NCBI RefSeq assembly: GCF_015291705.1
Contig: NZ_CP030050.1
Coordinates: 6,386,001 to 6,450,000, forward strand
DNA from: Bradyrhizobium arachidis
GTDB taxonomy: Bacteria; Pseudomonadota; Alphaproteobacteria; Rhizobiales; Xanthobacteraceae
Length of the DNA stretch: 64,000 nt
Direction of reading: 5' to 3'
Numbering within the stretch: position 1 is the first letter of the stretch; every line of letters begins with the position of its first letter. The position numbers and the translations under genes are program-made. Below the pieces are notes generated by a model. That model was not told the origin of the DNA. It made no database searches and saw only the letters and a list, made by a program, of their open reading frames with translations. Below, piece by piece: positions 1 to 64,000 of the stretch.

Positions 1-181
1 TTGACACGACTAAGGCGATCGCGCTGATGCTGAGAAACGGGTTAGCCAGCTGTCAAGCTCAACTGTCTAGTAGATCGCGGCAAGTCATTTGCATTCGGGG
101 TTCGACGCACCGGCAGCCCGAAAGCACTACCTTCACTCTGGATCGATGCCGGTCGATCGCTCCGCTGACGTGACCTCCGGC
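1..181. other. Window start, no supported gene
   Basis: No reading frame here has a convincing start, ribosome site or protein-like composition. The open frames that cross it are antisense to the NUDIX gene. It may hold the 3' flank of a gene outside the window. Confidence 0.4.
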
Positions 182-559
182 CTACTTGGGAAACAGCTTG
201 TCGCGAATATAACGCGAGGTGGCCGTCAGCCGGATGCCGCTCGGCTTCCGCCATACAGCCCGGTCGATCTCCTTCGGATCGCCGATGATCAGCTTGCCTT
301 TGGCGTTTTTGGCGACGAAGATCGCATCGCTCATTTTCCGCCCCGAGCGCTTGTTTTTCGCGGTGATCTCCTTCCAGAGGCTTATGCGTCCAAGCCTGAG
401 TTTTGGTAGCTCCTCTTTGATTTCTCGGCGCAAGCAGTCCTTTTCGGATTCGTTCGGGCGACGGCGGCCGCCCGGAAACATCCAGAGACCGTCCGATCGA
501 CGCCTCACGAGGAGCACCTTACCACGCTTCGCAGCAACCAGTTTCGATGATTTCGTCAT
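182..559 (-). CDS. NUDIX hydrolase
   Basis: A 125-residue NUDIX-domain protein. The Nudix box is complete: a GG, then Glu six residues on, then REIKEEL, matching G-x5-E-x7-REUxEE. This family hydrolyses nucleoside diphosphates linked to another moiety using Mg2+ bound by the box glutamates. The N-terminus (VLLVRRRSDGLWMFPGG) is the usual beta-strand entry to the box. I chose the ATG at 559; a TTG four codons upstream is possible. The substrate cannot be read from sequence. The protein is short, basic and ends in RDKLFPK. It sits alone among hypothetical genes in an accessory region, so it may be cargo of a mobile element. Confidence 0.85.
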   Translation of the reverse strand: MTKSSKLVAAKRGKVLLVRRRSDGLWMFPGGRRRPNESEKDCLRREIKEELPKLRLGRISLWKEITAKNKRSGRKMSDAIFVAKNAKGKLIIGDPKEIDRAVWRKPSGIRLTATSRYIRDKLFPK

Positions 560-825
560 AGCCAGCCGCAACGACCAAGGAATCAGCGCAATGGTAACTT
601 GTCTCTTCGGCTAGACAAGTTTGGCGGCCAACCGTGACGATCGCAGACAAGGTCTCTTTTTCCATCGTGGCCCCGTTCCATCGCGAATGATTGCTGCTAC
701 TCATCAACTATACAACCAAAGGATGATGTGAGGAATATGGACCGTGCAATCAGCGCACTGACCACCTTGCACCCCACGCCCGATTACGTTTCGATACACT
801 CGTAGGTACCAAGGGGAAAAGGTCA

Positions 826-1050
826 ATGAACCGGCTTCAGAAATTCGTTGAGCAAGGCGGATCCGGTGAGAGGACCGGCCGAACAGCGTACGCCTTCAAC
901 GCCTCGAATTTGCCCGAGGCGACTAAAGGGCTCGATTGGCGACCGATCACTGGTTTTAGCCCGGCCGATGAGGTTTTAGAGAACCCTAACCTGAAGCAGG
1001 TCTTCGAGGCGGCGTTGAAGCAAGGTTACGCACTGGTCACCCCTGCTTAG
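826..1050 (+). CDS. Small hypothetical protein
   Basis: A 74-residue protein of unknown function. A purine-rich AAGGGGAAAAGG lies just before the ATG and is a good ribosome site. The composition is protein-like (KFVEQGGSGERTGRT near the start, LKQVFEAALKQGYALVTP at the end). No domain, membrane segment or signal peptide is seen. Two further small plus-strand genes follow before 1.75 kb. I do not recognise the family; the C-terminal half looks like a short helical cap. Confidence 0.55.
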   Translation: MNRLQKFVEQGGSGERTGRTAYAFNASNLPEATKGLDWRPITGFSPADEVLENPNLKQVFEAALKQGYALVTPA

Positions 1051-1132
1051 AGGAGCGCCTGAATAGAAGCGGCTTGATGGGAAAGCGAAGGTGTCGAAGG
1101 CTATGGAACTTATTGTCGCCGGCTAACTGAAG

Positions 1133-1327
1133 GTGCGCGACCGACGCGCCTTGAAGAACTTGCTGGCTCATCGCCGTAACGTCCTAGGTCAGCTGCAAGG
1201 CGTGTCAGGCATCAATCCGGAAAACGCGGTCAAAGCGATCCAAGAAGAGCTAACGCTGATCGAAGCTGGCCTCGAAGAACTCAAGCCACCGCCCGGCTCA
1301 CTGCCTGACAACGAGTGGAGCCAGTGA
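1133..1327 (+). CDS. Small helical hypothetical protein
   Basis: A 64-residue product starting at a GTG. It is predicted to be almost wholly helical, with regularly spaced Leu and charged residues (ALKNLLAHRRNVLGQLQG, then AIQEELTLIEAGLEELK), which suggests a coiled-coil hairpin. The ribosome site is weak. A hairpin with a T tract about 115 bases downstream would end the transcript. Function unknown. Short helical proteins like this are common in phage-derived and island DNA, consistent with the surrounding region. Confidence 0.5.
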   Translation: MRDRRALKNLLAHRRNVLGQLQGVSGINPENAVKAIQEELTLIEAGLEELKPPPGSLPDNEWSQ

Positions 1328-1443
1328 GATCGCCTCAGTTTGGCCGGTTCATCTCGCGTTTGTAACCGGTTGGAAACCAATCTCAGCTAGGCTGCATGTC
1401 AGCGCCCGTTATCGGACAAGGCGTTACGCATGGGCAGGAGGAG

Positions 1444-1474
1444 CCCGCTCCCGAAAGGTGAGCGGGTTTTTTTT
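1444..1474 (+). terminator. Rho-independent terminator
   Basis: A perfect 7-bp stem (CCCGCTC with GAGCGGG) closes a 9-base loop and is followed directly by eight T residues. This is the cleanest intrinsic terminator in the window. It lies only 13 bases before the next coding start, so that gene may depend on read-through or a promoter inside this region. Confidence 0.85.
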
Positions 1475-1487
1475 GGGTTGATCAGGA

Positions 1488-1709
1488 ATGCGCGTAAATA
1501 AAATCACGTGGGATAAAATCGGCAGAGCGACAGAGCCGGGCCGTTACCAGTGCTTCTTCGGGTACCTGACCGTAACCGCCGAAGACATTCAGGTTTGGAG
1601 ACGATACCCCGACGCAACGTTCACGTTGATGGCGCGGCCGGCGACGCAACAATCCGTTGCTGAGGACTACTACCTAGGCGCGTTCGATATCGGCAATCCT
1701 GAGCCGTAG
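1488..1709 (+). CDS. Small hypothetical protein
   Basis: A 73-residue product with a plausible AGGA ribosome site overlapping the region before the ATG. It contains several aromatic residues (QCFFGYLTV, QVWRRYPDATFTLMARP, DYYLGAFDIG) and looks like a small beta-rich fold. No known domain is recognised. It follows a strong terminator by 13 bases, so its transcription is unclear. It belongs to the string of short accessory genes at the left of the window. Confidence 0.5.
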   Translation: MRVNKITWDKIGRATEPGRYQCFFGYLTVTAEDIQVWRRYPDATFTLMARPATQQSVAEDYYLGAFDIGNPEP

Positions 1710-1884
1710 GTTCCAGAATTAACTGTTTTCACGGACATCAAGCTTACTTCGCGACTTCGATTGCGAAGTCTTTTGGCGCCGATAGGTTTGTCTGCACCGG
1801 ACATTGCCCCGTCCGGGTTCGGCATGGCGAGGTCGTCGCGCCAAGATACTCGGCGCGGCGGCTTCCTTTATCCGCCGCAACGGT

Positions 1885-2136
1885 GTGAGCTTCATTTTGA
1901 CAAATAAGCCCGACAATGAACCCCTCGACCTCATTGAGATGCGGCGCCAGATCAGAGCTTTGCGCTCGCAACATTCTGATGATCTTCGGATCGCATCGCT
2001 GTTGAACCGCTTTCTTGTGAAGGTGGCATTTCTGACCGAGCCAACGGACCTCGCGCACGAGGAGTATCTCCGATCGGAGTTCGAAAGAACGCTGACAAAG
2101 GTCAAAGAGATTTGCGCACGGACCAAATCAAGCTGA
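1885..2136 (+). CDS. Hypothetical helical protein, start uncertain
   Basis: The convincing part is helical and charged: LDLIEMRRQIRALRSQHSD near the start and FERTLTKVKEICARTKSS at the end, about 83 residues from a GTG. The frame stays open to a TTG at 1804, but the added segment is Arg/Gly-rich and does not look like protein. No strong ribosome site marks either start, so this may be the 3' remnant of a longer gene. Function unknown. Confidence 0.45.
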   Translation: MSFILTNKPDNEPLDLIEMRRQIRALRSQHSDDLRIASLLNRFLVKVAFLTEPTDLAHEEYLRSEFERTLTKVKEICARTKSS

Positions 2137-2326
2137 ACCCACACCTCCGCCCGGACGTTGGCCCATCTTTCCTCGACGATCAGATCGTGTTGCAGCTGAA
2201 GGCAACGATCGATGCTATGATGCAACCGCGCGGGCGTTCACGTCTCGCGTGCCTGCTTCCTTCCTTCGCTGCGAGGCGCCATTGCCGGCGCAAGCGAGGC
2301 CCGTCCATGCACCTCAGATGCATCGG

Positions 2327-3019
2327 TCATGGCTTGTCGTTGGTCAGCGTGGCCCGCATGTGCTCGATAGCATCGATCACCTGCGTGAGTTGCTGGTTCT
2401 GGAAAGCAACAACTACATACTCTCTTAGTGCGGGAGCGTTGTGGGCCACGAAATCGATGAATGATGCTGCATACGGCGCAGCATATGTCGTGGCAGCTAT
2501 CATTCCACCTACCGTGGCCGTTCCGGCTCCGCGCGCCACTCCCTTCTGGTACTCGGCAACCAGTGCCCGATCCTCATCGCTGCGCGCATCGGCAAGCGAT
2601 TGACAGGTCAAGTAAGCACGGCGGACAAGCTGGACGATCAGATTTTTGGACGTTCCTGCGACCAAGTCCTGGGCTTGCTTCGCGTTGATATTGTCGGCTG
2701 TTGCGGCCGCCGCCTGCAAGGAAGCGCTTAGAACCTTGCCAGTTTGCTCAGTCGTGATACCCCGATCGACAGCGGCGCTTTCGACGATTGGTTTGGCTGC
2801 GCCGATGTTGTTCAGGACTGAAGTATGCTCCTGAGGTCCCACCCTTGTTGCGTCCAGCTCAACCAAATCCGGATTGCCGAGAACAAAGACATTCCATGCC
2901 TCGACGGGACGCCGCAATGCTTCAGCGACGGACGGGGGGAGCTTCGCGTAATACGGCTCGGTGCTGCTTTTGACGGCGTCGTGTTGGGCCACGACATTCC
3001 GTAGTGAGTTGCCGCACAA
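2327..3019 (-). CDS. Hypothetical protein with a small-residue-rich membrane segment
   Basis: About 230 residues. The N-terminal half is soluble and helical. A Gly/Ala/Thr-rich hydrophobic stretch around residues 165-195 (TATVGGMIAATTYAAPYAA) could insert in a membrane. The only in-frame start is a TTG at 3019, with AAGG upstream. The same frame stays open about 50 bases further and reads protein-like (VEFKKVLWLCGN), while a TTG overlapping the upstream stop (TTGA) opens a different frame. A coupled start followed by a one-base frame break near 3020-3065 is therefore possible. It lies just downstream of the disrupted gene at 3066-3666 and probably shares its transcript. Function unknown. Confidence 0.6.
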   Translation of the reverse strand: MCGNSLRNVVAQHDAVKSSTEPYYAKLPPSVAEALRRPVEAWNVFVLGNPDLVELDATRVGPQEHTSVLNNIGAAKPIVESAAVDRGITTEQTGKVLSASLQAAAATADNINAKQAQDLVAGTSKNLIVQLVRRAYLTCQSLADARSDEDRALVAEYQKGVARGAGTATVGGMIAATTYAAPYAASFIDFVAHNAPALREYVVVAFQNQQLTQVIDAIEHMRATLTNDKP

Positions 3020-3065
3020 CCAGAGGACCTTTTTGAATTCGACCTGCGGCCAAGTGGCCGGCTGC

Positions 3066-3666
3066 TCAAGAAAAGTGGTCCAGTGCGTCGTTTATTTGAG
3101 CGCGCTCTTGACTGGGAACATCCTCCTTGAGCTTGCTCAGCTGCTGACGAATGCGCACGTAGAGTTGGGATTGCTCGGGGTCGTGCGGGTCGCGAGGAGG
3201 ATCAGGCAGCAATTCCAGAGGTCCACGGCGCGATGGACGAAACGTGATAGCCTTTTCGTTCTGATCAGGGATTGCCGTGATAGGTGGAAATGATAGCCGC
3301 TGCGGAGTGCCCGAGCGCTCTTGCGCGCTCCCCTTGGTCGCATAAGGATCGAACTCCGCCATCGATCGAGCGATTTCTTCGAGAGGGTCGCTCGCTATTC
3401 GCTTCAGTCGCGGCGAGCCGTTGCCTTGTTCGCTGAGCCGCCTCCCTTGCACGTTGCGCGGCCTCGCCCTCAACTTTGCGGACGGCCTCTTCCAGGGAAA
3501 GGCGTTCGCGTGTTCTCTCGCTCTCAGACAGTGGTGGCTGCACGCTTCTGAGTTGTGCAATTAGAGCATTCCGTGCGCGTTCGTACAGCGCGCGACGGCT
3601 CTCACCCGGAGTGTTAGGGTCTAAGGCCTCGATAGCGCGTTTGACCAATGGGTAGTAATCGGCCAA
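3066..3666 (-). pseudogene. Frameshifted hypothetical gene
   Basis: Two frames share one gene. The 5' part begins at a TTG with a strong GAGGGAG site and encodes a conserved-looking N-terminus (ADYYPLVKRAIEALDPNTPG, then ERARNALIAQLRSVQPPLSE). Near position 3410 the sense frame shifts to one reading DPLEEIARSMAEFDPYATKG and ending in DALDHFS. Together they would give about 200 residues of charged helix followed by a Pro-rich linker. I recall this N-terminus as a recurrent hypothetical protein of Bradyrhizobium. The break could be real decay or a sequence error. Its stop overlaps a possible start for the downstream gene, which suggests a two-gene unit. Confidence 0.65.
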
Positions 3667-3764
3667 CGTATTCTCCCTCTGCGATCACTTTCCTATTTAG
3701 CGCTTTGCGCGGATACGTAAAGGCGGGTCGACATTCCTGCGTTGCCTTCTTCCACGGCCCCAAC

Positions 3765-4027
3765 TTAGGGCGAATGTGGCTTCGAAACCTGCCCCTTGCC
3801 GTGGACCTTATATTCCCGATCAAAGAACGCCTTGACGGCCGGCACGTACCGCCCGACCATCAGTCCATCGATCTTCGGAAGCCCCGGGCTTCGAGTAAGG
3901 TGACCACTGCGCGCCAATGCGAGTAGCTGCCGCGCCCAAGGACCGCCTCGCTCAACGATCGCTCATCCGCGAAAAGTGGCAGGTCTTGAATTGTGATCTG
4001 GCGCATGCGCTTGCGCGCCGGCGACAT
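3765..4027 (-). pseudogene. Frameshifted small gene next to the tRNA
   Basis: The ATG at 4027 opens a frame reading QITIQDLPLFADERSLSEAV and then WRAVVTLLEARGF. Sense then continues in another frame as LPKIDGLMVGRYVPAVKAFF and ends KGQVSKPHSP. A single missing C near 3877 (GGCTTCCGAAG where GGCTTCCCGAAG is expected) would restore a protein of about 88 residues. Similar short winged-helix-like proteins often sit beside tyrosine integrases in rhizobial islands, so an excisionase-like role is possible but unproven. It begins 65 bases from the 3' end of tRNA-Thr, as an element-end gene would. Confidence 0.6.
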
Positions 4028-4091
4028 CGGATATTACCCGCCCGGCCAACGCCGGTATAAAAAGAAATTATGGGAGCTGAAGCGCAGTTAG

Positions 4092-4166
4092 TGGTGCCGG
4101 CGGAGAGGATCGAACTCCCGACCTTTGGTTTACAAAACCACTGCACTACCGCTGTGCTACGCCGGC
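4092..4166 (-). tRNA. tRNA-Thr (anticodon TGT)
   Basis: A 75-base cloverleaf with encoded CCA. The 7-bp acceptor stem (GCCGGCG with CGCCGGC) is perfect. The D stem is GCAC/GTGC, the anticodon loop TTTGTAA gives TGT, and the T arm is GGGAG-TTCGATC-CTCTC. The anticodon stem has one terminal mismatch. It reads ACA codons as threonine. A diverged plus-strand copy of its 3' portion lies at 4333-4378, so this tRNA family seems to be an integration target. Confidence 0.93.
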
Positions 4167-4332
4167 CGTCGCCTGCTCATACAAAATCGCGACGACTGCG
4201 GCAACCGCGCTCCCGCGAAGGACTGAGCGCGCACGGAGGCGCGCGCCGATCAATTTACCCCACTGATTACCCTAGAAATATTTCATAGACCTATCCAACT
4301 GAAATATCGACGATAATTCTTATAAAGCTCCT

Positions 4333-4378
4333 GTTTTGTAAACCGAAGGTCGGGGTTCAATCCCCTCAGCCGGCACCA
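4333..4378 (+). repeat. tRNA-Thr 3'-end fragment, probable att site
   Basis: This matches the last 46 bases of a tRNA-Thr(TGT), from the anticodon loop through the T arm to GCCGGCACCA. It differs from the intact gene at several positions and is on the opposite strand. No 5' half precedes it, so it cannot be a working tRNA. Such fragments are the classic footprint left by a tyrosine integrase. A shorter, more decayed copy in the same orientation lies at 13807-13827. Confidence 0.75.
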
Positions 4379-4683
4379 TTCGACTATTCCCAGCCTTCGC
4401 CAGACTTCGTTTCAGTGACAGAAATTGCTGAAACATAGGTGATTTTCCCTTCGTAGACGTTCGCTATCGTCCGCGAGCTGCCGCGCGTTTTGTTGGTATC
4501 CGTGTTGGTATGCGCGCTTTTGAAGCCGAGGAGATACCAACAACTGTTCGGGGAAAACAAAAACAGAGGGGGGATGATGGCTTTGACGGACGCCCCCTGT
4601 CGAGCCGCCAAGAAGGCCGAAAGCCGTACAAGTTGAGCGATAGCGGCCGCTTTCTTTAAGGGGGATGAGCGGCTTTGAGCTTG
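4379..4683. other. Intergenic; inner end of putative island
   Basis: No supported gene. It holds a 21-base segment at 4492-4512 that begins GTTGGTATCCG and repeats GTTGGTAT, plus an inverted copy (GATACCAAC) at 4533-4541. A related segment sits at 13732-13752, inside the other tRNA fragment, with 18 of 21 bases the same. Short repeats next to a core site resemble integrase arm sites; this is inference. The minus-strand open frame here has no protein-like character. Confidence 0.5.
4492..4512 (+). repeat. Putative arm-type repeat, left copy
   Basis: Two direct copies of TTGGTAT spaced 12 bases start to start, in a segment opening GTTGGTATCCG. The paired segment at 13732-13752 matches 18 of 21 positions in the same orientation. 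Both lie just inside a tRNA-Thr fragment. Confidence 0.55.
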
Positions 4684-7600
4684 CTACATCGTCGTAGGCG
4701 AAGATTCCCCTTCGGAGCTTTGCCCTCCGCGTATTAGCGGCTTACGCAGCGCGGGACCTTTGGCCGACTCCGAGGCGCCGAACCAGGTGATATAGAGCGT
4801 CGGGAGGAAGACGAGCGTAAGAACCGTGCCAACCAGCAAGCCACCCATGATCGCGAAGGCCATTGGCCCCCAGAAGACTGTTGGTGCGATAGGGATCATT
4901 CCAAGGACAGTTGACACAGCGGTCAACATGATCGGGCGAAATCGGGAGCCGCTGCCGTCGACCGCGGCTTCCCAGGGCGTCTTCCCTAGGGCGCGTTCGG
5001 CGTCAATCTGACCAATCAGAATGACCACGTTCTTGCTGATCATGCCGAGAAGCGCCAGCACACCAAGAATGGCGACGAAGCCGAGCGGCCTTCCTGAGAG
5101 CATCAAGGCGGCAACGACACCGATCAGACCAAGCGGCGCCACGCTGAGGACCATGAAAAGTTTCGGAAAGCTCTGGAGTTGCGCCATAAGGATAGTGAAC
5201 ATGACGAACAGCATCACCGGAACCACGGCCAGCACAGATGCCTGGGACTTCTGGCTCTCTTCCACCGTGCCACCCACGACCACGTCGTACGACGGCGGAA
5301 GCGTCTTTCTGAAGCTCTCGATCGCCGGCCACAGCGACGTGACCACGCTTGCCGGCAACGTGTTGCCGACGATAGCCGCCTGGACGGTCAAGGTCGGAAC
5401 GCGATCGCGTCTCCAGATGAGTGGAAATTCTTGATCATATTCGAAGGATGCAAACTGGCTGAGAGGAACGGTTTGCCCGCTCGGCAAGGCCACCTGCAGA
5501 TTGCGCAGGCTGTCGAGCGAAACTCTCTGCGCGTCGGTCGCACGCGCGACCACGTTGACCAGGTAGATATCGTCGCGAACCTGGGTTATCGGTATGCCGG
5601 TCATCACCGCGTTCAACGCGGTTGCGATCGCCTGCGAGCTGAGGCCGAGAAGGCGGGCTTCACTCTGATCGATGCGGATGCGCACCTGTCGATCGGGCTC
5701 CATCCAGTCGAAATTGACCTGCTTGGTCTCCAGACTCGAACCAACGATCCGTCCAACATCGAGCGCAATCTCTCGTACCCGTTCTACGTCAGGCCCGCTG
5801 ACGCGGAACTGTACTGGCCATCCAACCGGAGGTCCAAGCTCGAGCGGAGAAACGAACGAAATCGCTTTGGGAAATTCCTGAGCCAGGAGCTTTTCAAGCT
5901 TGGCATGCAGCCGTTCGCGGGCCGCGACGTCCTTGGCGACCACGACGCTCTGGGTGAAGAAGTCATTCGGTAGTTGCACATTGAGCGGCAAGTAGAAGCG
6001 GATGGCGCCGCGTCCAACATAGGTGCTCCATCTTGCGACATCGGAATCCACCCCAAGAGCTGCATCCAGACGCTTCGCCGCCGCCTCGCTCGCATAGATT
6101 GACCCGTTCTGCGACAAACTGATGTCTACCAGCAATTCCGGACGATCCGACGACGGAAAGAACTGCCGCGGGATCAACGGCATCGCAAGGACCGCGGCTA
6201 CTAGGAGCGCCACCGAGATCGCGATCGTCAGCCATTTCCCGCGCATGGCGAATGTCAGGAAGCTCCGGTACATCCGGAAAATCCTGCCCGGATCCGCGGA
6301 GTCGCGTTGCCGCGGCGGGACCAGGATCGCAGCGCCGAGCAGTGGCGTAAAAATGACCGCCACGAACCACGATACCAGCAGCGCGATCGTGACCACGGCG
6401 AACAGCGAGAACGTGTATTCGCCGGCCGAGCTCGCCGCAAACCCCACCGGGATAAAACCCGCGATCGTCACCAACGTGCCCGCGAGCATCGCCATCGCAT
6501 GGGTCCGGTATGCGAAAGTTGCCGCTTCGACCTTGCTGGCGCCCTCCGCCAATTTGCTGAGCGTCGCATCGGTCGTGGTCATCGCGTCGTCGACCAGCAA
6601 CGCGAGCGCAATGATCAGTGCGCCAAGCGATATGCGCTGCATGTCGATGCCGAGTAGCGCCATGATCGGAAACACGATCGCCAGCGTGAACGGTATCGCA
6701 AGCGCGATGATCAGGCCTGGTCGTACGCCGAGGCTGATGAAGCTCACCACCATGATGATGGCGATCGCCTGCATCAGCGAGACCATGAACTCCCGGATCG
6801 CGTGCTCGACAACAACGGGCTGGTCCGCGACCAAGCTGGGCTCAATTCCGATCGGAAGTTCCGCCTTGATCCGGGCCATCGCCTTACTGAGGTTGGCGCC
6901 GAGCGCGAGGATGTCGCCGCCATCCCGCATGGCGATTGCAAGTCCTATTGCCGGCTGGCCGTTGACACGAAACATCGGGTGGGGCGGGTCGGTGTAACCG
7001 CGCCGTACGCGGGCTATATCGCTCAAGCGCAACATGCGGCCGCCGGCCGAGAAGTTGATGTTGGCGATGTCCTGCTCCGACTGGAAGCTTCCCGACACCC
7101 GAATGGAAATGGTTTCCGAGCTTGTCTGTATCGTTCCGGCCGGACGCACGATGTTTTGCGACTGGAGCGCTGCAATCAGGGCGGATCGATCAACCCCGAG
7201 GGCCGCGAGCTCCTTGGTAGAAAATTCGACGAAGATCACTTCATCCTGCTCGCCCAACAGCTCGATCTTCGACACGTCGGGCACGAGAAGCAGCCTCGAG
7301 CGGATCTCCTCGACCCGATCGCGCAACTCACGCTGGCTGAAGCCGTCGCTGGTGAAGCCGTAAATGATCCCGAACGTATCGCCGAATTCGTCATTGAACC
7401 CCGGTCCAATCACGCCGTCGGGCAGCGTATGGCGCATGTCGCCGATCGACTTGCGCACGTGGTACCATGTATCGGCAACCTCTCTTGCGTTTGCGCTGCC
7501 CTTCAGATTCACGAAGACGGTCGAGACGCCGGCCGTCGTGAAACTTCGCAGGAAGTCGAGATGCGGCGTCTCCTGCAGTCGACGTTCGAGGCGCTCCGTC

Positions 7601-7797
7601 ACCTGCTTCACCGTTTCCTCAACGGATGCGCCGGGCCAGGCGGCCTGAACGACCATGGTCTTGATAATGAAGGCTGGATCTTCGTTGCGCCCCAAGCGGA
7701 AATAGGACAGTACGCCGGCAATGACCGCAATGATCATCATGTAGACGACCAGCGAGCGGTGTTTCAGCGCCCAATCGGAAAGATTGATTCCGCTCAT
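4684..7797 (-). CDS. RND efflux transporter, inner-membrane pump
   Basis: A 1037-residue member of the AcrB/HAE family, full length. It is a proton-driven trimeric pump that takes substrates from the periplasm or inner leaflet and passes them to an outer-membrane channel. The N-terminus holds the first membrane helix (YMMIIAVIAGVLSYF), followed by the pore domain. The TM4 proton-relay Asp pair is present (LLVDDAMTTTDA), as is the TM10 lysine (MISKNVVILIGQID). It overlaps the upstream fusion-protein gene by four bases (ATGA), so the two are translated as a pair. No outer-membrane factor gene is nearby, so a channel encoded elsewhere would be used. Substrates cannot be inferred. It is cargo of the putative island. 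Confidence 0.93.
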   Translation of the reverse strand: MSGINLSDWALKHRSLVVYMMIIAVIAGVLSYFRLGRNEDPAFIIKTMVVQAAWPGASVEETVKQVTERLERRLQETPHLDFLRSFTTAGVSTVFVNLKGSANAREVADTWYHVRKSIGDMRHTLPDGVIGPGFNDEFGDTFGIIYGFTSDGFSQRELRDRVEEIRSRLLLVPDVSKIELLGEQDEVIFVEFSTKELAALGVDRSALIAALQSQNIVRPAGTIQTSSETISIRVSGSFQSEQDIANINFSAGGRMLRLSDIARVRRGYTDPPHPMFRVNGQPAIGLAIAMRDGGDILALGANLSKAMARIKAELPIGIEPSLVADQPVVVEHAIREFMVSLMQAIAIIMVVSFISLGVRPGLIIALAIPFTLAIVFPIMALLGIDMQRISLGALIIALALLVDDAMTTTDATLSKLAEGASKVEAATFAYRTHAMAMLAGTLVTIAGFIPVGFAASSAGEYTFSLFAVVTIALLVSWFVAVIFTPLLGAAILVPPRQRDSADPGRIFRMYRSFLTFAMRGKWLTIAISVALLVAAVLAMPLIPRQFFPSSDRPELLVDISLSQNGSIYASEAAAKRLDAALGVDSDVARWSTYVGRGAIRFYLPLNVQLPNDFFTQSVVVAKDVAARERLHAKLEKLLAQEFPKAISFVSPLELGPPVGWPVQFRVSGPDVERVREIALDVGRIVGSSLETKQVNFDWMEPDRQVRIRIDQSEARLLGLSSQAIATALNAVMTGIPITQVRDDIYLVNVVARATDAQRVSLDSLRNLQVALPSGQTVPLSQFASFEYDQEFPLIWRRDRVPTLTVQAAIVGNTLPASVVTSLWPAIESFRKTLPPSYDVVVGGTVEESQKSQASVLAVVPVMLFVMFTILMAQLQSFPKLFMVLSVAPLGLIGVVAALMLSGRPLGFVAILGVLALLGMISKNVVILIGQIDAERALGKTPWEAAVDGSGSRFRPIMLTAVSTVLGMIPIAPTVFWGPMAFAIMGGLLVGTVLTLVFLPTLYITWFGASESAKGPALRKPLIRGGQSSEGESSPTTM

Positions 7798-8897
7798 AGC
7801 CCTGATCCGAGAACGCGGACTGTCTGACCCGGGTGAAGCGCCTGGACGCCGGCGGTGACGATGACTTCACCGGTGTCTAGTCCTTGCGAGATCACCGCTT
7901 GAGCTTCGTCGAACCGTAGCACATCCACATTGCGAACTGAGACAGTGTTGTTGGCGGGATCGACGACCCACACGGCGGGGCGCTGGTTCATCCTGGTCAG
8001 GGCGGAAGAAGGAATATCGATCATCGGCCCGGCGCTCGTGTTCACCCGTCCGACGACCGTCGCGCCCAGCCGCATCGCCGGCGGGGGATCGGTCAGACCG
8101 ACTCTGACCTCGAAGGTCCTCGTCACGGCGCTGGCCTGCGCGGCGACCTCGCGAACGCGCCCCCTCGCCTTTATTGTCTGATCATCGGCTAGGCTGACTT
8201 CGACCTCCGGATCCGAGGAAGCCGACCTGACCAATTGAGAGGGAACGTCGAAGACGGCATCGCGGCCGTCTTGTCGCGCGATCCTCGCAATCATCTGCCC
8301 GACCTGGACCACTTCGCCGGCTCCCGGGCCGGTGGCGGTTATCACGCCGGGCGCATCGGCCGTCAGTTCGGTGAAACCGACGAGGTCATGTGCGGCACTC
8401 AGTTGCGCCTCAGCCGCGTCGACCTGCGACTGCGCGGTTTGCCGGGCCTGGGTGGCAGCATCGAAATTGGCGCGCGTTGTCCATCCCTGCGCCAAGAGCG
8501 TCTCCTGACGGTCGAAGTGATTGCGCGCCTGCGTCAACTGTCCCTGCGCCGCAGCGAGGGATGCCTGCGCCTGACGCAGTCCATTCAGTTCGTTCTGTGA
8601 CTCCAATCGCGCCAGCACTTGGCCGGCTTTGACCCTGTCGCCAATCTTGGCGTCGTTGCTCAGCAGTCGCCCGGATATCCGGAACGCAATATTCACTTCA
8701 TCTTCGGCCTCGATCCGCCCTGTAAATGTCAGGGGTGTTGTGACCTTGCGCTTTTCCACAGTCGACGTGCGCACGATTCGCGGAACCGGCGTGTCATTCG
8801 TTGCCTGTTCTCTGCCGCAAGCCCCCAGGCTCAGCGAGAATGCCGCCACGAACGTCGACGTGACCATGTATCGGAACGTGCAACGGCTGCCGCTCAT
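7794..8897 (-). CDS. RND efflux periplasmic adaptor (membrane fusion lipoprotein)
   Basis: About 367 residues of the HlyD/AcrA family, joining the RND pump to an outer-membrane channel. The signal peptide ends in an LGAC lipobox, so it should be a lipoprotein. A lipoyl/barrel-sandwich half (RISGRLLSNDAKIGDRVKAG), a coiled-coil hairpin (LNGLRQAQASLAAAQGQLTQ) and the matching second lipoyl half follow. Starts at GTG 8906, ATG 8903 and ATG 8897 are in frame. AGAGG lies eight bases before 8897, which favours that one. Four 18-bp tandem repeats end immediately upstream and may affect expression. It overlaps the pump gene by four bases. Confidence 0.92.
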   Translation of the reverse strand: MSGSRCTFRYMVTSTFVAAFSLSLGACGREQATNDTPVPRIVRTSTVEKRKVTTPLTFTGRIEAEDEVNIAFRISGRLLSNDAKIGDRVKAGQVLARLESQNELNGLRQAQASLAAAQGQLTQARNHFDRQETLLAQGWTTRANFDAATQARQTAQSQVDAAEAQLSAAHDLVGFTELTADAPGVITATGPGAGEVVQVGQMIARIARQDGRDAVFDVPSQLVRSASSDPEVEVSLADDQTIKARGRVREVAAQASAVTRTFEVRVGLTDPPPAMRLGATVVGRVNTSAGPMIDIPSSALTRMNQRPAVWVVDPANNTVSVRNVDVLRFDEAQAVISQGLDTGEVIVTAGVQALHPGQTVRVLGSGL

Positions 8898-8902
8898 AGA
8901 CA

Positions 8903-9136
8903 TCACCTCTTGCGTTCCAAGGCTGTCTTGCGTTCCAAGGCTGTCTTGCGTTCCAAGGCTGTCTTGCGTTCCAAGGCTGTCGCCCTGGGTATTTTGCCGA
9001 ACGGCTCCAGCGTTAAAATCGGTAAATCTACTCGGTGCAGCTGGATATAATCGTGGTTTGCCGAGGTGAGTTCGTAGGGAATATCCTGAGAGGTGATCAG
9101 GCCTTCACCCGATATCGCCAGTTCTGCTGCCAACAC
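8903..9136 (-). CDS. Possible upstream leader ORF containing the tandem repeat
   Basis: A 77-codon frame from GTG that ends in four copies of the six-residue unit TALERK, encoded by the 18-bp tandem repeat. Its stop overlaps the first possible starts of the adaptor gene (GTGATG). The N-terminal part (ISGEGLITSQDIPYELTSAN) is plausible protein, but no ribosome site or family is recognised. It could be a coupled leader peptide, a remnant of a regulator, or chance. The repeat length is a multiple of three, so copy-number change would keep the frame. Confidence 0.3.
   Translation of the reverse strand: MLAAELAISGEGLITSQDIPYELTSANHDYIQLHRVDLPILTLEPFGKIPRATALERKTALERKTALERKTALERKR
8909..8980. repeat. 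18-bp tandem repeat, four perfect copies
   Basis: Four identical units of CTTGCGTTCCAAGGCTGT at 8909, 8927, 8945 and 8963. The array ends 12 bases from the favoured adaptor start and about 290 bases from the divergent antiporter operon. Perfect identity suggests recent slippage and possible copy-number variation between strains. Confidence 0.95.
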
Positions 9137-9269
9137 ATGATGAGAGCGTGAGATGGAGCATGGCGCGCGGCGGAGCCGTCGCGCGCTACTCGCGCTTCAC
9201 TCGGATCGGCGCCGTTGATCGCCGCAGCGCAGACGCTGACGCAAGTCGGAAACGAGCCAGGAAGCGGCC

Positions 9270-9788
9270 ATGAAAGGTCCCTCGGCTGATCCAGATGCAT
9301 GCGCCGCCGCCGCTGGTCGATTGTGGCCGGTCGCGACGTACCGAGCGGCATTGTTCTTTTGCCTGTGGCTGGTGCTTGCCGGTGTCGATGTTGCCGATCT
9401 TCCCGCCGCCGCGGCCGCGATTGCCGCGGCAACTTGGACGAGCCTGCACCTGCTCGAGCCGAGCCGCGCGCGGCGATCGGTTCGCGCCATCGCCCGCCTG
9501 ATCCTTCTTTTCCTGTATCACTCGGTGGTCGCCGGAGCAGACGTTGCAGGGCGCGCACTTAATCCCCGATTGCCGCTGCACCCGGGATTTGTGACCTATC
9601 CGAGTCGGCTTTCGCCCGGGCTGCGGCAGAACGTGTTCACGACGCTCACCAGCCTGCTGCCCGGGACGGTGCCGGCGGGCGAGGAGGACGGAGAGATTGT
9701 CTATCATTGCCTCGACATCCGGCAGCCGGTCGTGACCGATCTTGCCGCCGAGGAATTGGCGCTGGTTCAAGCCCTATACAATGACTGA
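9270..9788 (+). CDS. mnhE: Mrp-type antiporter subunit E
   Basis: A 172-residue MnhE/MrpE-family membrane subunit. Hydrophobic segments lie near residues 25-60 and 75-95 (ALFFCLWLVLAGVDVADL). The family-type motif around LNPRLPLHPGFVTYPSRL and the C-terminal cytoplasmic domain with GTVPAG are visible. It is the first gene of a six-gene operon for a multi-subunit cation/proton antiporter. The start has AGGAAG upstream and the stop overlaps subunit F by eight bases. The N-terminus is slightly long for the family. The divergent RND operon lies across a gap of about 370 bases. Confidence 0.88.
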   Translation: MKGPSADPDACAAAAGRLWPVATYRAALFFCLWLVLAGVDVADLPAAAAAIAAATWTSLHLLEPSRARRSVRAIARLILLFLYHSVVAGADVAGRALNPRLPLHPGFVTYPSRLSPGLRQNVFTTLTSLLPGTVPAGEEDGEIVYHCLDIRQPVVTDLAAEELALVQALYND

Positions 9789-10071
9789 GTTCCTGACCGC
9801 CGCAGTCGGCTTGATCCTGGCCCTGCTGGCACTCGGGCTGGTGTCGATATTGCGTGGTCCGGGCGATGCGGACCGTATGATGGCGGCGCAATTGATCGGC
9901 ACCGCAGGCATTGCCGTGTTGCTCCTTCTCGGTACCGTGACGGGCGTCCCGGCGGCCATCGACGTGGCATTGATCCTGGCGTTGCTCGCCACCTTCGCGT
10001 CCATCGCGTTCGTCAAGAAGGGGCTTTCCCGCCTCGAAACCGACGGGCTTGATTCAACGGGGGACAGATGA
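9781..10071 (+). CDS. mnhF: Mrp-type antiporter subunit F
   Basis: A 96-residue subunit with three predicted membrane helices (AVGLILALLALGLVSIL, LIGTAGIAVLLLLG, AIDVALILALLATFASIAF). The GPGDADRMMA loop after the first helix matches MnhF/MrpF proteins. I chose the ATG at 9781; earlier in-frame starts fall inside mnhE. It overlaps the genes on both sides, so it is translated as part of a tightly coupled operon. Confidence 0.88.
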   Translation: MTEFLTAAVGLILALLALGLVSILRGPGDADRMMAAQLIGTAGIAVLLLLGTVTGVPAAIDVALILALLATFASIAFVKKGLSRLETDGLDSTGDR

Positions 10072-10361
10072 ACCTCGCACGCGACGTCGTGACGATTGCC
10101 TGCGTGTCGGCGGGAGCGTTCTTCTTCCTCGCCGGCACCGTCGGCCTTCTTCGCTTTCCCGACACCCTGACCCGCCTACACGCGCTGACCAAGGCAGACA
10201 ATCTCGGCCTGGGCTTCGTCGTGCTTGGCTTGCTCCCACAGGCAGGAAGCCTGCGCGACGGGTTGAAGCTGATCTGCATCTGGATGTTCGCACTGCTTGC
10301 CGGCGCCACCGTTTCCCAGTTGATCGCGCGCACGGCGCGCCAGAGCGGAGCGGCCAAATGA
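10068..10361 (+). CDS. mnhG: Mrp-type antiporter subunit G
   Basis: A 97-residue MnhG/MrpG-family subunit with three membrane helices. The signature LLRFPDTLTRLHALTKADN after helix one is the hallmark of the family. It overlaps mnhF and the next gene by four bases each (ATGA). In characterised Mrp complexes G sits with E and F in the module that, with A, conducts sodium or potassium out against protons. Here no large A subunit accompanies it. Confidence 0.9.
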   Translation: MNLARDVVTIACVSAGAFFFLAGTVGLLRFPDTLTRLHALTKADNLGLGFVVLGLLPQAGSLRDGLKLICIWMFALLAGATVSQLIARTARQSGAAK

Positions 10362-11302
10362 GTACTGCAACAGTCTTCGAGATCGCACTCGCCGCCGTGG
10401 TGCTGGGCCTCGCCATCTGGACCATCGCCGTCCCCGATACCTATTCGGCGACCGTCGGGTTCGTCGCCTACGGCCTCCTGGTTGCGCTGATATGGGTGCG
10501 TCTCGACGCGGTCGATGTCGCACTAACGGAGGCCGCCATTGGCGGAGGTCTCGGCGGCGTGATGCTGTTAGGGGCGGCCGCCAGACTGCGCGGTAGCGAG
10601 GTGGCAACGGCCGGACGTTGCAGCCCAACCGTGCGTCTCAGCGCCGCCATATTGTCTGCATCGACGGCGGCGATGCTGGCTTTCGCAATCTTGCTCCTGC
10701 CGAATCCGCCACCAACGTTGGCACCGGCGGCCGTCTCGAATGCGGGAGCAACCGGAATGGCCAATCCCGTCACCAACGTGCTCATGGCCTTCCGCGGGAT
10801 GGACACCATGCTCGAGAAGGTCGTGCTCCTACTTGCCATCGTCGGTGTGTGGTCGCTCGCGGCGGACCGCAATTGGGGCGGTCGTCAGGGACCGCGCCAC
10901 GAGGCTGACCCCAAGGGCGTTCTCGCCTTTCTCGCGCGCCTCCTTCCTCCCGCGGGCATTGTCGTCGGCATTTACATGCTGTGGACGGGGGCCGATCACC
11001 CCGGCGGAGCATTTCAGGGCGGCGCGGTTCTCGCGTCGATGTGGCTCTTGGTCATCATGGCTGGTTTGGCGGATACGCCACCCGTGAGCAGTCCACGGCT
11101 GCGGCTGGTCCTAGTGGCCGGGCCCGGCCTGTTTCTGGCCGTCGGCTTCGGTGGACTTTGCTTCGGAGCGGCGTTCCTCGCCTACCCGGTTGCAATCGCT
11201 AAACCTCTGATCCTTGGCATCGAGGTCGCGATGACCCTGACGATTGCAGCGACACTCGCCCTCCTGCTCGCCGGCGCGCCGGAAAGGAGTGTCGAGCCAT
11301 GA
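10358..11302 (+). CDS. Fused MbhD/MbhE-MnhB-like antiporter subunit
   Basis: A 314-residue membrane protein joining two modules. Residues about 1-75 carry a MbhD/DUF4040-like segment (RLDAVDVALTEAAIGGGLGG). A middle region has an MbhE-like hydrophobic helix and an amphipathic stretch. The last 140 residues are MnhB-like, with the diagnostic IYMLWTGADHPGGAFQGGA. In conventional Mrp operons the first two modules form the C-terminus of MrpA. Here they are attached to B without the large MrpA antiporter core, as in the separate MbhD/E/MnhB genes of archaeal Mbh/Mrp clusters. Overlaps on both sides show tight coupling. Confidence 0.82.
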   Translation: MSTATVFEIALAAVVLGLAIWTIAVPDTYSATVGFVAYGLLVALIWVRLDAVDVALTEAAIGGGLGGVMLLGAAARLRGSEVATAGRCSPTVRLSAAILSASTAAMLAFAILLLPNPPPTLAPAAVSNAGATGMANPVTNVLMAFRGMDTMLEKVVLLLAIVGVWSLAADRNWGGRQGPRHEADPKGVLAFLARLLPPAGIVVGIYMLWTGADHPGGAFQGGAVLASMWLLVIMAGLADTPPVSSPRLRLVLVAGPGLFLAVGFGGLCFGAAFLAYPVAIAKPLILGIEVAMTLTIAATLALLLAGAPERSVEP

Positions 11303-11640
11303 GCGGCGTCACGGTGTTTGGATCATTCGCAGCTGCGGCGATTGGACTTGGGCTCTACGGCCTGATTACCAATCCGCGACCGCTTCGCAAGATCATCGCA
11401 TTCAATCTGGTCGGCAGCGGCGTCTTTCTGCTGTTTGGCATCGTCGGACGAAGGGGCACCGCGGCGGGCGTTGGCAATGATCCGGTCCCACAAGCCCTGG
11501 TGATCACGGGAATCGTGGTGGCGTTTTCCGCAACGGCCCTGGCGATTGCCTTGCTGCTCCGATTGTTCCAGACCGGCGGCCCCTTGACGCTCGGCAGTCG
11601 CGCGCCGCCGGGCCCGCGGTCAGATCCATCCGGTGACTAA
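11299..11640 (+). CDS. mnhC: Mrp-type antiporter subunit C (NuoK-like)
   Basis: A 113-residue subunit homologous to NuoK of complex I, with three membrane helices. Helix two (KIIAFNLVGSGVFLLFGIVG) and helix three (PQALVITGIVVAFSATALAI) match MnhC. The acidic residue usual in helix two of NuoK-like subunits is replaced by small or neutral residues. It overlaps the preceding gene by four bases and shares an A with the start of subunit D (TAATG). Confidence 0.88.
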   Translation: MSGVTVFGSFAAAAIGLGLYGLITNPRPLRKIIAFNLVGSGVFLLFGIVGRRGTAAGVGNDPVPQALVITGIVVAFSATALAIALLLRLFQTGGPLTLGSRAPPGPRSDPSGD

Positions 11641-13409
11641 TGTTGCCTCCTGCCTCAGCGCTGGCGACGACGACGTCCGGCTTCCTGCTAGTCCTGTCGA
11701 TCGCCATACCGGTCGCTGGCATCCTGCTGGCGTTCACTCTCGGCGACCGTTACGTCCGGCAGGTAGCCCTCGCGGTTGTACCGTTGGGGTTGGCGATTGC
11801 GGGGGCCATTCTCCTGGCCGTGCCGCAGGGCGGCGGCCTCATAGTCTATCTACTTGGTGCATGGTCGCCCCCGCTAGGAGTGGCCTTGCGCGCGGACGGA
11901 CTGTCGGCGGTGATGCTCGCGACCACCGCGATTGTGATCTGCGTGGTCGCCGTCTTTGCCACGACTGACTTTCGTCCAGCATCGGACGCACGCACATCCT
12001 TCGCGTTCTGGATCCTGTTGCTTGCCGTTTGGGCAGCGCTGAACATGATCTTCGTTGGCGGCGATCTCTTCACCCTGTATGTCGCGCTGGAGTTGCTGAC
12101 ATTCGCCGCAGTCCCGCTGGTCTCCCTCGATGGCCGCGCGGAGACGCTTCAGGCCGCGTTACGCTATCTTGTCTTTGCGTTGCTCGGCTCGGTTCTCTAC
12201 CTGCTGGGCGCGGCCCTGCTCTACGGCTTTTATGGGACGCTCGACATGGTGCTCATGTCGCGTGTCGTCTCAGCGCAGCCGGGCGTGCTCATTGCCGTCG
12301 CATTGATGACGATCGGCCTCCTCGCAAAGACCGCGCTCTTCCCGTTGCACCTTTGGCTGCCGTCCGCTCACGCCGGCGCGCCGGCCGCGGCGAGCGCAAT
12401 TTTATCCGGCTTGGTCGTGAAGGGATCGTTTTTCATTCTTTTGCGGCTTTGGTTCGACGTGATACCCGGCTTGCCCAGCTTCGCTGCCGCGCAATTCCTG
12501 GCGGCACTGGGGACCGGCGCGATCGTGATCGGAAGCGTGGTCGCCTTGCGGCAGGAGCGCCTCAAGCTGCTCGTAGCATATTCGACGTTGGCTCAGATCG
12601 GGTATCTCTTCTTGATGTTTCCGCTCGCCGTCAATGCCGTGGGTCAACTCGAGACCGGGCAGGCCCTTGCGGCGGGATTGCTGCAGACGATCTCTCACGC
12701 CACTGCCAAGGCGGCGATGTTCCTGGCCGTCGGATCGATCTACACCGAGCTGGGGCACGACCGCATCACCGGGCTGGGCGGTGCCGCACGTGTCCTACCT
12801 CTCAGCGTACTGACCTTCGCAGTGGGTGGCCTCGCGCTGATGGGCGTTCAACCCAGCGGCGCAGCCTTTGCGAAAGAGCTTCTGCTGCAGGAGGCAATGA
12901 GGACAGGACAGTGGTGGTGGGCCGCGGTGCTGCATGCCGGTGGAATGTTCACGACCGCCTATGTCCTGTTGGTTCTGGCCTTTGCGCTCGCGCCTTCCGA
13001 TCAACCGATCGCGCCCATCCAGACGGCGCTGCCACGCCGCGACCTAGCCGCGCTCGCCCTGGCGACCTGTTCGCTGCTGCTTGGCTTAGTACCCTGGGAA
13101 CCATACCTGCCGATCTCACATGATGTGATGCCGAAATTGTTCAGTCGCGATGGGCTCGCAAAATTGCTCCTGTCTGTGCTGGGAGGTGCGACGCTCGCGA
13201 TCCTGCTAAATCCCTGGCGGCATCCGCTGGCTGCCTCGTCCGGTTGGAAAGCGATGGGCAAGGTGCTCGAGCCGCTACGGCGCATCTGCTTTCGATTCGG
13301 CGACCTGGTCGACAAAGCCGATAGTATTCTTCGTCAATGGGCCGCGGCAGGCATCTCCCTGCTACTGCTCGGCCTGGCCCTCGCCGTATTGATGTTCGCC
13401 GCAAACTGA
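11640..13409 (+). CDS. mnhD: Mrp-type antiporter subunit D (NuoL/M/N-like)
   Basis: A 589-residue proton-antiporter-type membrane subunit. It has the TM5 glutamate (LYVALELLTFAAVPLVSLDG), the TM7 lysine and following loop (LLAKTALFPLHLWLPSAHAG), and the next lysine (SGLVVKGSFFILLR). These residues form the proton-translocation path in Nuo/Mrp subunits. It is the only large antiporter-like subunit in the operon, so it must carry the ion-exchange role alone. At 589 residues it is longer than a typical MrpD, with extra C-terminal helices. It is the last gene of the operon. Confidence 0.9.
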   Translation: MLPPASALATTTSGFLLVLSIAIPVAGILLAFTLGDRYVRQVALAVVPLGLAIAGAILLAVPQGGGLIVYLLGAWSPPLGVALRADGLSAVMLATTAIVICVVAVFATTDFRPASDARTSFAFWILLLAVWAALNMIFVGGDLFTLYVALELLTFAAVPLVSLDGRAETLQAALRYLVFALLGSVLYLLGAALLYGFYGTLDMVLMSRVVSAQPGVLIAVALMTIGLLAKTALFPLHLWLPSAHAGAPAAASAILSGLVVKGSFFILLRLWFDVIPGLPSFAAAQFLAALGTGAIVIGSVVALRQERLKLLVAYSTLAQIGYLFLMFPLAVNAVGQLETGQALAAGLLQTISHATAKAAMFLAVGSIYTELGHDRITGLGGAARVLPLSVLTFAVGGLALMGVQPSGAAFAKELLLQEAMRTGQWWWAAVLHAGGMFTTAYVLLVLAFALAPSDQPIAPIQTALPRRDLAALALATCSLLLGLVPWEPYLPISHDVMPKLFSRDGLAKLLLSVLGGATLAILLNPWRHPLAASSGWKAMGKVLEPLRRICFRFGDLVDKADSILRQWAAAGISLLLLGLALAVLMFAAN

Positions 13410-13467
13410 AGACACACCGTTCGGATTGATCCAGCCCGGCAGCAGTTGGTTCTGCCGCACACCACCA

Positions 13468-13623
13468 TCATTCGCACCGGGTTCGCTTTGCAAGCGAGAC
13501 ATCAGCCCAGCCAAGCGGATCAGCCTCAGCACTCCGACTTCGCAGGAAGTGACAGTGTTTGTATTTCTTGCCGTTGCCGCAGTAACACGGCTCGTTGAGT
13601 TTCGGTTTGCCGGAACTTCGCAT
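13468..13623 (-). CDS. SEC-C motif mini-protein
   Basis: A 51-residue product whose core is a SEC-C zinc motif: [15 protein letters not shown], with Cys-x-Cys then Cys-His. The motif is known from the C-terminus of SecA and from many stand-alone proteins, where it binds zinc. The ATG at 13623 is preceded by a GGGG purine run. The C-terminal part has no known domain. It could be a genuine small zinc protein or the remnant of a longer gene that lost its N-terminus near the island end. Confidence 0.6.
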
Positions 13624-13731
13624 CTCGCTACCCCGGAAATTTGACCAATCACCATATAGGTGGCGTCAGTGGACAGGGGCCGCGGGTTGCCGGCGTTTTC
13701 CTCAGCGAAACTTCGCCTGCCTTCGCGATCT

Positions 13732-13752
13732 GTTGGTATCCGCATTGGCATG
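13732..13752 (+). repeat. Putative arm-type repeat, right copy
   Basis: Begins GTTGGTATCCG and matches the left copy at 4492-4512 at 18 of 21 positions. It lies 55 bases inside the decayed tRNA fragment at 13807. The paired placement at both ends is the best support for a discrete element of about 9.5 kb. Confidence 0.55.
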
Positions 13753-13806
13753 CGGCTGAGTTGCCATGCAAAAGATACAATAATCTCAACTAATTAACAC
13801 CAATAG

Positions 13807-13827
13807 TTCATCCCCTCAGCCGCACCA
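13807..13827 (+). repeat. Decayed tRNA-Thr 3' fragment, probable second att site
   Basis: TTCATCCCCTCAGCCGCACCA matches the end of the fragment at 4333-4378 except for one missing A and one missing G. It has the same orientation as that fragment. No tRNA 5' half is present. I read it as the right boundary of the island carrying the efflux and antiporter operons. Confidence 0.55.
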
Positions 13828-13925
13828 TTGGTTTAGTCGCCACCGCGTCCTGGCCTGAAGCGAGAACCAAATCTTCAGGTCGGCGTTATCCTTGGGCTCT
13901 AGAGCCGTCTCGCGGAGGTCTAGCG

Positions 13926-14159
13926 ATGGACCCGAATGATCGGACAGCCTTGGCCCTATCCGCTGTCGCCTTGGCCATCGCCCTTGTGGTTGCAACGACA
14001 GTCACGTTGGAGCGCGTCAATACCCGCACCGCCGGCAACGACTCGCCTCCCGGAACGGTAGGCCTCGCTCGGCCTCACCCGCCGCTGGACCGTGCGCCCG
14101 GCGAACCGATACAGACGACAGGAGCGCCGTCTAACGGAAGTGTTCGGCAGCGTCCCTGA
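13926..14159 (+). CDS. Small membrane-anchored hypothetical protein
   Basis: A 77-residue protein with one N-terminal hydrophobic helix (ALALSAVALAIALVVATTV) and a Pro/Gly/Thr-rich hydrophilic tail, so it is probably a single-pass membrane protein with a disordered exported tail. GGAGG seven bases before the ATG is a strong ribosome site. It stands alone just right of the island boundary and faces the GFA gene. Function unknown. Confidence 0.65.
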   Translation: MDPNDRTALALSAVALAIALVVATTVTLERVNTRTAGNDSPPGTVGLARPHPPLDRAPGEPIQTTGAPSNGSVRQRP

Positions 14160-14172
14160 GCGAACGTCGGCC

Positions 14173-14592
14173 TCAGCCTGAACCCTTGCGCGCGCTGCTC
14201 TGTTCGAAGTGCTCGACACCCGTGCCGGCGATCTCGACCCAGGCATGTTTCGACTGCTCGAACACGGATCTGACCGGCGCCGGAAAATCCGGGTCCGCGA
14301 TGGCGCCGACGGCAACGCCGATCATCGCCGGCAGATTGTCGGCCTTCCAACAGACCGTCGAGCCGCAATCGGAGCAAAAATAGAAGCGGACCTCGCCCCC
14401 GCTTGCGGCGGCGCGAACGTATTCCTTCGGTGCGCCGGAGATCGTGACGGCTTCGATCGGATAGAACGCAGCGACACCGAACGGTGCCCCGGTTCGCCGC
14501 TGGCAGTCGATGCAATGACAGGCCGCGACCAGCTTGGTCGGTCCCGGAAGCGAAAGTGAAACAGCGCCGCAACTGCATCTGGCATCGATCAT
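14173..14592 (-). CDS. GFA family protein
   Basis: A 139-residue protein of the glutathione-dependent formaldehyde-activating (Gfa/CENP-V) family. The zinc ligands are visible: CSCGAV near the N-terminus, CHCIDCQRRTG around residue 26, and CSDCGSTVCW around residue 73. Many members are of unknown substrate, so a formaldehyde role should not be assumed. The ATG overlaps the stop of the upstream methyltransferase gene (ATGA), so the two form an operon. Confidence 0.88.
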   Translation of the reverse strand: MIDARCSCGAVSLSLPGPTKLVAACHCIDCQRRTGAPFGVAAFYPIEAVTISGAPKEYVRAAASGGEVRFYFCSDCGSTVCWKADNLPAMIGVAVGAIADPDFPAPVRSVFEQSKHAWVEIAGTGVEHFEQSSARKGSG

Positions 14593-15293
14593 CGGACATC
14601 CTCCAGCCGCCACAGCCCAAGGCTCTTGTCGCGCCAGCCGCCTCCGCCCTCCTCGCAGCGCTCGTTGATCAACTCGCGCGGCGCGGGCCAGTTGAACGGC
14701 GCCTTCACCATGTTCAGCGCGCGCCAGTCGCCGTCCTCGCAATCCCTATTGTCGTCCCATTCGGGAAACGTCGTGAGAAGCAGGAAGCGCGCGCCGCTCG
14801 CGCGGAAGTTCGCGACAGCGCGAGCGATGTTGGCGAAACTCAAATGCACCAGGCAGTCGCGGCACAGGATCAGATCGGCAGACGGCACCGCATCGCGGGT
14901 GATGTCGGCGACTTGGAAGCGACCGGGAAGTTCACCACGGGCCGCGCGCTCGCTGTTGGCCGCGATCAACGACGGCACGATATCGATGCCGGTGTAGCCC
15001 ACGTTTAGCTTCATGCTGCCAATCCAGCCCGCATCGCCGCAGGGCGCATCGAGCAGCGCGCGCGCGCCGAGTCGTTGCAACAACGGCGGAAGCGCGTCCC
15101 GGATCGCGGCGGTGGCGCGGTCCTCCGAGCCGAGGCCCGACACTGACGTGGCCGCGCCCCACAGGTTGGTCCGCTCGATCCGCTCGAACCGCGCGGCGAG
15201 ATCGAGGCCCGCGAAACTGTCGCGGTCGGCGACGAACCGCTCATGGGCCAGCACGGGTGGACGTTCGGGGATCATCGGACCTGCACGAGTCAA
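14589..15293 (-). CDS. Class I SAM-dependent methyltransferase
   Basis: A 234-residue predicted methyltransferase. The SAM-binding motif I is LLDAPCGDAGWIGSM, motif II holds an acidic residue in YTGIDIVPSLI, and a later strand reads ADLILCRDCLVHLSF. The small size and lack of a target-binding domain give no substrate. Its stop overlaps the start of the GFA gene. I kept the upstream start; MIPERPP six codons in is an alternative. Confidence 0.82.
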   Translation of the reverse strand: MTRAGPMIPERPPVLAHERFVADRDSFAGLDLAARFERIERTNLWGAATSVSGLGSEDRATAAIRDALPPLLQRLGARALLDAPCGDAGWIGSMKLNVGYTGIDIVPSLIAANSERAARGELPGRFQVADITRDAVPSADLILCRDCLVHLSFANIARAVANFRASGARFLLLTTFPEWDDNRDCEDGDWRALNMVKAPFNWPAPRELINERCEEGGGGWRDKSLGLWRLEDVR

Positions 15294-15361
15294 ACTTCCG
15301 TCGCAAGGCCACTATACAGCCGGTGTGCCGCGCCTGAAATCTCCTTGAAGCGAGCCTGCCG

Positions 15362-16123
15362 ATGATCACCCGACGAATGGCCATGGCCAGTCTCGCCGCG
15401 CTGCTGTTGCCTGCCACGGCGCGTAGCGCGCCAAACGAGCAGTTCAGCGTCGCGGCCGGCAACGAGAGCCTGCCCGTCTTGCGCTATGCGGCGAAGGTCA
15501 CCGGAAAGCGCCCCGCGGTCATCTTGCTGCACGGCTCGCGCGGCATCGAGCTCAGACGACGCGCCTATGAGCGCTATGCCGATGCGCTGTCGGCCGGAGG
15601 CATCGACGCCTATCTCCTCCACTACATGACCACCACCGACACGGCCGCGCTCGATCCCAAGACGAGCACGCAAGCGAACCGCAAGGCCTATGACACGGGG
15701 CGCTTCGACGGCTGGTCGGACACGGTCTCCGCCGCCATCACGACCATTCTCGGCCGCCCCGACAGCTCCGGACATATCGGCCTGCTGGGCTTTTCACTCG
15801 GTGGCTTCATCGCCGCCAATACTGCTGCCCGTGACGAGCGCGTTGCCGCGCTCGCCGTACTCTATGCCGGCTTGCCCGACGCGATGGCCAGCAAGATCAG
15901 GCATTTGCCGCCGATGATCGAGCTACACGGTGAAGCCGACCGGAACGTACCGATCGCAAACGGCAAGAAGCTGATCGCGCTGGCGAGGTCCGTCGGCGCG
16001 GAAGCCGAATTCGTGCCCTATCCTGACAAGGCCCACGGCTTTGATTTGTCTGATACCAACCCGGCGACTTTTGACGCGATCGGTCGCGTCACTCGTTTCT
16101 TCCACAGCAGGCTCGCCGCCTGA
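15362..16123 (+). CDS. Exported dienelactone hydrolase-family protein
   Basis: A 253-residue alpha/beta hydrolase. The N-terminus (TRRMAMASLAALLLPATARS) is a signal peptide, possibly twin-arginine. The nucleophile elbow is GFSLGG near residue 143, the acid region is HGEADRNVP, and the histidine is in PDKAHGFDL, giving a Ser-Asp-His triad rather than the Cys of classical dienelactone hydrolases. The substrate is unknown. It is divergent from the methyltransferase operon with a gap of about 70 bases. Confidence 0.85.
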   Translation: MITRRMAMASLAALLLPATARSAPNEQFSVAAGNESLPVLRYAAKVTGKRPAVILLHGSRGIELRRRAYERYADALSAGGIDAYLLHYMTTTDTAALDPKTSTQANRKAYDTGRFDGWSDTVSAAITTILGRPDSSGHIGLLGFSLGGFIAANTAARDERVAALAVLYAGLPDAMASKIRHLPPMIELHGEADRNVPIANGKKLIALARSVGAEAEFVPYPDKAHGFDLSDTNPATFDAIGRVTRFFHSRLAA

Positions 16124-16189
16124 TCGCGTCGTGGCCGGCTGCCGTCCACGGATTGGACCTCGGTTCAACATGCGCTAGCATCCGGCGCC

Positions 16190-16303
16190 ATGCGCCCCAG
16201 CACCACAAAACAGAACGCCAGGATTATCGCCGGCGCCGTGACGGCCGTCATCATGACGGCCGTCCTGTTTGTCATCGCGCTTGCATTTCTGCTGGCACGA
16301 TAG
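16190..16303 (+). CDS. 37-residue membrane mini-protein
   Basis: A short frame (start RPSTTKQNARIIAG) whose second half is one membrane helix (TAVLFVIALAFLLAR). It fits a single-pass small membrane protein. No clear ribosome site is visible. It lies between the hydrolase and the chemoreceptor. Family unknown; it could be chance, but the basic head followed by a clean helix argues for a gene. Confidence 0.45.
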   Translation: MRPSTTKQNARIIAGAVTAVIMTAVLFVIALAFLLAR

Positions 16304-16341
16304 AGGTGGTCAGCGCGGCGGACGGGTGCCGCCGCGCGCCC

Positions 16342-18039
16342 TTACGCCGCGCGCACGGTGCGCAGGAATTTTCCGACTTCGTCCTTGAGGCGGTTGCTGT
16401 CGGTCGCCAGCATCTTTGCGGTCGAGAGCACCTGCGAGGAGGCCGAGCCGGTCTCGGCCGCGCCGCGCTGCACGTCGGTGATGTTCGAGGAGACCTGCTG
16501 GGTGCCGTGGGCGGCCTGCTGGACGTTGCGGGAGATCTCCTGGGTCGCGGCGCCTTGCTCCTCGACGGCGGCTGCGATGGTCGAGGACACTTCCGACAGC
16601 CGCTCGATCGTCGCGGAGATGTCGCGGATCGCGTTCACCGATTCCTGCGTCGCGGTCTGGATGCTGGAAATCTGCTGGCTGATCTCGCCGGTGGCCTTCG
16701 CGGTCTGCTCGGCCAGCGTCTTGACCTCGGAAGCGACGACCGCAAAGCCGCGGCCAGCCTCGCCGGCGCGCGCCGCCTCGATCGTGGCGTTCAGCGCCAA
16801 GAGGTTGGTCTGGCCGGCAATGGTGTTGATCAGCTCGACGACGTCGCCGATGCGCGTGGCCGCAACCGACAGCTCGCTGACGCGCTCGGTCGTGGTGCGG
16901 GCCTGGGTGACGGCTTCGCCCGCCATCCGCGCCGATTCCTGCACCTGGCGGCTGATCTCGTTGACCGAGGAGGACAGCTCTTCCGTCGCGGTCGCAACCG
17001 ATTGCACATTGCCGGTGGCCTCGCCCGACGCGGCGACGACGACCGAGGTCAGCTCCTGCGCGCGATGCGCGGTGGTGGCCAGCGTCGAGGACGACGCCTC
17101 GAGCTCGGTGGACGCCGATCCGACCGTCTCGATGATCTCGCCGACCGCCCGCTCGAAGCCATCGGCAAGGTTGATCATGTCGCGGCGGCGCTGCTCAGCC
17201 GCCTGCTTCTCGGCTTCGGCCTGCGCCGCCTTGAGCCGCTCGACCTCGAGCCCGTTGGTCTTGAACACTTCGACGGTCTTGGCCATCTCGCCGATCTCGT
17301 CGTGGCGGTCCTTCTCGGGCACCTCGGTCTTGAGATCGTTGCGGGCGAGGCCTTCCATGGCGAGCTTGAGGCGGGCGATCGGCCGCGACATCGCGTTGAA
17401 GCCGATGAACAGCGCGATCGCGATACCGAAGACCAGGCCGCCGGCGCTGACACCCATCACGGTCCACGTCGCGGACCTGGCGTCGCGGGTGATGGCTTCT
17501 TTGCGCTTGCTCGTCGCCTGCGCGGTCTCGGTCACGAACGTGACGATGCGCGAGAGAGCCGCGTCCAGCACCGGATCGCACTCCTTGTGCGCGCGGTCGG
17601 CAGCCTTGGCATTGTCCTCCATGCTGCTTGCCTGCGCGCCGGCCTGGAGCACCGGATCGCAGCTGGTGAACGCGGCCTTGAGCTGATCGCCGATGCTCTT
17701 GACCTGGCTGGCGCGAGCGGGGTCGTCTTGCACGGCGGCATCGAGGTATTGGCCGATTTCGTTGCGGTTCTGGTTTGCGGTTTTGAGGCGGGCGGCGTTG
17801 CCGGCTTCGGTCGCCTCGGTGAAGACCGCATAGAGCGCCGCATGGTAGGTCTCGGCGCGGCGCTGGGCCCGGGTCAGATTGAGCGCCGAGGATTGTGCGG
17901 CGGAGAGCTCGGCGAACCCGTCCACGGTCGCCGAGAGTTCGCGTGCGCCAAAGCCTGCGACCGCGACCATCGCGCAGCCCATCACGGCCACGATCAGCGC
18001 GACCTTCCACACGATCTTCAGATTGTTCAAAAAGCTCAT
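16342..18039 (-). CDS. Methyl-accepting chemotaxis protein
   Basis: A 565-residue transmembrane chemoreceptor. TM1 is near residues 8-30 ([19 protein letters not shown]), followed by a helical periplasmic sensor of about 150 residues, TM2 near 195-215, a HAMP domain and a signalling domain. The kinase-control tip is present ([20 protein letters not shown]). No C-terminal CheR-tethering pentapeptide is seen. The sensor contains two CDPVL motifs about 30 residues apart, each with a cysteine, which is unusual. The start was chosen by the membrane helix; the frame upstream is antisense to another gene. The ligand is unknown. Confidence 0.92.
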
Positions 18040-18258
18040 CTCAGCCGTCCAATGATGTTCCGCCCAGGCGTAAGCCCAGCAACGTGCATTGGAACCCGGT
18101 ATCGTTAAGAATTGATGCCAAATGGCCCGAGTAGTCATACGGAAAAATAACCTTCTGCTGCGCACCCGTAAGCTCGGCGTAAGCTTCAGCGCATTTTGTC
18201 GGCATCTCGAACAATCCAGCCCGCGGAACGAATTGCGCGCGTCGATCGTTTTCGGCCC

Positions 18259-18477
18259 ATGCGGATCTGGGAAGAAAATCGAAACATGCTTCTGCTGGGG
18301 ACCGTGGCGCTTTGTTGCGCCCTCATCGCCGGCACGCTTGCGCTGCTGGAGCCGGTCTTCGGACCGCCGCCGGAGCGGCAGGTCGCTGACAGAGGACCGA
18401 TCGATACGGCAGCGCCGGGGACGGTCCGGGTGATCGGTGCGCCCTTCGTGCCGAACGTCAATCCGCGCGAGCGGTAG
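18259..18477 (+). CDS. Small single-pass membrane protein
   Basis: A 72-residue protein with a hydrophobic segment ([20 protein letters not shown]) at residues 11-30 and a Pro-rich hydrophilic tail with [12 protein letters not shown]. It is probably anchored in the inner membrane with an exported tail. The ATG at 18259 was chosen because MRIWEEN is followed directly by the helix; upstream codons look non-coding. It is divergent from the chemoreceptor. Function unknown. Confidence 0.6.
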
Positions 18478-18480
18478 CAC

Positions 18481-18714
18481 TCACCTCGCCGGCGCGCCGT
18501 CACCTTCGCCGGCCTGGGCATGAAGACGGACCAGCTCCTCGACGAACGCGATCACCTCCGCCCGCTTGTGGGGCGGCAGCAAGAGGAAGGCGCGGACCAG
18601 CCTCAAGCCTTCCACTTCGTCCAACTCTTCTTTTTCTTGTCCGGCATCCATTCCCGCACTGTCGGGCGCACGGGAAAAATATGCAATCCCTTGCGGGATA
18701 CCTTCTTGATTCAT
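18481..18714 (-). CDS. Small hypothetical protein
   Basis: A 77-residue acidic protein. The C-terminal part (LRLVRAFLLLPPHKRAEVIA, then FVEELVRLHAQ) resembles the short helical tail seen after DNA-binding domains of some XRE-type regulators, but no helix-turn-helix is present. It may be a partner or a truncated regulator. The start is set by the ATG before NQEGIPQG. It converges with the gene ending at 18477. Confidence 0.55.
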   Translation of the reverse strand: MNQEGIPQGIAYFSRAPDSAGMDAGQEKEELDEVEGLRLVRAFLLLPPHKRAEVIAFVEELVRLHAQAGEGDGAPAR

Positions 18715-18759
18715 CCCTCGCGCTTTGGTGGAATGGTCGCAGCAAGGATGGGGTGGCCC

Positions 18760-19143
18760 ATGAAGTGGATCAGAGAGCGCGACGCACTGATCGCGCAGAC
18801 ACTGGCCTTCGTCCAATCCGTAACCGGCAAGAAGGATGAATTCCATCCGCCGGAGCGCCCGACTGCTGCTTTCGAGGTGACTCCGGACGCGACCATCAAG
18901 GCGGTCACGATCGAAGCCGAGCCGCAAGCCGCATCTCCTCCGCCGGAGCCACCTCGGACCCTGCAGGTCCCGCCACCCCGCATGAGTGGCGATTTCCGCA
19001 CCGAGATGCAGGTCCGGATCGCGAATTTCCGCAAACATCAGGAGCGGTTCGAGCGCGAGCGTGAGGATTACTGTGCGGCAACCCTGACCAAATTGCGCGC
19101 CGCCATTCGCGACGGCTCTACCCGTCCGCCGGCCGAAGAATAA
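18760..19143 (+). CDS. Hypothetical protein with Pro-rich middle
   Basis: A 127-residue soluble protein. It starts with a helix (MKWIRERDALIAQTLAFVQS), has a Pro-rich linker around residues 60-75, and ends in a charged helix (MQVRIANFRKHQERFERERE). AAGGATGGGG upstream makes the ATG at 18760 plausible; ATGs at 18733 and 18748 are alternatives. No domain recognised. It is divergent from the gene ending at 18481. Confidence 0.6.
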   Translation: MKWIRERDALIAQTLAFVQSVTGKKDEFHPPERPTAAFEVTPDATIKAVTIEAEPQAASPPPEPPRTLQVPPPRMSGDFRTEMQVRIANFRKHQERFEREREDYCAATLTKLRAAIRDGSTRPPAEE

Positions 19144-19165
19144 GGCCGGCTCCGCGATTGGGACC

Positions 19166-19273
19166 TTACAGCCAGGACCAAACCAGCAAGAGATTGGTTG
19201 CGCACGCGCCAAACAGTGCCAGCGTCAACGGCAGGAGCATGTGCCCGCAGCAGGTTTTGAGGTCGCTCGTCAT
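19166..19273 (-). CDS. 35-residue membrane mini-protein
   Basis: A short frame reading TSDLKTCCGHMLLPLTLALF then GACATNLLLVWSWL. It has a vicinal CC, a His and a third Cys near the start of a hydrophobic segment, which could bind a metal or heme or form a disulfide. Its size is below usual gene-calling limits. No family is recognised. Codon use fits the neighbours. Confidence 0.5.
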   Translation of the reverse strand: MTSDLKTCCGHMLLPLTLALFGACATNLLLVWSWL

Positions 19274-19446
19274 GACCAAAACATCCGCTGATTCCGGCTG
19301 GAGAGTCCCAGGGATTCTTTTTTTTGGGATTCAGGACTCGTTTACGACTCAAGGCTTGGCCGCCCCGATCACGGCGCCGTGATCGTACGGTCGGCCGGAA
19401 CCCTCCCCCAGCGCAATCGTTAACGGGCTTTCCCGGAGCGGAAAGA

Positions 19447-19701
19447 ATGCCCTACGCCCTGTTCTGCAACGACGCTCAGATCAGCAAAGCCTATCCTGAT
19501 GAGTCCGACGTCTGGAAGATCGCACAGCGGAGCGGCCTGGTCGTCGATATCACGACCGACGAGGAGCGACACGGCCCGCGCCGGGTGCTCGACAACGACT
19601 ATGAGATCAAGCCGTGCCGGGCAGCCCAGGGCGAGGACCCCGCCAGGAACAAGGCTGAGGCCGAACGGGACTCGCGCCTGGAGCTTGAACTGAATTCCTA
19701 G
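19447..19701 (+). CDS. Hypothetical cytosolic protein
   Basis: An 84-residue protein with GGAAAG before the ATG. It reads PYALFCNDAQISKAYPDESD and VWKIAQRSGLVVDITTDEER, then a charged tail rich in Glu and Arg. I recall similar short proteins annotated as hypothetical in Bradyrhizobium. No domain or export signal. It stands alone. Confidence 0.65.
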   Translation: MPYALFCNDAQISKAYPDESDVWKIAQRSGLVVDITTDEERHGPRRVLDNDYEIKPCRAAQGEDPARNKAEAERDSRLELELNS

Positions 19702-19737
19702 GATGCGGCCGGAAGCCCAGAGGATCTCAAGAAGAGA

Positions 19738-19980
19738 TCAGGGTGTCGCGGTCGCCAGGGATGCCTGCTCGCCCGCCAGGGCGACACAGGCCTTGCGCCG
19801 ATGCAGCCCGCGGATGGCGCCCGTCACCTTCAGCACCTTGCCCGACGGGCAGGACGCGTCCTTGACGAAGGCCACCTCATAGGGTGCCAGCATCAGAGGC
19901 TCCGATTTGAGGATTGTCTGTGCAGAGCACGGCAGGCAGGTGAAGCATGAGAGCACTACTGCCGACACAAAGATACGCAT
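19738..19980 (-). CDS. Small secreted protein, DUF6719-like
   Basis: An 80-residue exported protein. The signal peptide is MRIFVSAVVLSCFTCLPCSA. The mature part contains VAFVKDASCPSGKVLKVTGA and RRKACVALAG, two cysteines that could pair. The pattern resembles DUF6719 proteins (xxVxDxxCPxGxIKxVxG); this is from memory and not certain. The upstream part of the frame is unlikely to be translated. Function unknown. Confidence 0.65.
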   Translation of the reverse strand: MRIFVSAVVLSCFTCLPCSAQTILKSEPLMLAPYEVAFVKDASCPSGKVLKVTGAIRGLHRRKACVALAGEQASLATATP

Positions 19981-20169
19981 GTCCGTCGTCCCACCAGCCC
20001 GGTAATTCTCATATAACGCGCCCCGGAGTGCGAGTTCCGTAAGCGGCAAAAATTATTTTTGCTTTACCCCAGTCCCATGACGCGCGTGAGAAGGCGCGCG
20101 CCCGAATGTTTGCTTGCAAATGACGCGCCAGATGGTTCACGCAAAGCAAACATCGGCGGCCGGCAAACG

Positions 20170-20194
20170 AAAGGCCGGCGCGAGGCCGGCCTTT
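20170..20194 (-). terminator. Stem-loop terminator of the porin gene
   Basis: A perfect 10-bp stem (AAAGGCCGGC with GCCGGCCTTT) with a 5-base loop, about 28 bases past the porin stop. On the minus strand it is followed by a weak T-rich stretch. It could act in both directions. Confidence 0.7.
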
Positions 20195-20222
20195 GTCAGA
20201 TCCTGGATGGCGGTGGCCGGGC

Positions 20223-20930
20223 TCAGTAGCGCGAGCCCGCCGGCCCGCCCCAGCCGAAGCGGTAGTTCACACCGACCTTGACGGTATGCTCGTCCTCCCG
20301 GCCGCGAACCCCGACGATGTCGGCCGGGCCGGAGGTGAAGGTCGTGCTGCCGAAATTATAGTACTGGTACTCGGCCTTGGCCGACCAGTTCGGGGCGAAC
20401 ATGTATTCGAGGCCGGCACCGACGGTGTAGCCGTCCTTGTTGTTGCCGGTCGCGGTGAAGCCCTGCGGCACGCCGGCGATGTTGACGCCGAGGCCGCCAT
20501 TGCGCCAGGCGTAACCGCCCTTGGCGTACAGCAGCGTCGGGCCCCAGGTGTAGCCGATGCGGCCGGTCACCGAGCCGAGCTGGTCGGTGTTGGACGTCAC
20601 CTGCGTGCCCAGCGGGAACGTCACGCCGTTGTTGTTGGTCGGGAGCCAGGAGTACTGGGCCTCGACACCCACCACCCAGTTGGGCGCGAACTGGTAGTCG
20701 AAGCCGCCCTGCACGCCGCCCAGGAAGCGGGCGTCGCTGGACTGAAAGCTGCTGTCGCCGGCGAACGCGCCGCCGACATGGCCGCCGATGTAGAACCCGG
20801 TCCAGTTGTAGATCACCTGCGGCGGCGTATAGGCCGGCGCCTTGGTGTAGGTGCGCGGCTGCATGTCGGCCGCTGCGGCCGGCGCGGCCAGCGCAAGCAG
20901 GGCAACAGCGCCCAGCAAAATCGTCTTCAT
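20223..20930 (-). CDS. Outer-membrane beta-barrel protein, Omp25/RopB-like
   Basis: A 235-residue exported protein. The signal peptide ends in AAPAAAAD. The mature part has the family features: YNWTGFYIGGHVGGAF, then repeated amphipathic strands (FQFAPNWVVGVEAQYSWL-type pattern), KGGYAWRNGG, and a C-terminal strand ending in a Tyr-rich GVNYRFGWGG. It is an eight-stranded outer-membrane protein giving envelope stability in rhizobia and relatives. ATG 20930 has GGGG upstream; an ATG two codons earlier is possible. Confidence 0.9.
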   Translation of the reverse strand: MKTILLGAVALLALAAPAAAADMQPRTYTKAPAYTPPQVIYNWTGFYIGGHVGGAFAGDSSFQSSDARFLGGVQGGFDYQFAPNWVVGVEAQYSWLPTNNNGVTFPLGTQVTSNTDQLGSVTGRIGYTWGPTLLYAKGGYAWRNGGLGVNIAGVPQGFTATGNNKDGYTVGAGLEYMFAPNWSAKAEYQYYNFGSTTFTSGPADIVGVRGREDEHTVKVGVNYRFGWGGPAGSRY

Positions 20931-21215
20931 GGTCATCCCCGTTCTTTCATACGACACTCTGGAAACAACGTGGCGTGAATTGGGTTGCTTCGCGGCGATG
21001 CCGGAACGTTGATCGTTCGCGACTGTGACGGGGTGGCAACAACGCGATTTTGTTCCGTCGCATCTGCTGGCGCCGACAGATTCTGTCGTCGGCGCGAGAC
21101 CCGCCGTCACCATTTGTCGCAAGGCGAAACCACCCCGTTCAAAGCTCGCCGAAATGTGATCCAGCAGCTCCGGCAGCGTCCGCTCTAGCACGCGGTGATG
21201 AAGGCCGGCTTTGCG

Positions 21216-21638
21216 CTACCGTGTCATCTTTTCCAGTTCCGGAAAGGCTGCGTAAACCGCGCCAGCGCAGAGCTCGGTAGTCCGGTCGACGACGCGGTCC
21301 GCCCGGCCGTTGACGAAGATGACGGCGCGCTCGCGCATGGCCTTGTAGCTGCCGTCGCTCTCGCGCGGGGTGAAATGCAAGCAGCTGATATAGAACTGCC
21401 GACCGCCAACCTCACGCTGCACCGGCTCGGCCATGCTGGCCTCGCGCACACCGACCGGATTGTTGAGGTAGGTGCGCATCAAGGCGAGCGTGTCGCTGCG
21501 GAAATTGTCGGGAAACGGCTGCGGCCCTCCGGCCTGGGCCCCGCCCATCAGGGTTGGACGGTCACCCTCGCTGCCGAAACAGGCCGCGAGCGCCAGCGGC
21601 AGCACCAGGATCGCCGCACGTTTCGTCAATCGCCCCAA
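21216..21638 (-). CDS. Conserved hypothetical lipoprotein
   Basis: A 140-residue protein with a lipoprotein signal peptide (AAILVLPLALAACFGSE; lipobox LAAC). The mature part contains DNFRSDTLALMRTYLNNPVG and FYISCLHFTPRES, then VIFVNGRADRVVDRTTE. No known domain. The pattern looks like an outer-membrane or periplasmic lipoprotein common in Bradyrhizobium. It is transcribed alone, with an intergenic palindrome upstream. Confidence 0.7.
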   Translation of the reverse strand: MGRLTKRAAILVLPLALAACFGSEGDRPTLMGGAQAGGPQPFPDNFRSDTLALMRTYLNNPVGVREASMAEPVQREVGGRQFYISCLHFTPRESDGSYKAMRERAVIFVNGRADRVVDRTTELCAGAVYAAFPELEKMTR

Positions 21639-21676
21639 GGACTACATTCTCCGGCCAGTCAGACTCGGACAATGTT

Positions 21677-21784
21677 CTAGAGCATTTTCGGTTCTGATTG
21701 AATCAGAACCGAAGCTCTAGATTCTTGTCTTGACGCGTTTTCTTCACACGAACCGGCGTCCACTTCGCTTGAAAACGCTCTCGC
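21677..21784. repeat. Intergenic palindrome, family A
   Basis: A long imperfect palindrome opens with CTAGAGC and closes with GCTCTAG at 21720, with inner arms CGGTTCTGATT and AATCAGAACCG. It is followed by TTGACGCGTTTTCTTCAC and CACTTCGCTTGAAAACGCT. The second half recurs reversed at 44604-44656. This looks like a dispersed repeat of Bradyrhizobium. Confidence 0.75.
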
Positions 21785-21950
21785 TCCAAGGTTGCGCAAA
21801 GGGAATTCGCTTCGCAATCCAGCCAGCACGGCGCACCGGCCCGCCGGCCAGCACCCGTGCTACCGCGCGGGGCATGACGAACGGGCCGGGCCTGAATTCC
21901 GCACGCGGCGACAGGGCAATGCCAGGGATGCCGCCGCGCGGGATCAGTCG

Positions 21951-22319
21951 TTAGCTGCGCTTCTCGGTCGTCACCGGCTTGGTGACATCCGGCTGCGTCT
22001 TCAGCGACTTCTTCGACGACAGGTGCTTGTGGTGATGGCGATGGGTACGCACGGTCTTGTGCTCGTCGGGCGTCACGGCCGCGTTGGCATTCATCGCCTT
22101 CGACTTGGTGTCGGCCTTGGCATCCGCCTTGACGTCGGCGGCCTTGCTGTCGGCCTTGACGCCGGCGTCCGGTTTCGCGACCGTCGTCGACGTCTTGGTC
22201 TGGCTCTGGTCCGCCTTGATCACCGGGGCGGTCGTGGTGGTCTTGCCGGCCTCAGCCGCGAAGGCCGGGGCTGCGATGACGGAAGCGGCGAGCAAGGCTG
22301 CGGAAATGGTCTTCAGCAT
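21951..22319 (-). CDS. Secreted Lys/Thr-rich protein with His cluster
   Basis: A 122-residue exported protein. The signal peptide is LKTISAALLAASVIAAPAFA. The mature part is low-complexity, rich in Lys, Ala, Thr and Asp (repeats of KADxKA), with a histidine cluster HRHHHKH near residue 95. It is probably disordered and may bind metal or nucleic acid. No family assigned. Confidence 0.7.
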   Translation of the reverse strand: MLKTISAALLAASVIAAPAFAAEAGKTTTTAPVIKADQSQTKTSTTVAKPDAGVKADSKAADVKADAKADTKSKAMNANAAVTPDEHKTVRTHRHHHKHLSSKKSLKTQPDVTKPVTTEKRS

Positions 22320-22569
22320 GGTGGTCTCCTCTTGGAAGGATCTTGAGGCGGCGCCCTCTCGCCGACCCTTCGATCGTAGGTGGGAGGCTAGGCGCCACGC
22401 ACTGAACCCAGTCTGAAGCCGGTTGCAGGCTTCCGTTCATCTCGATGACAAGTTTGTCATCTGGCTTGGGGAGAATAGATCGTGCGAAGCGGGAATGTTT
22501 CTGCCCAATGGGTGTTCCGGTCTTCGGGCAATCGTGTAGGATCGCCACGTTCCATACGGGAGAACTTAG

Positions 22570-23112
22570 ATGCGCAAACTCTCAATGCTTCTTGTGCCGG
22601 GACTAGTCGCCATAACGCTGGCGGCCGCACCGGTGCTGTCCAGCGCCTATGCCGCGGGCAGTGACGAGCCCTCCTCGCCGCCGAAGTCGGACTCCTCGTC
22701 CAAGAAGGGCAAGAAGAAGAGCTCCTCCGTCAGCGATCCCAAATTCCTCGCGGCCTATCGCACCGCCTATACCGCCATCTACGACAACCACGACTACACT
22801 GGCGCGATCGGCCAGCTGAAGTCGCTCAAGCGCGACGACGTCGCCGACGTTGCGAACCTGATCGGCTACTCCTATCGCAAGCTCGGCGATTACCAGTCGT
22901 CGAAGGTCTATTACGAGATCGCGCTGAAGGACGATCCGAACCACGTCCGCACCTGGCAGTATTACGGCCTCTGGCAGCTCGAGCAGGGCAACCGCGAACA
23001 GGCGCAATATCACCTCAACAAGATCGCCTCGCTCGCGGGCACCGACAGCTCCGAATATCGCTCGCTGGCCGCAGCGCTCGACAAGCCGACCGGCGCGACG
23101 CTCGTCTACTAA
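22570..23112 (+). CDS. Secreted TPR-repeat protein
   Basis: A 180-residue exported protein. After a signal peptide (LVPGLVAITLAAAPVLSSAYA) comes a Ser/Lys-rich linker, then about three tetratricopeptide-like repeats (IGYSYRKLGDYQSSKVYYEI, WQYYGLWQLEQGNREQAQYH). Such repeats mediate protein contacts in the periplasm. A strong hairpin terminator follows 26 bases after the stop, so it is a single-gene unit. Confidence 0.82.
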   Translation: MRKLSMLLVPGLVAITLAAAPVLSSAYAAGSDEPSSPPKSDSSSKKGKKKSSSVSDPKFLAAYRTAYTAIYDNHDYTGAIGQLKSLKRDDVADVANLIGYSYRKLGDYQSSKVYYEIALKDDPNHVRTWQYYGLWQLEQGNREQAQYHLNKIASLAGTDSSEYRSLAAALDKPTGATLVY

Positions 23113-23137
23113 GACAATCGCATCTTGCAACTTCGCG

Positions 23138-23167
23138 AACGGGCACAACCTTTCGGTTGTGCCCGTT
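23138..23167 (+). terminator. Stem-loop terminator
   Basis: A perfect 13-bp stem (AACGGGCACAACC with GGTTGTGCCCGTT) and a TTTC loop, 26 bases after the TPR gene stop. The T tract is weak (CCGCTTTC), but the stem is very stable. Confidence 0.8.
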
Positions 23168-23221
23168 CCGCTTTCTCGGCTAGCCTTGCGTACCAATCCT
23201 CCCCTCGCAAATTGGTGCGCA

Positions 23222-24607
23222 ATGGACACGTGGCTGCGATCCGCGATCGACTACATTAGCTCCTGGATCGAATTTCAGCAGACGACATTCCAGCAACCCG
23301 GCGCCATCATCGCATTCGTCCATCGGGGCGAAATCGTCGCCGAGCATGCGTTCGGCCTTGCCAATCTTGACACCGGCGAAAAACTCACCCCGCGCCACCG
23401 CTTCCGCATTGCCTCGCATTCGAAGAGCTTTACCTCAGCCGGCATCATGAAGCTGCGCGAGCAGAAGAGGCTGCGGCTCGACGATCCGGTCGGCCAATAT
23501 GTCGGCGGCCTCAATCCGCGCATTGCCGAGACGACGATTGCGCAGGTGCTCTCGCACAGCGCGGGGCTGACGCGCGATGGTGCCGATTCCGGCCAGTTCA
23601 TCGACAGCCGGCCCTATCTCAACGTGAAAGAGCTGCTCGCGGAATTGAAACTGCCGACCGCGATCGAGCCCGGCACGCGCTTCAAATATTCCAATCACGG
23701 CTTTGGCCTGATGGGCCTCGTAATCGAAGCCGTGACGAAAGAGCCCTACTCCACCTGGATCAAGCGCGAGATCATTGCGCCGGCGGGCCTGCGCGAAACC
23801 GAACCGGACGCGCCGCCGCCGAAGGGCGCCGCATTCGCGCGCGGCCATACGCGGAAGCTGCCGTTCGGCGAGCGCTGCGTGATCCCGGGGGACAATCCCG
23901 CGCATGCGATGGCATCGGCCGCGGGTTTCGTCGCCACCGCCGCCGACACTGCCCGCTTCTTCGCGCAGCTCGCACCCAATGCCAAAAAGAGCGTGCTGTC
24001 GGTTGCCAGCCGCCGGGAGATGACGCGACAGCATTGGCGCGTTCCGCAGAGTTTCGAGGCCTATTACGGCCTCGGTGTCAACGCCGGCAAGACCGACGGC
24101 TGGGACTGGTTCGGCCATGGCGGCGGTTTCCAGGGCTACATCTCGCGGACCTGCTCGATCCCTGCCTGCGAGCTGTCGATCAGCATCCTCAGCAACTCCA
24201 TCGACGGAGCGGCGCCGTTCTGGATGGACGGTGCGATGCAGATCCTGCGCGTCTTCAGGAGCCGCGGCGCACCCGACCGACGTGTGCGAGACTGGACCGG
24301 CCGCTGGTGGACGATCTGGGGCGCGAACGACTTCGTGCCTGCGGGCAACCGCGTGCTGATCGCCAATCCGCAATTCAACAACCCGTTCATGGACGCCGCC
24401 GAGATCGAGGTCACCGGGCGCGACACCGGCAAGCTCGCCTGGGCCGCCGGCTATTCCAGCCACGGCGAGCTGGTGCGCCGCGCCCGCGACAAGCGCGGCA
24501 AGGTGAGCGACATCTGGATCGCGGGTGCCAATGTGAAGCCAGCGAACGTCGTGGCACGCGAGATCGCACGCCGCTATCCCCCGCGCAAGCGGCGGCCTAC
24601 TCCCTGA
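23222..24607 (+). CDS. Serine hydrolase, class C beta-lactamase fold
   Basis: A 461-residue protein of the penicillin-binding/beta-lactamase C family. The SxxK motif is SHSK near residue 69, the YxN motif is YSN near residue 157, and the third box is HGG in FGHGGGFQG. No signal peptide is seen, so it is probably cytoplasmic. Members include esterases and peptidases; real beta-lactamase activity is unlikely to be inferable. It has an extra C-terminal domain of about 120 residues. It converges with the S10 peptidase gene and overlaps it by 11 bases. Confidence 0.87.
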   Translation: MDTWLRSAIDYISSWIEFQQTTFQQPGAIIAFVHRGEIVAEHAFGLANLDTGEKLTPRHRFRIASHSKSFTSAGIMKLREQKRLRLDDPVGQYVGGLNPRIAETTIAQVLSHSAGLTRDGADSGQFIDSRPYLNVKELLAELKLPTAIEPGTRFKYSNHGFGLMGLVIEAVTKEPYSTWIKREIIAPAGLRETEPDAPPPKGAAFARGHTRKLPFGERCVIPGDNPAHAMASAAGFVATAADTARFFAQLAPNAKKSVLSVASRREMTRQHWRVPQSFEAYYGLGVNAGKTDGWDWFGHGGGFQGYISRTCSIPACELSISILSNSIDGAAPFWMDGAMQILRVFRSRGAPDRRVRDWTGRWWTIWGANDFVPAGNRVLIANPQFNNPFMDAAEIEVTGRDTGKLAWAAGYSSHGELVRRARDKRGKVSDIWIAGANVKPANVVAREIARRYPPRKRRPTP

Positions 24608-26165
24608 TCAGAGCCTCGACCTCGCTGCGGAACGCCTGCCGTGAGCCGTCGCGCGAATAGAACATGTGGCCGCCGGGATAGACCACGAACTTGACGCGCT
24701 GGGTCGCGAAGGCCGGGAGCTGGTCGAGCACCCGCCTGGTTCCGAAATAGGGCGTGGCGAGATCGAACAGGCCGTGTCCGACCAGCACGTTCAGCCTCGT
24801 GTCGGTGGCAAGGATCTGGCGCAGCTCCGACACCGACTGCGGCGGGTTGATGCCGCGGCCGAAGTCCCAATGGCCCTCGACGGCGCCGTTCAGGACTTCG
24901 TAGGAGCCATCGGGCCGCCAGTTCAGCTTGCGTGTGAGCACGTCGACCGCGGCGCTCGTCAGCGGCGCCTGGAGGGAGTCGCCCGAGGGATCGCCGAAGC
25001 GCGAGCTGCTCGAATCCGGATAGGGATCGAGGCCGCGCACCGAACCGTCATAGCGCCCGGTCACCTTGCCGTTCTTGCGGTCCAACTCGCGGCGGAATTC
25101 GCCGACGTCGAAGCGGCCGGCGAGCCTGCGGCTGACCGCCTGGTCGATGCCGGTGAGCTCGGCGACCTTGTCGGCGAGCCTGTTGGCGGCCTCCCTGTCC
25201 GCCTCGCCCTTGACGAGGTCGGTCAGGAATTCGCCGCGCGCATAAGCCTCGACGTCGGCGAGATCGGTGCGCGTGACCGGTCCTTTGGCCTCGCGCGCGA
25301 CCGCCACGTAGCTCGGCAAGGTCGCGACATATTGCAGGAGGCTGGTGCCGGTGAACTCGCGGAAGTCGAGCAGCGGCGACACCAGGATCAATCCCCTGAC
25401 GCCGACGCCATGCTGGAGCTGCAACTGGCGCACGACCTTCGGCCCGCGGATGCCGCCATAGCTCTCGCCCGCGACATATTTCGGCGAGGTTAGCCGGTCG
25501 TGCTTCTCGAGCCAGCGGCGGATCACCAGCGCGATCGCATTGGCGTCGCCGTCGACCGAGTAGAACGATTTTCGCGCATCTTCGCCGCTGGCGACGAAGC
25601 GGCTGTAGCCGGTGCTGACGGGGTCGATGAAGACGAGATCGGTGAAGTCGAGCCAGGTGTCCGCGTTCGGCTTCACCTCCGGCGAGGCCGACGGTGAGAG
25701 AGCTTCGCCGTGAAGCGGCAGCCGCCACGGCCCGGCCGCACCGAACTGGAGCCAGGCCGACGATGCGCCGGGTCCACCGTTGAACAGGAAGGTCACGGGG
25801 CGCGTCGCGCGGTCGGCACCGCCGAGCTCGTAGGAAGTGTAAGCGATGTCGGCCAGCGGCTCGCCCTTGCCGTCGAACACGCGGATCGAACCGGCGGTCG
25901 CGGCGAAGCTGAGGGTGCGGCCGGGCAAATCGAGGGTCTGCTGCGTGGTGGAGTCCGGCGGGAGACGATGCAGTTCGGCAGGCGACGACGAATTCTGTGA
26001 CGCGCTTTGCGGGCCGCTGCCGCGTCCGCCCTTCTGACCGGCTGGCGCGGCCGTCTCGGCGCGCGGCTGCGGCGGATCGTCCGCACGCGCAACGCCCGCG
26101 ACCGCGAAGATCGACACCGCCAGCACCAGGATCGCGCGGCGCGGGTCCCGCAAGGTCGTAACCAT
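24597..26165 (-). CDS. S10 family serine carboxypeptidase-like protein
   Basis: A 522-residue exported peptidase. The signal peptide lies in AILVLAVSIFAVAGVARA, followed by a disordered Gln/Gly/Ser segment. The triad is visible: Ser in GESYGG, Asp in LFDLATPYFG, His in YPGGHMFYSRDG. The oxyanion segment FNGGPGASSAWL is typical of S10. It would trim peptides from the C-terminus in the periplasm. The ATG at 26165 was chosen because it starts the signal peptide. Confidence 0.9.
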   Translation of the reverse strand: MVTTLRDPRRAILVLAVSIFAVAGVARADDPPQPRAETAAPAGQKGGRGSGPQSASQNSSSPAELHRLPPDSTTQQTLDLPGRTLSFAATAGSIRVFDGKGEPLADIAYTSYELGGADRATRPVTFLFNGGPGASSAWLQFGAAGPWRLPLHGEALSPSASPEVKPNADTWLDFTDLVFIDPVSTGYSRFVASGEDARKSFYSVDGDANAIALVIRRWLEKHDRLTSPKYVAGESYGGIRGPKVVRQLQLQHGVGVRGLILVSPLLDFREFTGTSLLQYVATLPSYVAVAREAKGPVTRTDLADVEAYARGEFLTDLVKGEADREAANRLADKVAELTGIDQAVSRRLAGRFDVGEFRRELDRKNGKVTGRYDGSVRGLDPYPDSSSSRFGDPSGDSLQAPLTSAAVDVLTRKLNWRPDGSYEVLNGAVEGHWDFGRGINPPQSVSELRQILATDTRLNVLVGHGLFDLATPYFGTRRVLDQLPAFATQRVKFVVYPGGHMFYSRDGSRQAFRSEVEALIRE

Positions 26166-26419
26166 GAGCGTTCTCCCTGCCCGGCTATGAGAGCCGGTGC
26201 ACCTCCGAAGGCTAGCGAGCAAATGCGACGGTTTGGGGGACCGCCGGTTCAGCAACGCCCGAGGAAGCCGGCCGGGCTCAAATCGAGCCGGTTTGTCCGC
26301 AAATCGAGATGGACAATCGTCCGTTTGCCTTGACGAGCGGTCCTCCTCGACAATGCAGGCCCAGGTCGTATAGACGAGCCGGGCGGAACTTTCTCCAGCC
26401 AGCGGCCTTGCCGGAAGCC

Positions 26420-27199
26420 ATGACCAAGCCCATGCGATATGACCGGATCGCCTTCGTGGCGAGCCCAAGTAACGAGGCGCAGACCGCCTTCAACCAGCTC
26501 ACCAAGGACTATGGCAATTGCGATCCGCAAGATGCCGACGTCGTGGTCGCGCTCGGCGGCGACGGGCTGATGCTTCAGACGCTGCACCGGAACATGCGCA
26601 CGGGAAAGCCGATCTACGGCATGCACCGCGGCACCGTCGGCTTCCTGATGAACGAGTATTCGACGCACGATCTGCGCGCGAGACTCGCGGCGGCGCATGA
26701 GACCGAGATCAACCCGCTCCTGATGCGCGCGACGGACGCCAACGACCGCGTGCACCTGCATCACGCCATCAACGAGGTCTACCTGTTCCGGCAGACCTAC
26801 CAGGCCGCACGCCTGCGCATCCTGATCGACGAGCGCGAGCGCATGCCCGAGTTGATCGCCGATGGCATCATTGTCGCGACGCCCGCAGGTTCGACTGCCT
26901 ACAATCTGTCGGCGCAAGGCCCGATCCTGCCGATCAACGCGGCGCTCCTTGCACTGACACCGATCAGCGCCTTCCGGCCGCGGCGCTGGCGCGGCGCCCT
27001 GCTGCCCAACAGCGCCTATGTCGTGATCGAGGTGCTGGAGGACGACAAGCGCCCGGTCGCGGCCGTCGCCGACCATGAAGAGGTCCGGAGGGTCCGCCGC
27101 GTCGAGGTGCTCTCGGACAGGTCCATCTCGATGCGCATGCTGTTCGATCCCGGCCATAGCCTGGAAGAGCGCATCCTGCGCGAGCAGTTCGGCTACTGA
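26420..27199 (+). CDS. nadK: NAD kinase
   Basis: A 259-residue NAD kinase, which phosphorylates NAD to NADP with ATP or polyphosphate. The GGDG motif (ALGGDGLML) is near residue 49, followed by [12 protein letters not shown] and the second motif [13 protein letters not shown]. The length fits the compact alphaproteobacterial enzymes. ATG 26420 ([13 protein letters not shown]) was chosen; a second ATG four codons later is possible. It is single and divergent from the S10 peptidase. Confidence 0.93.
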
Positions 27200-27207
27200 T
27201 CCCCAGC

Positions 27208-27789
27208 TCACTGGCCGCAGGGCTGAACCGCGTCCAGGCCTCCCGCCATGGCGGGATCGCTCAGCAGGTCAAAATCCCTGACGACCGGAACGAAGCTCTT
27301 CGTCTCCGATGTCATCAGATAGATCGTCACCAGCAGCGAGGCCTGCGGGCCCGCATTCGTGCGGCAGAATTCCTTGGCGGCGACGCCAAGTCCCATCGAT
27401 CCGCGCTTACCGTTCCTCCCCTGCTCGACCATCGAGGCGCGCAACGCCTCGAAGCGCGCGGCATCTTCCGGCGACAAGCGAAAGGCGTAGATGGAGGAGT
27501 TCTGTGGCTGGGCAGGCAAGCCGCCCCGCTCGCGTGCGCTCAGCTCCATCATGGCGAAGCTCGTCTTGGCCTCAGCCTCCCCCGCCAGCTTGGTGACGAC
27601 GTCGAGCTTGACCCCGCCCGAACGCGGCCGCAGCGCGTCGGGCAATTGCACGGCGACGCGCAGCATCGACAGATCCGTCGTCCTGGCATCGATGCGGGCG
27701 AGCGGCGGGATCGACGTCAGCGGCACCGAGCCGCATCCGCCAAGCATGAGCGCAGCCGCGCTCGCAAGAACGCGCGCAAGGCCGTTCAT
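27208..27789 (-). CDS. Conserved hypothetical lipoprotein
   Basis: A 193-residue protein with a lipoprotein signal peptide (LASAAALMLGGCGSV; lipobox LGGC). The mature region contains LRVAVQLPDALRPRSGGV and a C-terminal segment SLLVTIYLMTSETKSFVPVV. No domain recognised. It is convergent with nadK with an eight-base gap and lies downstream of the HTH gene on the same strand. Confidence 0.72.
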   Translation of the reverse strand: MNGLARVLASAAALMLGGCGSVPLTSIPPLARIDARTTDLSMLRVAVQLPDALRPRSGGVKLDVVTKLAGEAEAKTSFAMMELSARERGGLPAQPQNSSIYAFRLSPEDAARFEALRASMVEQGRNGKRGSMGLGVAAKEFCRTNAGPQASLLVTIYLMTSETKSFVPVVRDFDLLSDPAMAGGLDAVQPCGQ

Positions 27790-27822
27790 CGCAGGCTTCT
27801 CCGGTCTGGATTAACGAGTTGG

Positions 27823-28077
27823 CTAGGCCGATTTCCGGCCGGCCGTGCGAGGCTCCAACGCATCGTCCGCATTGTCAGGGACGTATTCCAGGATATCGCC
27901 GGGCTGGCAGTCGAGCACGGCGCAGATCCGCTCGAGCGTATCGAAGCGGATGCCACGCACCTTGCCCGATTTCAGCAGGGAGACGTTCGCTTCCGTGAGC
28001 TCGATGCGGGCCGCAAGCTCACGGGACCTGATTTTGCGCCTGGCGAGCATGACGTCGAGATTGACGACGATCGGCAT
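27823..28077 (-). CDS. XRE/YozG-type HTH regulator
   Basis: An 84-residue Cro/C1-family DNA-binding protein. The helix-turn-helix spans about residues 17-60 (SRELAARIELTEANVSLLKS, then GIRFDTLERICAVLDCQPGD), which is the YozG-like subgroup. It starts two bases after the stop of the DUF2975 membrane gene, so the two are cotranscribed. In this pairing the membrane protein is thought to control the regulator. A matching inverted repeat sits before the operon. Confidence 0.9.
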   Translation of the reverse strand: MPIVVNLDVMLARRKIRSRELAARIELTEANVSLLKSGKVRGIRFDTLERICAVLDCQPGDILEYVPDNADDALEPRTAGRKSA

Positions 28078-28079
28078 GG

Positions 28080-28643
28080 TCAGATGATCTCGCTGTTCTC
28101 GTGCCACAAGCGAACAGCATCCACCATCACGGTCGCGAAGGCGATGAGCGCAAGCCCGCTCAGCACCGACAGCGCATGCGACTGATCGATGCCGAACATC
28201 ACCACGATCTGGCCGGGCTGGTTGGCCCGCGTCAGATTGACCGTCGTGAGCATCTGCACCAGCGGCGAGATCAGCGCGCCCACGATCAGCGCAAGGCCCA
28301 TCCGGCGGATGCGCCAGGCGTTCTCGGTCACGAAGACCTCGCCGCGCGCGAAACGGGAGAACAGCATCGAGAGCTGCAACAAGGCGTAGAGAACAGGCGC
28401 AAGGCCGATCAGGCTGATCAGCGCACCGGCGAAGCGCGTGCCGGGATTGAGGGTGAAGGGCTGCGCCCCCAGCGGGGACTGGGTGGCGATCCAGTGCCGA
28501 AGCACCTCGTCGCTCGACCAGAGCAGCGGCACCGCAATCACCGCGCCCGCGACGCAGACGAGCGCGCCGACGGCGACGATCCGTCCGATCCGCCGCAATC
28601 GCGGCTCGGCCGGCACGGGATAGGGAAACGCGATCACGCTCAT
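28080..28643 (-). CDS. DUF2975 membrane protein
   Basis: A 187-residue integral membrane protein with four predicted helices (IVAVGALVCVAGAVIAVPLL, then three more) matching DUF2975. Between helices two and three, EVFVTENAWRIRRMG is the conserved cytoplasmic loop of the family. It is coupled to the HTH gene downstream. Together they probably form a two-gene, membrane-controlled regulatory unit of unknown signal. Confidence 0.87.
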   Translation of the reverse strand: MSVIAFPYPVPAEPRLRRIGRIVAVGALVCVAGAVIAVPLLWSSDEVLRHWIATQSPLGAQPFTLNPGTRFAGALISLIGLAPVLYALLQLSMLFSRFARGEVFVTENAWRIRRMGLALIVGALISPLVQMLTTVNLTRANQPGQIVVMFGIDQSHALSVLSGLALIAFATVMVDAVRLWHENSEII

Positions 28644-28673
28644 TGGACGATGCTCCCGCTCGATTAAGTATTT

Positions 28674-28690
28674 TTATTGTTTTACGATAA
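28674..28690. promoter_or_regulatory. Candidate operator of the DUF2975-HTH operon
   Basis: An imperfect inverted repeat TTATTGT-TTT-ACGATAA with one mismatch, 31 bases before the DUF2975 start, within an unusually AT-rich stretch. Placement suggests autoregulation by the HTH protein. It could also affect the divergent response-regulator gene. Confidence 0.5.
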
Positions 28691-28814
28691 AAAATGTCAG
28701 AATTACGATATCACACAGCCCTTCTTCCGATCCGCCGCGAGATGCAAGCGCAACCGTTCATTAACCCCCGACGCGATATGGTTAACGAAGGTTGACCGCT
28801 TTGGCCCGGGCGTC

Positions 28815-29360
28815 ATGTTCCGCATCGATTTCAACAAACTGCGCTTCCTCGTCTGCGACGACAATCCGCACATGCGCCGCATCCTGCGGACGCTGCTGCA
28901 TTCGTTCGGCGCGCGCGAAGTTTACGAGGCCGAGGACGGCGCCACGGCGCTGGAAATGTACAGCCATTACGTGCCCGATATCGTCATCACCGACTGGGCG
29001 ATGCCGATCTTCGACGGGCTCGAGCTCGCGCAGATGATCCGGCAGCCGGAGTCCAAGGGCAATCCTTACGCGCCGATCATCATGCTGACCGGCCACTCCG
29101 AGAAGCGCCGCGTCACCGTCGCGCGCGATGCCGGTGTCACCGAATTCCTGGCCAAGCCGATCTCGGCGAAAGGCCTCTACCAGCGCATCCTCAACGTCGT
29201 CGCCAATCCCCGGCCCTTCATCAAGACCAAGACCTATTTCGGTCCGGACCGGCGTCGCAACACCAACTCCGCCTATATGGGCCCCGAGCGCCGCGTCGGC
29301 GAAAAACACGAGGTGCTCCAGCAGCCCTCGCTGCTCGACAAGGCCCGGTCCTCCATCTAG
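28815..29360 (+). CDS. Response regulator with receiver domain only
   Basis: A 181-residue protein. The receiver domain occupies residues 8-130: acidic pair CDDNPHMRR, phospho-Asp in IVITDWAMPIFDG, Thr in IMLTGHS, and Lys in FLAKPIS. No DNA-binding or enzyme domain follows; the C-terminal 50 residues are basic and hydrophilic (FGPDRRRNTNSAYMGPERR). It is followed after 27 bases by an Hpt-domain gene, so it is probably part of a phosphorelay acting by protein contact. Confidence 0.9.
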   Translation: MFRIDFNKLRFLVCDDNPHMRRILRTLLHSFGAREVYEAEDGATALEMYSHYVPDIVITDWAMPIFDGLELAQMIRQPESKGNPYAPIIMLTGHSEKRRVTVARDAGVTEFLAKPISAKGLYQRILNVVANPRPFIKTKTYFGPDRRRNTNSAYMGPERRVGEKHEVLQQPSLLDKARSSI

Positions 29361-29387
29361 CGCAACGTCTCACACGGGGCCGGCATC

Positions 29388-29966
29388 ATGGCGAAGAACA
29401 GCGCAAAGGACATCGAGGTCACGGCCTTCGCCACGCATCAAATCATCACGCAGCCCAATCCGCTGCGCAAGGTTCTGCGCCGTGTCGAAGACCAGGACAT
29501 GGACGATCCGATCGGTCGCGCCGAGCAGGCGCTCGCGGGTCTGTCCGGCGAGTTCAAGGACTGGATGACGACCGAGGTCAACCGCCTGTCGGCCGCCTAC
29601 GTCGCCATCCGCCATGACAGCTTCACCAAGGAGCGGCGCGACGAGCTGTTCCGCGCCGCGCATGACATCAAGGGCGATGCCGCGACGTTCGGATTTCCGG
29701 CGGCCGCGGGAGTCGCCGAGAGCCTGTGCCGCGTCATCGAGCACGCGCCCGATCTGGAAAAGGTGCCGGCCGAACTGTTCACCCACCACATCAACGCGAT
29801 TCTCGCCATCGTGCACGAGAACACCCAGCTCGACAGGATCAGCGTCTCCGCCGAGCTCAGCCGCCGTCTGCGCAAGGTCGCCGACGATTATCTCGCCCAG
29901 GTCAACCGCGACCGCCCCGAGCATCTCGAGGCAATCCTCGCGCCGAGCATCGTGCCGGTGGAGTAA
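29388..29966 (+). CDS. Hpt-domain phosphotransfer protein
   Basis: A 192-residue protein with a histidine phosphotransfer domain in the second half. The phospho-histidine lies in FRAAHDIKGDAATFGF, the standard HxxKG motif. The N-terminal 60 residues are a flexible leader. It is cotranscribed with the receiver protein upstream. It should pass phosphate to or from response regulators. The partner kinase is not in the window. Confidence 0.9.
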   Translation: MAKNSAKDIEVTAFATHQIITQPNPLRKVLRRVEDQDMDDPIGRAEQALAGLSGEFKDWMTTEVNRLSAAYVAIRHDSFTKERRDELFRAAHDIKGDAATFGFPAAAGVAESLCRVIEHAPDLEKVPAELFTHHINAILAIVHENTQLDRISVSAELSRRLRKVADDYLAQVNRDRPEHLEAILAPSIVPVE

Positions 29967-29995
29967 GACTCGTCTCTATCTGCACGATCCGTATC

Positions 29996-30087
29996 GTAGG
30001 GTGGGCAAAGCGAAGCGTGCCCACCAATCAGCTCGAATTGTACAGATAGGTGGTGGGCACGGCGCTTTGCGCCTTTGCCCACCCTAC
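29996..30087. repeat. Intergenic palindrome, family C, copy 1
   Basis: An inverted repeat with outer arms GTAGGGTGGGCAAAG and CTTTGCCCACCCTAC. A second copy with the same outer arms lies at 53686-53781, so it is a dispersed repeat. It sits between the Hpt gene and the convergent DUF2336 gene and could act as a bidirectional terminator. Confidence 0.85.
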
Positions 30088-30096
30088 GGCATCTCG

Positions 30097-31272
30097 CTAG
30101 GCGGCAATCAGATCATCGTACACCGGATCGATCGCATCGTCCGCGACGATCTCGTCGCAGAACAGCCGCGCCTCCTCGCGCGCCGATTCCGTCGCGAAGC
30201 GGCGGAGCAGCACCATCAGCGGCTCGGCGGCGCCGCGGTCGGTCTCGCAATGGGTCAGCACGCGCTCGACCATGCGCCGGCGCAGCCGCGCCGCACCGTC
30301 GTCGCTGTCGACAAAGCCCTGCTCGTGGCAGGCATCGAGCGCCACCTGGAACGCGGCGAACGTCGCCTCGGGCAAGCCGGCGCGGCGGAGCAGCGCATGC
30401 AGGCTGTTGCCGCCGCGGTCGTGCAGCAGCGCGGAGACACGCGCCAGCGGCAGATCGGCGAGCTCGGCCAGCGCCGCGTCGAACAAATCGAGATTGCTCG
30501 ACAGCAGCGCGCGCAGAATGAGACCGGCGGTCAGCTGGCCGGTGACACGGAGGTGATGCACCAGACCCTGCATGTCCTCGCCGCGCGAGCGCGCCGCGAT
30601 GTTCATGGTGGAGCGGTCGCGCGCCTCGATCGTCACGCGCTCGGCGCGGTCGGCGCTCAGCCAGTTCCGGGCGACGACGAATTGCGCCAGCGTCTCGGAC
30701 AGCTTTGCCACCAGCGCGGCACGCGTTGCCGCCGGCAGATCCTCCAGCACCAGCATCGCCTCGCGGATCGCGGCGAGATGGCCGTGACGCTCGACGATGC
30801 GATTCCACGAGAACGGCGCCAGCTCGGCATGGGGATTTTCGATCAGTTCGAGCGCCGACGCCGCGCAGCCGACTTCGGCGATCGCCGCGCAGACCGACAC
30901 CGGCAGCGCGATGCGGCGGGCGACCGCGCACTGCACCTCGTCATTGCCGGTGGCAACGATGTCGACGAGATCGGCGTCGATCAGCAGCGGTGAATGTTCG
31001 AGCACGGGCAGCGCGACGGTCGGCTGGTCTGCCGACAGCGCCCGCACGATCGCGGCCGGCGCATCGAGACTGCGCGCAAACGCCTCGGCCATCGCCTGCC
31101 GCACCAGCGGCGAGGGATCGTCGAGCTGCATCAGCAGCGCGCCTTCGGCGGCGACGCGGTCGTCTGTCGAAAGGTCTGAGATCAGCCAGGCCCGGGCCAA
31201 CGCCCGCGTCGCCTCCGCCCGCTCGCCAGCGGGCGCGGTCCTGATCCAATTGATGAACTGCCGAACGATCAT
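30097..31272 (-). CDS. DUF2336 domain protein
   Basis: A 391-residue soluble helical protein matching DUF2336, with HEAT-like repeats (ALLMQLDDPSPLVRQAMAEA, VALPVLEHSPLLIDADLVD) along its length. I recall this family as alphaproteobacterial and of poorly known function, often near signalling genes. It is convergent with the receiver/Hpt operon, which suggests but does not prove a link. No export signal or enzyme motif. Confidence 0.8.
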   Translation of the reverse strand: MIVRQFINWIRTAPAGERAEATRALARAWLISDLSTDDRVAAEGALLMQLDDPSPLVRQAMAEAFARSLDAPAAIVRALSADQPTVALPVLEHSPLLIDADLVDIVATGNDEVQCAVARRIALPVSVCAAIAEVGCAASALELIENPHAELAPFSWNRIVERHGHLAAIREAMLVLEDLPAATRAALVAKLSETLAQFVVARNWLSADRAERVTIEARDRSTMNIAARSRGEDMQGLVHHLRVTGQLTAGLILRALLSSNLDLFDAALAELADLPLARVSALLHDRGGNSLHALLRRAGLPEATFAAFQVALDACHEQGFVDSDDGAARLRRRMVERVLTHCETDRGAAEPLMVLLRRFATESAREEARLFCDEIVADDAIDPVYDDLIAA

Positions 31273-31444
31273 GCTGCTTCCGGCTTACACAACAAACAAA
31301 AATGGTGACGGCTCGTCACCTGCAACACAAAATAAACCACGACGCTTAACAAAGCGTTCACCATAACTGGCTGGTTTCATTGACGTTTTGTTAAGGGAAC
31401 AAAGACGGCGGCCGCACGCTGCGCAGCACGTAGAGGTGCGCTGA

Positions 31445-32455
31445 CTAGCTCGAGAAGGTGCCGCTGCGATCGCTGAAGAGATCGAGCGGTTGCGGCGGAC
31501 GCACGTCAGGCGTCACGGAAGCGACCGAGGCGTTGTTGCCCCACAATTTCTGCACCGTGGTCGAGACCGGCTGCGTGATGTCGCCTGGCTGATAGATCGA
31601 GCGGAATGCGGGGGTGACCGGCGTGTTATCCGCAACCGTCGTCGACGATATCGTGCTCACTGGCGTGACACCGCGTGCATCGGGAAAAGTCTGGAGATAA
31701 GCGGCGTTGTCGATGACGGGCGCGGTCGGCTGCATGCCATTGGCGCTTGCGACCTGCGTGGTCGACGGCGTGTCGCCATACATCGCCATCGCGCTGCGAG
31801 TGAGTTTCGAATTCGCCGCGCTGGCGTAGCGCGCGTCGAGCACCGAATAGACTTCCGAGACGCTGCGGGCGCGGCCGTCTCCGGCGTAGAAGATCGAGCG
31901 GTTGGCGGAGGCCGCATTGGGAAACAGCCGCGCGCCGACGGCCTGCGGGTTGTCCTCGGCATTGGCGATCAGTTTTGCCGCTCCGCCGACGCCCATGAAA
32001 TGGGCCATGTAGAGCTCGCTGTCGGACGGCCTGCGGCCGAGCAGACCGGTCAGCTTGAAACTGTTCGACTGCGTCAGCGCCGCCGCCATGCTGGATGCGG
32101 CTTCCGGATCGTCCCGCAGCTTCATGATCGACCGCTTCATGAAGGGATCGTCGACGGTGTAGCCGCCGGACGAGGTCCTGGTGATGGCGTTGGCGTAGTT
32201 GCCATAGCCGAGCTGGGCGCCCGCCTCCTTCACGGTGCCGAGCCAGGTCTGGTCGATGAACTGGTAGAGCCCGTGCGCCGACGATGTGGTGGCGCCCGCC
32301 GTCGGATCGAAATCCGACTCCATCTTGGCGGTGGTCAGCATGTACTGGAAGCTGACGCCGGTCCGGTTGGAGACGTCCTTGATCGCACCGGCGACGCGCG
32401 CCCGCGTCGGGTCGAGAGCGACCGTCTGCGTGGCACTGGAATTGTCGAGCGACAT
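31445..32455 (-). CDS. Lytic transglycosylase-like protein
   Basis: A 336-residue protein with an SLT-type domain in the first 170 residues: KMESDFDPTAGATTSSAHGL with the catalytic-type Glu, then YQFIDQTWLGTVKEAG and LYMAHFMGVGGA. The second half is low-complexity Thr/Val/Pro. Such enzymes cut peptidoglycan strands, often at sites of flagellar or secretion-system assembly. No signal peptide is visible. The start MSLDN follows a non-coding stretch. Confidence 0.85.
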   Translation of the reverse strand: MSLDNSSATQTVALDPTRARVAGAIKDVSNRTGVSFQYMLTTAKMESDFDPTAGATTSSAHGLYQFIDQTWLGTVKEAGAQLGYGNYANAITRTSSGGYTVDDPFMKRSIMKLRDDPEAASSMAAALTQSNSFKLTGLLGRRPSDSELYMAHFMGVGGAAKLIANAEDNPQAVGARLFPNAASANRSIFYAGDGRARSVSEVYSVLDARYASAANSKLTRSAMAMYGDTPSTTQVASANGMQPTAPVIDNAAYLQTFPDARGVTPVSTISSTTVADNTPVTPAFRSIYQPGDITQPVSTTVQKLWGNNASVASVTPDVRPPQPLDLFSDRSGTFSS

Positions 32456-32575
32456 GATGAAGTGCCCGCCCCGCGCGGCGTTGAGCGGCGCCGGCAATTC
32501 GGCGCCCTATCGTCTCACCGTGGGACAGGTATGGTTAATGCGGGGTTAATTGGGCTTCGCCCGTCGGCCCCCGAG

Positions 32576-32677
32576 TCATTCCCGGGCATCGCGAAGCGAT
32601 GAGCCCGGAATCCATTCCACCGCACGTTATGCCGTACGATGGATTCCAGGCTCGCGCTGTGCGCGCCCCGGAATGAT
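32576..32677. repeat. Intergenic palindrome, family D, copy 1
   Basis: Opens TCATTCCCGGGCATCGCGAA and closes GCGCGCCCCGGAATGAT, with an inner GGAATCCAT/ATGGATTCC pair. A shorter copy lies at 34535-34623. The sequence class is familiar as a dispersed Bradyrhizobium repeat. Confidence 0.8.
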
Positions 32678-32682
32678 GGCGG

Positions 32683-33105
32683 CTACTTCTTATAGACGTC
32701 GCTTGGATCGAACAGCCTGTCAGCATCTACGAAGACCAGCCTGGCGCCACCGCCCTCGCCTTCGACCTTGCGATAGAAGCACGACCGTCGCCCGGTGTGG
32801 CAAGCCGCGCCCACCTGCTCGACCTTGATCCACACCGCATCCTGATCGCAATCGGTGCGCATCTCGACGACGTGTTGGGTCTGACCTGAGGTCTCACCTT
32901 TTCGCCACAAGGCATTGCGCGAGCGGCTGAAGTACCAGGCCTCGCCCGTCGCGATCGTCTTGCGCAGCGCTTCATCGTTCATGTGCGCGACCATGAGCAC
33001 GTCGCCGCTGACGATGTCGGTCGCGACGACCGTCACGAGGCCGGCTGCGTCGAACTTGGGGAGGAAGGCGAGGCCTTCCTCGATCTCATGGGAGTGAGCG
33101 GACAC
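32683..33105 (-). CDS. hisI: Phosphoribosyl-AMP cyclohydrolase
   Basis: A 140-residue HisI enzyme, third step of histidine synthesis, opening the adenine ring of phosphoribosyl-AMP. Metal-binding residues are visible: Asp in [10 protein letters not shown], Cys-His in [11 protein letters not shown]. It lacks the fused HisE pyrophosphatase, as usual in alphaproteobacteria. It lies 27 bases after folE on the same strand, so the two may share a transcript. Confidence 0.95.
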
Positions 33106-33132
33106 AGCAACCCTCGCCAGTTATTCGCGAGG

Positions 33133-33825
33133 TCAGCGCTGCAGGCCTCGCACCAGGGACAGGAAACGGGCCTGCTCCGCCGGATTGTCGCGGAACATGC
33201 CGGTGAAGCGGCTGGTGAAGGTGGAGGCGCCGTGCTTGGCGACACCGCGCACCGACATGCAGGTATGCTCGGCCTCGATCAGCACTGCAACGCCGCGGGG
33301 TTTCAGGATCTCGTCGATCGCCGCCGCGATCTGCGCCGTCAGATGCTCCTGGGTCTGGAGCCGGCGGGCGAAGATGTCGGTGAGGCGGGCAAGCTTCGAC
33401 AGGCCGACCACGCGTTCCACCGGCGTGTAGGCGATGTGAGCCTTGCCGTAGAACGGCATCATGTGATGCTCGCACTGCGAGGTGAACTCGATGTCGCGCA
33501 CCAGCACGAAGTCGTCATAGCCGGCGGTCTCGCCGAAGGTGCGGTCGAGCACCTCGGCCGGGCACTGGTGATAGCCCTGATAGAGCTCGTCGAAGGCCTC
33601 GACCACGCGGCGCGGCGTGTCCAACAGCCCCTCGCGCTCGGTGTTCTCGCCGATATAGGCGAGCAGCGTCTTCACCGCTGCTTCCGCCTCGGCGCGCGCG
33701 GGGCGCGGCTGGTCGGCGCGGACGGCGACCGCGAGGAATTCGGCAGGGTCAAGCTCGGCCGGGCGGCTCTCGGGCTGCCGGTCAGCGGGCTTGTTGGGGC
33801 GGATGGATTTGATGGTAGCGTCCAT
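33133..33825 (-). CDS. folE: GTP cyclohydrolase I
   Basis: A 230-residue FolE enzyme, making dihydroneopterin triphosphate from GTP for folate. The zinc and active-site motifs are present: [18 protein letters not shown] around residue 118 and [12 protein letters not shown] around residue 185. An N-terminal extension of about 45 residues is Pro/Arg-rich and disordered. The ATG at 33825 was chosen as the first in-frame ATG. It is upstream of hisI. Confidence 0.95.
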
Positions 33826-34067
33826 GTCTACTCCGTTCGACGGCCTCAACGGCCGGAGTGTCACCGGCAGACGGGGCGGCAAGCCGCCGGACGCCTGAAG
33901 AGAACAGTTTTGACGAAAAAGGCTCCTGCGTCATCACGCTGGCAGCGCAGGTCTGGATCATCCCCACCGCACCGCTGGACTGTTTTTCCGCCAGTTCCGT
34001 CCCTATATAGGACCCTGGGCGGCGGCCGCCAAGGCCGATCCGGTAGGTAAGTGCTGGACTCCATCAC

Positions 34068-34523
34068 ATGCTGAACGACATCTATAACAAGCGGATCATC
34101 GAGCTGGCCGGGAATATTCCGCGCCTCGGGCGGTTGTCCGACGCCGATGCCACCGCCACCGCCCACTCCAAGCTGTGCGGCTCGACCGTGAAGGTCGATC
34201 TCAAGATGGAGGGCGACATCGTCACCGACTTCGCCCATGACGTGAAGGCCTGCGCGCTCGGCCAAGCCTCTTCATCCATCATGGCAAGTCACGTGGTCGG
34301 CTCGACCGCGAGCGAACTCCGTGCGTTACGCGAAACCGTTCGCAAGATGCTGAAGGAGAATGGCGCGCCTCCTGAAGGCAAATGGGAAGAGATCAAGTTC
34401 CTCGAGCCGGTCCGCGACTACAAGGCGCGGCATGCCTCGACGCTGCTGACCTTCGATGCCGTGGTCGATGCGATCGACCAGATCGAGGCGAAGGCCAAGC
34501 AGCCGGCCGCGGCGCAGGGTTAA
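34068..34523 (+). CDS. IscU/SufU-like protein lacking one ligand Cys
   Basis: A 151-residue protein of the NifU N-terminal/IscU fold. Cys in SKLCGSTVKVDL and Cys in DVKACALGQASSSIMASH correspond to the first two scaffold cysteines. At the third position, where KCATLAW-type sequence occurs in SufU, this protein reads RHASTLLTFD with no Cys. It may carry clusters differently, act as a chaperone-like paralogue, or use another ligand. It is divergent from folE and stands outside any isc or suf operon. Confidence 0.82.
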   Translation: MLNDIYNKRIIELAGNIPRLGRLSDADATATAHSKLCGSTVKVDLKMEGDIVTDFAHDVKACALGQASSSIMASHVVGSTASELRALRETVRKMLKENGAPPEGKWEEIKFLEPVRDYKARHASTLLTFDAVVDAIDQIEAKAKQPAAAQG

Positions 34524-34534
34524 TTCCATCGGTG

Positions 34535-34623
34535 TCATTCCGGGGCGTCGCCAAGCGACGAACCCGGAATCCAGAGCTTGCCGATCGAGATTCCGGGTTC
34601 GCGCTGCGCGCGCCCCGGAATGA
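34535..34623. repeat. Intergenic palindrome, family D, copy 2
   Basis: Shares the ends TCATTCCGGGGCGTCGC and GCGCGCCCCGGAATGA with the copy at 32576-32677, with a different centre. Lies between the convergent scaffold and COG3904 genes. Confidence 0.8.
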
Positions 34624-34642
34624 TCTGCCAGGATTTAGGAGC

Positions 34643-35551
34643 TTACTTCTGCACCGCCGCAGCCGGCGTGGCCACGCTGCCGGTCGGCACCAGGGCTTCC
34701 GCCGTCTTGGTCGACTTGGCGGCCTGTGGCGCCTGCTCCGGTTCGGCGCCGAACCTCGCCTGCGTTTTCGGCGCCAGCTCAGCCATTGCCGGCGCGGAGA
34801 CGTCGACATGCGGCAGCACGTCGGCCACGAGATCGGTCGTCACGAGATTGGTGAGCTTGAGCTCGCCTGCGTCGAGTTCGTGCAGGTCTTCCCACGGCGG
34901 CACGCTAAGCGCGAGCGACAACAGATCGCCGGCACCGCCCATGTCAAAGGTGTATTTGGCGAGCCGGCCGATGTCGCGTTCCACGATCATCAGGTCCTGC
35001 GCGCTGTAGCTTGCCGCCTTGGCATCGTCGGCCCGGTCGCCCATCCAGATCTGGTGAACCCGGACATGGGCCGCATCGGGCACGTAGCGCTTCTTGCCGG
35101 CCAGCAGCAGGAACACGCACATGGATTCGCAATAGGCTTCAGGCGCCACCGCCGGACGGGCCGACTGCCCGCCGCGGTTCTGAACGCTGATCCCGACCGT
35201 GGTCAGAAGGCCAAGATTGCGGAAGCGCCGGCCGAGCGTGATCGCATCGTTGACGGAGCCGCCGCTGGAGTCGAGCACGACGGTGGCGCCGCCAAGCTGA
35301 CGCGCGCGCGCGAATTCCTCGAAATCCTTGGGGGTATCGGACGTGATGATCCCGACCGCGCTGACCCACCCACGGCAGTTGGGCTCGCAGGCGACCCAGT
35401 TGAACTTCATCGGCAGCTTGCGCTCTTCAAGCGCAGCGCCAGCCCGGGCAGACGATCCAAACGTCGCGATGGCCCCCGCCAGCGCGATACCACAGACGGC
35501 GGTTCCCACAAGCAACCAGCCGCGAAGATTGAGCGACGTCAGAAGTTTCAA
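34643..35551 (-). CDS. COG3904-like periplasmic protein, ClpP/crotonase fold
   Basis: A protein of about 302 residues with an N-terminal membrane anchor (GWLLVGTAVCGIALAGAIA). The central domain resembles ClpP-like proteases: VVLDSSGGSVNDAI (strand and turn), AYCESMCVFLLLAG (candidate nucleophile Ser with flanking Cys), and RVHQIWMG (His). The C-terminus is Pro/Ala-rich. TTG 35551 was chosen because GGGGAAGGG precedes it; an earlier TTG at 35575 is in frame. Substrate unknown; a protease or a non-catalytic binder are both possible. Confidence 0.75.
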   Translation of the reverse strand: MKLLTSLNLRGWLLVGTAVCGIALAGAIATFGSSARAGAALEERKLPMKFNWVACEPNCRGWVSAVGIITSDTPKDFEEFARARQLGGATVVLDSSGGSVNDAITLGRRFRNLGLLTTVGISVQNRGGQSARPAVAPEAYCESMCVFLLLAGKKRYVPDAAHVRVHQIWMGDRADDAKAASYSAQDLMIVERDIGRLAKYTFDMGGAGDLLSLALSVPPWEDLHELDAGELKLTNLVTTDLVADVLPHVDVSAPAMAELAPKTQARFGAEPEQAPQAAKSTKTAEALVPTGSVATPAAAVQK

Positions 35552-35779
35552 ACTGGTCCCTTCCCCAAGCCCCAAAGCGATTCAGGCAAGCCCCGTTTTG
35601 CGTTCCATGAGTCTACACACGGACGTCATAAAAATGGTATCCGGGGGAATACAGATCGTCCATAGGTACTTGCTGCACTGCTCCCAAAAAGCACGTAAAA
35701 TATGGCGCGCAAACAACAGCTTGCGGTTCCCTGCACCGGAACCGTGCAGCACCTCGCTCAACGTCGCGGCAAAGCGCAC

Positions 35780-36118
35780 ATGAAGCATTCAGCCTGCGAA
35801 CATTGTTCCAATCCAGTCGAGGGCGCACTCCGGCTCCCACGCAGATTCGGCCGCGCGCTGATCTGGCTCTACCGCCACACGCTCTCGCCGCTGGTCGGCT
35901 ACAATTGCCGGCACCTGCCGACCTGCTCCGTCTACGGCGACGAAGCAATCGGGCGGTTCGGGCTTTGGGCCGGCGGCTGGATGACGCTGGCGCGCCTGCT
36001 CCGCTGCAACCCGTTCGGCACGTCAGGCATCGACAACGTGCCGCTCAACGCACCGCAGGGCGCGCACTGGTATCTGCCCTGGCGCTACGGCCGCTGGCGC
36101 GGCGTCAACGCCCAGTAA
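35780..36118 (+). CDS. yidD: Membrane protein insertion efficiency factor YidD
   Basis: A 112-residue YidD-family protein, thought to assist YidC in inserting inner-membrane proteins. The signature is clear: IWLYRHTLSPLVGYNCRHLP, then TCSVYGDEAIGRFG, and a trailing RLLRCNPFG. The start at MKHSACEHC was chosen by family length; the frame stays open 26 codons upstream. It stands alone rather than next to rnpA, as is common in this group. Confidence 0.9.
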   Translation: MKHSACEHCSNPVEGALRLPRRFGRALIWLYRHTLSPLVGYNCRHLPTCSVYGDEAIGRFGLWAGGWMTLARLLRCNPFGTSGIDNVPLNAPQGAHWYLPWRYGRWRGVNAQ

Positions 36119-36238
36119 AGCGTGCGCATTTTCCCGATCACGCCGGCGTTTGCTGCGGTGCTCTGCGCATCGCTGCCCCGAGCGGAACCGGAACTTTCGC
36201 CTCGCGTTGTTGTGATGCTCCCCCGGGAGGAGACAACA

Positions 36239-36457
36239 ATGCGCTGGAAAATCAGCCCTCATTTTCACTTCAAGCCTGGTCCCCGTTCCGGTCCCGGCGG
36301 GCATCATCATAATCACGATCCCAGAACCCTCGACATGCTCGCTATCATCGCCCTGCTGGTGCTCGCGGCCGGCTCCGGCTGGTACCTGGCAACGAGCTTC
36401 GCCACGCCGCCGAGCTCCACGGCCTTCATCGTGCCGAGCCAGAGCGTGCACTGGTAG
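36239..36457 (+). CDS. Small His-rich membrane protein
   Basis: A 72-residue protein with a strong ribosome site (GGGAGGAGAC). The N-terminus carries a Gly/His cluster (GPGGHHHNHDP), followed by a single helix (MLAIIALLVLAAGSGWYLA). The His cluster could bind a metal ion. It lies between yidD and the convergent reductase gene. Function unknown. Confidence 0.65.
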   Translation: MRWKISPHFHFKPGPRSGPGGHHHNHDPRTLDMLAIIALLVLAAGSGWYLATSFATPPSSTAFIVPSQSVHW

Positions 36458-36458
36458 A

Positions 36459-37415
36459 TCAGAGATCAAGCACCAGCCGATCGGCGTCCGATCCTACGAC
36501 GCAGACCATGAGATAGCGCTCGCGCTCGTAAGGCGACAGGATGCGGTCGCGGTGCACGGGCTTGCCCTCGATCCAGCCGACTTTGCAGGCGCCGCAGATG
36601 CCGCCGCAGCACGAGGTGGCGACGTCGACGCCGCCTTCCTGCAACGCGGCCAGCATGGTCTGGCCGGCCCGCACCTCGATCTCCATGCCGGAGCGCGCCA
36701 GCAACAGCGTAAAGGGCTTTGCATCCGGATCGATCACAGGTGGCGGCGCGACGAAGCGCTCGACATGAACATTCGCCGCGGGCCACGCTGCCGTTTGCCG
36801 CTCGAAATCATCGGTCATGCCTTCCGGGCCGCAACAGGCGACCAGCGTGTCCGATCCCCCCTCCCCTACGAGCGCTGCGAGATCAGGACGCCCGGTCCGG
36901 GACGTTCGATGCACGACCACGCGCCCCTCTTCGATCAGCGCGCCGAGATGCGCGGCCAGCGGCACCTCCTCGCGCACGATCAGATGCAGTGTGAAGCCGG
37001 CCTGCTCCGTTCGCTCGAGATGCCGTGCCATGGACAGGAACGGCGTCACGCCGATGCCGCCGGCCACGAACACATAGCGTGCGATGCGCGCATCGGGCGT
37101 CATGCCGCCGCGCGGCAGCGAGACGCCGATGACGTCGCCGGGCCTGACCTCGTCGTGCAGCACGCGCGAGCCGCCGCGCCCCTCCGCCTCGCGCTTCACG
37201 GCGATGACATAGCGCGTATTGTCGGCGGGCTCGTTGCACAACGAATAGGTACGCACGAGCCCGTTCGGCAGATGCAGATCGATATGCGCGCCGGGCTTGA
37301 ACGGCGGTAGTTCCCAGCGATCGGGATCGACCAGGGTGAACAGCTTGATCCCGCGGCCTGCCTCCTCGATGTCGGCGACGACCGTCTTGACCGTCGTGAT
37401 CGGACGCACCTTCAT
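36459..37415 (-). CDS. VanB/PDR-type reductase with 2Fe-2S domain
   Basis: A 318-residue flavin-dependent oxidoreductase. Domains in order: flavin-binding barrel with RTYSLCNEP, NAD-binding domain with GGIGVTPFLSMA and CCGPEGM, and a C-terminal plant-type ferredoxin with SCCGGICGACKVG plus a last Cys in YLMVCVVG. Such proteins pass electrons from NADH to a Rieske or other oxygenase. No oxygenase gene is nearby. ATG 37415 overlaps the stop of the upstream MOSC gene (ATGA). Confidence 0.9.
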   Translation of the reverse strand: MKVRPITTVKTVVADIEEAGRGIKLFTLVDPDRWELPPFKPGAHIDLHLPNGLVRTYSLCNEPADNTRYVIAVKREAEGRGGSRVLHDEVRPGDVIGVSLPRGGMTPDARIARYVFVAGGIGVTPFLSMARHLERTEQAGFTLHLIVREEVPLAAHLGALIEEGRVVVHRTSRTGRPDLAALVGEGGSDTLVACCGPEGMTDDFERQTAAWPAANVHVERFVAPPPVIDPDAKPFTLLLARSGMEIEVRAGQTMLAALQEGGVDVATSCCGGICGACKVGWIEGKPVHRDRILSPYERERYLMVCVVGSDADRLVLDL

Positions 37416-37933
37416 GCCGCGTTCCGCACGATGTCGCCGACCTTCACGAGGCCGCCTTGCAGGATTTTGCAATTAAGGCCCGAGCGGTTGATCAGGGGAT
37501 CGAAGATCGCCTTGCCGGTGATCTCCTCGATGTGTCGGCACGGCACCGACAGCCGCGTCGCCTCCAGCAAGGTCTCGCCCAGCCAGAAGCGGCGGCCGAC
37601 CAGATGGTTCAACGGCACGCCCTCGACCGTGACGTTGCGCCGGTGTTCCTCCGGTCTGAGCTCGATGCCGGCGTCGCGCTTGAGCGCGACCAACGTTTCG
37701 AGCTCGAACAGGGTGACCTGCCGGCCCTCCTCCGGCTTGTGCGAGTAAAACCCCTCTTCGTTGCCGATCATATAGCGATCGCCTTCAATGCCCCGGCCGG
37801 CGACGAGATTGATTTGCTCCGCCGCGCGCATCGGCAGGAACGCACGCGGGGTGAAATGAAGGAAACGCACCACGCCGGTCCAGCCGAGCTGCGTTGCGTT
37901 GTGCGCCGAGCCGGCACTGACGGTATCGAGCAT
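37412..37933 (-). CDS. MOSC domain protein
   Basis: A 173-residue stand-alone MOSC protein, related to the C-terminal domain of molybdenum cofactor sulfurase. The conserved Cys lies in RLSVPCRHIEEITGK, and the fold segments (NLVAGRGIEGDRYM, EEHRRNVTVEGVPLNHLVGR) are intact. It probably binds molybdenum cofactor or a sulfur species. A strong AAGGGG site precedes the ATG. It overlaps the reductase start, and MOSC-ferredoxin reductase pairs are known as fusions elsewhere, so the two may form one enzyme. Confidence 0.88.
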   Translation of the reverse strand: MLDTVSAGSAHNATQLGWTGVVRFLHFTPRAFLPMRAAEQINLVAGRGIEGDRYMIGNEEGFYSHKPEEGRQVTLFELETLVALKRDAGIELRPEEHRRNVTVEGVPLNHLVGRRFWLGETLLEATRLSVPCRHIEEITGKAIFDPLINRSGLNCKILQGGLVKVGDIVRNAA

Positions 37934-37988
37934 GACAATTCCCCTTGGGTGAACGATGGCGCGCCGCCGGCAGCGACGCGCCGCGGGA

Positions 37989-39302
37989 TCAGGTCAGTTC
38001 CTTGTTCGCCATCTCCGGCGCGAAACTGGTTGCAGTCGCGGTGATGGCGGCGCAGGCAATGAGCAAGAGCGAGACCGGCCAGGTTGCGCCCCCACTCCAG
38101 GCCATCAGAGACGCCGCAATCAGCGGCGTCAACCCGCCGCTCAGGGCCGCACCGACCTGGAAGCCGAGCGATGCGCCGCTGTAGCGCAGCCGCGCGGAGA
38201 ACAACTCGGAATACCAGGGCGCACCGATGCCGAACATCACCATCTGACCGAACGTGATCGCGACCACGATGGTGCAGACGACGATGGCGGGATCGCGGGT
38301 GTCGAGCAACCAGAACAGCGGGAAGGCAAACAGCGCCGAGAAGGCGCAACTCGCATAGAACATCGTCTTGCGGCCGACGAGGTCCGACAGCCAACCGAAC
38401 AGCGGAATGGCAAACAGCGCAACCAGCGATGCGGCGAACGCACGGTTCAGGACCACCGCGCGCGGCAGCCCCAGATTGGCCGTGGCGTAGGACATCACGA
38501 ACACGCCGCCGATGCTGGCATAGGCGATCTCGGAGATCTTCAGACCGACCGCGGTGAAGAACGGCCTGCGGTGATGCCTGAAGATCTCGACTAGAGGCAT
38601 GCTTGCGACTTCCCTCTTGGCCTGGACCTGACGGAAGGCGGCGGTCTCCTCCATGTTGAGACGGATGTAGAGACCGACGCCGACCAGGAGGATCGAGATC
38701 AGGAACGGAATGCGCCAGCCGTAAGTCATGAAGTCGCTTTCCGGCAGGCTCGCCACCAGCGCGAACATGCCGATCGCGGCCAGATTGCCGATGGGATTGC
38801 CGACCTGCACCATGCTGCCGAGTAGTCCGCGACGATGTGTCGGACAGTTCTCGACCACCATCAGCACGGCCCCGCCCCACTCACCGCCGAGACCGATGCC
38901 CTGGAGAAAACGCAGGCCGATCAGCAGCAGCGGCGCGGCGATGCCGATCTGTTGGTAGGTCGGCAGCAGGCCGATCAGGAAGGTGCCGATACCCATCACC
39001 ATGATGGTGATCGCGAGCATCGCCTTGCGGCCGACCCTGTCGCCGTAATGACCGAAGATCGCAGCACCCAGCGGCCGCGCCAGGAAGCCGACCGCATAGG
39101 TGCCGAAGGCCGCGATGGTGGCGAGCGTGGGATTGCCGGCGGCGAAGAAGACCTTGTTGAACACCAGCGCGGTCGCCGTGCCGTAGATGAGGAAGTCGTA
39201 CCATTCGACCGCGGTGCCGATCACGCTCGACCACACGATCCGTCGCAAGCTCGCCGCCTCGTCCGGCGCTACGTTCAGGGTTACGTCGTCTGCTACGGTC
39301 AT
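37989..39302 (-). CDS. MHS-family MFS transporter
   Basis: A 437-residue transporter with 12 predicted helices. The metabolite:proton symporter motifs are present: IGTAVEWYDFLIYG at the start, GHYGDRVGRKAML in loop 2-3, and LRFLQGIGLGGEWGGA. The family imports organic acids, betaines and aromatic acids with protons. It lies 55 bases upstream of the MOSC gene on the same strand, so it likely supplies the substrate of this cluster. ATG 39302 was chosen from the family N-terminus. Confidence 0.9.
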   Translation of the reverse strand: MTVADDVTLNVAPDEAASLRRIVWSSVIGTAVEWYDFLIYGTATALVFNKVFFAAGNPTLATIAAFGTYAVGFLARPLGAAIFGHYGDRVGRKAMLAITIMVMGIGTFLIGLLPTYQQIGIAAPLLLIGLRFLQGIGLGGEWGGAVLMVVENCPTHRRGLLGSMVQVGNPIGNLAAIGMFALVASLPESDFMTYGWRIPFLISILLVGVGLYIRLNMEETAAFRQVQAKREVASMPLVEIFRHHRRPFFTAVGLKISEIAYASIGGVFVMSYATANLGLPRAVVLNRAFAASLVALFAIPLFGWLSDLVGRKTMFYASCAFSALFAFPLFWLLDTRDPAIVVCTIVVAITFGQMVMFGIGAPWYSELFSARLRYSGASLGFQVGAALSGGLTPLIAASLMAWSGGATWPVSLLLIACAAITATATSFAPEMANKELT

Positions 39303-39658
39303 CGATCTCTCCAAAAGGTACCGGCGCCTGGGAAAAGCAGTTGGTTCGGTCCGTGGAGCCCATCGGCAGCCAGGACGGTAAAAATCGATCATGTTTACTA
39401 TTGGAAATCAACGCCACGGAACGCGGCAACTGCCGTCGATCACGGCAAAGGGCATGAAATGCACTAATTTTCGGCTGATTTCTGCGATATACCAGCAAGC
39501 CTGCTCACATTATCCGCGTCATTGCCTGAAATTTCTGCGCAAGAGTTTTCTATTGGAATACGCTTGCGGGCAGCCGGACCGGCCGATCCGCGCCATCGGG
39601 CTGGCAGTTGGGCGGCATCTGTTGCAAAAGAAGCCCCAGCAGTTCGGGAGATTCATGC

Positions 39659-40216
39659 GTGCTTGACGTCAGCAAAGCGACAGCGGTCGGGGCCAATATC
39701 CGCCAGGCGCGGATTGCCAAGGGCTTGACACTGGACCAGCTTGCCAAGCAGAGCGATCTCACCCGCGGCTACATCTCCCTGGTCGAGCGCAACCTGAAGA
39801 TCCCTTCCCTCGCCGCGCTGCTGCGGATGGCCGCTGCGCTCGAGGTCAATGTCGCGAACTTCTTCGATCCGAACGCCGAGCCCGCGCCGCGCTATACGCT
39901 GTTCCGCCGCGAAGGCGGCAACGTCCCGCTGTTTCAGGACACGTTTGGTGTCGTGCCGCTGGCGACCGGCCGCACCCGCAAGATGATGGAGCCGTTCCTG
40001 CTGAGCCCGCCGCACAAGGCGGCAACGCGCGCCTCGCATGCCGGCGAGGAACTACTGTTCGTCATCAACGGCAAGATCGCGATCAAGCTCGACGGCGAGG
40101 AGCTGACGCTTGGCAAGGGCGATTGCCTGTATTTTTCAGGAGAGACCCCGCACGAGGTCAGGAGCCTCGGCCGACAGAAAGCGGAAGTGCTCGTCGTCGT
40201 GGCCCAGACGCCCTGA
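39659..40216 (+). CDS. XRE-cupin transcriptional regulator
   Basis: A 185-residue regulator. Residues 8-65 form an HTH (NIRQARIAKGLTLDQLAKQS, then RGYISLVERNLKIPSL), and residues 110-180 a cupin domain (HAGEELLFVINGKIAIKLDG, YFSGETPHEVRS) that should bind a small ligand. Start is a GTG preceded by GGGAG. It is divergent from the MHS-transporter operon and is its probable local regulator. Confidence 0.9.
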   Translation: MLDVSKATAVGANIRQARIAKGLTLDQLAKQSDLTRGYISLVERNLKIPSLAALLRMAAALEVNVANFFDPNAEPAPRYTLFRREGGNVPLFQDTFGVVPLATGRTRKMMEPFLLSPPHKAATRASHAGEELLFVINGKIAIKLDGEELTLGKGDCLYFSGETPHEVRSLGRQKAEVLVVVAQTP

Positions 40217-40239
40217 CGCCTGATTTCAGCAAACAGCCC

Positions 40240-40337
40240 AAAGCGCGATGAGGTTTGGATGAACCGTCATCGCGCTTTAGCTTGTTGTTTACGCATGATC
40301 TTTCCGGAAAACCGCTTCGCACTTTTCCGGATCATGC
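40240..40337. repeat. Intergenic palindrome, family B, copy 1
   Basis: Two consecutive palindromes: AAAGCGCGATGA...TCATCGCGCTTT at 40240-40278, then GCATGATCTTTCCGGAAAA...TTTTCCGGATCATGC at 40293-40337. A diverged copy is at 58711-58817. It lies between convergent genes and could end transcription in both directions. Confidence 0.85.
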
Positions 40338-40338
40338 T

Positions 40339-41553
40339 TTAGCGGAACCAGAAGAAGCGCCCGGGCGGCGGCGGGATCGGCTCGGGCGGACGCGGTCGCT
40401 TCGGGCGCGGTGGTCTCGGCGGCGGCTCGGCGGACGAGGTGGCCTCCGCGGCCGGCACGATCTCGCTGCCCGGCACCTTCACCGACAGCAGCAGATTCGA
40501 TTCATTCATGCGCCAGCGATAGCCGACGCCGAAGTCGATCGGCTGGGCGCGCGTGAACAATTCGGCGTAGCGCTCCTGATAGCGCCCGGGGAATTCGTCG
40601 ATCGGTCCGAGATAGCGGCCGAACGGGAAGAACCGCCACTGCCGCGCGCTGTAGTTCGCAAGCGGAATGCCGGAATCGTCCTGGATGATGGTCGCGCTGT
40701 TGGCGAGCAGCCAGTCGCGCGCGACGGTGAAGTTGCCGGAGTGCAGCAGATACGACGCGCTCTTGAGCAGGCTGTTGCCGGGCCCGAGCGTCTCGCAGAA
40801 CCTCAGGAAGCCCGCTGCGCGCGCGCTCGCGTTGGAGAGATCGGCGGAGAAATAATACAGCGTGCGGGCTTCCCCATCGGGGCCTGCAAAGGTGATGCGG
40901 ACGCCGCGCGTCGCGCTCGGTCCCGGATTGTCGTTGCCGACATGCATCCCGCCCTTGTTGTCGAGCGCGACCATCTCGACGTTGCGGATGGTCTTGCCGG
41001 AGCGCGCGAGGAAGACATAGAGGATCGGCAAGGTGCCGCTGACCTGGTTGGTGTGCAGGTCGACCTTCATCTGCTTGGTGATGAAGAAGGAGAAGCTCAG
41101 GATCGAGCCGAGCGAGCGCTCGACGTTGTAGAGCGCGGCGCCGACCGAACCGCGCGGCAACCGCGTCAAATCCGGCACGGTGCCGACCGGCTCCAGGGCG
41201 CCGAGCACATAGGTGCTGGCCTTGGAATAGAAGGCATCAGCGTAGAGGAAGTCAGGTCCGCTGAACAAATAGAACATGGTCGGCCTGGGCGCGGTCAGAT
41301 TGACGTCGGCCCAGCTCCGGATCTTCGCGAGCTGGCGCTGCTCGAGCTGGGCGAAGGCGCCGTCGAAGAATTTGGCGTGGCGTTGCCAGCCTGGGTCCCT
41401 CGTGAGCGGCACCAGCGGCGAATCCGCCGAAGGCTGCATGCCCGCAAGGAAGCGCGCGGTGTCGTCGAAGGTGACCTCGGCCGCACGCGCCGACGCGATG
41501 GCCGCAGCCAGGAGGGCAAGAGCGACGGCCGCAACTCTCATGGGTCGAAACAT
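40339..41553 (-). CDS. Unknown secreted protein, 404 residues
   Basis: I do not recognise the family. A signal peptide (VAAVALALLAAAIASARA) is followed by a mixed domain with TMFYLFSGPDFLYADAFYSK, VGAALYNVERSLGSILSFSF and TRGVRITFAGPDGEARTLYY. The C-terminal 40 residues are Pro/Arg-rich with a final FFWFR. It starts two bases after the stop of the APC permease, so the two are cotranscribed. It may be a periplasmic binding or sensing partner for the permease, but nothing proves it. The ATG at 41541 is an alternative start. Confidence 0.75.
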   Translation of the reverse strand: MFRPMRVAAVALALLAAAIASARAAEVTFDDTARFLAGMQPSADSPLVPLTRDPGWQRHAKFFDGAFAQLEQRQLAKIRSWADVNLTAPRPTMFYLFSGPDFLYADAFYSKASTYVLGALEPVGTVPDLTRLPRGSVGAALYNVERSLGSILSFSFFITKQMKVDLHTNQVSGTLPILYVFLARSGKTIRNVEMVALDNKGGMHVGNDNPGPSATRGVRITFAGPDGEARTLYYFSADLSNASARAAGFLRFCETLGPGNSLLKSASYLLHSGNFTVARDWLLANSATIIQDDSGIPLANYSARQWRFFPFGRYLGPIDEFPGRYQERYAELFTRAQPIDFGVGYRWRMNESNLLLSVKVPGSEIVPAAEATSSAEPPPRPPRPKRPRPPEPIPPPPGRFFWFR

Positions 41554-41555
41554 GT

Positions 41556-42923
41556 CTATTCGCGATTGTGTGACGTGCCAGCGGCGACCGGCCGCCTGCG
41601 GAAAATAGCATAAATCAACAAGCCCGAGACCATGACGAGCATCCCGGCGAGCGACTGAATAGGCCGCTCGGTCAACAGGTAGTACATCATGAAGGCGGTC
41701 ACGAGCAGGAAAACGAGCGGCGTGAACGGGTATCCCCAGGTGCGATAGGGCCGCGGCAGCTCGGGATTGGTGATGCGCAGCTTGATGACGCCGGCAACCG
41801 TGAAGAACGAGCAGAACAACAGCGCGAACTGGATGAAGTCGAGGACAGCCTCGAAGCTGCGCGTGAACAGCAGCAGGTTGGCCACCGCGAGCTGAAACAG
41901 GATGGCATAGGCCGGCGCGCCGCTGACCGACCGCTTCGAGAACACGCGCAGCGCCGGAATGTCCTCCCCCATCGTCATCATCACGCGCGGGCCGATCCAC
42001 ATCATCGCGCTGATCGAGGAGATCAGGCCGACGCAGATCATGGCACCGACGATGCGGCCGCCGAGGCTGCCGAAGATCGCTGTGCCGGCGACGCTGGCGA
42101 CGTCGAGCTGGCCGGCGAGCGCGCTGACGGGCGTTGAGTAGAGGAATACGGCGTTGAGCGCGACATACAGCACCAGCACGATCAGCGTGCCCGCGAGCAG
42201 CGCGCGCGGCAGGCTCTGCTGCGGCGTGTTCATCTCGCCGATGATGTAGGTCGCGGCGTTCCAGCCCGAGAACGAGTACATCACGAACACGAGCCCGATC
42301 GCGAAGGGAGCGCTGACGATATGCACGAGATCGCCCGGCTGCGGCGTGAAGGCAATCGGCTGCGGCACGCCGATGATGAAGCCGGCAACGAGGAAGGCGA
42401 CGATCAGCACGACCTTCAAAATGGTCGAGATCAGCTGGAAGGTCGAGGAGTGCCTGACGCCGGTCAGCTGCACGAGCGAGACCAGCCACACCACGCCGAT
42501 GGCGAGCGGGATCGGCTGCAGATCGGGGATGACCGATTTGGCGTATTCGCCGAACGCCATCGCCGCGAGCGCGACGGGCGCCGCAAAGCCCACCGTCGCC
42601 GAGACCCAGCCGGCGAGAAAGCCGAAGGCGGGATGATAGGCGCGGCCGAGGAAATTGTACTCGCCGCTCGAGCGCGGAAACATCGCCCCGAGCTCGCTGT
42701 AGGAGAATACGCCGCACAACGCGACGACGCCGCCGACTGTCCACAGCAGCAGGATCGAGAAGCCGGACGGGATGTCCTTGACCTGGAAGCCGAGGCTGGT
42801 GAACACGCCGACCCCGATCATGTCGGCAACGACGATGGCGGTTGCGACCAGAGCGGAGACCCCCGACCCGCGTCCGGTCAGCCGGCCAGTCCAAGGCGCA
42901 GTACCCGCATCTGATGCCGTCAT
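41556..42923 (-). CDS. APC-family amino acid permease
   Basis: A 455-residue transporter with about 12 helices. TM1 carries the APC substrate motif (IVVADMIGVGVFTSLGFQ), and the conserved stretch FSYSELGAMFPRSSGEYNFL follows TM2. It should import amino acids or related amines with protons or sodium. The last gene of its transcript is the unknown secreted protein. A gene-free gap of about 330 bases lies upstream. Confidence 0.88.
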   Translation of the reverse strand: MTASDAGTAPWTGRLTGRGSGVSALVATAIVVADMIGVGVFTSLGFQVKDIPSGFSILLLWTVGGVVALCGVFSYSELGAMFPRSSGEYNFLGRAYHPAFGFLAGWVSATVGFAAPVALAAMAFGEYAKSVIPDLQPIPLAIGVVWLVSLVQLTGVRHSSTFQLISTILKVVLIVAFLVAGFIIGVPQPIAFTPQPGDLVHIVSAPFAIGLVFVMYSFSGWNAATYIIGEMNTPQQSLPRALLAGTLIVLVLYVALNAVFLYSTPVSALAGQLDVASVAGTAIFGSLGGRIVGAMICVGLISSISAMMWIGPRVMMTMGEDIPALRVFSKRSVSGAPAYAILFQLAVANLLLFTRSFEAVLDFIQFALLFCSFFTVAGVIKLRITNPELPRPYRTWGYPFTPLVFLLVTAFMMYYLLTERPIQSLAGMLVMVSGLLIYAIFRRRPVAAGTSHNRE

Positions 42924-43249
42924 CGGGGTCCTTAAACCTCAGGCGTCGCGCCTCCTCGGAGGCATCGTGCAGATTGGTCCAGTCAATTCAAGCAGGGTTA
43001 ACAAGGGTTAAATGAGGCGAACGCAATAGGTAAATTAACACCTTTCATGCATGGTCTTGGGCAATAAATCCGCCCAAACACCGGGAAATCCCGTTTTCCT
43101 CCCCCACAATCAGGACACGATTGCATGGTCCTTTTGAGCGTTCCGGATGTGGGGAAGTTTCTCCGGACGCTTAACGTTACCTAAACGCCGGTCGGCTCAA
43201 TTGTCTCAAGCTTGCCGATTGACTTGAAGTGCCTTGGGGTCATGGGTGG
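42924..43249. other. Intergenic, 326 bases, stem-loops only
   Basis: No gene seen. Contains GTTAACAAGGGTTAAATG-type AT-rich DNA near 43000, a short CGGGAAATCCCG hairpin with a T tract near 43081, and an imperfect stem around 43137-43173 (AGCG-T-TCCGGA with TCCGGA-CGCT). It should carry the divergent promoters of the permease and hydrolase genes. Confidence 0.4.
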
Positions 43250-44602
43250 ATGGTCGGGGCCGTTCCGAACGTGAGAGCTGACACGCGTGCCGATCGGACG
43301 AATTCCGGTCGGCACGGCCGTGCGCTCCGGATCGGTCTGGTCTCAGCCTTGGTGCCCCTCGCGCTCGCGCTGGTTCAATGCGGCAAGGCGTCCAATCCGG
43401 CAGCGCTCGCGGCGAACTCGCAGGCCAACGTCCAAACCAACGTCCAAGCCAATCAGGTCGTCGCCAAGACCAATCCACAGGCCTCCAACCGGCAGGTTGC
43501 GAGCGGCGACAGCTTCGAGGATCGCTTCCCTGCCCCGCAGTTCACGGAGCGCTTCCCGTCGGCGAGCGAGAGTTTTCTGCAACGGCAGATGTCGGACTTC
43601 TCGCCAAAGCGCGCGGTGCAGCAACAGCCGGAGCAAGCTCCCTACAAGGTCGCCTCGCTCGAGCCTCAGGTCCCGTTCAAGCGCCCCGCACGTGACGACC
43701 TGACGACGCTTGTCAGCATGAAATCGTCGGCGTTCCCCTATTTCGGCAACAATCCCGCCTCCGATGCGCCGTTCCTCAACATCTCCAAGGGCGACCGCCG
43801 CGGCCACCGCAGCTATTCGGGGCGCGTCTACTGGCAGGACGAGACCTACAGCGACAGCCGCGTGCTGGTGCACGTGCCCGAGCATTTCGACGTGCACAAG
43901 CCGGGCGTGATCGTGGTGTTCTTCCACGGAAATGGCGCAACGTTGGAGCGCGACGTGCGCAACAGGCAGCTGGTGCCGCAGCAGATCACCGATTCCGGCG
44001 CCAACGCGATCCTCCTTGCTCCGCAGATGGCGGTCGATGCCGCCGATTCCAGTGCCGGCAAGTTCTGGCAGGCCGGCGGCTTTAAGCGCTTCATGGAGGA
44101 ATCGGCGAACCACCTCGCCCGCCTCACCGGCGATCCCAACAGCGCGCGCGCCTTTGCCAACATGCCGATCGTGATCGTCGGCTATAGCGGCGGTTTCCTG
44201 CCGACGGCCTGGAGCCTCGAGGTCGGCGGCATCAGCGACCGCGTCCGTGGCGTCGTGCTGCTCGACGCCGTCTATGGCGAAATGGACAAGTTCGCCTCAT
44301 GGATCGAGAGCCACCGCTCCGGCTTCTTCGTCAGCTCCTACACGCACTACACCGCACGACGCGACCGCGAGCTGATGAGCATGCTCAGGCAGAAGGGCAT
44401 CAGCGTCTCCGAAGACATGGATGGCCCCTTGCGTCCCGGCAGCGTGGTGTTCGTGGAGACCGGCGAAGGCATCACACATCGTGACTATGTGACGCGCGCC
44501 TGGACGCGCGATCCGCTCAAGGACGTGCTGGTGAAGATGTCGGCGACGCCGGCGCTCTCGCTCACGCGGGTGGCCTCCACCAATCCGGCACCGAGCCGCT
44601 AG
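43250..44602 (+). CDS. Secreted alpha/beta-hydrolase-like protein
   Basis: A 450-residue exported protein with a hydrophobic N-terminus ending in ALVQCGKAS (possible lipobox, imperfect). An Asn/Gln/Val-rich linker precedes a hydrolase-like domain with VIVVFFHGNGATLERD, VIVGYSGGFLPTAW (GYSGG elbow), and EGITHRDYVTRA (candidate His). This gives a plausible Ser-His pair. Substrate unknown. The start is uncertain; a GTG seven codons earlier is in frame. Confidence 0.75.
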   Translation: MVGAVPNVRADTRADRTNSGRHGRALRIGLVSALVPLALALVQCGKASNPAALAANSQANVQTNVQANQVVAKTNPQASNRQVASGDSFEDRFPAPQFTERFPSASESFLQRQMSDFSPKRAVQQQPEQAPYKVASLEPQVPFKRPARDDLTTLVSMKSSAFPYFGNNPASDAPFLNISKGDRRGHRSYSGRVYWQDETYSDSRVLVHVPEHFDVHKPGVIVVFFHGNGATLERDVRNRQLVPQQITDSGANAILLAPQMAVDAADSSAGKFWQAGGFKRFMEESANHLARLTGDPNSARAFANMPIVIVGYSGGFLPTAWSLEVGGISDRVRGVVLLDAVYGEMDKFASWIESHRSGFFVSSYTHYTARRDRELMSMLRQKGISVSEDMDGPLRPGSVVFVETGEGITHRDYVTRAWTRDPLKDVLVKMSATPALSLTRVASTNPAPSR

Positions 44603-44603
44603 G

Positions 44604-44656
44604 GCAGCGTTTTCGAGCGAAGTCGATACCGGTTCGCGTCAACAAAACGCGTCAAA
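44604..44656. repeat. Intergenic repeat, family A, partial reversed copy
   Basis: Reverse complement of the second half of the repeat at 21677-21784 (AAAACGCT...CGAACCGG...TTGACGCGTTTT), lying directly after the hydrolase stop. Confidence 0.7.
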
Positions 44657-44836
44657 TTGAGAAAGGTGGAGATATTGCGCCAGCCGGCATTTGGCTGCGC
44701 TGCCTGCAATTGTCTCAAGCCTGATCAAAATGTGATGTTGACGGCCGACAATTCCCGGGGGTCACCGGATTGCTTCCGCTGGCGACGACCATAATTTGCC
44801 GGCCGAGCTGCGATTGGACTCTTGTGGGGACGAGCC

Positions 44837-45164
44837 GTGCGTCAGGGATTGTACAAGGTCGACTTCCACACCGTTCACGGAACCGGCTGCGGCGTCGTCT
44901 ATGTGGTGGATGGCAAGATGCGCGGCGGCAATTCCGCCTTCGCCTTCATCGGCACCTATACGGGCGAAGGCGACAGCATCAAGGTTCAAGATCGCGACCC
45001 AGCGCCACAACGACGACCCGGCCTTCAGGCCGCTGTTCGGCATCGACCGGATCACCCTGACGCTCGCCGGCCGCGAAGACGGCAACACGGCGGAGTTCGA
45101 AGGCACCGCGCTGCAAGTGCCGGGCGTTGCCTTCAGGGCCGTCTTGAGCCGCATCAGCGATTAG
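44837..45164 (+). pseudogene. GrlR-family regulatory protein, frameshifted
   Basis: The 5' part from a GTG encodes QGLYKVDFHTVHGTGCGVVY and GGNSAFAFIGTYTGEGDSIK, typical of GrlR-like proteins known as negative regulators in type III secretion loci and widespread in rhizobia. Sense then continues in another frame as ATQRHNDDPAFRPLFGIDRI to a stop at 45164. One extra T near 44987 (GTTCAAG where GTCAAG is expected) explains the break. It could be a decayed copy or a sequence error. The restored length of about 108 residues matches the family. Confidence 0.72.
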
Positions 45165-45181
45165 CCGTCCAGCTTGCGGAC

Positions 45182-45559
45182 TTAGTTCTTGGGCAGCTTC
45201 GGAATGCTCTCGGCAAAACCGTTGAAGCAGGCCAGCCGCTCGTCCTCTTCCTTGAAGAAACGGCAATCGGCGTAGCCCTTGGCCTTCGCCGGCTTTGGCT
45301 TCGGCGCCGGCGGGATCACCGCGTCGTAGCAGTTGAGGCGGTCCTTGGTGCCGTCGTCGATGTCGAGGCAGGCCTGGAGCCGCGCCGCGACCGATTGCGG
45401 CTTGCCCTTCGGCGCCGGCGCGGCCGTGGCGGCCGCCGTCTTGGTCCCTTTGGGCTTGACCTGCACCAGCGGCTTATCCCCCACCATGGGTGGCTTGTCG
45501 GTCTGCGCAAACGCGGAGGCTGAATAGAGCACCGCGGCAACCGCCAGAATCATCCTCAT
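45182..45559 (-). CDS. Small secreted Cys-containing protein
   Basis: A 125-residue exported protein. The signal peptide is MILAVAAVLYSASAFA, followed by a Lys/Pro/Ala linker and a C-terminal domain with four cysteines: LQACLDID, LNCYDAV, ADCRFFKEEDERLACFN. The pattern suggests two disulfides. No family is named with confidence. Start at ATG 45559 fits the signal peptide. Confidence 0.7.
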   Translation of the reverse strand: MRMILAVAAVLYSASAFAQTDKPPMVGDKPLVQVKPKGTKTAAATAAPAPKGKPQSVAARLQACLDIDDGTKDRLNCYDAVIPPAPKPKPAKAKGYADCRFFKEEDERLACFNGFAESIPKLPKN

Positions 45560-45651
45560 CTCAGTCAACTCTCTTTGGTCCCCATGACCGGCCTTCTAGC
45601 GCTCCGGCGCGCGGTTTGCCAAGCACCTTGCGCACAGGAAAACGCTGGAAT

Positions 45652-46821
45652 TCAGGCGGTGGCGGCCGCCGCCGGCCGGGTCAGGACCACCAGGATCAGC
45701 GCCAGCACGACGAAACCGACCGCGACGAAGCCGAGTGTGTGCAATAGCTCGCGGGCGAACAGCAGCCCGCCGGTGGCGGAGCCGACCGCCTGGCCGATAT
45801 AGAGAACAGAGGTGTTGAGCGCGACGGTCGCCGATGCCAGCGGCGGCGCGGCCGCGACCAGGCGGACCTGCTGCATCGAATTGGTCGAGGCGAAGCCGAG
45901 ACCCCAGACCGCCACCGCGACCGCCATCAGCACGAGGCTACCCGCACCGAGCGCCCAGCCGGTTATCCCCGCAAGCAGCAGGCAGGTGAACAGCAGCGAG
46001 GTTCGGAACGGTCCCCAGGTATCGACGATGCGGGTTGCAATCACGACGCCGAGGAAACCACAGACGCCATAGACGGCGAACACCATGCCGATCGCATCGG
46101 GGCTTGCCCCGGTCAGCTTCTTCAGCAGCGGCCCCATGAAGGTGAACACCACGAACTGCCCGGACATTTGCAGCATGGTGATCGCAAGCAGAAGCAGGAT
46201 CGCCTTGCTGCGGCCGACCGCAACCCAGGTCTTCAGGTCGACGGGCACGCCCTTCAAGCCGCCCGGCAGGCGCATCAGCAACAGCACGAAGCTGACGCAG
46301 CCGAGCACGCCGATCTCGCCATAGGCCGCACGCCAGCCATAGCGGCTCGCGATGAAGGTGATCAGCGGCAGGCCGACGGCGGCCGCGAGCGACCAGCCGA
46401 GAAAGATATAGGCGATGGTGCTGCCACGCCGCTTCACCGGCACGATCATCGCCGCGGTGCCGGCTGCCTGCGGCGTGTAGAGCGCGCCGATCGCGAGCAT
46501 GACGAGACGGATCACCAGAAGGCTGGTGTAGTCCGGCGCAAAGGCCGAGGCGAGATTGCCAAAGGCGAGCACGGCGAGCGTCGTGGTGAGCAGCGTCCGC
46601 CGCTCGATCCGGCTGGTCAGCCACGCCGTCAGCGGCGAGCCGATGCACAGCGTGATCGCGCCGAATGTGATCAGTAGCCCGGCCGCATGGATGGTGACGT
46701 CGAGCCCGCTCGCCAATTCCGGCAGCATGCCCGCAGGCGCCAGCACCGAGCAGCCGGTGACGAGATTGCCGAGCATCAGGGCGGTCGGCGCAAAGCGCCG
46801 GGCGGCGGGGGCATTTTCCAT
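45652..46821 (-). CDS. MFS exporter, arabinose-efflux type
   Basis: A 389-residue transporter with 12 predicted helices. The loop 2-3 motif reads WLTSRIERRTLLTTT, and the TM5 antiporter-type motif is present near GWSLAAAVGLPL. It resembles drug:proton antiporters related to AraJ/YdhP. The substrate is not predictable. The ATG at 46821 was chosen; upstream codons are non-coding. It is divergent from thrS. Confidence 0.85.
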   Translation of the reverse strand: MENAPAARRFAPTALMLGNLVTGCSVLAPAGMLPELASGLDVTIHAAGLLITFGAITLCIGSPLTAWLTSRIERRTLLTTTLAVLAFGNLASAFAPDYTSLLVIRLVMLAIGALYTPQAAGTAAMIVPVKRRGSTIAYIFLGWSLAAAVGLPLITFIASRYGWRAAYGEIGVLGCVSFVLLLMRLPGGLKGVPVDLKTWVAVGRSKAILLLLAITMLQMSGQFVVFTFMGPLLKKLTGASPDAIGMVFAVYGVCGFLGVVIATRIVDTWGPFRTSLLFTCLLLAGITGWALGAGSLVLMAVAVAVWGLGFASTNSMQQVRLVAAAPPLASATVALNTSVLYIGQAVGSATGGLLFARELLHTLGFVAVGFVVLALILVVLTRPAAAATA

Positions 46822-47006
46822 GCAAACGCATGTAGCGGCGGCTTGTGACGAGTTAAAGGGCGCTGAGCCAAATAGTTGGTGCAAGGCCCCGCTTTTGCGC
46901 GCCACTTTCTTGGAATTGCCGGATTGCGCAGGCCGAATCGCCTGATATATCGCTCGTTCCCGCTTACCTGCGCTCGTTCGCAGGAGTGAGCCTCAGGAGA
47001 AAAGCA

Positions 47007-49049
47007 ATGTCCGACCAGCCCAAATCCGAGTCTGGCTTCCAGTACAGCCTCTCCAATCTGAAGCCCGTGACCCCCGCCGCCAAAGTCACCCTCACCTTCC
47101 CCGACGGCGCCCAGCGCCAATATGACAAGAGCATCACCGGGCTCGAGATCGCCAAGGGCATCTCGCCGTCGCTGGCCAAGCGCACGGTGGCGATGGCGCT
47201 CGACGGCGTCGTCGCCGACCTCGACGATCCCATCGAGGCCGACGCCAAGATCGAGCTGATCAACCGCGACGATCCGCGTGCGCTCGAATTGATCCGCCAC
47301 GACTGCGCCCACGTGCTGGCAGAGGCCGTGCAGACGCTGTGGCCCGGCACCCAGGTCACCATCGGCCCCGTGATCGAGAACGGCTTCTATTACGACTTCT
47401 TCCGCAACGAGCCGTTCACGCCGGAAGACTTCGCCGCGATCGAGAAGAAGATGCGCGAGATCATCGCGCGCGACAAACCCTTCACCAAGGAGGTCTGGGA
47501 CCGCGAGAAGACCAAGCAGGTGTTCCGCGACAAGGGCGAGGCCTTCAAGGTCGAACTGGTCGACGCCATTCCCGGCAACGAGCCGATCAAGATCTACTAC
47601 CAGGGCGACTGGTTCGATCTGTGCCGCGGCCCGCATATGACCTCGACCGGCAAGGTCGGCAACGCCTTCAAGCTGATGAAGGTGGCCGGCGCCTATTGGC
47701 GCGGCGACAGCAACAATCCGATGCTGACCCGCATCTACGGCACGGCCTTCGCCAAGCAGGAGGACCTCGACGCCTATCTCAAGCAGATCGAGGAAGCCGA
47801 GAAGCGCGACCATCGCAAGCTCGGGCGCGAGCTCGACCTCTTCCATTTCCAGGAGGAAGGTCCGGGCGTGGTGTTCTGGCATCCGAAGGGCTGGACCATC
47901 TTCCAGCAGCTGATCGCCTATATGCGCCGCCGCCTCTCCGGCGACTACAACGAGGTCAACGCACCGCAGATCCTCGACAAGGTGCTGTGGGAGACCTCGG
48001 GCCATTGGGGCTGGTACCGCGAGAACATGTTCGCGGCGCAATCGGCCGGCGACGAGGCCGAGGACAAGCGCTGGTTTGCGCTGAAGCCGATGAACTGCCC
48101 CGGCCACGTGCAGATCTTCAAGCACGGCCTGAAGAGCTACCGCGACCTGCCGCTGCGCCTCGCCGAGTTCGGCGTGGTGCATCGCTATGAGCCGTCCGGC
48201 GCCATGCACGGCTTGATGCGCGTGCGCGGCTTCACCCAGGACGACGCACACATCTTCTGCACCGAGGACCAGCTTGCGGACGAGTGTCTGAAGATCAACG
48301 ATCTCATCCTGTCGACTTACGCCGACTTCGGCTTTACCGGCGATTTGACGGTGAAGCTGTCGACGCGGCCGGAAAAGCGCGTCGGCACCGATGCGATGTG
48401 GGATCACGCCGAGCGCGTGATGGCGACAGTGCTGCGCGAAATCCAGACGCAGAACAACCACATCAAAACCGAGATCAATCCGGGCGAAGGTGCCTTCTAC
48501 GGGCCGAAGTTTGAATATGTGCTGCGCGACGCCATCGGCCGCGACTGGCAGTGCGGCACCACGCAGGTCGACTTCAACCTGCCGGAGCGGTTCGGCGCGT
48601 TCTACATCGACCATGACGGCAGCAAGAAGCCGCCGGTGATGGTGCACCGCGCGATCTGCGGCTCGATGGAACGCTATATCGGCATCCTGATCGAGCACTT
48701 TGCCGGCAACTTCCCGCTCTGGCTCTCGCCGGTGCAGGCGGTGGTCACGACCATCACCTCGGAAGGCGACGAATACGCCAAGCAGGTGCTGGAACAGGCG
48801 CGGCGCGCCGGGCTGCGGGTCGAGCTCGACCTGCGCAACGAGAAGATCAACTACAAGGTCCGCGAGCACTCGCTGGCCAAGATTCCGGCATTGCTCGTGG
48901 TCGGCAAGAAGGAGGCCGAGACGCATTCGGTTTCGGTCCGCCGGCTCGGCAGCGACGGCCAGAAGGTGATGACCACTGAGGAGGCCATCGCCGCGCTGGT
49001 CGACGAGGCGACCCCGCCGGATGTCAGGCGGGCCCGCGGCGCCGTCTGA
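47007..49049 (+). CDS. thrS: Threonyl-tRNA synthetase
   Basis: A 680-residue class II synthetase. Order: TGS domain ([20 protein letters not shown]), editing domain with [16 protein letters not shown] and [14 protein letters not shown] (zinc-type Cys/His), catalytic core with [10 protein letters not shown] (zinc Cys), motif 2 [15 protein letters not shown], motif 3 [13 protein letters not shown], and the anticodon-binding domain. Length and motifs are standard. AGGAGA precedes the ATG. It charges the same amino acid that the tRNA-Thr at 4 kb carries, although the two are unlinked. Confidence 0.97.
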
Positions 49050-49082
49050 TCCCTGAAATCGATCTAAACTCGCTTTCGGTTG

Positions 49083-49117
49083 CGGGCGTGCATCCCTATC
49101 TGGGGATTGCACGCCCG
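49083..49117 (+). terminator. Stem-loop after thrS
   Basis: An imperfect stem CGGGCGTGCATCCC with GGGATTGCACGCCCG. No T tract follows, and the next gene starts 29 bases later, so it may be an attenuating or stability hairpin rather than a full terminator. Confidence 0.5.
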
Positions 49118-49146
49118 AAGACGACCAGCCGATGAGGAAACCCGCT

Positions 49147-49710
49147 GTGCCCGATGCCATTGAACTCCTGAAGACCCGCCGCTCGGTCAAGCCGCGCGAG
49201 ATGACCGGCCCGGGTCCCTCCGCGGCCGAGCTCGAGACGATCCTCACCATCGGCGCGCGGGTGCCTGATCATGGCAAGCTCGCGCCCTGGCGCTTCATCG
49301 TCTTCGAGGGCGACGCGCGCCAGCGCGCCGGCGAGGTGATTGCCAAGGTCTTTGCGCGGAAGAATCCCGGCGCGCCGGCGGCTGACGTCGAGACCGAGCG
49401 CAATCGCCTGATGGACGCCCCGCTGGTGATCGGCATCGTCAGCTTCACAAGGCCGCATCCCAAGGTGCCGGCGTTCGAGCAGGAATTATCGGCGGGCGCG
49501 AGCGCCATGAACATCGTCACGGCCGCGACCGCGCTCGGCTACGGCGCCTGCTGGCTGACCGGCTGGTTCTCGTTCGACCGCGACGTGCTCGACGGACTCG
49601 GCCTCAAGCCGGACGAGAAGCTCGCCGGCTTCATCCATATCGGCAAGCCGACCAGGCCGAGCGAGGACCGCCCGCGACCGTTCCTTTCGGAAATCGTGAC
49701 GCGATTTTAA
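49147..49710 (+). CDS. Nitroreductase-family protein
   Basis: A 187-residue FMN-dependent nitroreductase-fold protein, similar to the YdjA/RutE-type group. FMN-binding residues are in LLKTRRSVKPREMTG and GARVPDHGKLAPWRF; GYGACWLTGWFS and FIHIGKPT are conserved later. It probably reduces quinones or nitro compounds with NAD(P)H. GTG 49147 was chosen because GAGGA lies eight bases before it; an ATG at 49132 is weaker. Confidence 0.88.
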   Translation: MPDAIELLKTRRSVKPREMTGPGPSAAELETILTIGARVPDHGKLAPWRFIVFEGDARQRAGEVIAKVFARKNPGAPAADVETERNRLMDAPLVIGIVSFTRPHPKVPAFEQELSAGASAMNIVTAATALGYGACWLTGWFSFDRDVLDGLGLKPDEKLAGFIHIGKPTRPSEDRPRPFLSEIVTRF

Positions 49711-49776
49711 TCGAAGGCTTGTTGACGGCTTCGACATCTTGCGGCTTTGATCCCTTCCGCGAGGGAGGAGGCCCGG

Positions 49777-51045
49777 ATGAAACGCCGTGAATTTCTGGTC
49801 GGGGCCGCGCTGCTGGCCGGCACGATGGCGCGAGGCCGCGCCGCTGACATCCCCGCTCCCTCGCCCGAGGGGCTCGACCGCATCACCGCGTATTTCGACA
49901 ACGAGGTCACGAGCGGCCGGCTGCCGGGCGCCGTGATCCTGGTGCAGCAGCACGGCAAGCCGGTGTATCTCAAGACGTTCGGCGTGCGCGACACCAGGAC
50001 CGGCCTTGCGATGACGCCGGACACGATCTTCGCCATCCACTCCATGACCAAGCCGATCACGTGCCTCGGCGCCATGATGCTGATCGACGAGGGCAAGCTC
50101 GCCCTCACCGACCCCGTCTCGAAATACGTCCCCCTCTTTGCCGACACCAAGGTGGGCATCGAGGTCACCGAGCCGGACGGCAAGCTGAAGCTCGATCTGG
50201 TGCCGCCGGTCCGCCCCGTCAACATCGAGGATCTGCTGCGGCACACCTCCGGGATCAGCTACGACTATATCGGCGGCAAATGGGTCGAGCAGGCCTACAA
50301 GGCCGCCAACATCTTCGAGGGTCAATTCAACAACAGGGAATTCGCCGACCGCATCGCCAGGCTGCCGCTGGCGCGCCAGCCGGGCACGCTGTGGCGCTAC
50401 GGCCATTCCACCGACGTGCTCGGCGCCGTCATCGAGATCATCTCGGGCCAGACGCTGTACGAATTTTTGAAACAGCGCATCCTCGATCCGCTCGGCATGA
50501 ACAGCACCAAATTCGCGCTGGCGACGGAAGGTGAATTGGCGAGGATGGCGCGACCACTGCCGAACGATTTCATCCTGCTCGCCGGCGAGCGCGACCGTCT
50601 CGACCATCCCGAATGGCAGTCCGGCGGCGGCGGGCTGCTATCGACCATCACCGATTATCAGCGCTTTTCGCAGATGCTGCTCAACGGCGGCGAGTTCGAG
50701 GGCAAGCGTTACTTAAGCCCTGCGGCTTTCAAGGCGATGACGACCGATCATGTCGGGCCCGGCTCCGGCGTCGGCCGCGACTATTTCTATTTTCCGGGCG
50801 ATGGTTTCGGCTATGGCTACGGCCTTGCCGTGCGCACCGATCCCGGCAATGCGAAGCCGCCGCCGCCGGGCTCGCTCGGCGAATTGAAATGGGACTCAGG
50901 CAGCGGCACCTATTTCGGCGTCGATCCCAAGCTCGACATGGTCTACCTCATGATGCAGCAGACCCAGAACGAGCGCAGCCGCATCACGCCCGCGTTCAAG
51001 GCGCTGGTCTACGACTGCTATCCGGAGGGGCTACGCCGCCCGTGA
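49777..51045 (+). CDS. Exported serine hydrolase, class C beta-lactamase fold
   Basis: A 422-residue exported protein. The twin-arginine-type leader is KRREFLVGAALLAGTMARG. The SxxK motif is SMTK (AIHSMTKPIT), the second box reads WRYGHSTD where YxN is usual (here Tyr-x-His-Ser), and a late glycine-rich segment reads DSGSGTYFG. This makes it a penicillin-binding-like esterase rather than a true beta-lactamase. GAGGGAGGAGG is a strong ribosome site. The C-terminus converges with the GGDEF/EAL gene with a 15-base overlap. Confidence 0.87.
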   Translation: MKRREFLVGAALLAGTMARGRAADIPAPSPEGLDRITAYFDNEVTSGRLPGAVILVQQHGKPVYLKTFGVRDTRTGLAMTPDTIFAIHSMTKPITCLGAMMLIDEGKLALTDPVSKYVPLFADTKVGIEVTEPDGKLKLDLVPPVRPVNIEDLLRHTSGISYDYIGGKWVEQAYKAANIFEGQFNNREFADRIARLPLARQPGTLWRYGHSTDVLGAVIEIISGQTLYEFLKQRILDPLGMNSTKFALATEGELARMARPLPNDFILLAGERDRLDHPEWQSGGGGLLSTITDYQRFSQMLLNGGEFEGKRYLSPAAFKAMTTDHVGPGSGVGRDYFYFPGDGFGYGYGLAVRTDPGNAKPPPPGSLGELKWDSGSGTYFGVDPKLDMVYLMMQQTQNERSRITPAFKALVYDCYPEGLRRP

Positions 51046-53493
51046 GGCGCGCTGGCCGAAATCTGCGAGCAGCTTTGCGATCTCCGCGGCAGGCCGCGCC
51101 GCGCTGAACAGGAAGCCCTGCACCTCGTTGCAGCCCTCCGCACGGAGCCAGTCGAGCTGATCCTCGGTCTCGACGCCTTCCGCGGTCGTCGTGATGTTGA
51201 GGCTGCGGCCAAGGCCCGAGATCGCGCGCACGATCGCGCCACAATCGGGCCGCTGCGCCAGATCCTTGACGAAGGAGCGGTCGATCTTGATCTTGTCGAA
51301 CGGGAAGCTGCGGAGATAGCTGAGGCTGGAATAGCCGGTGCCGAAATCATCCATGGAGATGCCGACGCCGAGCTCGCGCAGCTGATGCAGGATCGCGAGA
51401 TTGGCGTCGGTCTCAGCGAGGAAGATCGATTCGGTGATCTCGAGCTCGAGCCGCTTGGGTGACAGGCCGGACTGCGCCAGCGCCGAGATCACGACCTGAA
51501 CCAGATTGCGGCTGCGAAACTGCGCCGGCGAGAGATTGACGGCGACCTTGACGTCGCTCGGCCATTTCACGGCTTCGGCGCAGGCTTCGCGCAGCACCCA
51601 CTCGCCGAGCTGGGTGATGAGGCCGATGTCTTCGGCAACGGGGATGAACTCCGCCGGCGAGATCATGCCCTTGTCGGGATGACGCCAGCGCAGCAGCGAC
51701 TCGAAGCCTGAGATGCGGTCGGAAGCGATCGACACCAGCGGCTGGTAGTGCAGCTCGAACTCGCCATTGGCGAATGCGCGGCGCAGATCGACCTCCATGT
51801 CGCGGCGCTTCTGCGCCTGGAGATCCATCTCGCGCTCGAAGAAATGGTGCACGCCGCCACCGTCGGACTTCGCCCGGTACAGCGCCATGTCGGCGTTGCG
51901 CATCAATTCTTCCGACGTCGTCCCGTCGCCCGGCGACAGCGCGATGCCGATGCTGGCGCCGATCACCATCTCCTGGCCGTCGATCTCATAGGGTGCGCGC
52001 AGCATGTCGATCAGCAAGGTCGCGCAGGCGCTGGCCTCGTTCGGCGAGACGTCGGCGGCCAGGATCACCGCGAACTCGTCGCCGCCGAGCCGGGCCGCAA
52101 GATTGCCGCCGCGGACGGCGGTGGTGAGCCGCTCGGCAACCTCTTTGAGCAGGCGGTCGCCCGACGGATGGCCGAAGGAGTCGTTGATGTTCTTGAACAG
52201 GTCGAGATCGATATAGAGCACGCCGACGCGCTTGCCGCCGGCCTGGTCGAGCGCCTGCTTCAGGCGCTCCTGGAAATATTCGCGGTTCGGCAGATCGGTG
52301 AGCCCGTCATGGTGCGCCATGTGGGCGATCCGCGCCTCGGCCTTGCGCCGCTCGGTGATGTCGACCACTGCGACGAGATAGCCGTCGCGGTCGTCGAAGG
52401 TGACGAGACGGCCGAACGTAAGCACCTCGATCTCGCTGCCGTCGGCGCGCAGATGTCGCCAGTTGCGCGAGGAGTGATAAGTGTCGCCGACGCGTTCGAG
52501 CGCCTCGGCATGGCTCTCCCATTCGTCCTGCGGCCAGATCTCGTGCAGCTTCATGCGCAGGAAGGTGGCGCGGCTGTAGCCGTAATGCTGGACCGCGGCG
52601 TCGTTGACGCCAAGGAACTGCTTGGTCTCGGCGTCGAACACCCACATAGGCATCGGGTTGTTGTCGAACAGCAGGCGGAACGAGGCGTCGCGCCGCTTCA
52701 AGGCGGTGACGTCGGAGATCGTCAGCGAGACCACGTCGGCAAAGGCGGTGGCGCTGAGGCGGAGGTATCGCCCCTCGTTCTCGATCTCGAGCTGCTCGCC
52801 GCGGCCGCCCGAGACGGCCTTGAGCAGGAATTCCATGATCTCGGGGGCGGCCAGCAGCGTGCTGCCTTCGCCGATCCGCCGCCACAACAGGCTTCCGGTC
52901 GCGAGCTTCAGCAGCGCGCCCGCGCTCTTGTTGTGGTGCACGACCTGGAGATCGAACGGCTTGCCTTCGGCATCGCGCAGCGTCGCCAGCGAAACCACCG
53001 CATCGTCGGTCGAGGAGAAGATCGCGTCGAGGAGATTGTATTGCGCGCCGCGTTCGTTGACATAGGCGCCGATCAGGGTCGCGCCCCAGCGCGAGGCGGT
53101 CGGCAGCGCGAGCACGTCGTAGGTCCGGACCATGCCGTCGCGCACGCAATGCGCGCTCGCCTGGTGAGGCCGGCCGTTCGCGAGCGCACTCGCCACCGCT
53201 TCCGACAGCGCCGTGGCGCAATCGGGCGACAGTTCGGCGACCGGGATGTCCCAGCGCTCCTCGCCGAGCCATTTCTGCACGTAACGTCCGCTGCGCGACA
53301 GCTCGAGCGCGCCGTCATTCCTCAGCAGCGCAATGTGGTCGGCGAGCCGTCCCAGGCTGCCCAGCATCACGTCCTCGTAGCGCGGCAGCCGGTCCCCCGG
53401 CTTCAACGCGGCACGCCATTTGCGTTGAAGCACCGGGATGTCGTCAAACATTTCGGCGGCCGGTTTCCCCGACGCTTTCTTCGCGGCAGTCAT
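51031..53493 (-). CDS. PAS-GGDEF-EAL cyclic-di-GMP protein
   Basis: An 820-residue multidomain protein with no membrane segment. Two or more PAS-like segments occupy residues 1-390 (FRLLFDNNPMPMWVFDAETK), then GGDEF (LAARLGGDEFAVILA), then EAL. The EAL signature reads GFESLLRWRHP: Glu is kept, Ala is Ser. Later EAL residues (AVNLSPAQFRS, MDDFGTGYSSLSYL) are intact. Both synthesis and breakdown of c-di-GMP are possible; one may be regulatory. ATG 53493 was chosen as the start of the acidic-neutral N-terminus. Confidence 0.92.
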   Translation of the reverse strand: MTAAKKASGKPAAEMFDDIPVLQRKWRAALKPGDRLPRYEDVMLGSLGRLADHIALLRNDGALELSRSGRYVQKWLGEERWDIPVAELSPDCATALSEAVASALANGRPHQASAHCVRDGMVRTYDVLALPTASRWGATLIGAYVNERGAQYNLLDAIFSSTDDAVVSLATLRDAEGKPFDLQVVHHNKSAGALLKLATGSLLWRRIGEGSTLLAAPEIMEFLLKAVSGGRGEQLEIENEGRYLRLSATAFADVVSLTISDVTALKRRDASFRLLFDNNPMPMWVFDAETKQFLGVNDAAVQHYGYSRATFLRMKLHEIWPQDEWESHAEALERVGDTYHSSRNWRHLRADGSEIEVLTFGRLVTFDDRDGYLVAVVDITERRKAEARIAHMAHHDGLTDLPNREYFQERLKQALDQAGGKRVGVLYIDLDLFKNINDSFGHPSGDRLLKEVAERLTTAVRGGNLAARLGGDEFAVILAADVSPNEASACATLLIDMLRAPYEIDGQEMVIGASIGIALSPGDGTTSEELMRNADMALYRAKSDGGGVHHFFEREMDLQAQKRRDMEVDLRRAFANGEFELHYQPLVSIASDRISGFESLLRWRHPDKGMISPAEFIPVAEDIGLITQLGEWVLREACAEAVKWPSDVKVAVNLSPAQFRSRNLVQVVISALAQSGLSPKRLELEITESIFLAETDANLAILHQLRELGVGISMDDFGTGYSSLSYLRSFPFDKIKIDRSFVKDLAQRPDCGAIVRAISGLGRSLNITTTAEGVETEDQLDWLRAEGCNEVQGFLFSAARPAAEIAKLLADFGQRASRAA

Positions 53494-53685
53494 TGTAGTC
53501 CCCAACGCACATTCCCCGCGCATCCAATGCAGCGGCGCTTAATGGCGTGTAAAAAGGACGCAGATGCGGGTTCCGATTTAGTGATTATGACAGTTTTAAG
53601 TCAGGTGTTGGTTAGTGGGTGTTAGAGACTATGACGGGCGTTTGAAATGCGGTGCTTGCAATGACGGAGTGTGGATCGACAGCTC

Positions 53686-53781
53686 GTAGGGTGGGCAAAG
53701 CGAAGCGTGCCCACCATTGCCAGATGTGATCGCTGAGAAATGGTGGGCATGGCGCGCAAAGTGCGCGCCTTTCCCACCTAC
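53686..53781. repeat. Intergenic palindrome, family C, copy 2
   Basis: Outer arms GTAGGGTGGGCAAAG and TTTCCCACCTAC match the copy at 29996-30087. The right arm lacks part of the other copy. It lies between the GGDEF/EAL and LysR genes. Confidence 0.85.
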
Positions 53782-53787
53782 GGACCG

Positions 53788-54636
53788 TCATGCCAGCCGC
53801 TCAATCACCACATCCAGCAGCGCGCGCAGGCGGGCCAGCCGCCGCAAGTCGCGGTGATAGCCGACATAGGTGTCGCGGCCGGGCGGGCTCACGCCGATAT
53901 CGAACGCGACGAGCCTTCGATCGCGGTCGCCGAGCGGGCGCGGCAGCACCGCGAGCCCGCTACCGCCGGCGCAGAGCTCGGCCTGCGCCTGCCTGTTGTT
54001 GCTGCGCGCGGCGACTTCCGCCTTCGGCAGTGTGCGCTTCAGCCAGACGGCATCGGGCATATCGGCGAATTCGGTATTCATGGTCACGACGCGGACACCA
54101 CTGCCGTCGCTCGCGTGCGGCGGCTTGCTGCCCTTCCTGCCGTAGAGCGCGTAGGGAATGTGCAGCAGCTTTCGCGAGATCACCTCGGGCTCGCTGAACG
54201 GCTTGATGCGGAAGACGAGATCGGCCTCGCGCCGCGGCAGGCTGTAGAGACGCGCATCGGTCAGAAGCTCGACGATCACCTTCGGGTGGCGCTTGCCAAA
54301 GGCAGCGATCACCGGCGACAGCATCACCGTGCCGAACCAGTCCGACGACGACAGGCGCAGCATGCCGTCGAGCTGCGTCTCCGCGCCGGAAGCGTGCCGC
54401 TCGAGCGCGAGCGCCTCTTCCTCGATCCGCTCGGCATGGCGCAGCACGGCCGTGCCTTCGTCGGTCAGCACGAAACCGTCCGCGGTGCGCTGAAACAGCA
54501 CCTGCCCCAACGCCGTTTCGAGCGCGCGCAGCCGCCGGCCCATCGTCGGCTGGGTCTGGCCGATCTTTCGCGCGGCAGCACCTAGCGTGCCTTCACGTGC
54601 AATCGCCAGGAAGATGCGCAGATCGCTCCAGTCCAT
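53788..54636 (-). CDS. LysR-family regulator
   Basis: A 282-residue LysR-type regulator. The HTH is at residues 1-60 (MDWSDLRIFLAIAREGTLGA, AARKIGQTQPTMGRRLRALE). The effector domain follows (FQRTADGFVLTDEG, LRLSSSDWFGTVMLSP). It is divergent from the zinc-independent oxidoreductase gene with about 100 bases between and likely regulates it. The ATG at 54636 was chosen; upstream codons are not HTH-like. Confidence 0.93.
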   Translation of the reverse strand: MDWSDLRIFLAIAREGTLGAAARKIGQTQPTMGRRLRALETALGQVLFQRTADGFVLTDEGTAVLRHAERIEEEALALERHASGAETQLDGMLRLSSSDWFGTVMLSPVIAAFGKRHPKVIVELLTDARLYSLPRREADLVFRIKPFSEPEVISRKLLHIPYALYGRKGSKPPHASDGSGVRVVTMNTEFADMPDAVWLKRTLPKAEVAARSNNRQAQAELCAGGSGLAVLPRPLGDRDRRLVAFDIGVSPPGRDTYVGYHRDLRRLARLRALLDVVIERLA

Positions 54637-54661
54637 CCAAGAACCCATCATACAAAAACGC

Positions 54662-54672
54662 ACGATCATCGT
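54662..54672. promoter_or_regulatory. Candidate LysR operator
   Basis: A short perfect palindrome ACGATCATCGT in the divergent gap between the LysR gene and the oxidoreductase gene, the position where a LysR operator is expected. No T-N11-A core is clearly assigned. Confidence 0.35.
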
Positions 54673-54740
54673 ACATCCTTGTTGCTTTCCATGCAAAGAT
54701 TCATGGGCCTATTGAAGGTCGACAACGGAGCAAGACGATC

Positions 54741-55733
54741 ATGACGAGACCTTCGACGATGCGCGCGGCCGTGCTGGAGACCCACAACGCGCCCTTACGC
54801 CTCTCAACGATCTCCACGCCCGCCATCGGCTCGCGCGAGGTGCTGGTGCGGGTGCACGCGAGCGGGGTCAATCCGCTCGACACCAAGATCCATTCCGGCG
54901 CAGCCGCACATGCGCGCCATCCTGTCCCGGCGATCCTCGGACTCGATCTCGCCGGCGTGGTCGAACAGACCGGGCGCGAGGTCTCGCGGTTCAAGCCGGG
55001 CGACGAAGTCTATGGCATGACCGGAGGCGTCGGCGGCGTGCAGGGCTCGCTGGCCGAATTCGCCGCCGTCGATGCAGACTTGCTGGCATTGAAGCCGGCC
55101 AATCTGAGCATGCGCGAAGCGGCCGCCCTGCCCCTGATCTTCATCACGGCGTGGGAAGGCCTGATCGACCGCGCGGCGCTGAAGGCCGGCCAGAAGGTGT
55201 TGGTCCATGGCGGCGCAGGCGGTGTCGGCCATGTCGCGATCCAGATCGCGCGTGCGTTCGGAGCAGACGTGTACGCGACGGGCTCGGCGTCGCAGCGCGC
55301 CACCATCGAAGGCTTTGGCGCGGTCTTCATCGACCGCAGCACCGCTGTCGACGTCTACGTCGCGAAGCACACCGGCGGCGGCGGGTTCGACATCGTCTAC
55401 GACACTGTCGGCGGCAAGGTGCTCGATGCCTCCTTCGAAGCCGTGCGCCGTTTCGGTCATGTCGTGAGCGCGCTCGGCTGGGGCACGCATGCGCTGGCGC
55501 CGCTGTCGTTCCGCGCCGCCACCTATTCCGGCGTGTTCACGTTGCTCCCGCTGCTGTCAGGCGAAGGCCGCGCGCATCACGGAGCGATCATGGCGGAGGC
55601 GACGCGCCTGGTTGAGGCCGGCAAGCTCGTGCCGCTGGTCGATCCCAGGCATTTCACGCTGGAGAGCGTTGACGAGGCCTATGCACTGATCAGGGATCAC
55701 GCGACGAAGGGCAAGCTAGTCGTGGATATCTGA
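54741..55733 (+). CDS. Quinone oxidoreductase/zinc-independent MDR
   Basis: A 330-residue medium-chain dehydrogenase/reductase of the quinone oxidoreductase type. The N-terminal catalytic region (VRVHASGVNPLDTKIHSG, ILGLDLAGVVEQTG) lacks the zinc ligands. The Rossmann domain has VLVHGGAGGVGHVAIQIA. It should reduce quinones or enones with NADPH. The ATG at 54741 was chosen; the frame remains open upstream. LysR is divergent and probably regulates it. Confidence 0.9.
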   Translation: MTRPSTMRAAVLETHNAPLRLSTISTPAIGSREVLVRVHASGVNPLDTKIHSGAAAHARHPVPAILGLDLAGVVEQTGREVSRFKPGDEVYGMTGGVGGVQGSLAEFAAVDADLLALKPANLSMREAAALPLIFITAWEGLIDRAALKAGQKVLVHGGAGGVGHVAIQIARAFGADVYATGSASQRATIEGFGAVFIDRSTAVDVYVAKHTGGGGFDIVYDTVGGKVLDASFEAVRRFGHVVSALGWGTHALAPLSFRAATYSGVFTLLPLLSGEGRAHHGAIMAEATRLVEAGKLVPLVDPRHFTLESVDEAYALIRDHATKGKLVVDI

Positions 55734-55756
55734 GATCGAGTTCGCGGCCTGCGCCG

Positions 55757-55996
55757 CTAATCCTCGCTCGAGGCCGCGGAGCGGTTGCGCAAATGAGCCT
55801 GCGACAGCAGGAAGAACAATGCGCGCTCACCATGATATTTGGCGGCCGGCCGGGTGCGGTCGAACCCGTCGGCAAATATCTTGCCGGACTGGTCGCACAC
55901 CTGCCACCGCCAACCGAACCGTTTGCGCCTGGTGAGGATCACTTCGAACATGCCGACGGGCTTGGTCCCCTGCTCCTGCCGGTCCTGCAGGTTCAT
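55757..55996 (-). CDS. Small hypothetical protein
   Basis: A 79-residue soluble protein with MFEVILTRRKRFGWRWQVC and SGKIFADGFDRTRPAAKYHG. Aromatic and basic residues dominate. I recall similar short proteins as conserved hypotheticals in Bradyrhizobium. No domain recognised. ATG 55996 was chosen over TTG 55999. Confidence 0.6.
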   Translation of the reverse strand: MNLQDRQEQGTKPVGMFEVILTRRKRFGWRWQVCDQSGKIFADGFDRTRPAAKYHGERALFFLLSQAHLRNRSAASSED

Positions 55997-56376
55997 CAAC
56001 CTGCGCCGGCCTCCCCCATTGGACGGATGCCCGACATATCACGCAGCAGGATGGAAAGAGAATAAGTTTGATTATCGGAAATACGCATCTTCCACCGGCA
56101 CTTGCGCTGGCCGTAACGAAGTCGCGACACGTCTGGAATAAGCCTTTGGCAGTGGTGTTTTCTTAACCCCCGAACCGCAGCTTGGTAGCGCTGACAGCAA
56201 TATTCAGCGCCGAACACAAGCAAGCGGCTACGATCTGCTTCTGCTCACTTGTGCACACAAGCGCAGAAAGGTAACGGGAGATAGAGCATTGATGCGCCAA
56301 GTGAGAAATATTGTGCCGGATCCGAAGCCCAACGGCAGATCGCATACGGACCATGCGGCATCGCCGCAAAAGCGCC
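55997..56376. other. Intergenic, about 380 bases, nothing supported
   Basis: Short open frames only, without ribosome sites or protein-like composition. It is somewhat AT-richer near 56040-56100. It must hold the promoter of the minus-strand gene at 55757; the gene at 56377 ends here. Confidence 0.4.
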
Positions 56377-57447
56377 TCAGCGCGCCACGACTTCGACTTC
56401 GCCGTCGACGCCGTTCACGACGTTGAAGCCGCGCTCGTAGACCTTGCCCTCGTTCTTGGCGATGGCGCGGTATTCGCCCTCGGAGAGCACGACGCGGGGG
56501 AAGGCGCCGATCGATTCCTTGATGACGTCGCCGCCGGGGGTCAGCACCGACCAGGCGGTGTTGGCGAGCGCCTCGCCGCCCCGGTCGCTGACGAGCTTCA
56601 GCGTGATGACGGCGGCGCGGTGGGTGATGGTGACGTCGGTGAGCTTGCCGGCCTGGACGCGGATGTCCGAGCGCACCACCGAATTGGCGTCGCCATAATT
56701 GGAGATGATGTAGTAGGTGCCCTCCGGCAGCAGCACGACGTCGCCGGCGGCGACGTTCGGCACCAGCGAGGCGCGCTCGCCGGATTCGAACTGGCTGCCC
56801 TTGTAGATCGCGAACGAGATCTGGTTCTGCGGAATGCGGCTGGTGCCGACGCGGCCCTCGATGCGCAGGCCCCCGGCGGGCAGCACGAAGGATTCGCGGT
56901 CGGTCTCGGCCTTCAGGCTGACGGTGCGCACCGCGCTGACGAGGCCGAAGGCGACGTGCACGACGTAGTTGCCGGGCGGCAGCACGATGTTAGGCGTGGC
57001 GTTGCGATCTTCCTTGATCAGTTTGAAGGTGCCGTTCTCGTCGGGACGGTCGGCAAACACCCGCCAGACCAGGCCGCTGGTGATCGCGGCCGAGTCCTTG
57101 CCGTATTTTGCGGTCAGCGACAGCACGCCCTGGCCGGGCACGGCCGCGTTGAGCGGCGCGGCCGGCGGCACGGTTGCGACCGCGGGCGGTGGCATGCTGG
57201 GCGTCACCGGCTGGGTCAGGGTCGGCGGCAGGCTCGGGGGGCCGGCGCCCTGTCCGGACGGCGCCAGCTGGATGGCGTTACCGGGGTCGGGGACCGACGC
57301 GGGCGGCACCGGGGGCGGACGATCGGAGAAAAGCTGCGCCTGCGCGGCGTTTTGGCTTGAAGTGACGACGAACGCGGCAAGGATCAGCGCCGGCAGCAGC
57401 CTGCCGCTGCGCCGCCATCCGATGATGCCGTCACCCCCGCGTGTCAT
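56377..57447 (-). CDS. Exported hypothetical protein with Pro-rich linker
   Basis: A 356-residue protein. After a signal peptide (LLPALILAAFVVTSSQNAAQA) comes a 90-residue Pro-rich linker, then a beta-rich domain with repeated strands: VLPPGNYVVHVAFGLVSAVR, VLLPEGTYYIISNYGDANSV, VVLSEGEYRAIAKNEGK. The three similar pieces suggest tandem carboxypeptidase-regulatory-like or Ig-like folds. Function unknown; probably envelope-associated. Divergent from the patatin gene. Confidence 0.75.
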   Translation of the reverse strand: MTRGGDGIIGWRRSGRLLPALILAAFVVTSSQNAAQAQLFSDRPPPVPPASVPDPGNAIQLAPSGQGAGPPSLPPTLTQPVTPSMPPPAVATVPPAAPLNAAVPGQGVLSLTAKYGKDSAAITSGLVWRVFADRPDENGTFKLIKEDRNATPNIVLPPGNYVVHVAFGLVSAVRTVSLKAETDRESFVLPAGGLRIEGRVGTSRIPQNQISFAIYKGSQFESGERASLVPNVAAGDVVLLPEGTYYIISNYGDANSVVRSDIRVQAGKLTDVTITHRAAVITLKLVSDRGGEALANTAWSVLTPGGDVIKESIGAFPRVVLSEGEYRAIAKNEGKVYERGFNVVNGVDGEVEVVAR

Positions 57448-57680
57448 GTCACCTGCTTTTCACCGAAAACGCGGCAAATTCAAGCCTTGGAACGCCTGGG
57501 AAATACGGACTTTGGAACCGGGCTGACGCCTGCGTGATTAGACCAAAGGCAGCCGGCCCTCGCCACACTCCTGCCCCCTGCTTCCCGAACGGTATAAACC
57601 ATGCTTGGCCCTCGTTCTGGCGGAGCGGATATACGGCGCCTACTCTGGTTGTGGGGGCTGGCCCGGGTAGGAGAGTTTCG

Positions 57681-58709
57681 GTGCTTGAGATCTTGAAGGG
57701 CCGCGGCGCGAACGGCTCCAATGGCGAGAAGGTCGGCCTCGGTAGCATCCGCCGGCCAGTTGTCGGCCTTGCTCTCGGCGGCGGCGCGGCGCGCGGCTTT
57801 GCCCATATCGGAATCCTGAGAACCCTTATCGCCAACGGCATCGTGCCTGATGTCGTGGTCGGCACCTCGATCGGCGCCGTCGTCGGCGGTGCCTATGCGG
57901 CCGGCCAGCTCGACACGCTGGAAGATTGGGGGCGCAGCCTGCAAGGGGTGCGCACCATCCTCGGCTATCTCGACATCCGCCTCAACGGCTCCGGCCTGAT
58001 CGGCGGCGAGAAGCTGGCGACCCGGCTCGAGGAGGCGATCGGCCAGACCCTGATCGAGGACCTGCCGATCAAGTTCGCGACCGTCGCGACCGAGGTCCGA
58101 ACCGGCCACGAGATCTGGCTGACGCGCGGCCGCGTGGTCGATGCGATGCGCGCCTCCTATGCGCTACCCGGCATCTTCTCGCCCGTGCTGATCGGCGACC
58201 GCTGGCTGGTCGACGGCGCGCTGGTCAATCCGGTGCCGGTCTCGGCCGCCCGCGCGCTCGGCGCCGAAGTCGTCATCGCTGCAAATCTTTCCAGCGACAT
58301 CTTCACCCATTCCACGACGATCTATGCGCACGGCGCGATGCCGGAGCCGATCGCGCCCGTTGCCGAGGAGCCGGCCGCCAAGCGGCGCTTCCCGCGCTTC
58401 TTCTCGCCCGAGAAGACCATGAAGCGGGAGTTCTTCGGCGGCGGCGGACGGCCGGGCATCTCCTCGGTGATGGTTGACGCCTTCAACATCATGCAGGACC
58501 GCATCACCCGCGCGCGCCTCGCCGGCGATCCGCCGGACATGCTGATCACGCCGCGGGTCGGTCAGTTCGGCTGGTTCGACTTCCATCGCGCCGAAGATCT
58601 GATCGCGCACGGCACGCGCGCCACCGAGCGCGCGCTGGAGTCGATCCAGGAGGCGATCGAGGTGCTGGCGCCGGCGCCCGCGGGCAACGCACCCAAAGCG
58701 GGCGAGTAA
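57681..58709 (+). CDS. Patatin-like phospholipase
   Basis: A 342-residue patatin-family lipid acyl hydrolase. The oxyanion loop is GLALGGGAARGFAHIG, the nucleophile Ser is in VVGTSIGAVVGGAYA, and the catalytic Asp is in WLVDGALVNPVPV (DGA instead of DGG). A variable C-terminus follows. GTG 57681 was chosen, with GGTAGGAGAG before it. Cytoplasmic by appearance. It would cleave acyl chains from membrane lipids. Confidence 0.92.
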   Translation: MLEILKGRGANGSNGEKVGLGSIRRPVVGLALGGGAARGFAHIGILRTLIANGIVPDVVVGTSIGAVVGGAYAAGQLDTLEDWGRSLQGVRTILGYLDIRLNGSGLIGGEKLATRLEEAIGQTLIEDLPIKFATVATEVRTGHEIWLTRGRVVDAMRASYALPGIFSPVLIGDRWLVDGALVNPVPVSAARALGAEVVIAANLSSDIFTHSTTIYAHGAMPEPIAPVAEEPAAKRRFPRFFSPEKTMKREFFGGGGRPGISSVMVDAFNIMQDRITRARLAGDPPDMLITPRVGQFGWFDFHRAEDLIAHGTRATERALESIQEAIEVLAPAPAGNAPKAGE

Positions 58710-58710
58710 G

Positions 58711-58817
58711 GCGCGACGAGGCCAAATCCTCATCGCGCTTCATCTTGTTGTTGAGCATGATCTTTCCGGAAGACCGCGACGCGCTTTGCGCCAACGCGGT
58801 CCTTCGAGTCCAGATCA
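58711..58817. repeat. Intergenic palindrome, family B, copy 2
   Basis: Shares the CCTCATCGCGCTTCATCTTG and GCATGATCTTTCCGGAA segments with 40240-40337; its right side diverges. It lies between the convergent patatin and CBS genes and overlaps the last bases of the CBS frame. Confidence 0.7.
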
Positions 58818-59243
58818 GGCCGTCTTGATGTAGTCGCGCAGGGCTTCCTGCTCGTTCTCGTATTCCTGGACGCGCCGCTTGACGATGTCGCCGATCGAGA
58901 TCAGGCCGACCACCTTGCCGTTGTCGATCACGGGCAGATGGCGGAACTTGCCTGTCGTCATCATCTCCATGAGCTCGGCGACGGTGTCGGTCTCCTTGCA
59001 GGTCACGACCTTGCGGGTCATGACCTCCGAGACCGGCGCCTCCAGCACGGCGGCGCCGCGATCGCCGAGCACGCGGACGATGTCGCGTTCCGACAGGATG
59101 CCCTCGAGTCGGCTCTGGTTCATCACCAGCACTGCGCCGATCTTCTTCTCGCCGAGCAGCTTGATCGCGGCCGACAGCTTGGCGTCGGGCTCGACGCTCA
59201 TGATCTGGTGGCCCTTGGTGTTGAGAATGGAACGTACCGTCAT
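58815..59243 (-). CDS. CBS-domain pair protein
   Basis: A 142-residue protein made of two CBS domains (SVEPDAKLSAAIKLLGEKKI and TVAELMEMMTTGKFRHLPVI), each with the usual G-xx-S/T ligand positions (ILSERDIVRVL and LISIGDIVKRR). CBS pairs bind adenosyl ligands such as AMP or SAM and regulate partners. Stand-alone, so the partner is unknown. The ATG at 59243 was chosen. Confidence 0.9.
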   Translation of the reverse strand: MTVRSILNTKGHQIMSVEPDAKLSAAIKLLGEKKIGAVLVMNQSRLEGILSERDIVRVLGDRGAAVLEAPVSEVMTRKVVTCKETDTVAELMEMMTTGKFRHLPVIDNGKVVGLISIGDIVKRRVQEYENEQEALRDYIKTA

Positions 59244-59431
59244 TGCTGCCTCCCTGAATCGGAGCCCTCCGCTTTGCGCGGTCCGGACTTGTTCGCGAGT
59301 CTTCAACTAACAGTTTTGGCGCGGGTTTCACGCTCGCGCGCTTGTCGAAGCGTTGCCGCTATGGGCTTGTCGCTTCGGAACATTCTTCGCGCAAATGATG
59401 GATGAATTCGGGCCGCGCCGCAAGCGCTGCT

Positions 59432-60328
59432 TCAAATACGGTCTGAAACGTCCTGTGATGACGCATCCGCAGCATCGCTTCGCACGCGCGGCACGGGATC
59501 GAACAGCGTGAACAAGAGCAGGCCGGCGAAGAAGCCGCCGATATGCGCCTGCCAGGCGACGCTCGTGGTTTCGGCATCGACGCCGATCGCGCCGACGCCA
59601 AAGATGATGTTCACGCCGAACCACACCGCGAGGAAGCCGAGCACCCGCCCGTCGCGCAGCGCGCGCGACAGCGGCAGCGCCGGAACCTTCGCGGCGGTAT
59701 CGGCGTCCGATCGGCTGAACGACAGGAAGCTGCCACGGACGAAGGCGAAGCGGATGGCGGCGGCCATCGCGCCGGACACCGAGGCCGAGGCGCCGATCAT
59801 CGGCGCCACCGCATGCTCATGGGTGACGAGGTGGGCGAGCGCGCCGGCCGCCGCCGTCACCGCCATGAACACGAAGAACCTGACCGCGCCGAAGCGCCGC
59901 GCCAGCGCGCTGCCAAACGGCAGCAGCCACAGCACGTTGAAGCCGAGATGGGTCAAATTGGCGTGCAGCAGCGAATAGGTGACGAAGGTCCAGACCTTGG
60001 CGCCAGCGCCGCCCGGAATTTGCAGGTTCAGCAGCGAGGCATCGTAGCGCTTGGGGATGAAGCCGAAGACGTCGATGGTCCAGTTCTCAAGCTCCGGCGG
60101 CAGCAGCACCCGCAGATGGATCACCGCGAGCAGAACGATATAGGCGGTCAGCGCCACCGGCAGCGTCAGGATCGGCTCACGCGAAGCTTCCCCAGCGGCG
60201 TTCGGTACGGCCGGCTGAGAGTCTTGCGGAGAATTTGGCGGGGAATCCAAGGCAGCTTCGCTTTCGGGCGCGATCGGAGCGTTACGCTTGGAGATAGTCG
60301 CCTTTGCCGGCCTTGCGCAAGTGCACAA
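59432..60328 (-). CDS. Rhomboid family intramembrane protease
   Basis: A six-helix rhomboid-like protein. The catalytic Ser sits in MIGASASVSGAMAA (GASAS) and the catalytic His in AWQAHIGGFFAGLLLF; the first loop holds HANLTHLGFNVLWLLPFG. It would cleave membrane proteins within the bilayer. The start is uncertain: the frame is open from 60505, but that part overlaps a terminator. TTG 60328 is the nearest start, without a clear ribosome site; the true start may be downstream near residue 30. A candidate small RNA lies just upstream. Confidence 0.85.
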   Translation of the reverse strand: MCTCARPAKATISKRNAPIAPESEAALDSPPNSPQDSQPAVPNAAGEASREPILTLPVALTAYIVLLAVIHLRVLLPPELENWTIDVFGFIPKRYDASLLNLQIPGGAGAKVWTFVTYSLLHANLTHLGFNVLWLLPFGSALARRFGAVRFFVFMAVTAAAGALAHLVTHEHAVAPMIGASASVSGAMAAAIRFAFVRGSFLSFSRSDADTAAKVPALPLSRALRDGRVLGFLAVWFGVNIIFGVGAIGVDAETTSVAWQAHIGGFFAGLLLFTLFDPVPRVRSDAADASSQDVSDRI

Positions 60329-60361
60329 AAGGAAAAGGCAGGGCCCTAGGAAAGCCCTGCC
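60327..60361 (-). terminator. Rho-independent terminator on minus strand
   Basis: Stem GGCAGGGC with GCCCTGCC, 9-base loop, followed on the minus strand by TTTTCCTTTT. It faces the rhomboid gene but no annotated gene lies upstream, so it should end a separate minus-strand transcript. Confidence 0.8.
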
Positions 60362-60535
60362 TGTCCGTGTCGACCTTCCGATACCGGGGGAATGAAGGTG
60401 TATCCCCACCCCTCCCCGGCCCGTGGCCAAACTGTTTGACGCCTGTGTACAGGCCTCGCCGAGAACCTGGATGAAAGCGGCGAGGCTTGCGACCGCGATC
60501 ACCATAGCAGGCGAGCAGGCGGCGCAAAGTGCATA
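60327..60535 (-). ncRNA. Candidate small RNA
   Basis: The gap between the rhomboid gene and the divergent PAS gene ends, on the minus strand, in a textbook terminator. Upstream of it lie further stems: CCTCGCCG with CGGCGAGG at 60454-60485, CCTG-TGTA-CAGG at 60442-60453, and an arm pair CCGGGG/CCCCGG near 60370-60420. No protein is supported across them. A TAACTAT -10-like element lies near 60540. The family is not recognised; 6S RNA is considered and not supported. It may also be a leader of the rhomboid gene. Confidence 0.4.
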
Positions 60536-60654
60536 GTTAACTTAACGTTAACGCCGCAAAGGCCGGCTGAAGAGCGGCGAAAACGCCGCTCCGGCATGGA
60601 CGCTGCAAATCCCCTCCTGCACAACAACGAAAGGGATCGCGGGTGCACTGAAGC

Positions 60655-60670
60655 GGGACAGGACTGTCCC
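60655..60670. promoter_or_regulatory. Palindrome before the PAS gene
   Basis: GGGACAG-GA-CTGTCCC, a 7-bp perfect inverted repeat 33 bases before the PAS gene start. Position suits an operator or a 5' leader hairpin. Confidence 0.35.
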
Positions 60671-60702
60671 GCGAGGTGGCGCCCCGGGGTAAGCGTTCAG
60701 TC

Positions 60703-61257
60703 ATGAAACATCCGTCGAGCCGCGCATTCTTCGCGTATTGGGACAAGAAGCGCGGCGCTGCGCGGGCCCCTGACCGGGCCAACATCGATCCGGCCGCCGT
60801 CCGCGGTCTGCTCGGCGACATCTTCGTGCTGTCCTGCGAGCCCAAGCTCGGCTTCCCCTTCCGCGTCGCCGGCACGCGGGTCTGCGCGCTGGCGGGAGCG
60901 GACCTCAAGGACGCGAGCTTTTCGGCGCTGTTTGGCGAGGCCAGCCGCGGCGAGATCGAGGAGATCACGACCGTCGTCGCCGACGAGACGCTGGGCGCGA
61001 TCGCCGGCGTCACCGCCGCGCGCGAGGACGGCAGCAAGGCCCATCTCGAGCTCTTGCTGCTGCCGTTCAACGCCCGTCCGCACACGCCGGTGAGCGTCAC
61101 CGGCGTGCTCGCGCCGTTCGACGACGAATGCGGCGCGCTCGGCCCCTTCACCCTCACCTCCTGGCGCTATCTGCACCAGCCCGAGAAATTGCTGCCGCGC
61201 GCCATCCGCAAATTGCAGATCGCCCGCGGGCTGATGGTGTATGAGGGGCTGCGCTAG
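60703..61257 (+). CDS. PAS-domain protein (PAS_5-like)
   Basis: A 184-residue soluble protein resembling PAS_5 (PF07310-type) proteins of alphaproteobacteria. It has AFFAYWDKKRGAARAPDRAN, IFVLSCEPKLGFPFRVAGTR and GRVTG-like turns near VSVTGVLAPFDDE. These single-PAS proteins bind an unknown ligand and probably partner with a signalling protein. The ATG at 60703 was chosen. Single gene. Confidence 0.82.
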   Translation: MKHPSSRAFFAYWDKKRGAARAPDRANIDPAAVRGLLGDIFVLSCEPKLGFPFRVAGTRVCALAGADLKDASFSALFGEASRGEIEEITTVVADETLGAIAGVTAAREDGSKAHLELLLLPFNARPHTPVSVTGVLAPFDDECGALGPFTLTSWRYLHQPEKLLPRAIRKLQIARGLMVYEGLR

Positions 61258-61465
61258 GAGCAGCCTTCGCGTCTGACGCGTAGCTTCGCACAGTCCGCGG
61301 CCGATCCTGGAAAGTCTGATCGCGCAGACGCGACCGCGAGCTTGCCAATCCATCACGGGAACCTTAGCTTTGAGGATGCGTTTGGCCATTGCCGTGGCAA
61401 GCAACAACGCGGCTCGGTTGGTGAAGATGCGTCTGCCGGGCCTCCGTCGAGGGACGATTCCCGTG

Positions 61466-62254
61466 ATGGAGCACGCGACCAGAGTTGGTAATCGATTGTT
61501 AGCTGCGCTACCGCCGGCCGATTTCGCTTTGCTTGCCCCTCATTTGCGAAAAGTGCCACTCGAGCACGACCAGGTCCTGGTGCGATCAGGCGACAAGATC
61601 GAGCATCTCTGGTTTCCCTGCAGCGGCGCGATCGCCCTCATCATGGAGCTGCCGAACGGACAGACGGCAGCAACCGCCGTGATCGGCAACGACGGCGGCA
61701 TCGGGATCATGACCGCGTTCGGCCCGACCCGATCACCCATGACCGCAATCGTCCGCGTTGCCGGGACGGCGCTGCAGATCTCGCCCGCGCGATTTCACGT
61801 CGCGCTCGAACGCAGTCCCGCCATCGCAAGTTCGGTACAGCTTCTCACCAGGGCGATGCTGACGCAGGTCCAGCACGTCGCGGCCTGCAATGCGTTGCAT
61901 TCCGTCGAAGCGCGCCTCGCCCGCTGGCTGCTGCACATCCACGACCGGACGGATGGTGGTGACATCCTGCCCCTGACACAGGAGACGCTGTCGGAATTGC
62001 TCGGCGTCCGGCGCACCACGGTCACGCATGTGGTGAGCGCGTTGCGCACATCACGGGCAATCAAATCCAACCGGCGCGGCCAGCTCGAGATCGACAGGCG
62101 CCGGCTCGAGGTCATCGCCTGTGAGTGCTACAAGGTGATGAGCCGCAGGATCGATCGGATCGTCTTGCAGGATGCGCCAAGGGTCCTTCACGCCGCGCCG
62201 GCGCGGATTGGCTGCCTCCCCCCAGACCCGCCCTTCGCCGAGACCGACTCGTAG
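61466..62254 (+). CDS. Crp/Fnr-family regulator
   Basis: A 262-residue regulator with an N-terminal cyclic-nucleotide-binding fold (LEHDQVLVRSGDKIEHLWFP, GSAIALIMELPNG-type turn) and a C-terminal winged HTH (LTQETLSELLGVRRTTVTHV). No Fnr-type cysteine cluster at the N-terminus, so it is not an oxygen-sensing Fnr. ATG 61466 was chosen. It overlaps the convergent small gene by about 67 bases. Confidence 0.88.
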   Translation: MEHATRVGNRLLAALPPADFALLAPHLRKVPLEHDQVLVRSGDKIEHLWFPCSGAIALIMELPNGQTAATAVIGNDGGIGIMTAFGPTRSPMTAIVRVAGTALQISPARFHVALERSPAIASSVQLLTRAMLTQVQHVAACNALHSVEARLARWLLHIHDRTDGGDILPLTQETLSELLGVRRTTVTHVVSALRTSRAIKSNRRGQLEIDRRRLEVIACECYKVMSRRIDRIVLQDAPRVLHAAPARIGCLPPDPPFAETDS

Positions 62255-62415
62255 ACCCAAGCCTCTCTGGCGAACCATTCGTGCGTCGCGGCGCATATCC
62301 GGCAATAGGTGCGCGAAAAAAACACCGCACTGCACCGAAACCTTTCACGATCCATCTCGATGCCCGTCGGAATGGCATCTCCCGTTTCCGGGCACTTGAT
62401 CATCACCATACCCAT
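62188..62415 (-). CDS. Small Cys-rich hypothetical protein
   Basis: A 75-residue protein with cysteines in MVMIKCPETGDAIPTGIEMD and FRCSAVFFSRTYCRICAATH, suggesting a zinc-binding fold. GGAGGAAATC precedes the ATG at 62415. I recall similar short proteins as conserved hypotheticals in Bradyrhizobium, often starting MVMIKCPETG. It overlaps the 3' end of the crp-type gene in the opposite direction. Confidence 0.75.
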   Translation of the reverse strand: MGMVMIKCPETGDAIPTGIEMDRERFRCSAVFFSRTYCRICAATHEWFAREAWVYESVSAKGGSGGRQPIRAGAA

Positions 62416-62531
62416 CCTGATTTCCTCCAGCTTGGCATCACCTCGGCAATGAGGGGGCCGCAATCGGCTGGACGGCGTCTCTTCTTGCGAAGACGCTCGT
62501 CCAGCCGATCCGCGCGGCCAACCGCTTCGAT

Positions 62532-63017
62532 TCAAGCAGCCCTACGCAGGACCCGGTTGAAGCTCTGCTTGATCGGCTCGGCCGTTTCGGTCGCGACCTT
62601 CTGGGCGAGGTCCCAGAGTTCGCGGTTCTGTGCCGACGTTGCTTCCAAGGTCTTGCGGCTGTGGGCCGTGGAGAGGTTTACGAGATCGGCAAACGACCTC
62701 GCATCGACGAGCTGGGAAATGAAATCCAGCGTGGAGCTAGTATTGATATGGGAAATTTCGATCAGCTTGATGCCGTAGTCGGAGGCTCGCTTGGCGTTGG
62801 TCGAACAGGCATCGCAGACGGCTGCGGTGATCTCCTCCGACGTCGCCCTCATCTTGGCAAAGTTGGCCTGGGCCCGCGTGGCGCCCTGATCGGCGAGACC
62901 GCCGAAGATCGTCTGCATGTTGAAGAAGGGTACGTCGAACCGGAGCTTTGCGCTTCCGTTGGCCCCCACGTCTTGCGGCGTGGCATTCGTTTCGACTTTC
63001 ACATTGGCATCATTCAC
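62532..63017 (-). CDS. Phasin-family protein
   Basis: A 161-residue helical protein of the phasin family, coating polyhydroxyalkanoate granules or acting as a helical chaperone. Long amphipathic helices are visible (ADQGATRAQANFAKMRATSE, EATSAQNRELWDLAQKVATE). The N-terminus is Asn/Thr-rich and flexible. Single gene, with about 420 bases of non-coding DNA upstream. Confidence 0.82.
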   Translation of the reverse strand: MNDANVKVETNATPQDVGANGSAKLRFDVPFFNMQTIFGGLADQGATRAQANFAKMRATSEEITAAVCDACSTNAKRASDYGIKLIEISHINTSSTLDFISQLVDARSFADLVNLSTAHSRKTLEATSAQNRELWDLAQKVATETAEPIKQSFNRVLRRAA

Positions 63018-63441
63018 GGGCTTTCATCCTTTCAAGCGAAACTAGATAATGGATTGAAGACTCCCCGATGGGGTCGCGGTGCATGCCGCACCGGGACACC
63101 AGTACTCCGATTTTCAATGCGGTGGATTGCTGCGGATAACCGCCCCCGCCCCCCTTTACGAAGCCAACTATGCCAGACGAAAGTCGCAGGTTCGGTTCGC
63201 TTTCAGACTCTCCGCGTGAATTTATTCACTTCGTGCGACGAAGACGGCGCAGACCGCGTCCTGCATCTTTGAAGTTGTTGCGATCGCATGCGCCAACTTG
63301 AGATTAGCGCAGCAATTCCCGTCATGAAGTAAACGATCGCGCTTGCGGCATGACCTTTTTTGCCGGATTTGCGTCATTCCCGATGCCGTCGCCAGCCGAT
63401 AGCTTCCGCGCCGTATGAGGCAACCGCGATCGGGTGAAATC
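63018..63441. other. Intergenic, 424 bases, divergent promoter region
   Basis: No supported gene; the minus-strand frame that covers the right half is antisense to the DJ-1 gene. It must hold promoters for the phasin and DJ-1 genes. No clear operator found. Confidence 0.4.
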
Positions 63442-64000
63442 ATGATCTGGCGCATTCTGGCATGGAGCGCCCTCGGAGGCCTGGCGGCGCTCGCGGCGAT
63501 CGGCGGAACCTGGTTGTTGCTGCTGCCCGGCGCGCCGGCACGGGGAGCCGCACCCGCCATATCGAGCGAGGAGTCCGAGGCGACGCTCGCCGCATTGAAA
63601 CCGCCGAAGCGAAGGCGTCCCCTCATCGCCATCATCGGCATCAACGACAAGAGCGAGACGACCGATTATCTGATGCCCTACGGCATCCTCGCGCGCGCCG
63701 ATGTCGCCGACGTCGTGACGCTGGCAACGCAGCCGGGTCCCGTGACCCTCTATCCCGCGCTGAAGGTGCAGCCGCACGCGACCATCGCCGCGTTCGACGC
63801 CGCCCATCCCGACGGCGCCGACTATGTCATCGTGCCGGCAATGACGCCGGAAGACGACGCGGCCGCCTTGCAGTGGATCCGGAGCCAGGCCGGCAAGGGC
63901 GCAACTGTCATCGCCGTCTGCGTCGGCGCCATGGTCGTTGCCAATACCGGGCTGCTCGACGGCAAGCGAGCCACGACGCACTGGTATTCCGTGGGCGATC
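63442..64000 (+). CDS. DJ-1/PfpI-family protein, truncated by window end
   Basis: The first 186 residues of a longer protein. The N-terminus has one membrane helix (RILAWSALGGLAALAAIGGT), then a DJ-1/PfpI domain: LMPYGILARADVADVVTLAT, ADYVIVPAMTPEDDAAALQW, and the nucleophile elbow ATVIAVCVGAMVVANTG with the Cys. Family members include GlxA-like regulators and isonitrile hydratases; the HTH of GlxA-like regulators would lie beyond the window. ATG 63442 was chosen. Confidence 0.85.
   Translation, partial: MIWRILAWSALGGLAALAAIGGTWLLLLPGAPARGAAPAISSEESEATLAALKPPKRRRPLIAIIGINDKSETTDYLMPYGILARADVADVVTLATQPGPVTLYPALKVQPHATIAAFDAAHPDGADYVIVPAMTPEDDAAALQWIRSQAGKGATVIAVCVGAMVVANTGLLDGKRATTHWYSVGD

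Follow-up and report, generated by a model that had tools for sequence, protein, structure and literature searches.

A split tRNA-Thr(UGU) gene and a candidate tRNA-replacing island in Bradyrhizobium arachidis

How did two fragments of a tRNA-Thr 3' end come to lie on the same strand of the Bradyrhizobium arachidis genome, on either side of a set of efflux and antiporter genes? The question arises in a stretch of 64,000 nucleotides (contig NZ_CP030050.1, positions 6,386,001 to 6,450,000), referred to here as the window. The first-pass annotation read the fragments as the two ends of one element. Comparison with same-genus genomes indicates instead that they mark neighbouring insertions, the larger of which is island A and the smaller island B (Table 1).

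The split host gene

Where same-genus genomes have an intact tRNA-Thr(UGU) gene, the B. arachidis genome (G000) contains approximately 49.5 kb of extra DNA. Of 35 same-genus relatives, 34 have the native gene intact and one has it cut by a contig end; at six of 15 native-site loci both flanks surround the intact tRNA with no cassette between them. The G000 host gene is split directly 3' of the anticodon. Its 5' half, located 40 kb upstream of the fragment at 4333-4378, runs into non-tRNA sequence and adjoins an intact tyrosine integrase gene lying 172 bp inside from the cut. No tRNA is called at the left junction of island A or of its relatives, indicating that the host tRNA is not rebuilt there.

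Both plus-strand fragments reported in the first-pass annotation are genuine. That at 4333-4378 is the 3' half of tRNA-Thr(UGU) and matches its native counterpart in same-genus genomes at up to 98% identity with a single gap; that at 13807-13827 differs from the native tRNA end by two single-base deletions, and the flank of G139 is alignable from window position 13806 onward. Their interpretation as the ends of a single element does not stand, given that the first is the host tRNA half broken by the integrase-bearing island A. A proposed comparison of base composition gave a GC content of 61.8% for the segment between the fragments, 64.8-64.9% for the flanks and 57.0% for island A. Two features had escaped the first reading, namely the complete minus-strand tRNA-Thr(UGU) at 4092-4166 and the place of 4333-4378 at the right-hand boundary of a larger element, which starts outside the window at -35742.

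Table 1. Features of the two insertions (window coordinates; negative values lie upstream of the window).
Feature	Position	Strand	Basis or remark
Island A, whole	G000:C1:6350258-6390332 (window -35742 to 4332)	.	40-kb segment
Island A tyrosine integrase	-35570 to -34299		Arm-binding and Phage_integrase domains
Island A, right-hand part in window	1..4332	.	Native flanks map either side; integrase domains; GC 57.0%
Complete tRNA-Thr(UGU) of island A, putative replacement	4092..4166	-	ARAGORN; Rfam 66.7 bits
Promoter-like segment of this tRNA, TTGCCG-N17-TATGAG	4176..4204	-	Similar segment before the element tRNA in 4/4 elements read
Paired TTACCC-type sites	4254..4272	+	Similar pair at 4/4 right ends and, before the integrase, at 5/5 left ends
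9-bp core GTTTTGTAA	4333..4341	+	Common to both island A junctions
3' half of the broken host tRNA-Thr(UGU)	4333..4378	+	46 nt; lacks one G of a G run
Island B, second insertion without recognised integrase	4379..13806	.	Relatives lack it at this site
Left boundary repeat of island B	4491..4514	+	
RND efflux pump (ACR_tran)	4684..7797	-	Pfam
Membrane fusion protein of RND pump	7794..8906	-	Pfam HlyD_D23
MrpF-like subunit	9742..10071	+	Pfam
Fused MbhD/MbhE/MnhB-like antiporter subunit	10049..11302	+	Pfam
NuoK/MnhC-like subunit	11299..11640	+	Pfam Oxidored_q2
MnhD-like antiporter subunit	11640..13409	+	Pfam Proton_antipo_M
Right boundary repeat of island B	13731..13754	+	
tRNA 3' end remnant	13807..13827	+	21 nt; native flank resumes here

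Related elements and a proposed tRNA replacement

The tRNA of island A is the sole tRNA-Thr(UGU) among the 47 tRNA hits of G000, which also has tRNA-Thr(GGU) and tRNA-Thr(CGU), and it is encoded on the opposite strand, with 166 bp between it and the core. The island A integrase occurs in five genomes at 76-100% identity, including three of the 265 genomes of the genus, and a search of 391 family-level genomes at E 1e-90 gave four matches, namely G000, G181 and two genomes of another genus, taken to be the same two Nitrobacter. Wherever this close integrase is found (5/5 genomes), the tRNA is cut at the identical base and the element sequence beyond the cut is alike. All four elements read at both ends carry a complete, inverted tRNA-Thr(UGU), the same isotype as the broken host tRNA, 132-166 bp from cores of 9, 11, 11 and 15 bp. 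G181 has one tRNA-Thr(UGU) among 47 tRNA hits, 46 of them with an anticodon assigned. Two unlike tRNA bodies stand behind a similar promoter-like segment, and the replacement tRNAs of the four elements have at least two origins. Sequence comparison by itself establishes the cut tRNA, the short core, the single tRNA-Thr(UGU) among the tRNA hits of two single-contig genomes and the layout common to four elements. An extra tRNA-Thr-like match in G001 (C49) was set aside; it has another anticodon (TCGTAA loop) and adjoins other tRNA-like sequence.

Island A is very probably an integrative element following the mode of integration known from phages as tRNA-dependent lysogeny. Its tyrosine integrase would recombine the 9-bp core in the anticodon loop of the host tRNA-Thr(UGU) gene, and the paired TTACCC-type sites are possibly integrase arm sites. 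Because the element end bears no matching tRNA half, integration would destroy the host gene, and the complete element-borne tRNA-Thr(UGU), presumably expressed from its own promoter-like sequence and, as the tRNA counts of G000 and G181 suggest, needed by the cell, would take over. Once circular, the element would bring attachment site, tRNA and integrase together in one compact module in which the tRNA and integrase genes face outward from the core. Carrying its own complete tRNA copy probably makes island A very hard to lose. The rejoined tRNA halves are still called a tRNA by ARAGORN in all four elements, so excision might not be lethal. Unlike these four, Nitrobacter winogradskyi (80% integrase identity) seemingly has the tRNA rebuilt at the other end.

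We lean slightly towards a broader reading. In it, a family of small primase-type islands, distinct from phages, would knock out an essential tRNA gene on entry and put a portable one in its place, acting as a toxin-free addiction device; the body of the portable tRNA could be swapped, with the promoter and attachment module in front of it conserved. The small extent of the phage-gene scan of G139 and the chance that the rejoined tRNA still functions lower the probability of this reading somewhat. No phage structural gene was detected in island A (Pfam, 38 of 55 candidate ORFs; PHROGs, 13), in eight scanned proteins of G181 or in the only three scanned of G139; among the proteins scanned, one of the four elements, G290, encodes tape-measure-like and tail-fibre-like proteins. 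Ten proteins scanned for defence genes contained none.

Among viral contigs, no relative of the island A integrase was found, and phage and plasmid records gave integrase matches only below 60% identity. Seven pattern matches were obtained in viral contigs, five of them inside called tRNAs; contigs L220 and L221 hold a cut 5' half, but no tRNA was found in either record, which neither supports nor refutes the scheme. Around more distant integrases, a cut 5' half was seen at none of 27 loci (approximately 1.5 kb on each side). The best full-length matches to the G181 and G139 tRNA reach 88% among plasmids and 87% among phages, and one viral record reaches 95%.

The flanks of the three Bradyrhizobium insertions give mixed identities. 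In the 200 bp to the left of the tRNA, each insertion is closest to an uncut genome (77-79%), with 65-71% identity to each other. Over a 1500-bp flank, G000 and G181 are mutually closest (83%) and G139 is closest to the uncut G021 (84%); on the right flank, the genome closest to G000 is G139 (89%). One and the same G is absent from the tRNA 3' halves of G000, G181 and G139. This shared missing base and the mixed flank identities speak against treating the insertions as fully independent.

Island B and the rival explanations

Island B probably arose as a second, separate insertion into this tRNA 3' end and today adjoins island A. That this segment is extra DNA is borne out by G139 and G181, in which the flank follows directly after the tRNA 3' half with no island B, and by the six cassette-free native loci. 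The related segments described just inside each fragment are also real, the boundary repeats (TTGGTATCCG) being identical at 21 of 24 positions, and no integrase domain was found with Pfam in nine island B ORFs other than the short candidates 4384-4611 and 8903-9136. With one mismatch allowed, the 22-base pattern of the repeats is confined to these two places across 265 same-genus genomes (reversed control, 0). The proposal that the RND and Mrp-like operons moved together as one cassette would fit the joint presence of the two blocks in three other genomes; they lie there at different positions, and the 17-18 kb read contain no tRNA, which offers no link to tRNA sites elsewhere. Comparison with plasmids gave one weak match, covering 16% of island B.

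Could 4333-13827 nevertheless be one island between two 3' fragments, its integrase lost and a stress cassette aboard? The boundary repeats found at both ends and nowhere else in 265 genomes, the absence of an integrase domain from nine ORFs and the absence of the segment from relatives speak for it. We consider it improbable, as it takes no account of the 5' half that lies 40 kb upstream, of the integrase adjoining that half or of the replacement tRNA; the position of the 5' half speaks against a single island with these limits. The same view can still be right for island B alone.

Two further accounts concern the tRNA itself. Island A might have inserted conventionally, restoring the tRNA, with the restored half deleted later, after another tRNA-Thr had been gained. 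The usual scheme as set out in PMC4383910 and PMC8371274 does restore the tRNA, yet the cut falls at the same base in 5/5 genomes, with like element sequence after it, and position and orientation of the replacement tRNA agree in 4/4; such a deletion history is less probable still. The least probable account makes the extra tRNA-Thr(UGU) a mere, dispensable passenger, with ACA read by another tRNA. The GGU and CGU tRNAs are indeed present, but standard decoding rules allow neither anticodon to read ACA, and isotype, position and orientation agree across 4/4 elements even though their tRNA bodies are of two unlike kinds.

Known systems and implications

In actinobacteriophages, the need for the tRNA in tRNA-dependent lysogeny has been proved (Guerrero-Bustamante and Hatfull 2024, PMC10865867), and the authors state that its prevalence beyond these phages calls for study. 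As in their scheme, the integrase here lies beside the junction, the core is short, the element tRNA is of the same isotype and the host tRNA is not rebuilt. In contrast, the present carriers are integrase-primase islands in Alphaproteobacteria that involve tRNA-Thr(UGU), are known from sequence alone and have the tRNA packed beside the attachment site. Sinorhizobium prophages are reported to inactivate the host tRNA-Leu(UAG) in two strains while supplying a tRNA of another alphaproteobacterial lineage; those cases are classed as intact prophages, whereas ours are islands at tRNA-Thr(UGU). The Sinorhizobium paper also places tRNA-Thr(GGU) genes in three genomic islands, and its section 7 is silent on the replacement of a broken gene.

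The usual tRNA islands, as described for Islander (PMC4383910), resemble the present locus in their tyrosine integrase, tRNA target, displaced fragment and tandem arrangement. They rebuild the tRNA, whereas island A leaves the host gene split. Islander discards candidates whose tRNA and fragment are oppositely oriented, as they are in island A, where the tRNA lies on the minus strand, the fragment lies on the plus strand and the host gene is split. Island B, with tRNA fragments at both ends and no integrase of its own in nine ORFs, could be a decayed tRNA island of the usual kind (PMC4383910).

The proposed reading would carry a scheme already proved for actinobacteriophages over to integrase-primase islands of soil Alphaproteobacteria, and offers a simple genomic mark for them, a split tRNA beside an integrase with a same-isotype tRNA, inverted, at the opposite end. 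If the broader reading is true, island finders that require tRNA and fragment in the same orientation discard such islands. The locus suggests a route by which an island may become very hard to lose while a conserved tRNA gene is swapped for a foreign one. On the broader reading, the island would become essential upon entry, thereby working as an addiction device without a toxin, and foreign versions would be driven to replace a core tRNA gene.

The split host tRNA-Thr(UGU) and its neighbouring island

The B. arachidis chromosome, a single contig of 9,865,973 bases on which the window spans G000:C1:6386001-6450000, carries its host tRNA-Thr(UGU) in two halves, and the 40 kb between them constitute an integrase-bearing element, island A. 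Among 60 relatives searched, the native-type gene is full-length in 34 of the 35 same-genus genomes besides the source genome (G000) and is interrupted by a contig end in the 35th. Seventeen loci were fetched and aligned to 120 kb of the chromosome around the window; 15 of them represent the native site, and both flanks are visible in six (L065, L066, L067, L070, L077 and L078). In those six, the left flank stops inside the tRNA, at window position -35743 (negative positions lie left of the window), and the right flank begins at 14165-14225. In one relative (G026; L070 / L153), the conserved right flank is separated from an intact tRNA-Thr by some 6 kb of other DNA, which marks the site as a possible hot spot for insertion.

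The first-pass annotation had read the adjoining 9.5 kb as one island with tRNA-Thr 3' fragments at both ends and its integrase gone. Both plus-strand fragments are present, as are the related segments just inside them, and none of the nine ORFs examined contains an integrase domain. Something real lies there, but the main event is the neighbouring island, which probably replaces the host tRNA. That annotation did not list the single complete tRNA in the window, a tRNA-Thr(UGU) called by both ARAGORN and Rfam.

The island A integrase is intact, lies 172 bp inside the left junction and has arm-binding and catalytic domains. The island also encodes a VapE/PriCT primase-helicase, IS110 and IS66 transposases, and MgtC, metallo-beta-lactamase fold, SDR, MFS, LysR, SMP-30 and NUDIX proteins (Pfam scan of 38 of 55 candidate ORFs). 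A nitroreductase-YcaO-ThiF trio resembles the kind of gene cluster that yields thiazole/oxazole-modified peptides. GC content is 57.0% on the island and 64.8-64.9% in its flanks.

Features of the split tRNA site and of related elements
Feature	Location	Strand	Remark
Host tRNA-Thr(UGU) 5' half	G000:C1:6350221-6350257		37 nt; unrelated sequence next
Host tRNA-Thr(UGU) 3' half	window 4333-4378	plus	one G short
Island A tRNA-Thr(UGU)	window 4092-4166	minus	complete
Nitroreductase, YcaO, ThiF genes	L083:12930-17570		in a row, left of window; domain search
Island B	window 4379-13806		9.4 kb
3' halves in G181 and G139	L139:16224-16269; L140:7108-7159		one G short
Tail-fibre-like and tape-measure-like proteins, G290 element	L141:4995-9209
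Second integrase and Prim-Pol primase, G290 tandem	L142:8020-11881		near second 3' half
N. winogradskyi tRNA-Thr(UGU), right end	L144:7884-7958		complete; contig C116; element sequence on 5' side
Second tRNA-Lys(UUU) gene, source genome	G000:C1:1874055-1874124 (L170)		low score; perhaps element-borne

A common cut and a probable replacement tRNA

Among 265 same-genus genomes, relatives of the island A integrase occur at 93% in G181 and 91% in G139, and the third by score stands at 39%. Five loci emerged when species genomes were scanned: those of Nitrobacter winogradskyi (80%), Nitrobacter sp. 62-23 (76%) and B. sacchari (91%; the G139 locus), and two distant matches at 36% and 25%; a family-level sample of 391 genomes yielded no clearly new genome with a close integrase. 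In all five genomes with an integrase of at least 76%, a tRNA-Thr 5' half precedes the integrase and terminates with GTTTTGTAA, after which the sequence is no longer tRNA. This cut pattern is found in three of the 265 same-genus genomes: G000, G181 and G139.

Each of the four elements read at both ends carries a complete tRNA-Thr(UGU) on the opposite strand inside its right end, separated by a short distance from the core, the sequence common to both junctions: G000 (40.1 kb; 166 bp), G181 (13.2 kb; 135 bp), G139 (9.9 kb; 135 bp) and G290 (13.5 kb; 132 bp). G181 and G139 share one and the same tRNA sequence, which matches the G000 copy at 71%, whereas the G000 and G290 copies match at 97%; these values point to at least two origins for the element tRNAs. 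In all four, a TTGCCG-N17/18-TATGA(G/C) segment precedes the tRNA and TTACCC-type pairs lie between tRNA and core; all five genomes with a close integrase also have a pair resembling the latter ahead of the integrase. Among 47 tRNA matches in G000, the one tRNA-Thr(UGU) is the copy on island A, and among 47 in G181 (46 assigned an anticodon; the list is perhaps incomplete) it is that of its island.

Exceptions and the second insertion

N. winogradskyi has no separate replacement tRNA. Because its two contigs are not joined, we infer the arrangement: the element seems to supply the 5' half and the host the 3' half, which would make this a tRNA-rebuilding member of the family. When the halves are rejoined, ARAGORN still calls a tRNA in 4/4 elements. 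In the displaced 3' halves of G000, G181 and G139, a run of five Gs is missing the same G, which is present in 19 of 21 pattern-matched intact natives (29 loci scanned); the other two, in two genomes of other families, read GGGAG. Flank identities give a mixed picture of the independence of these three insertions. Phage ancestry of the G290 element is possible, given its tail-fibre-like and tape-measure-like proteins. Two viral contigs (L220, L221) contain cut tRNA-Thr 5' halves, and no tRNA was found in either record.

Island B, with its RND pump and antiporter, is a second insertion, and the native flank starts again at the 21-nt tRNA remnant on its right, since the G139 flank aligns from there. 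The island A integrase is unlikely to have moved island B, because the island B repeats are unlike the TTACCC-type sites. The boundary repeat has only two occurrences across 265 genomes, and the antiporter gene is found in 8/100 genomes, its own counted. RND and antiporter blocks adjoin at other places in G021, G016 and G087 (73-84% identical), with no tRNA nearby in the 17-18 kb read. A similar tandem exists in G290, where a second 3' half lies farther along, near another integrase.

Relation to known tRNA-replacing elements

The Islander paper describes islands that restore the tRNA and excludes cases in which tRNA and fragment point in opposite directions (PMC4383910); a review has an intact tRNA reconstituted (PMC8371274), and work on archaea puts forward the disruption of a tRNA by a mobile element (PMC3293823). 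The tRNA-replacing scheme has been proved in actinobacteriophages (PMC10865867), and there is a report of it in S. meliloti prophages (PMC11476347); other S. meliloti prophages do not employ it (PMC12429752). A literature search, mostly of titles and the beginnings of abstracts, turned up no comparable island outside phages. The mode proposed for island A is already known in phages; its carrier and its compact layout set it apart.
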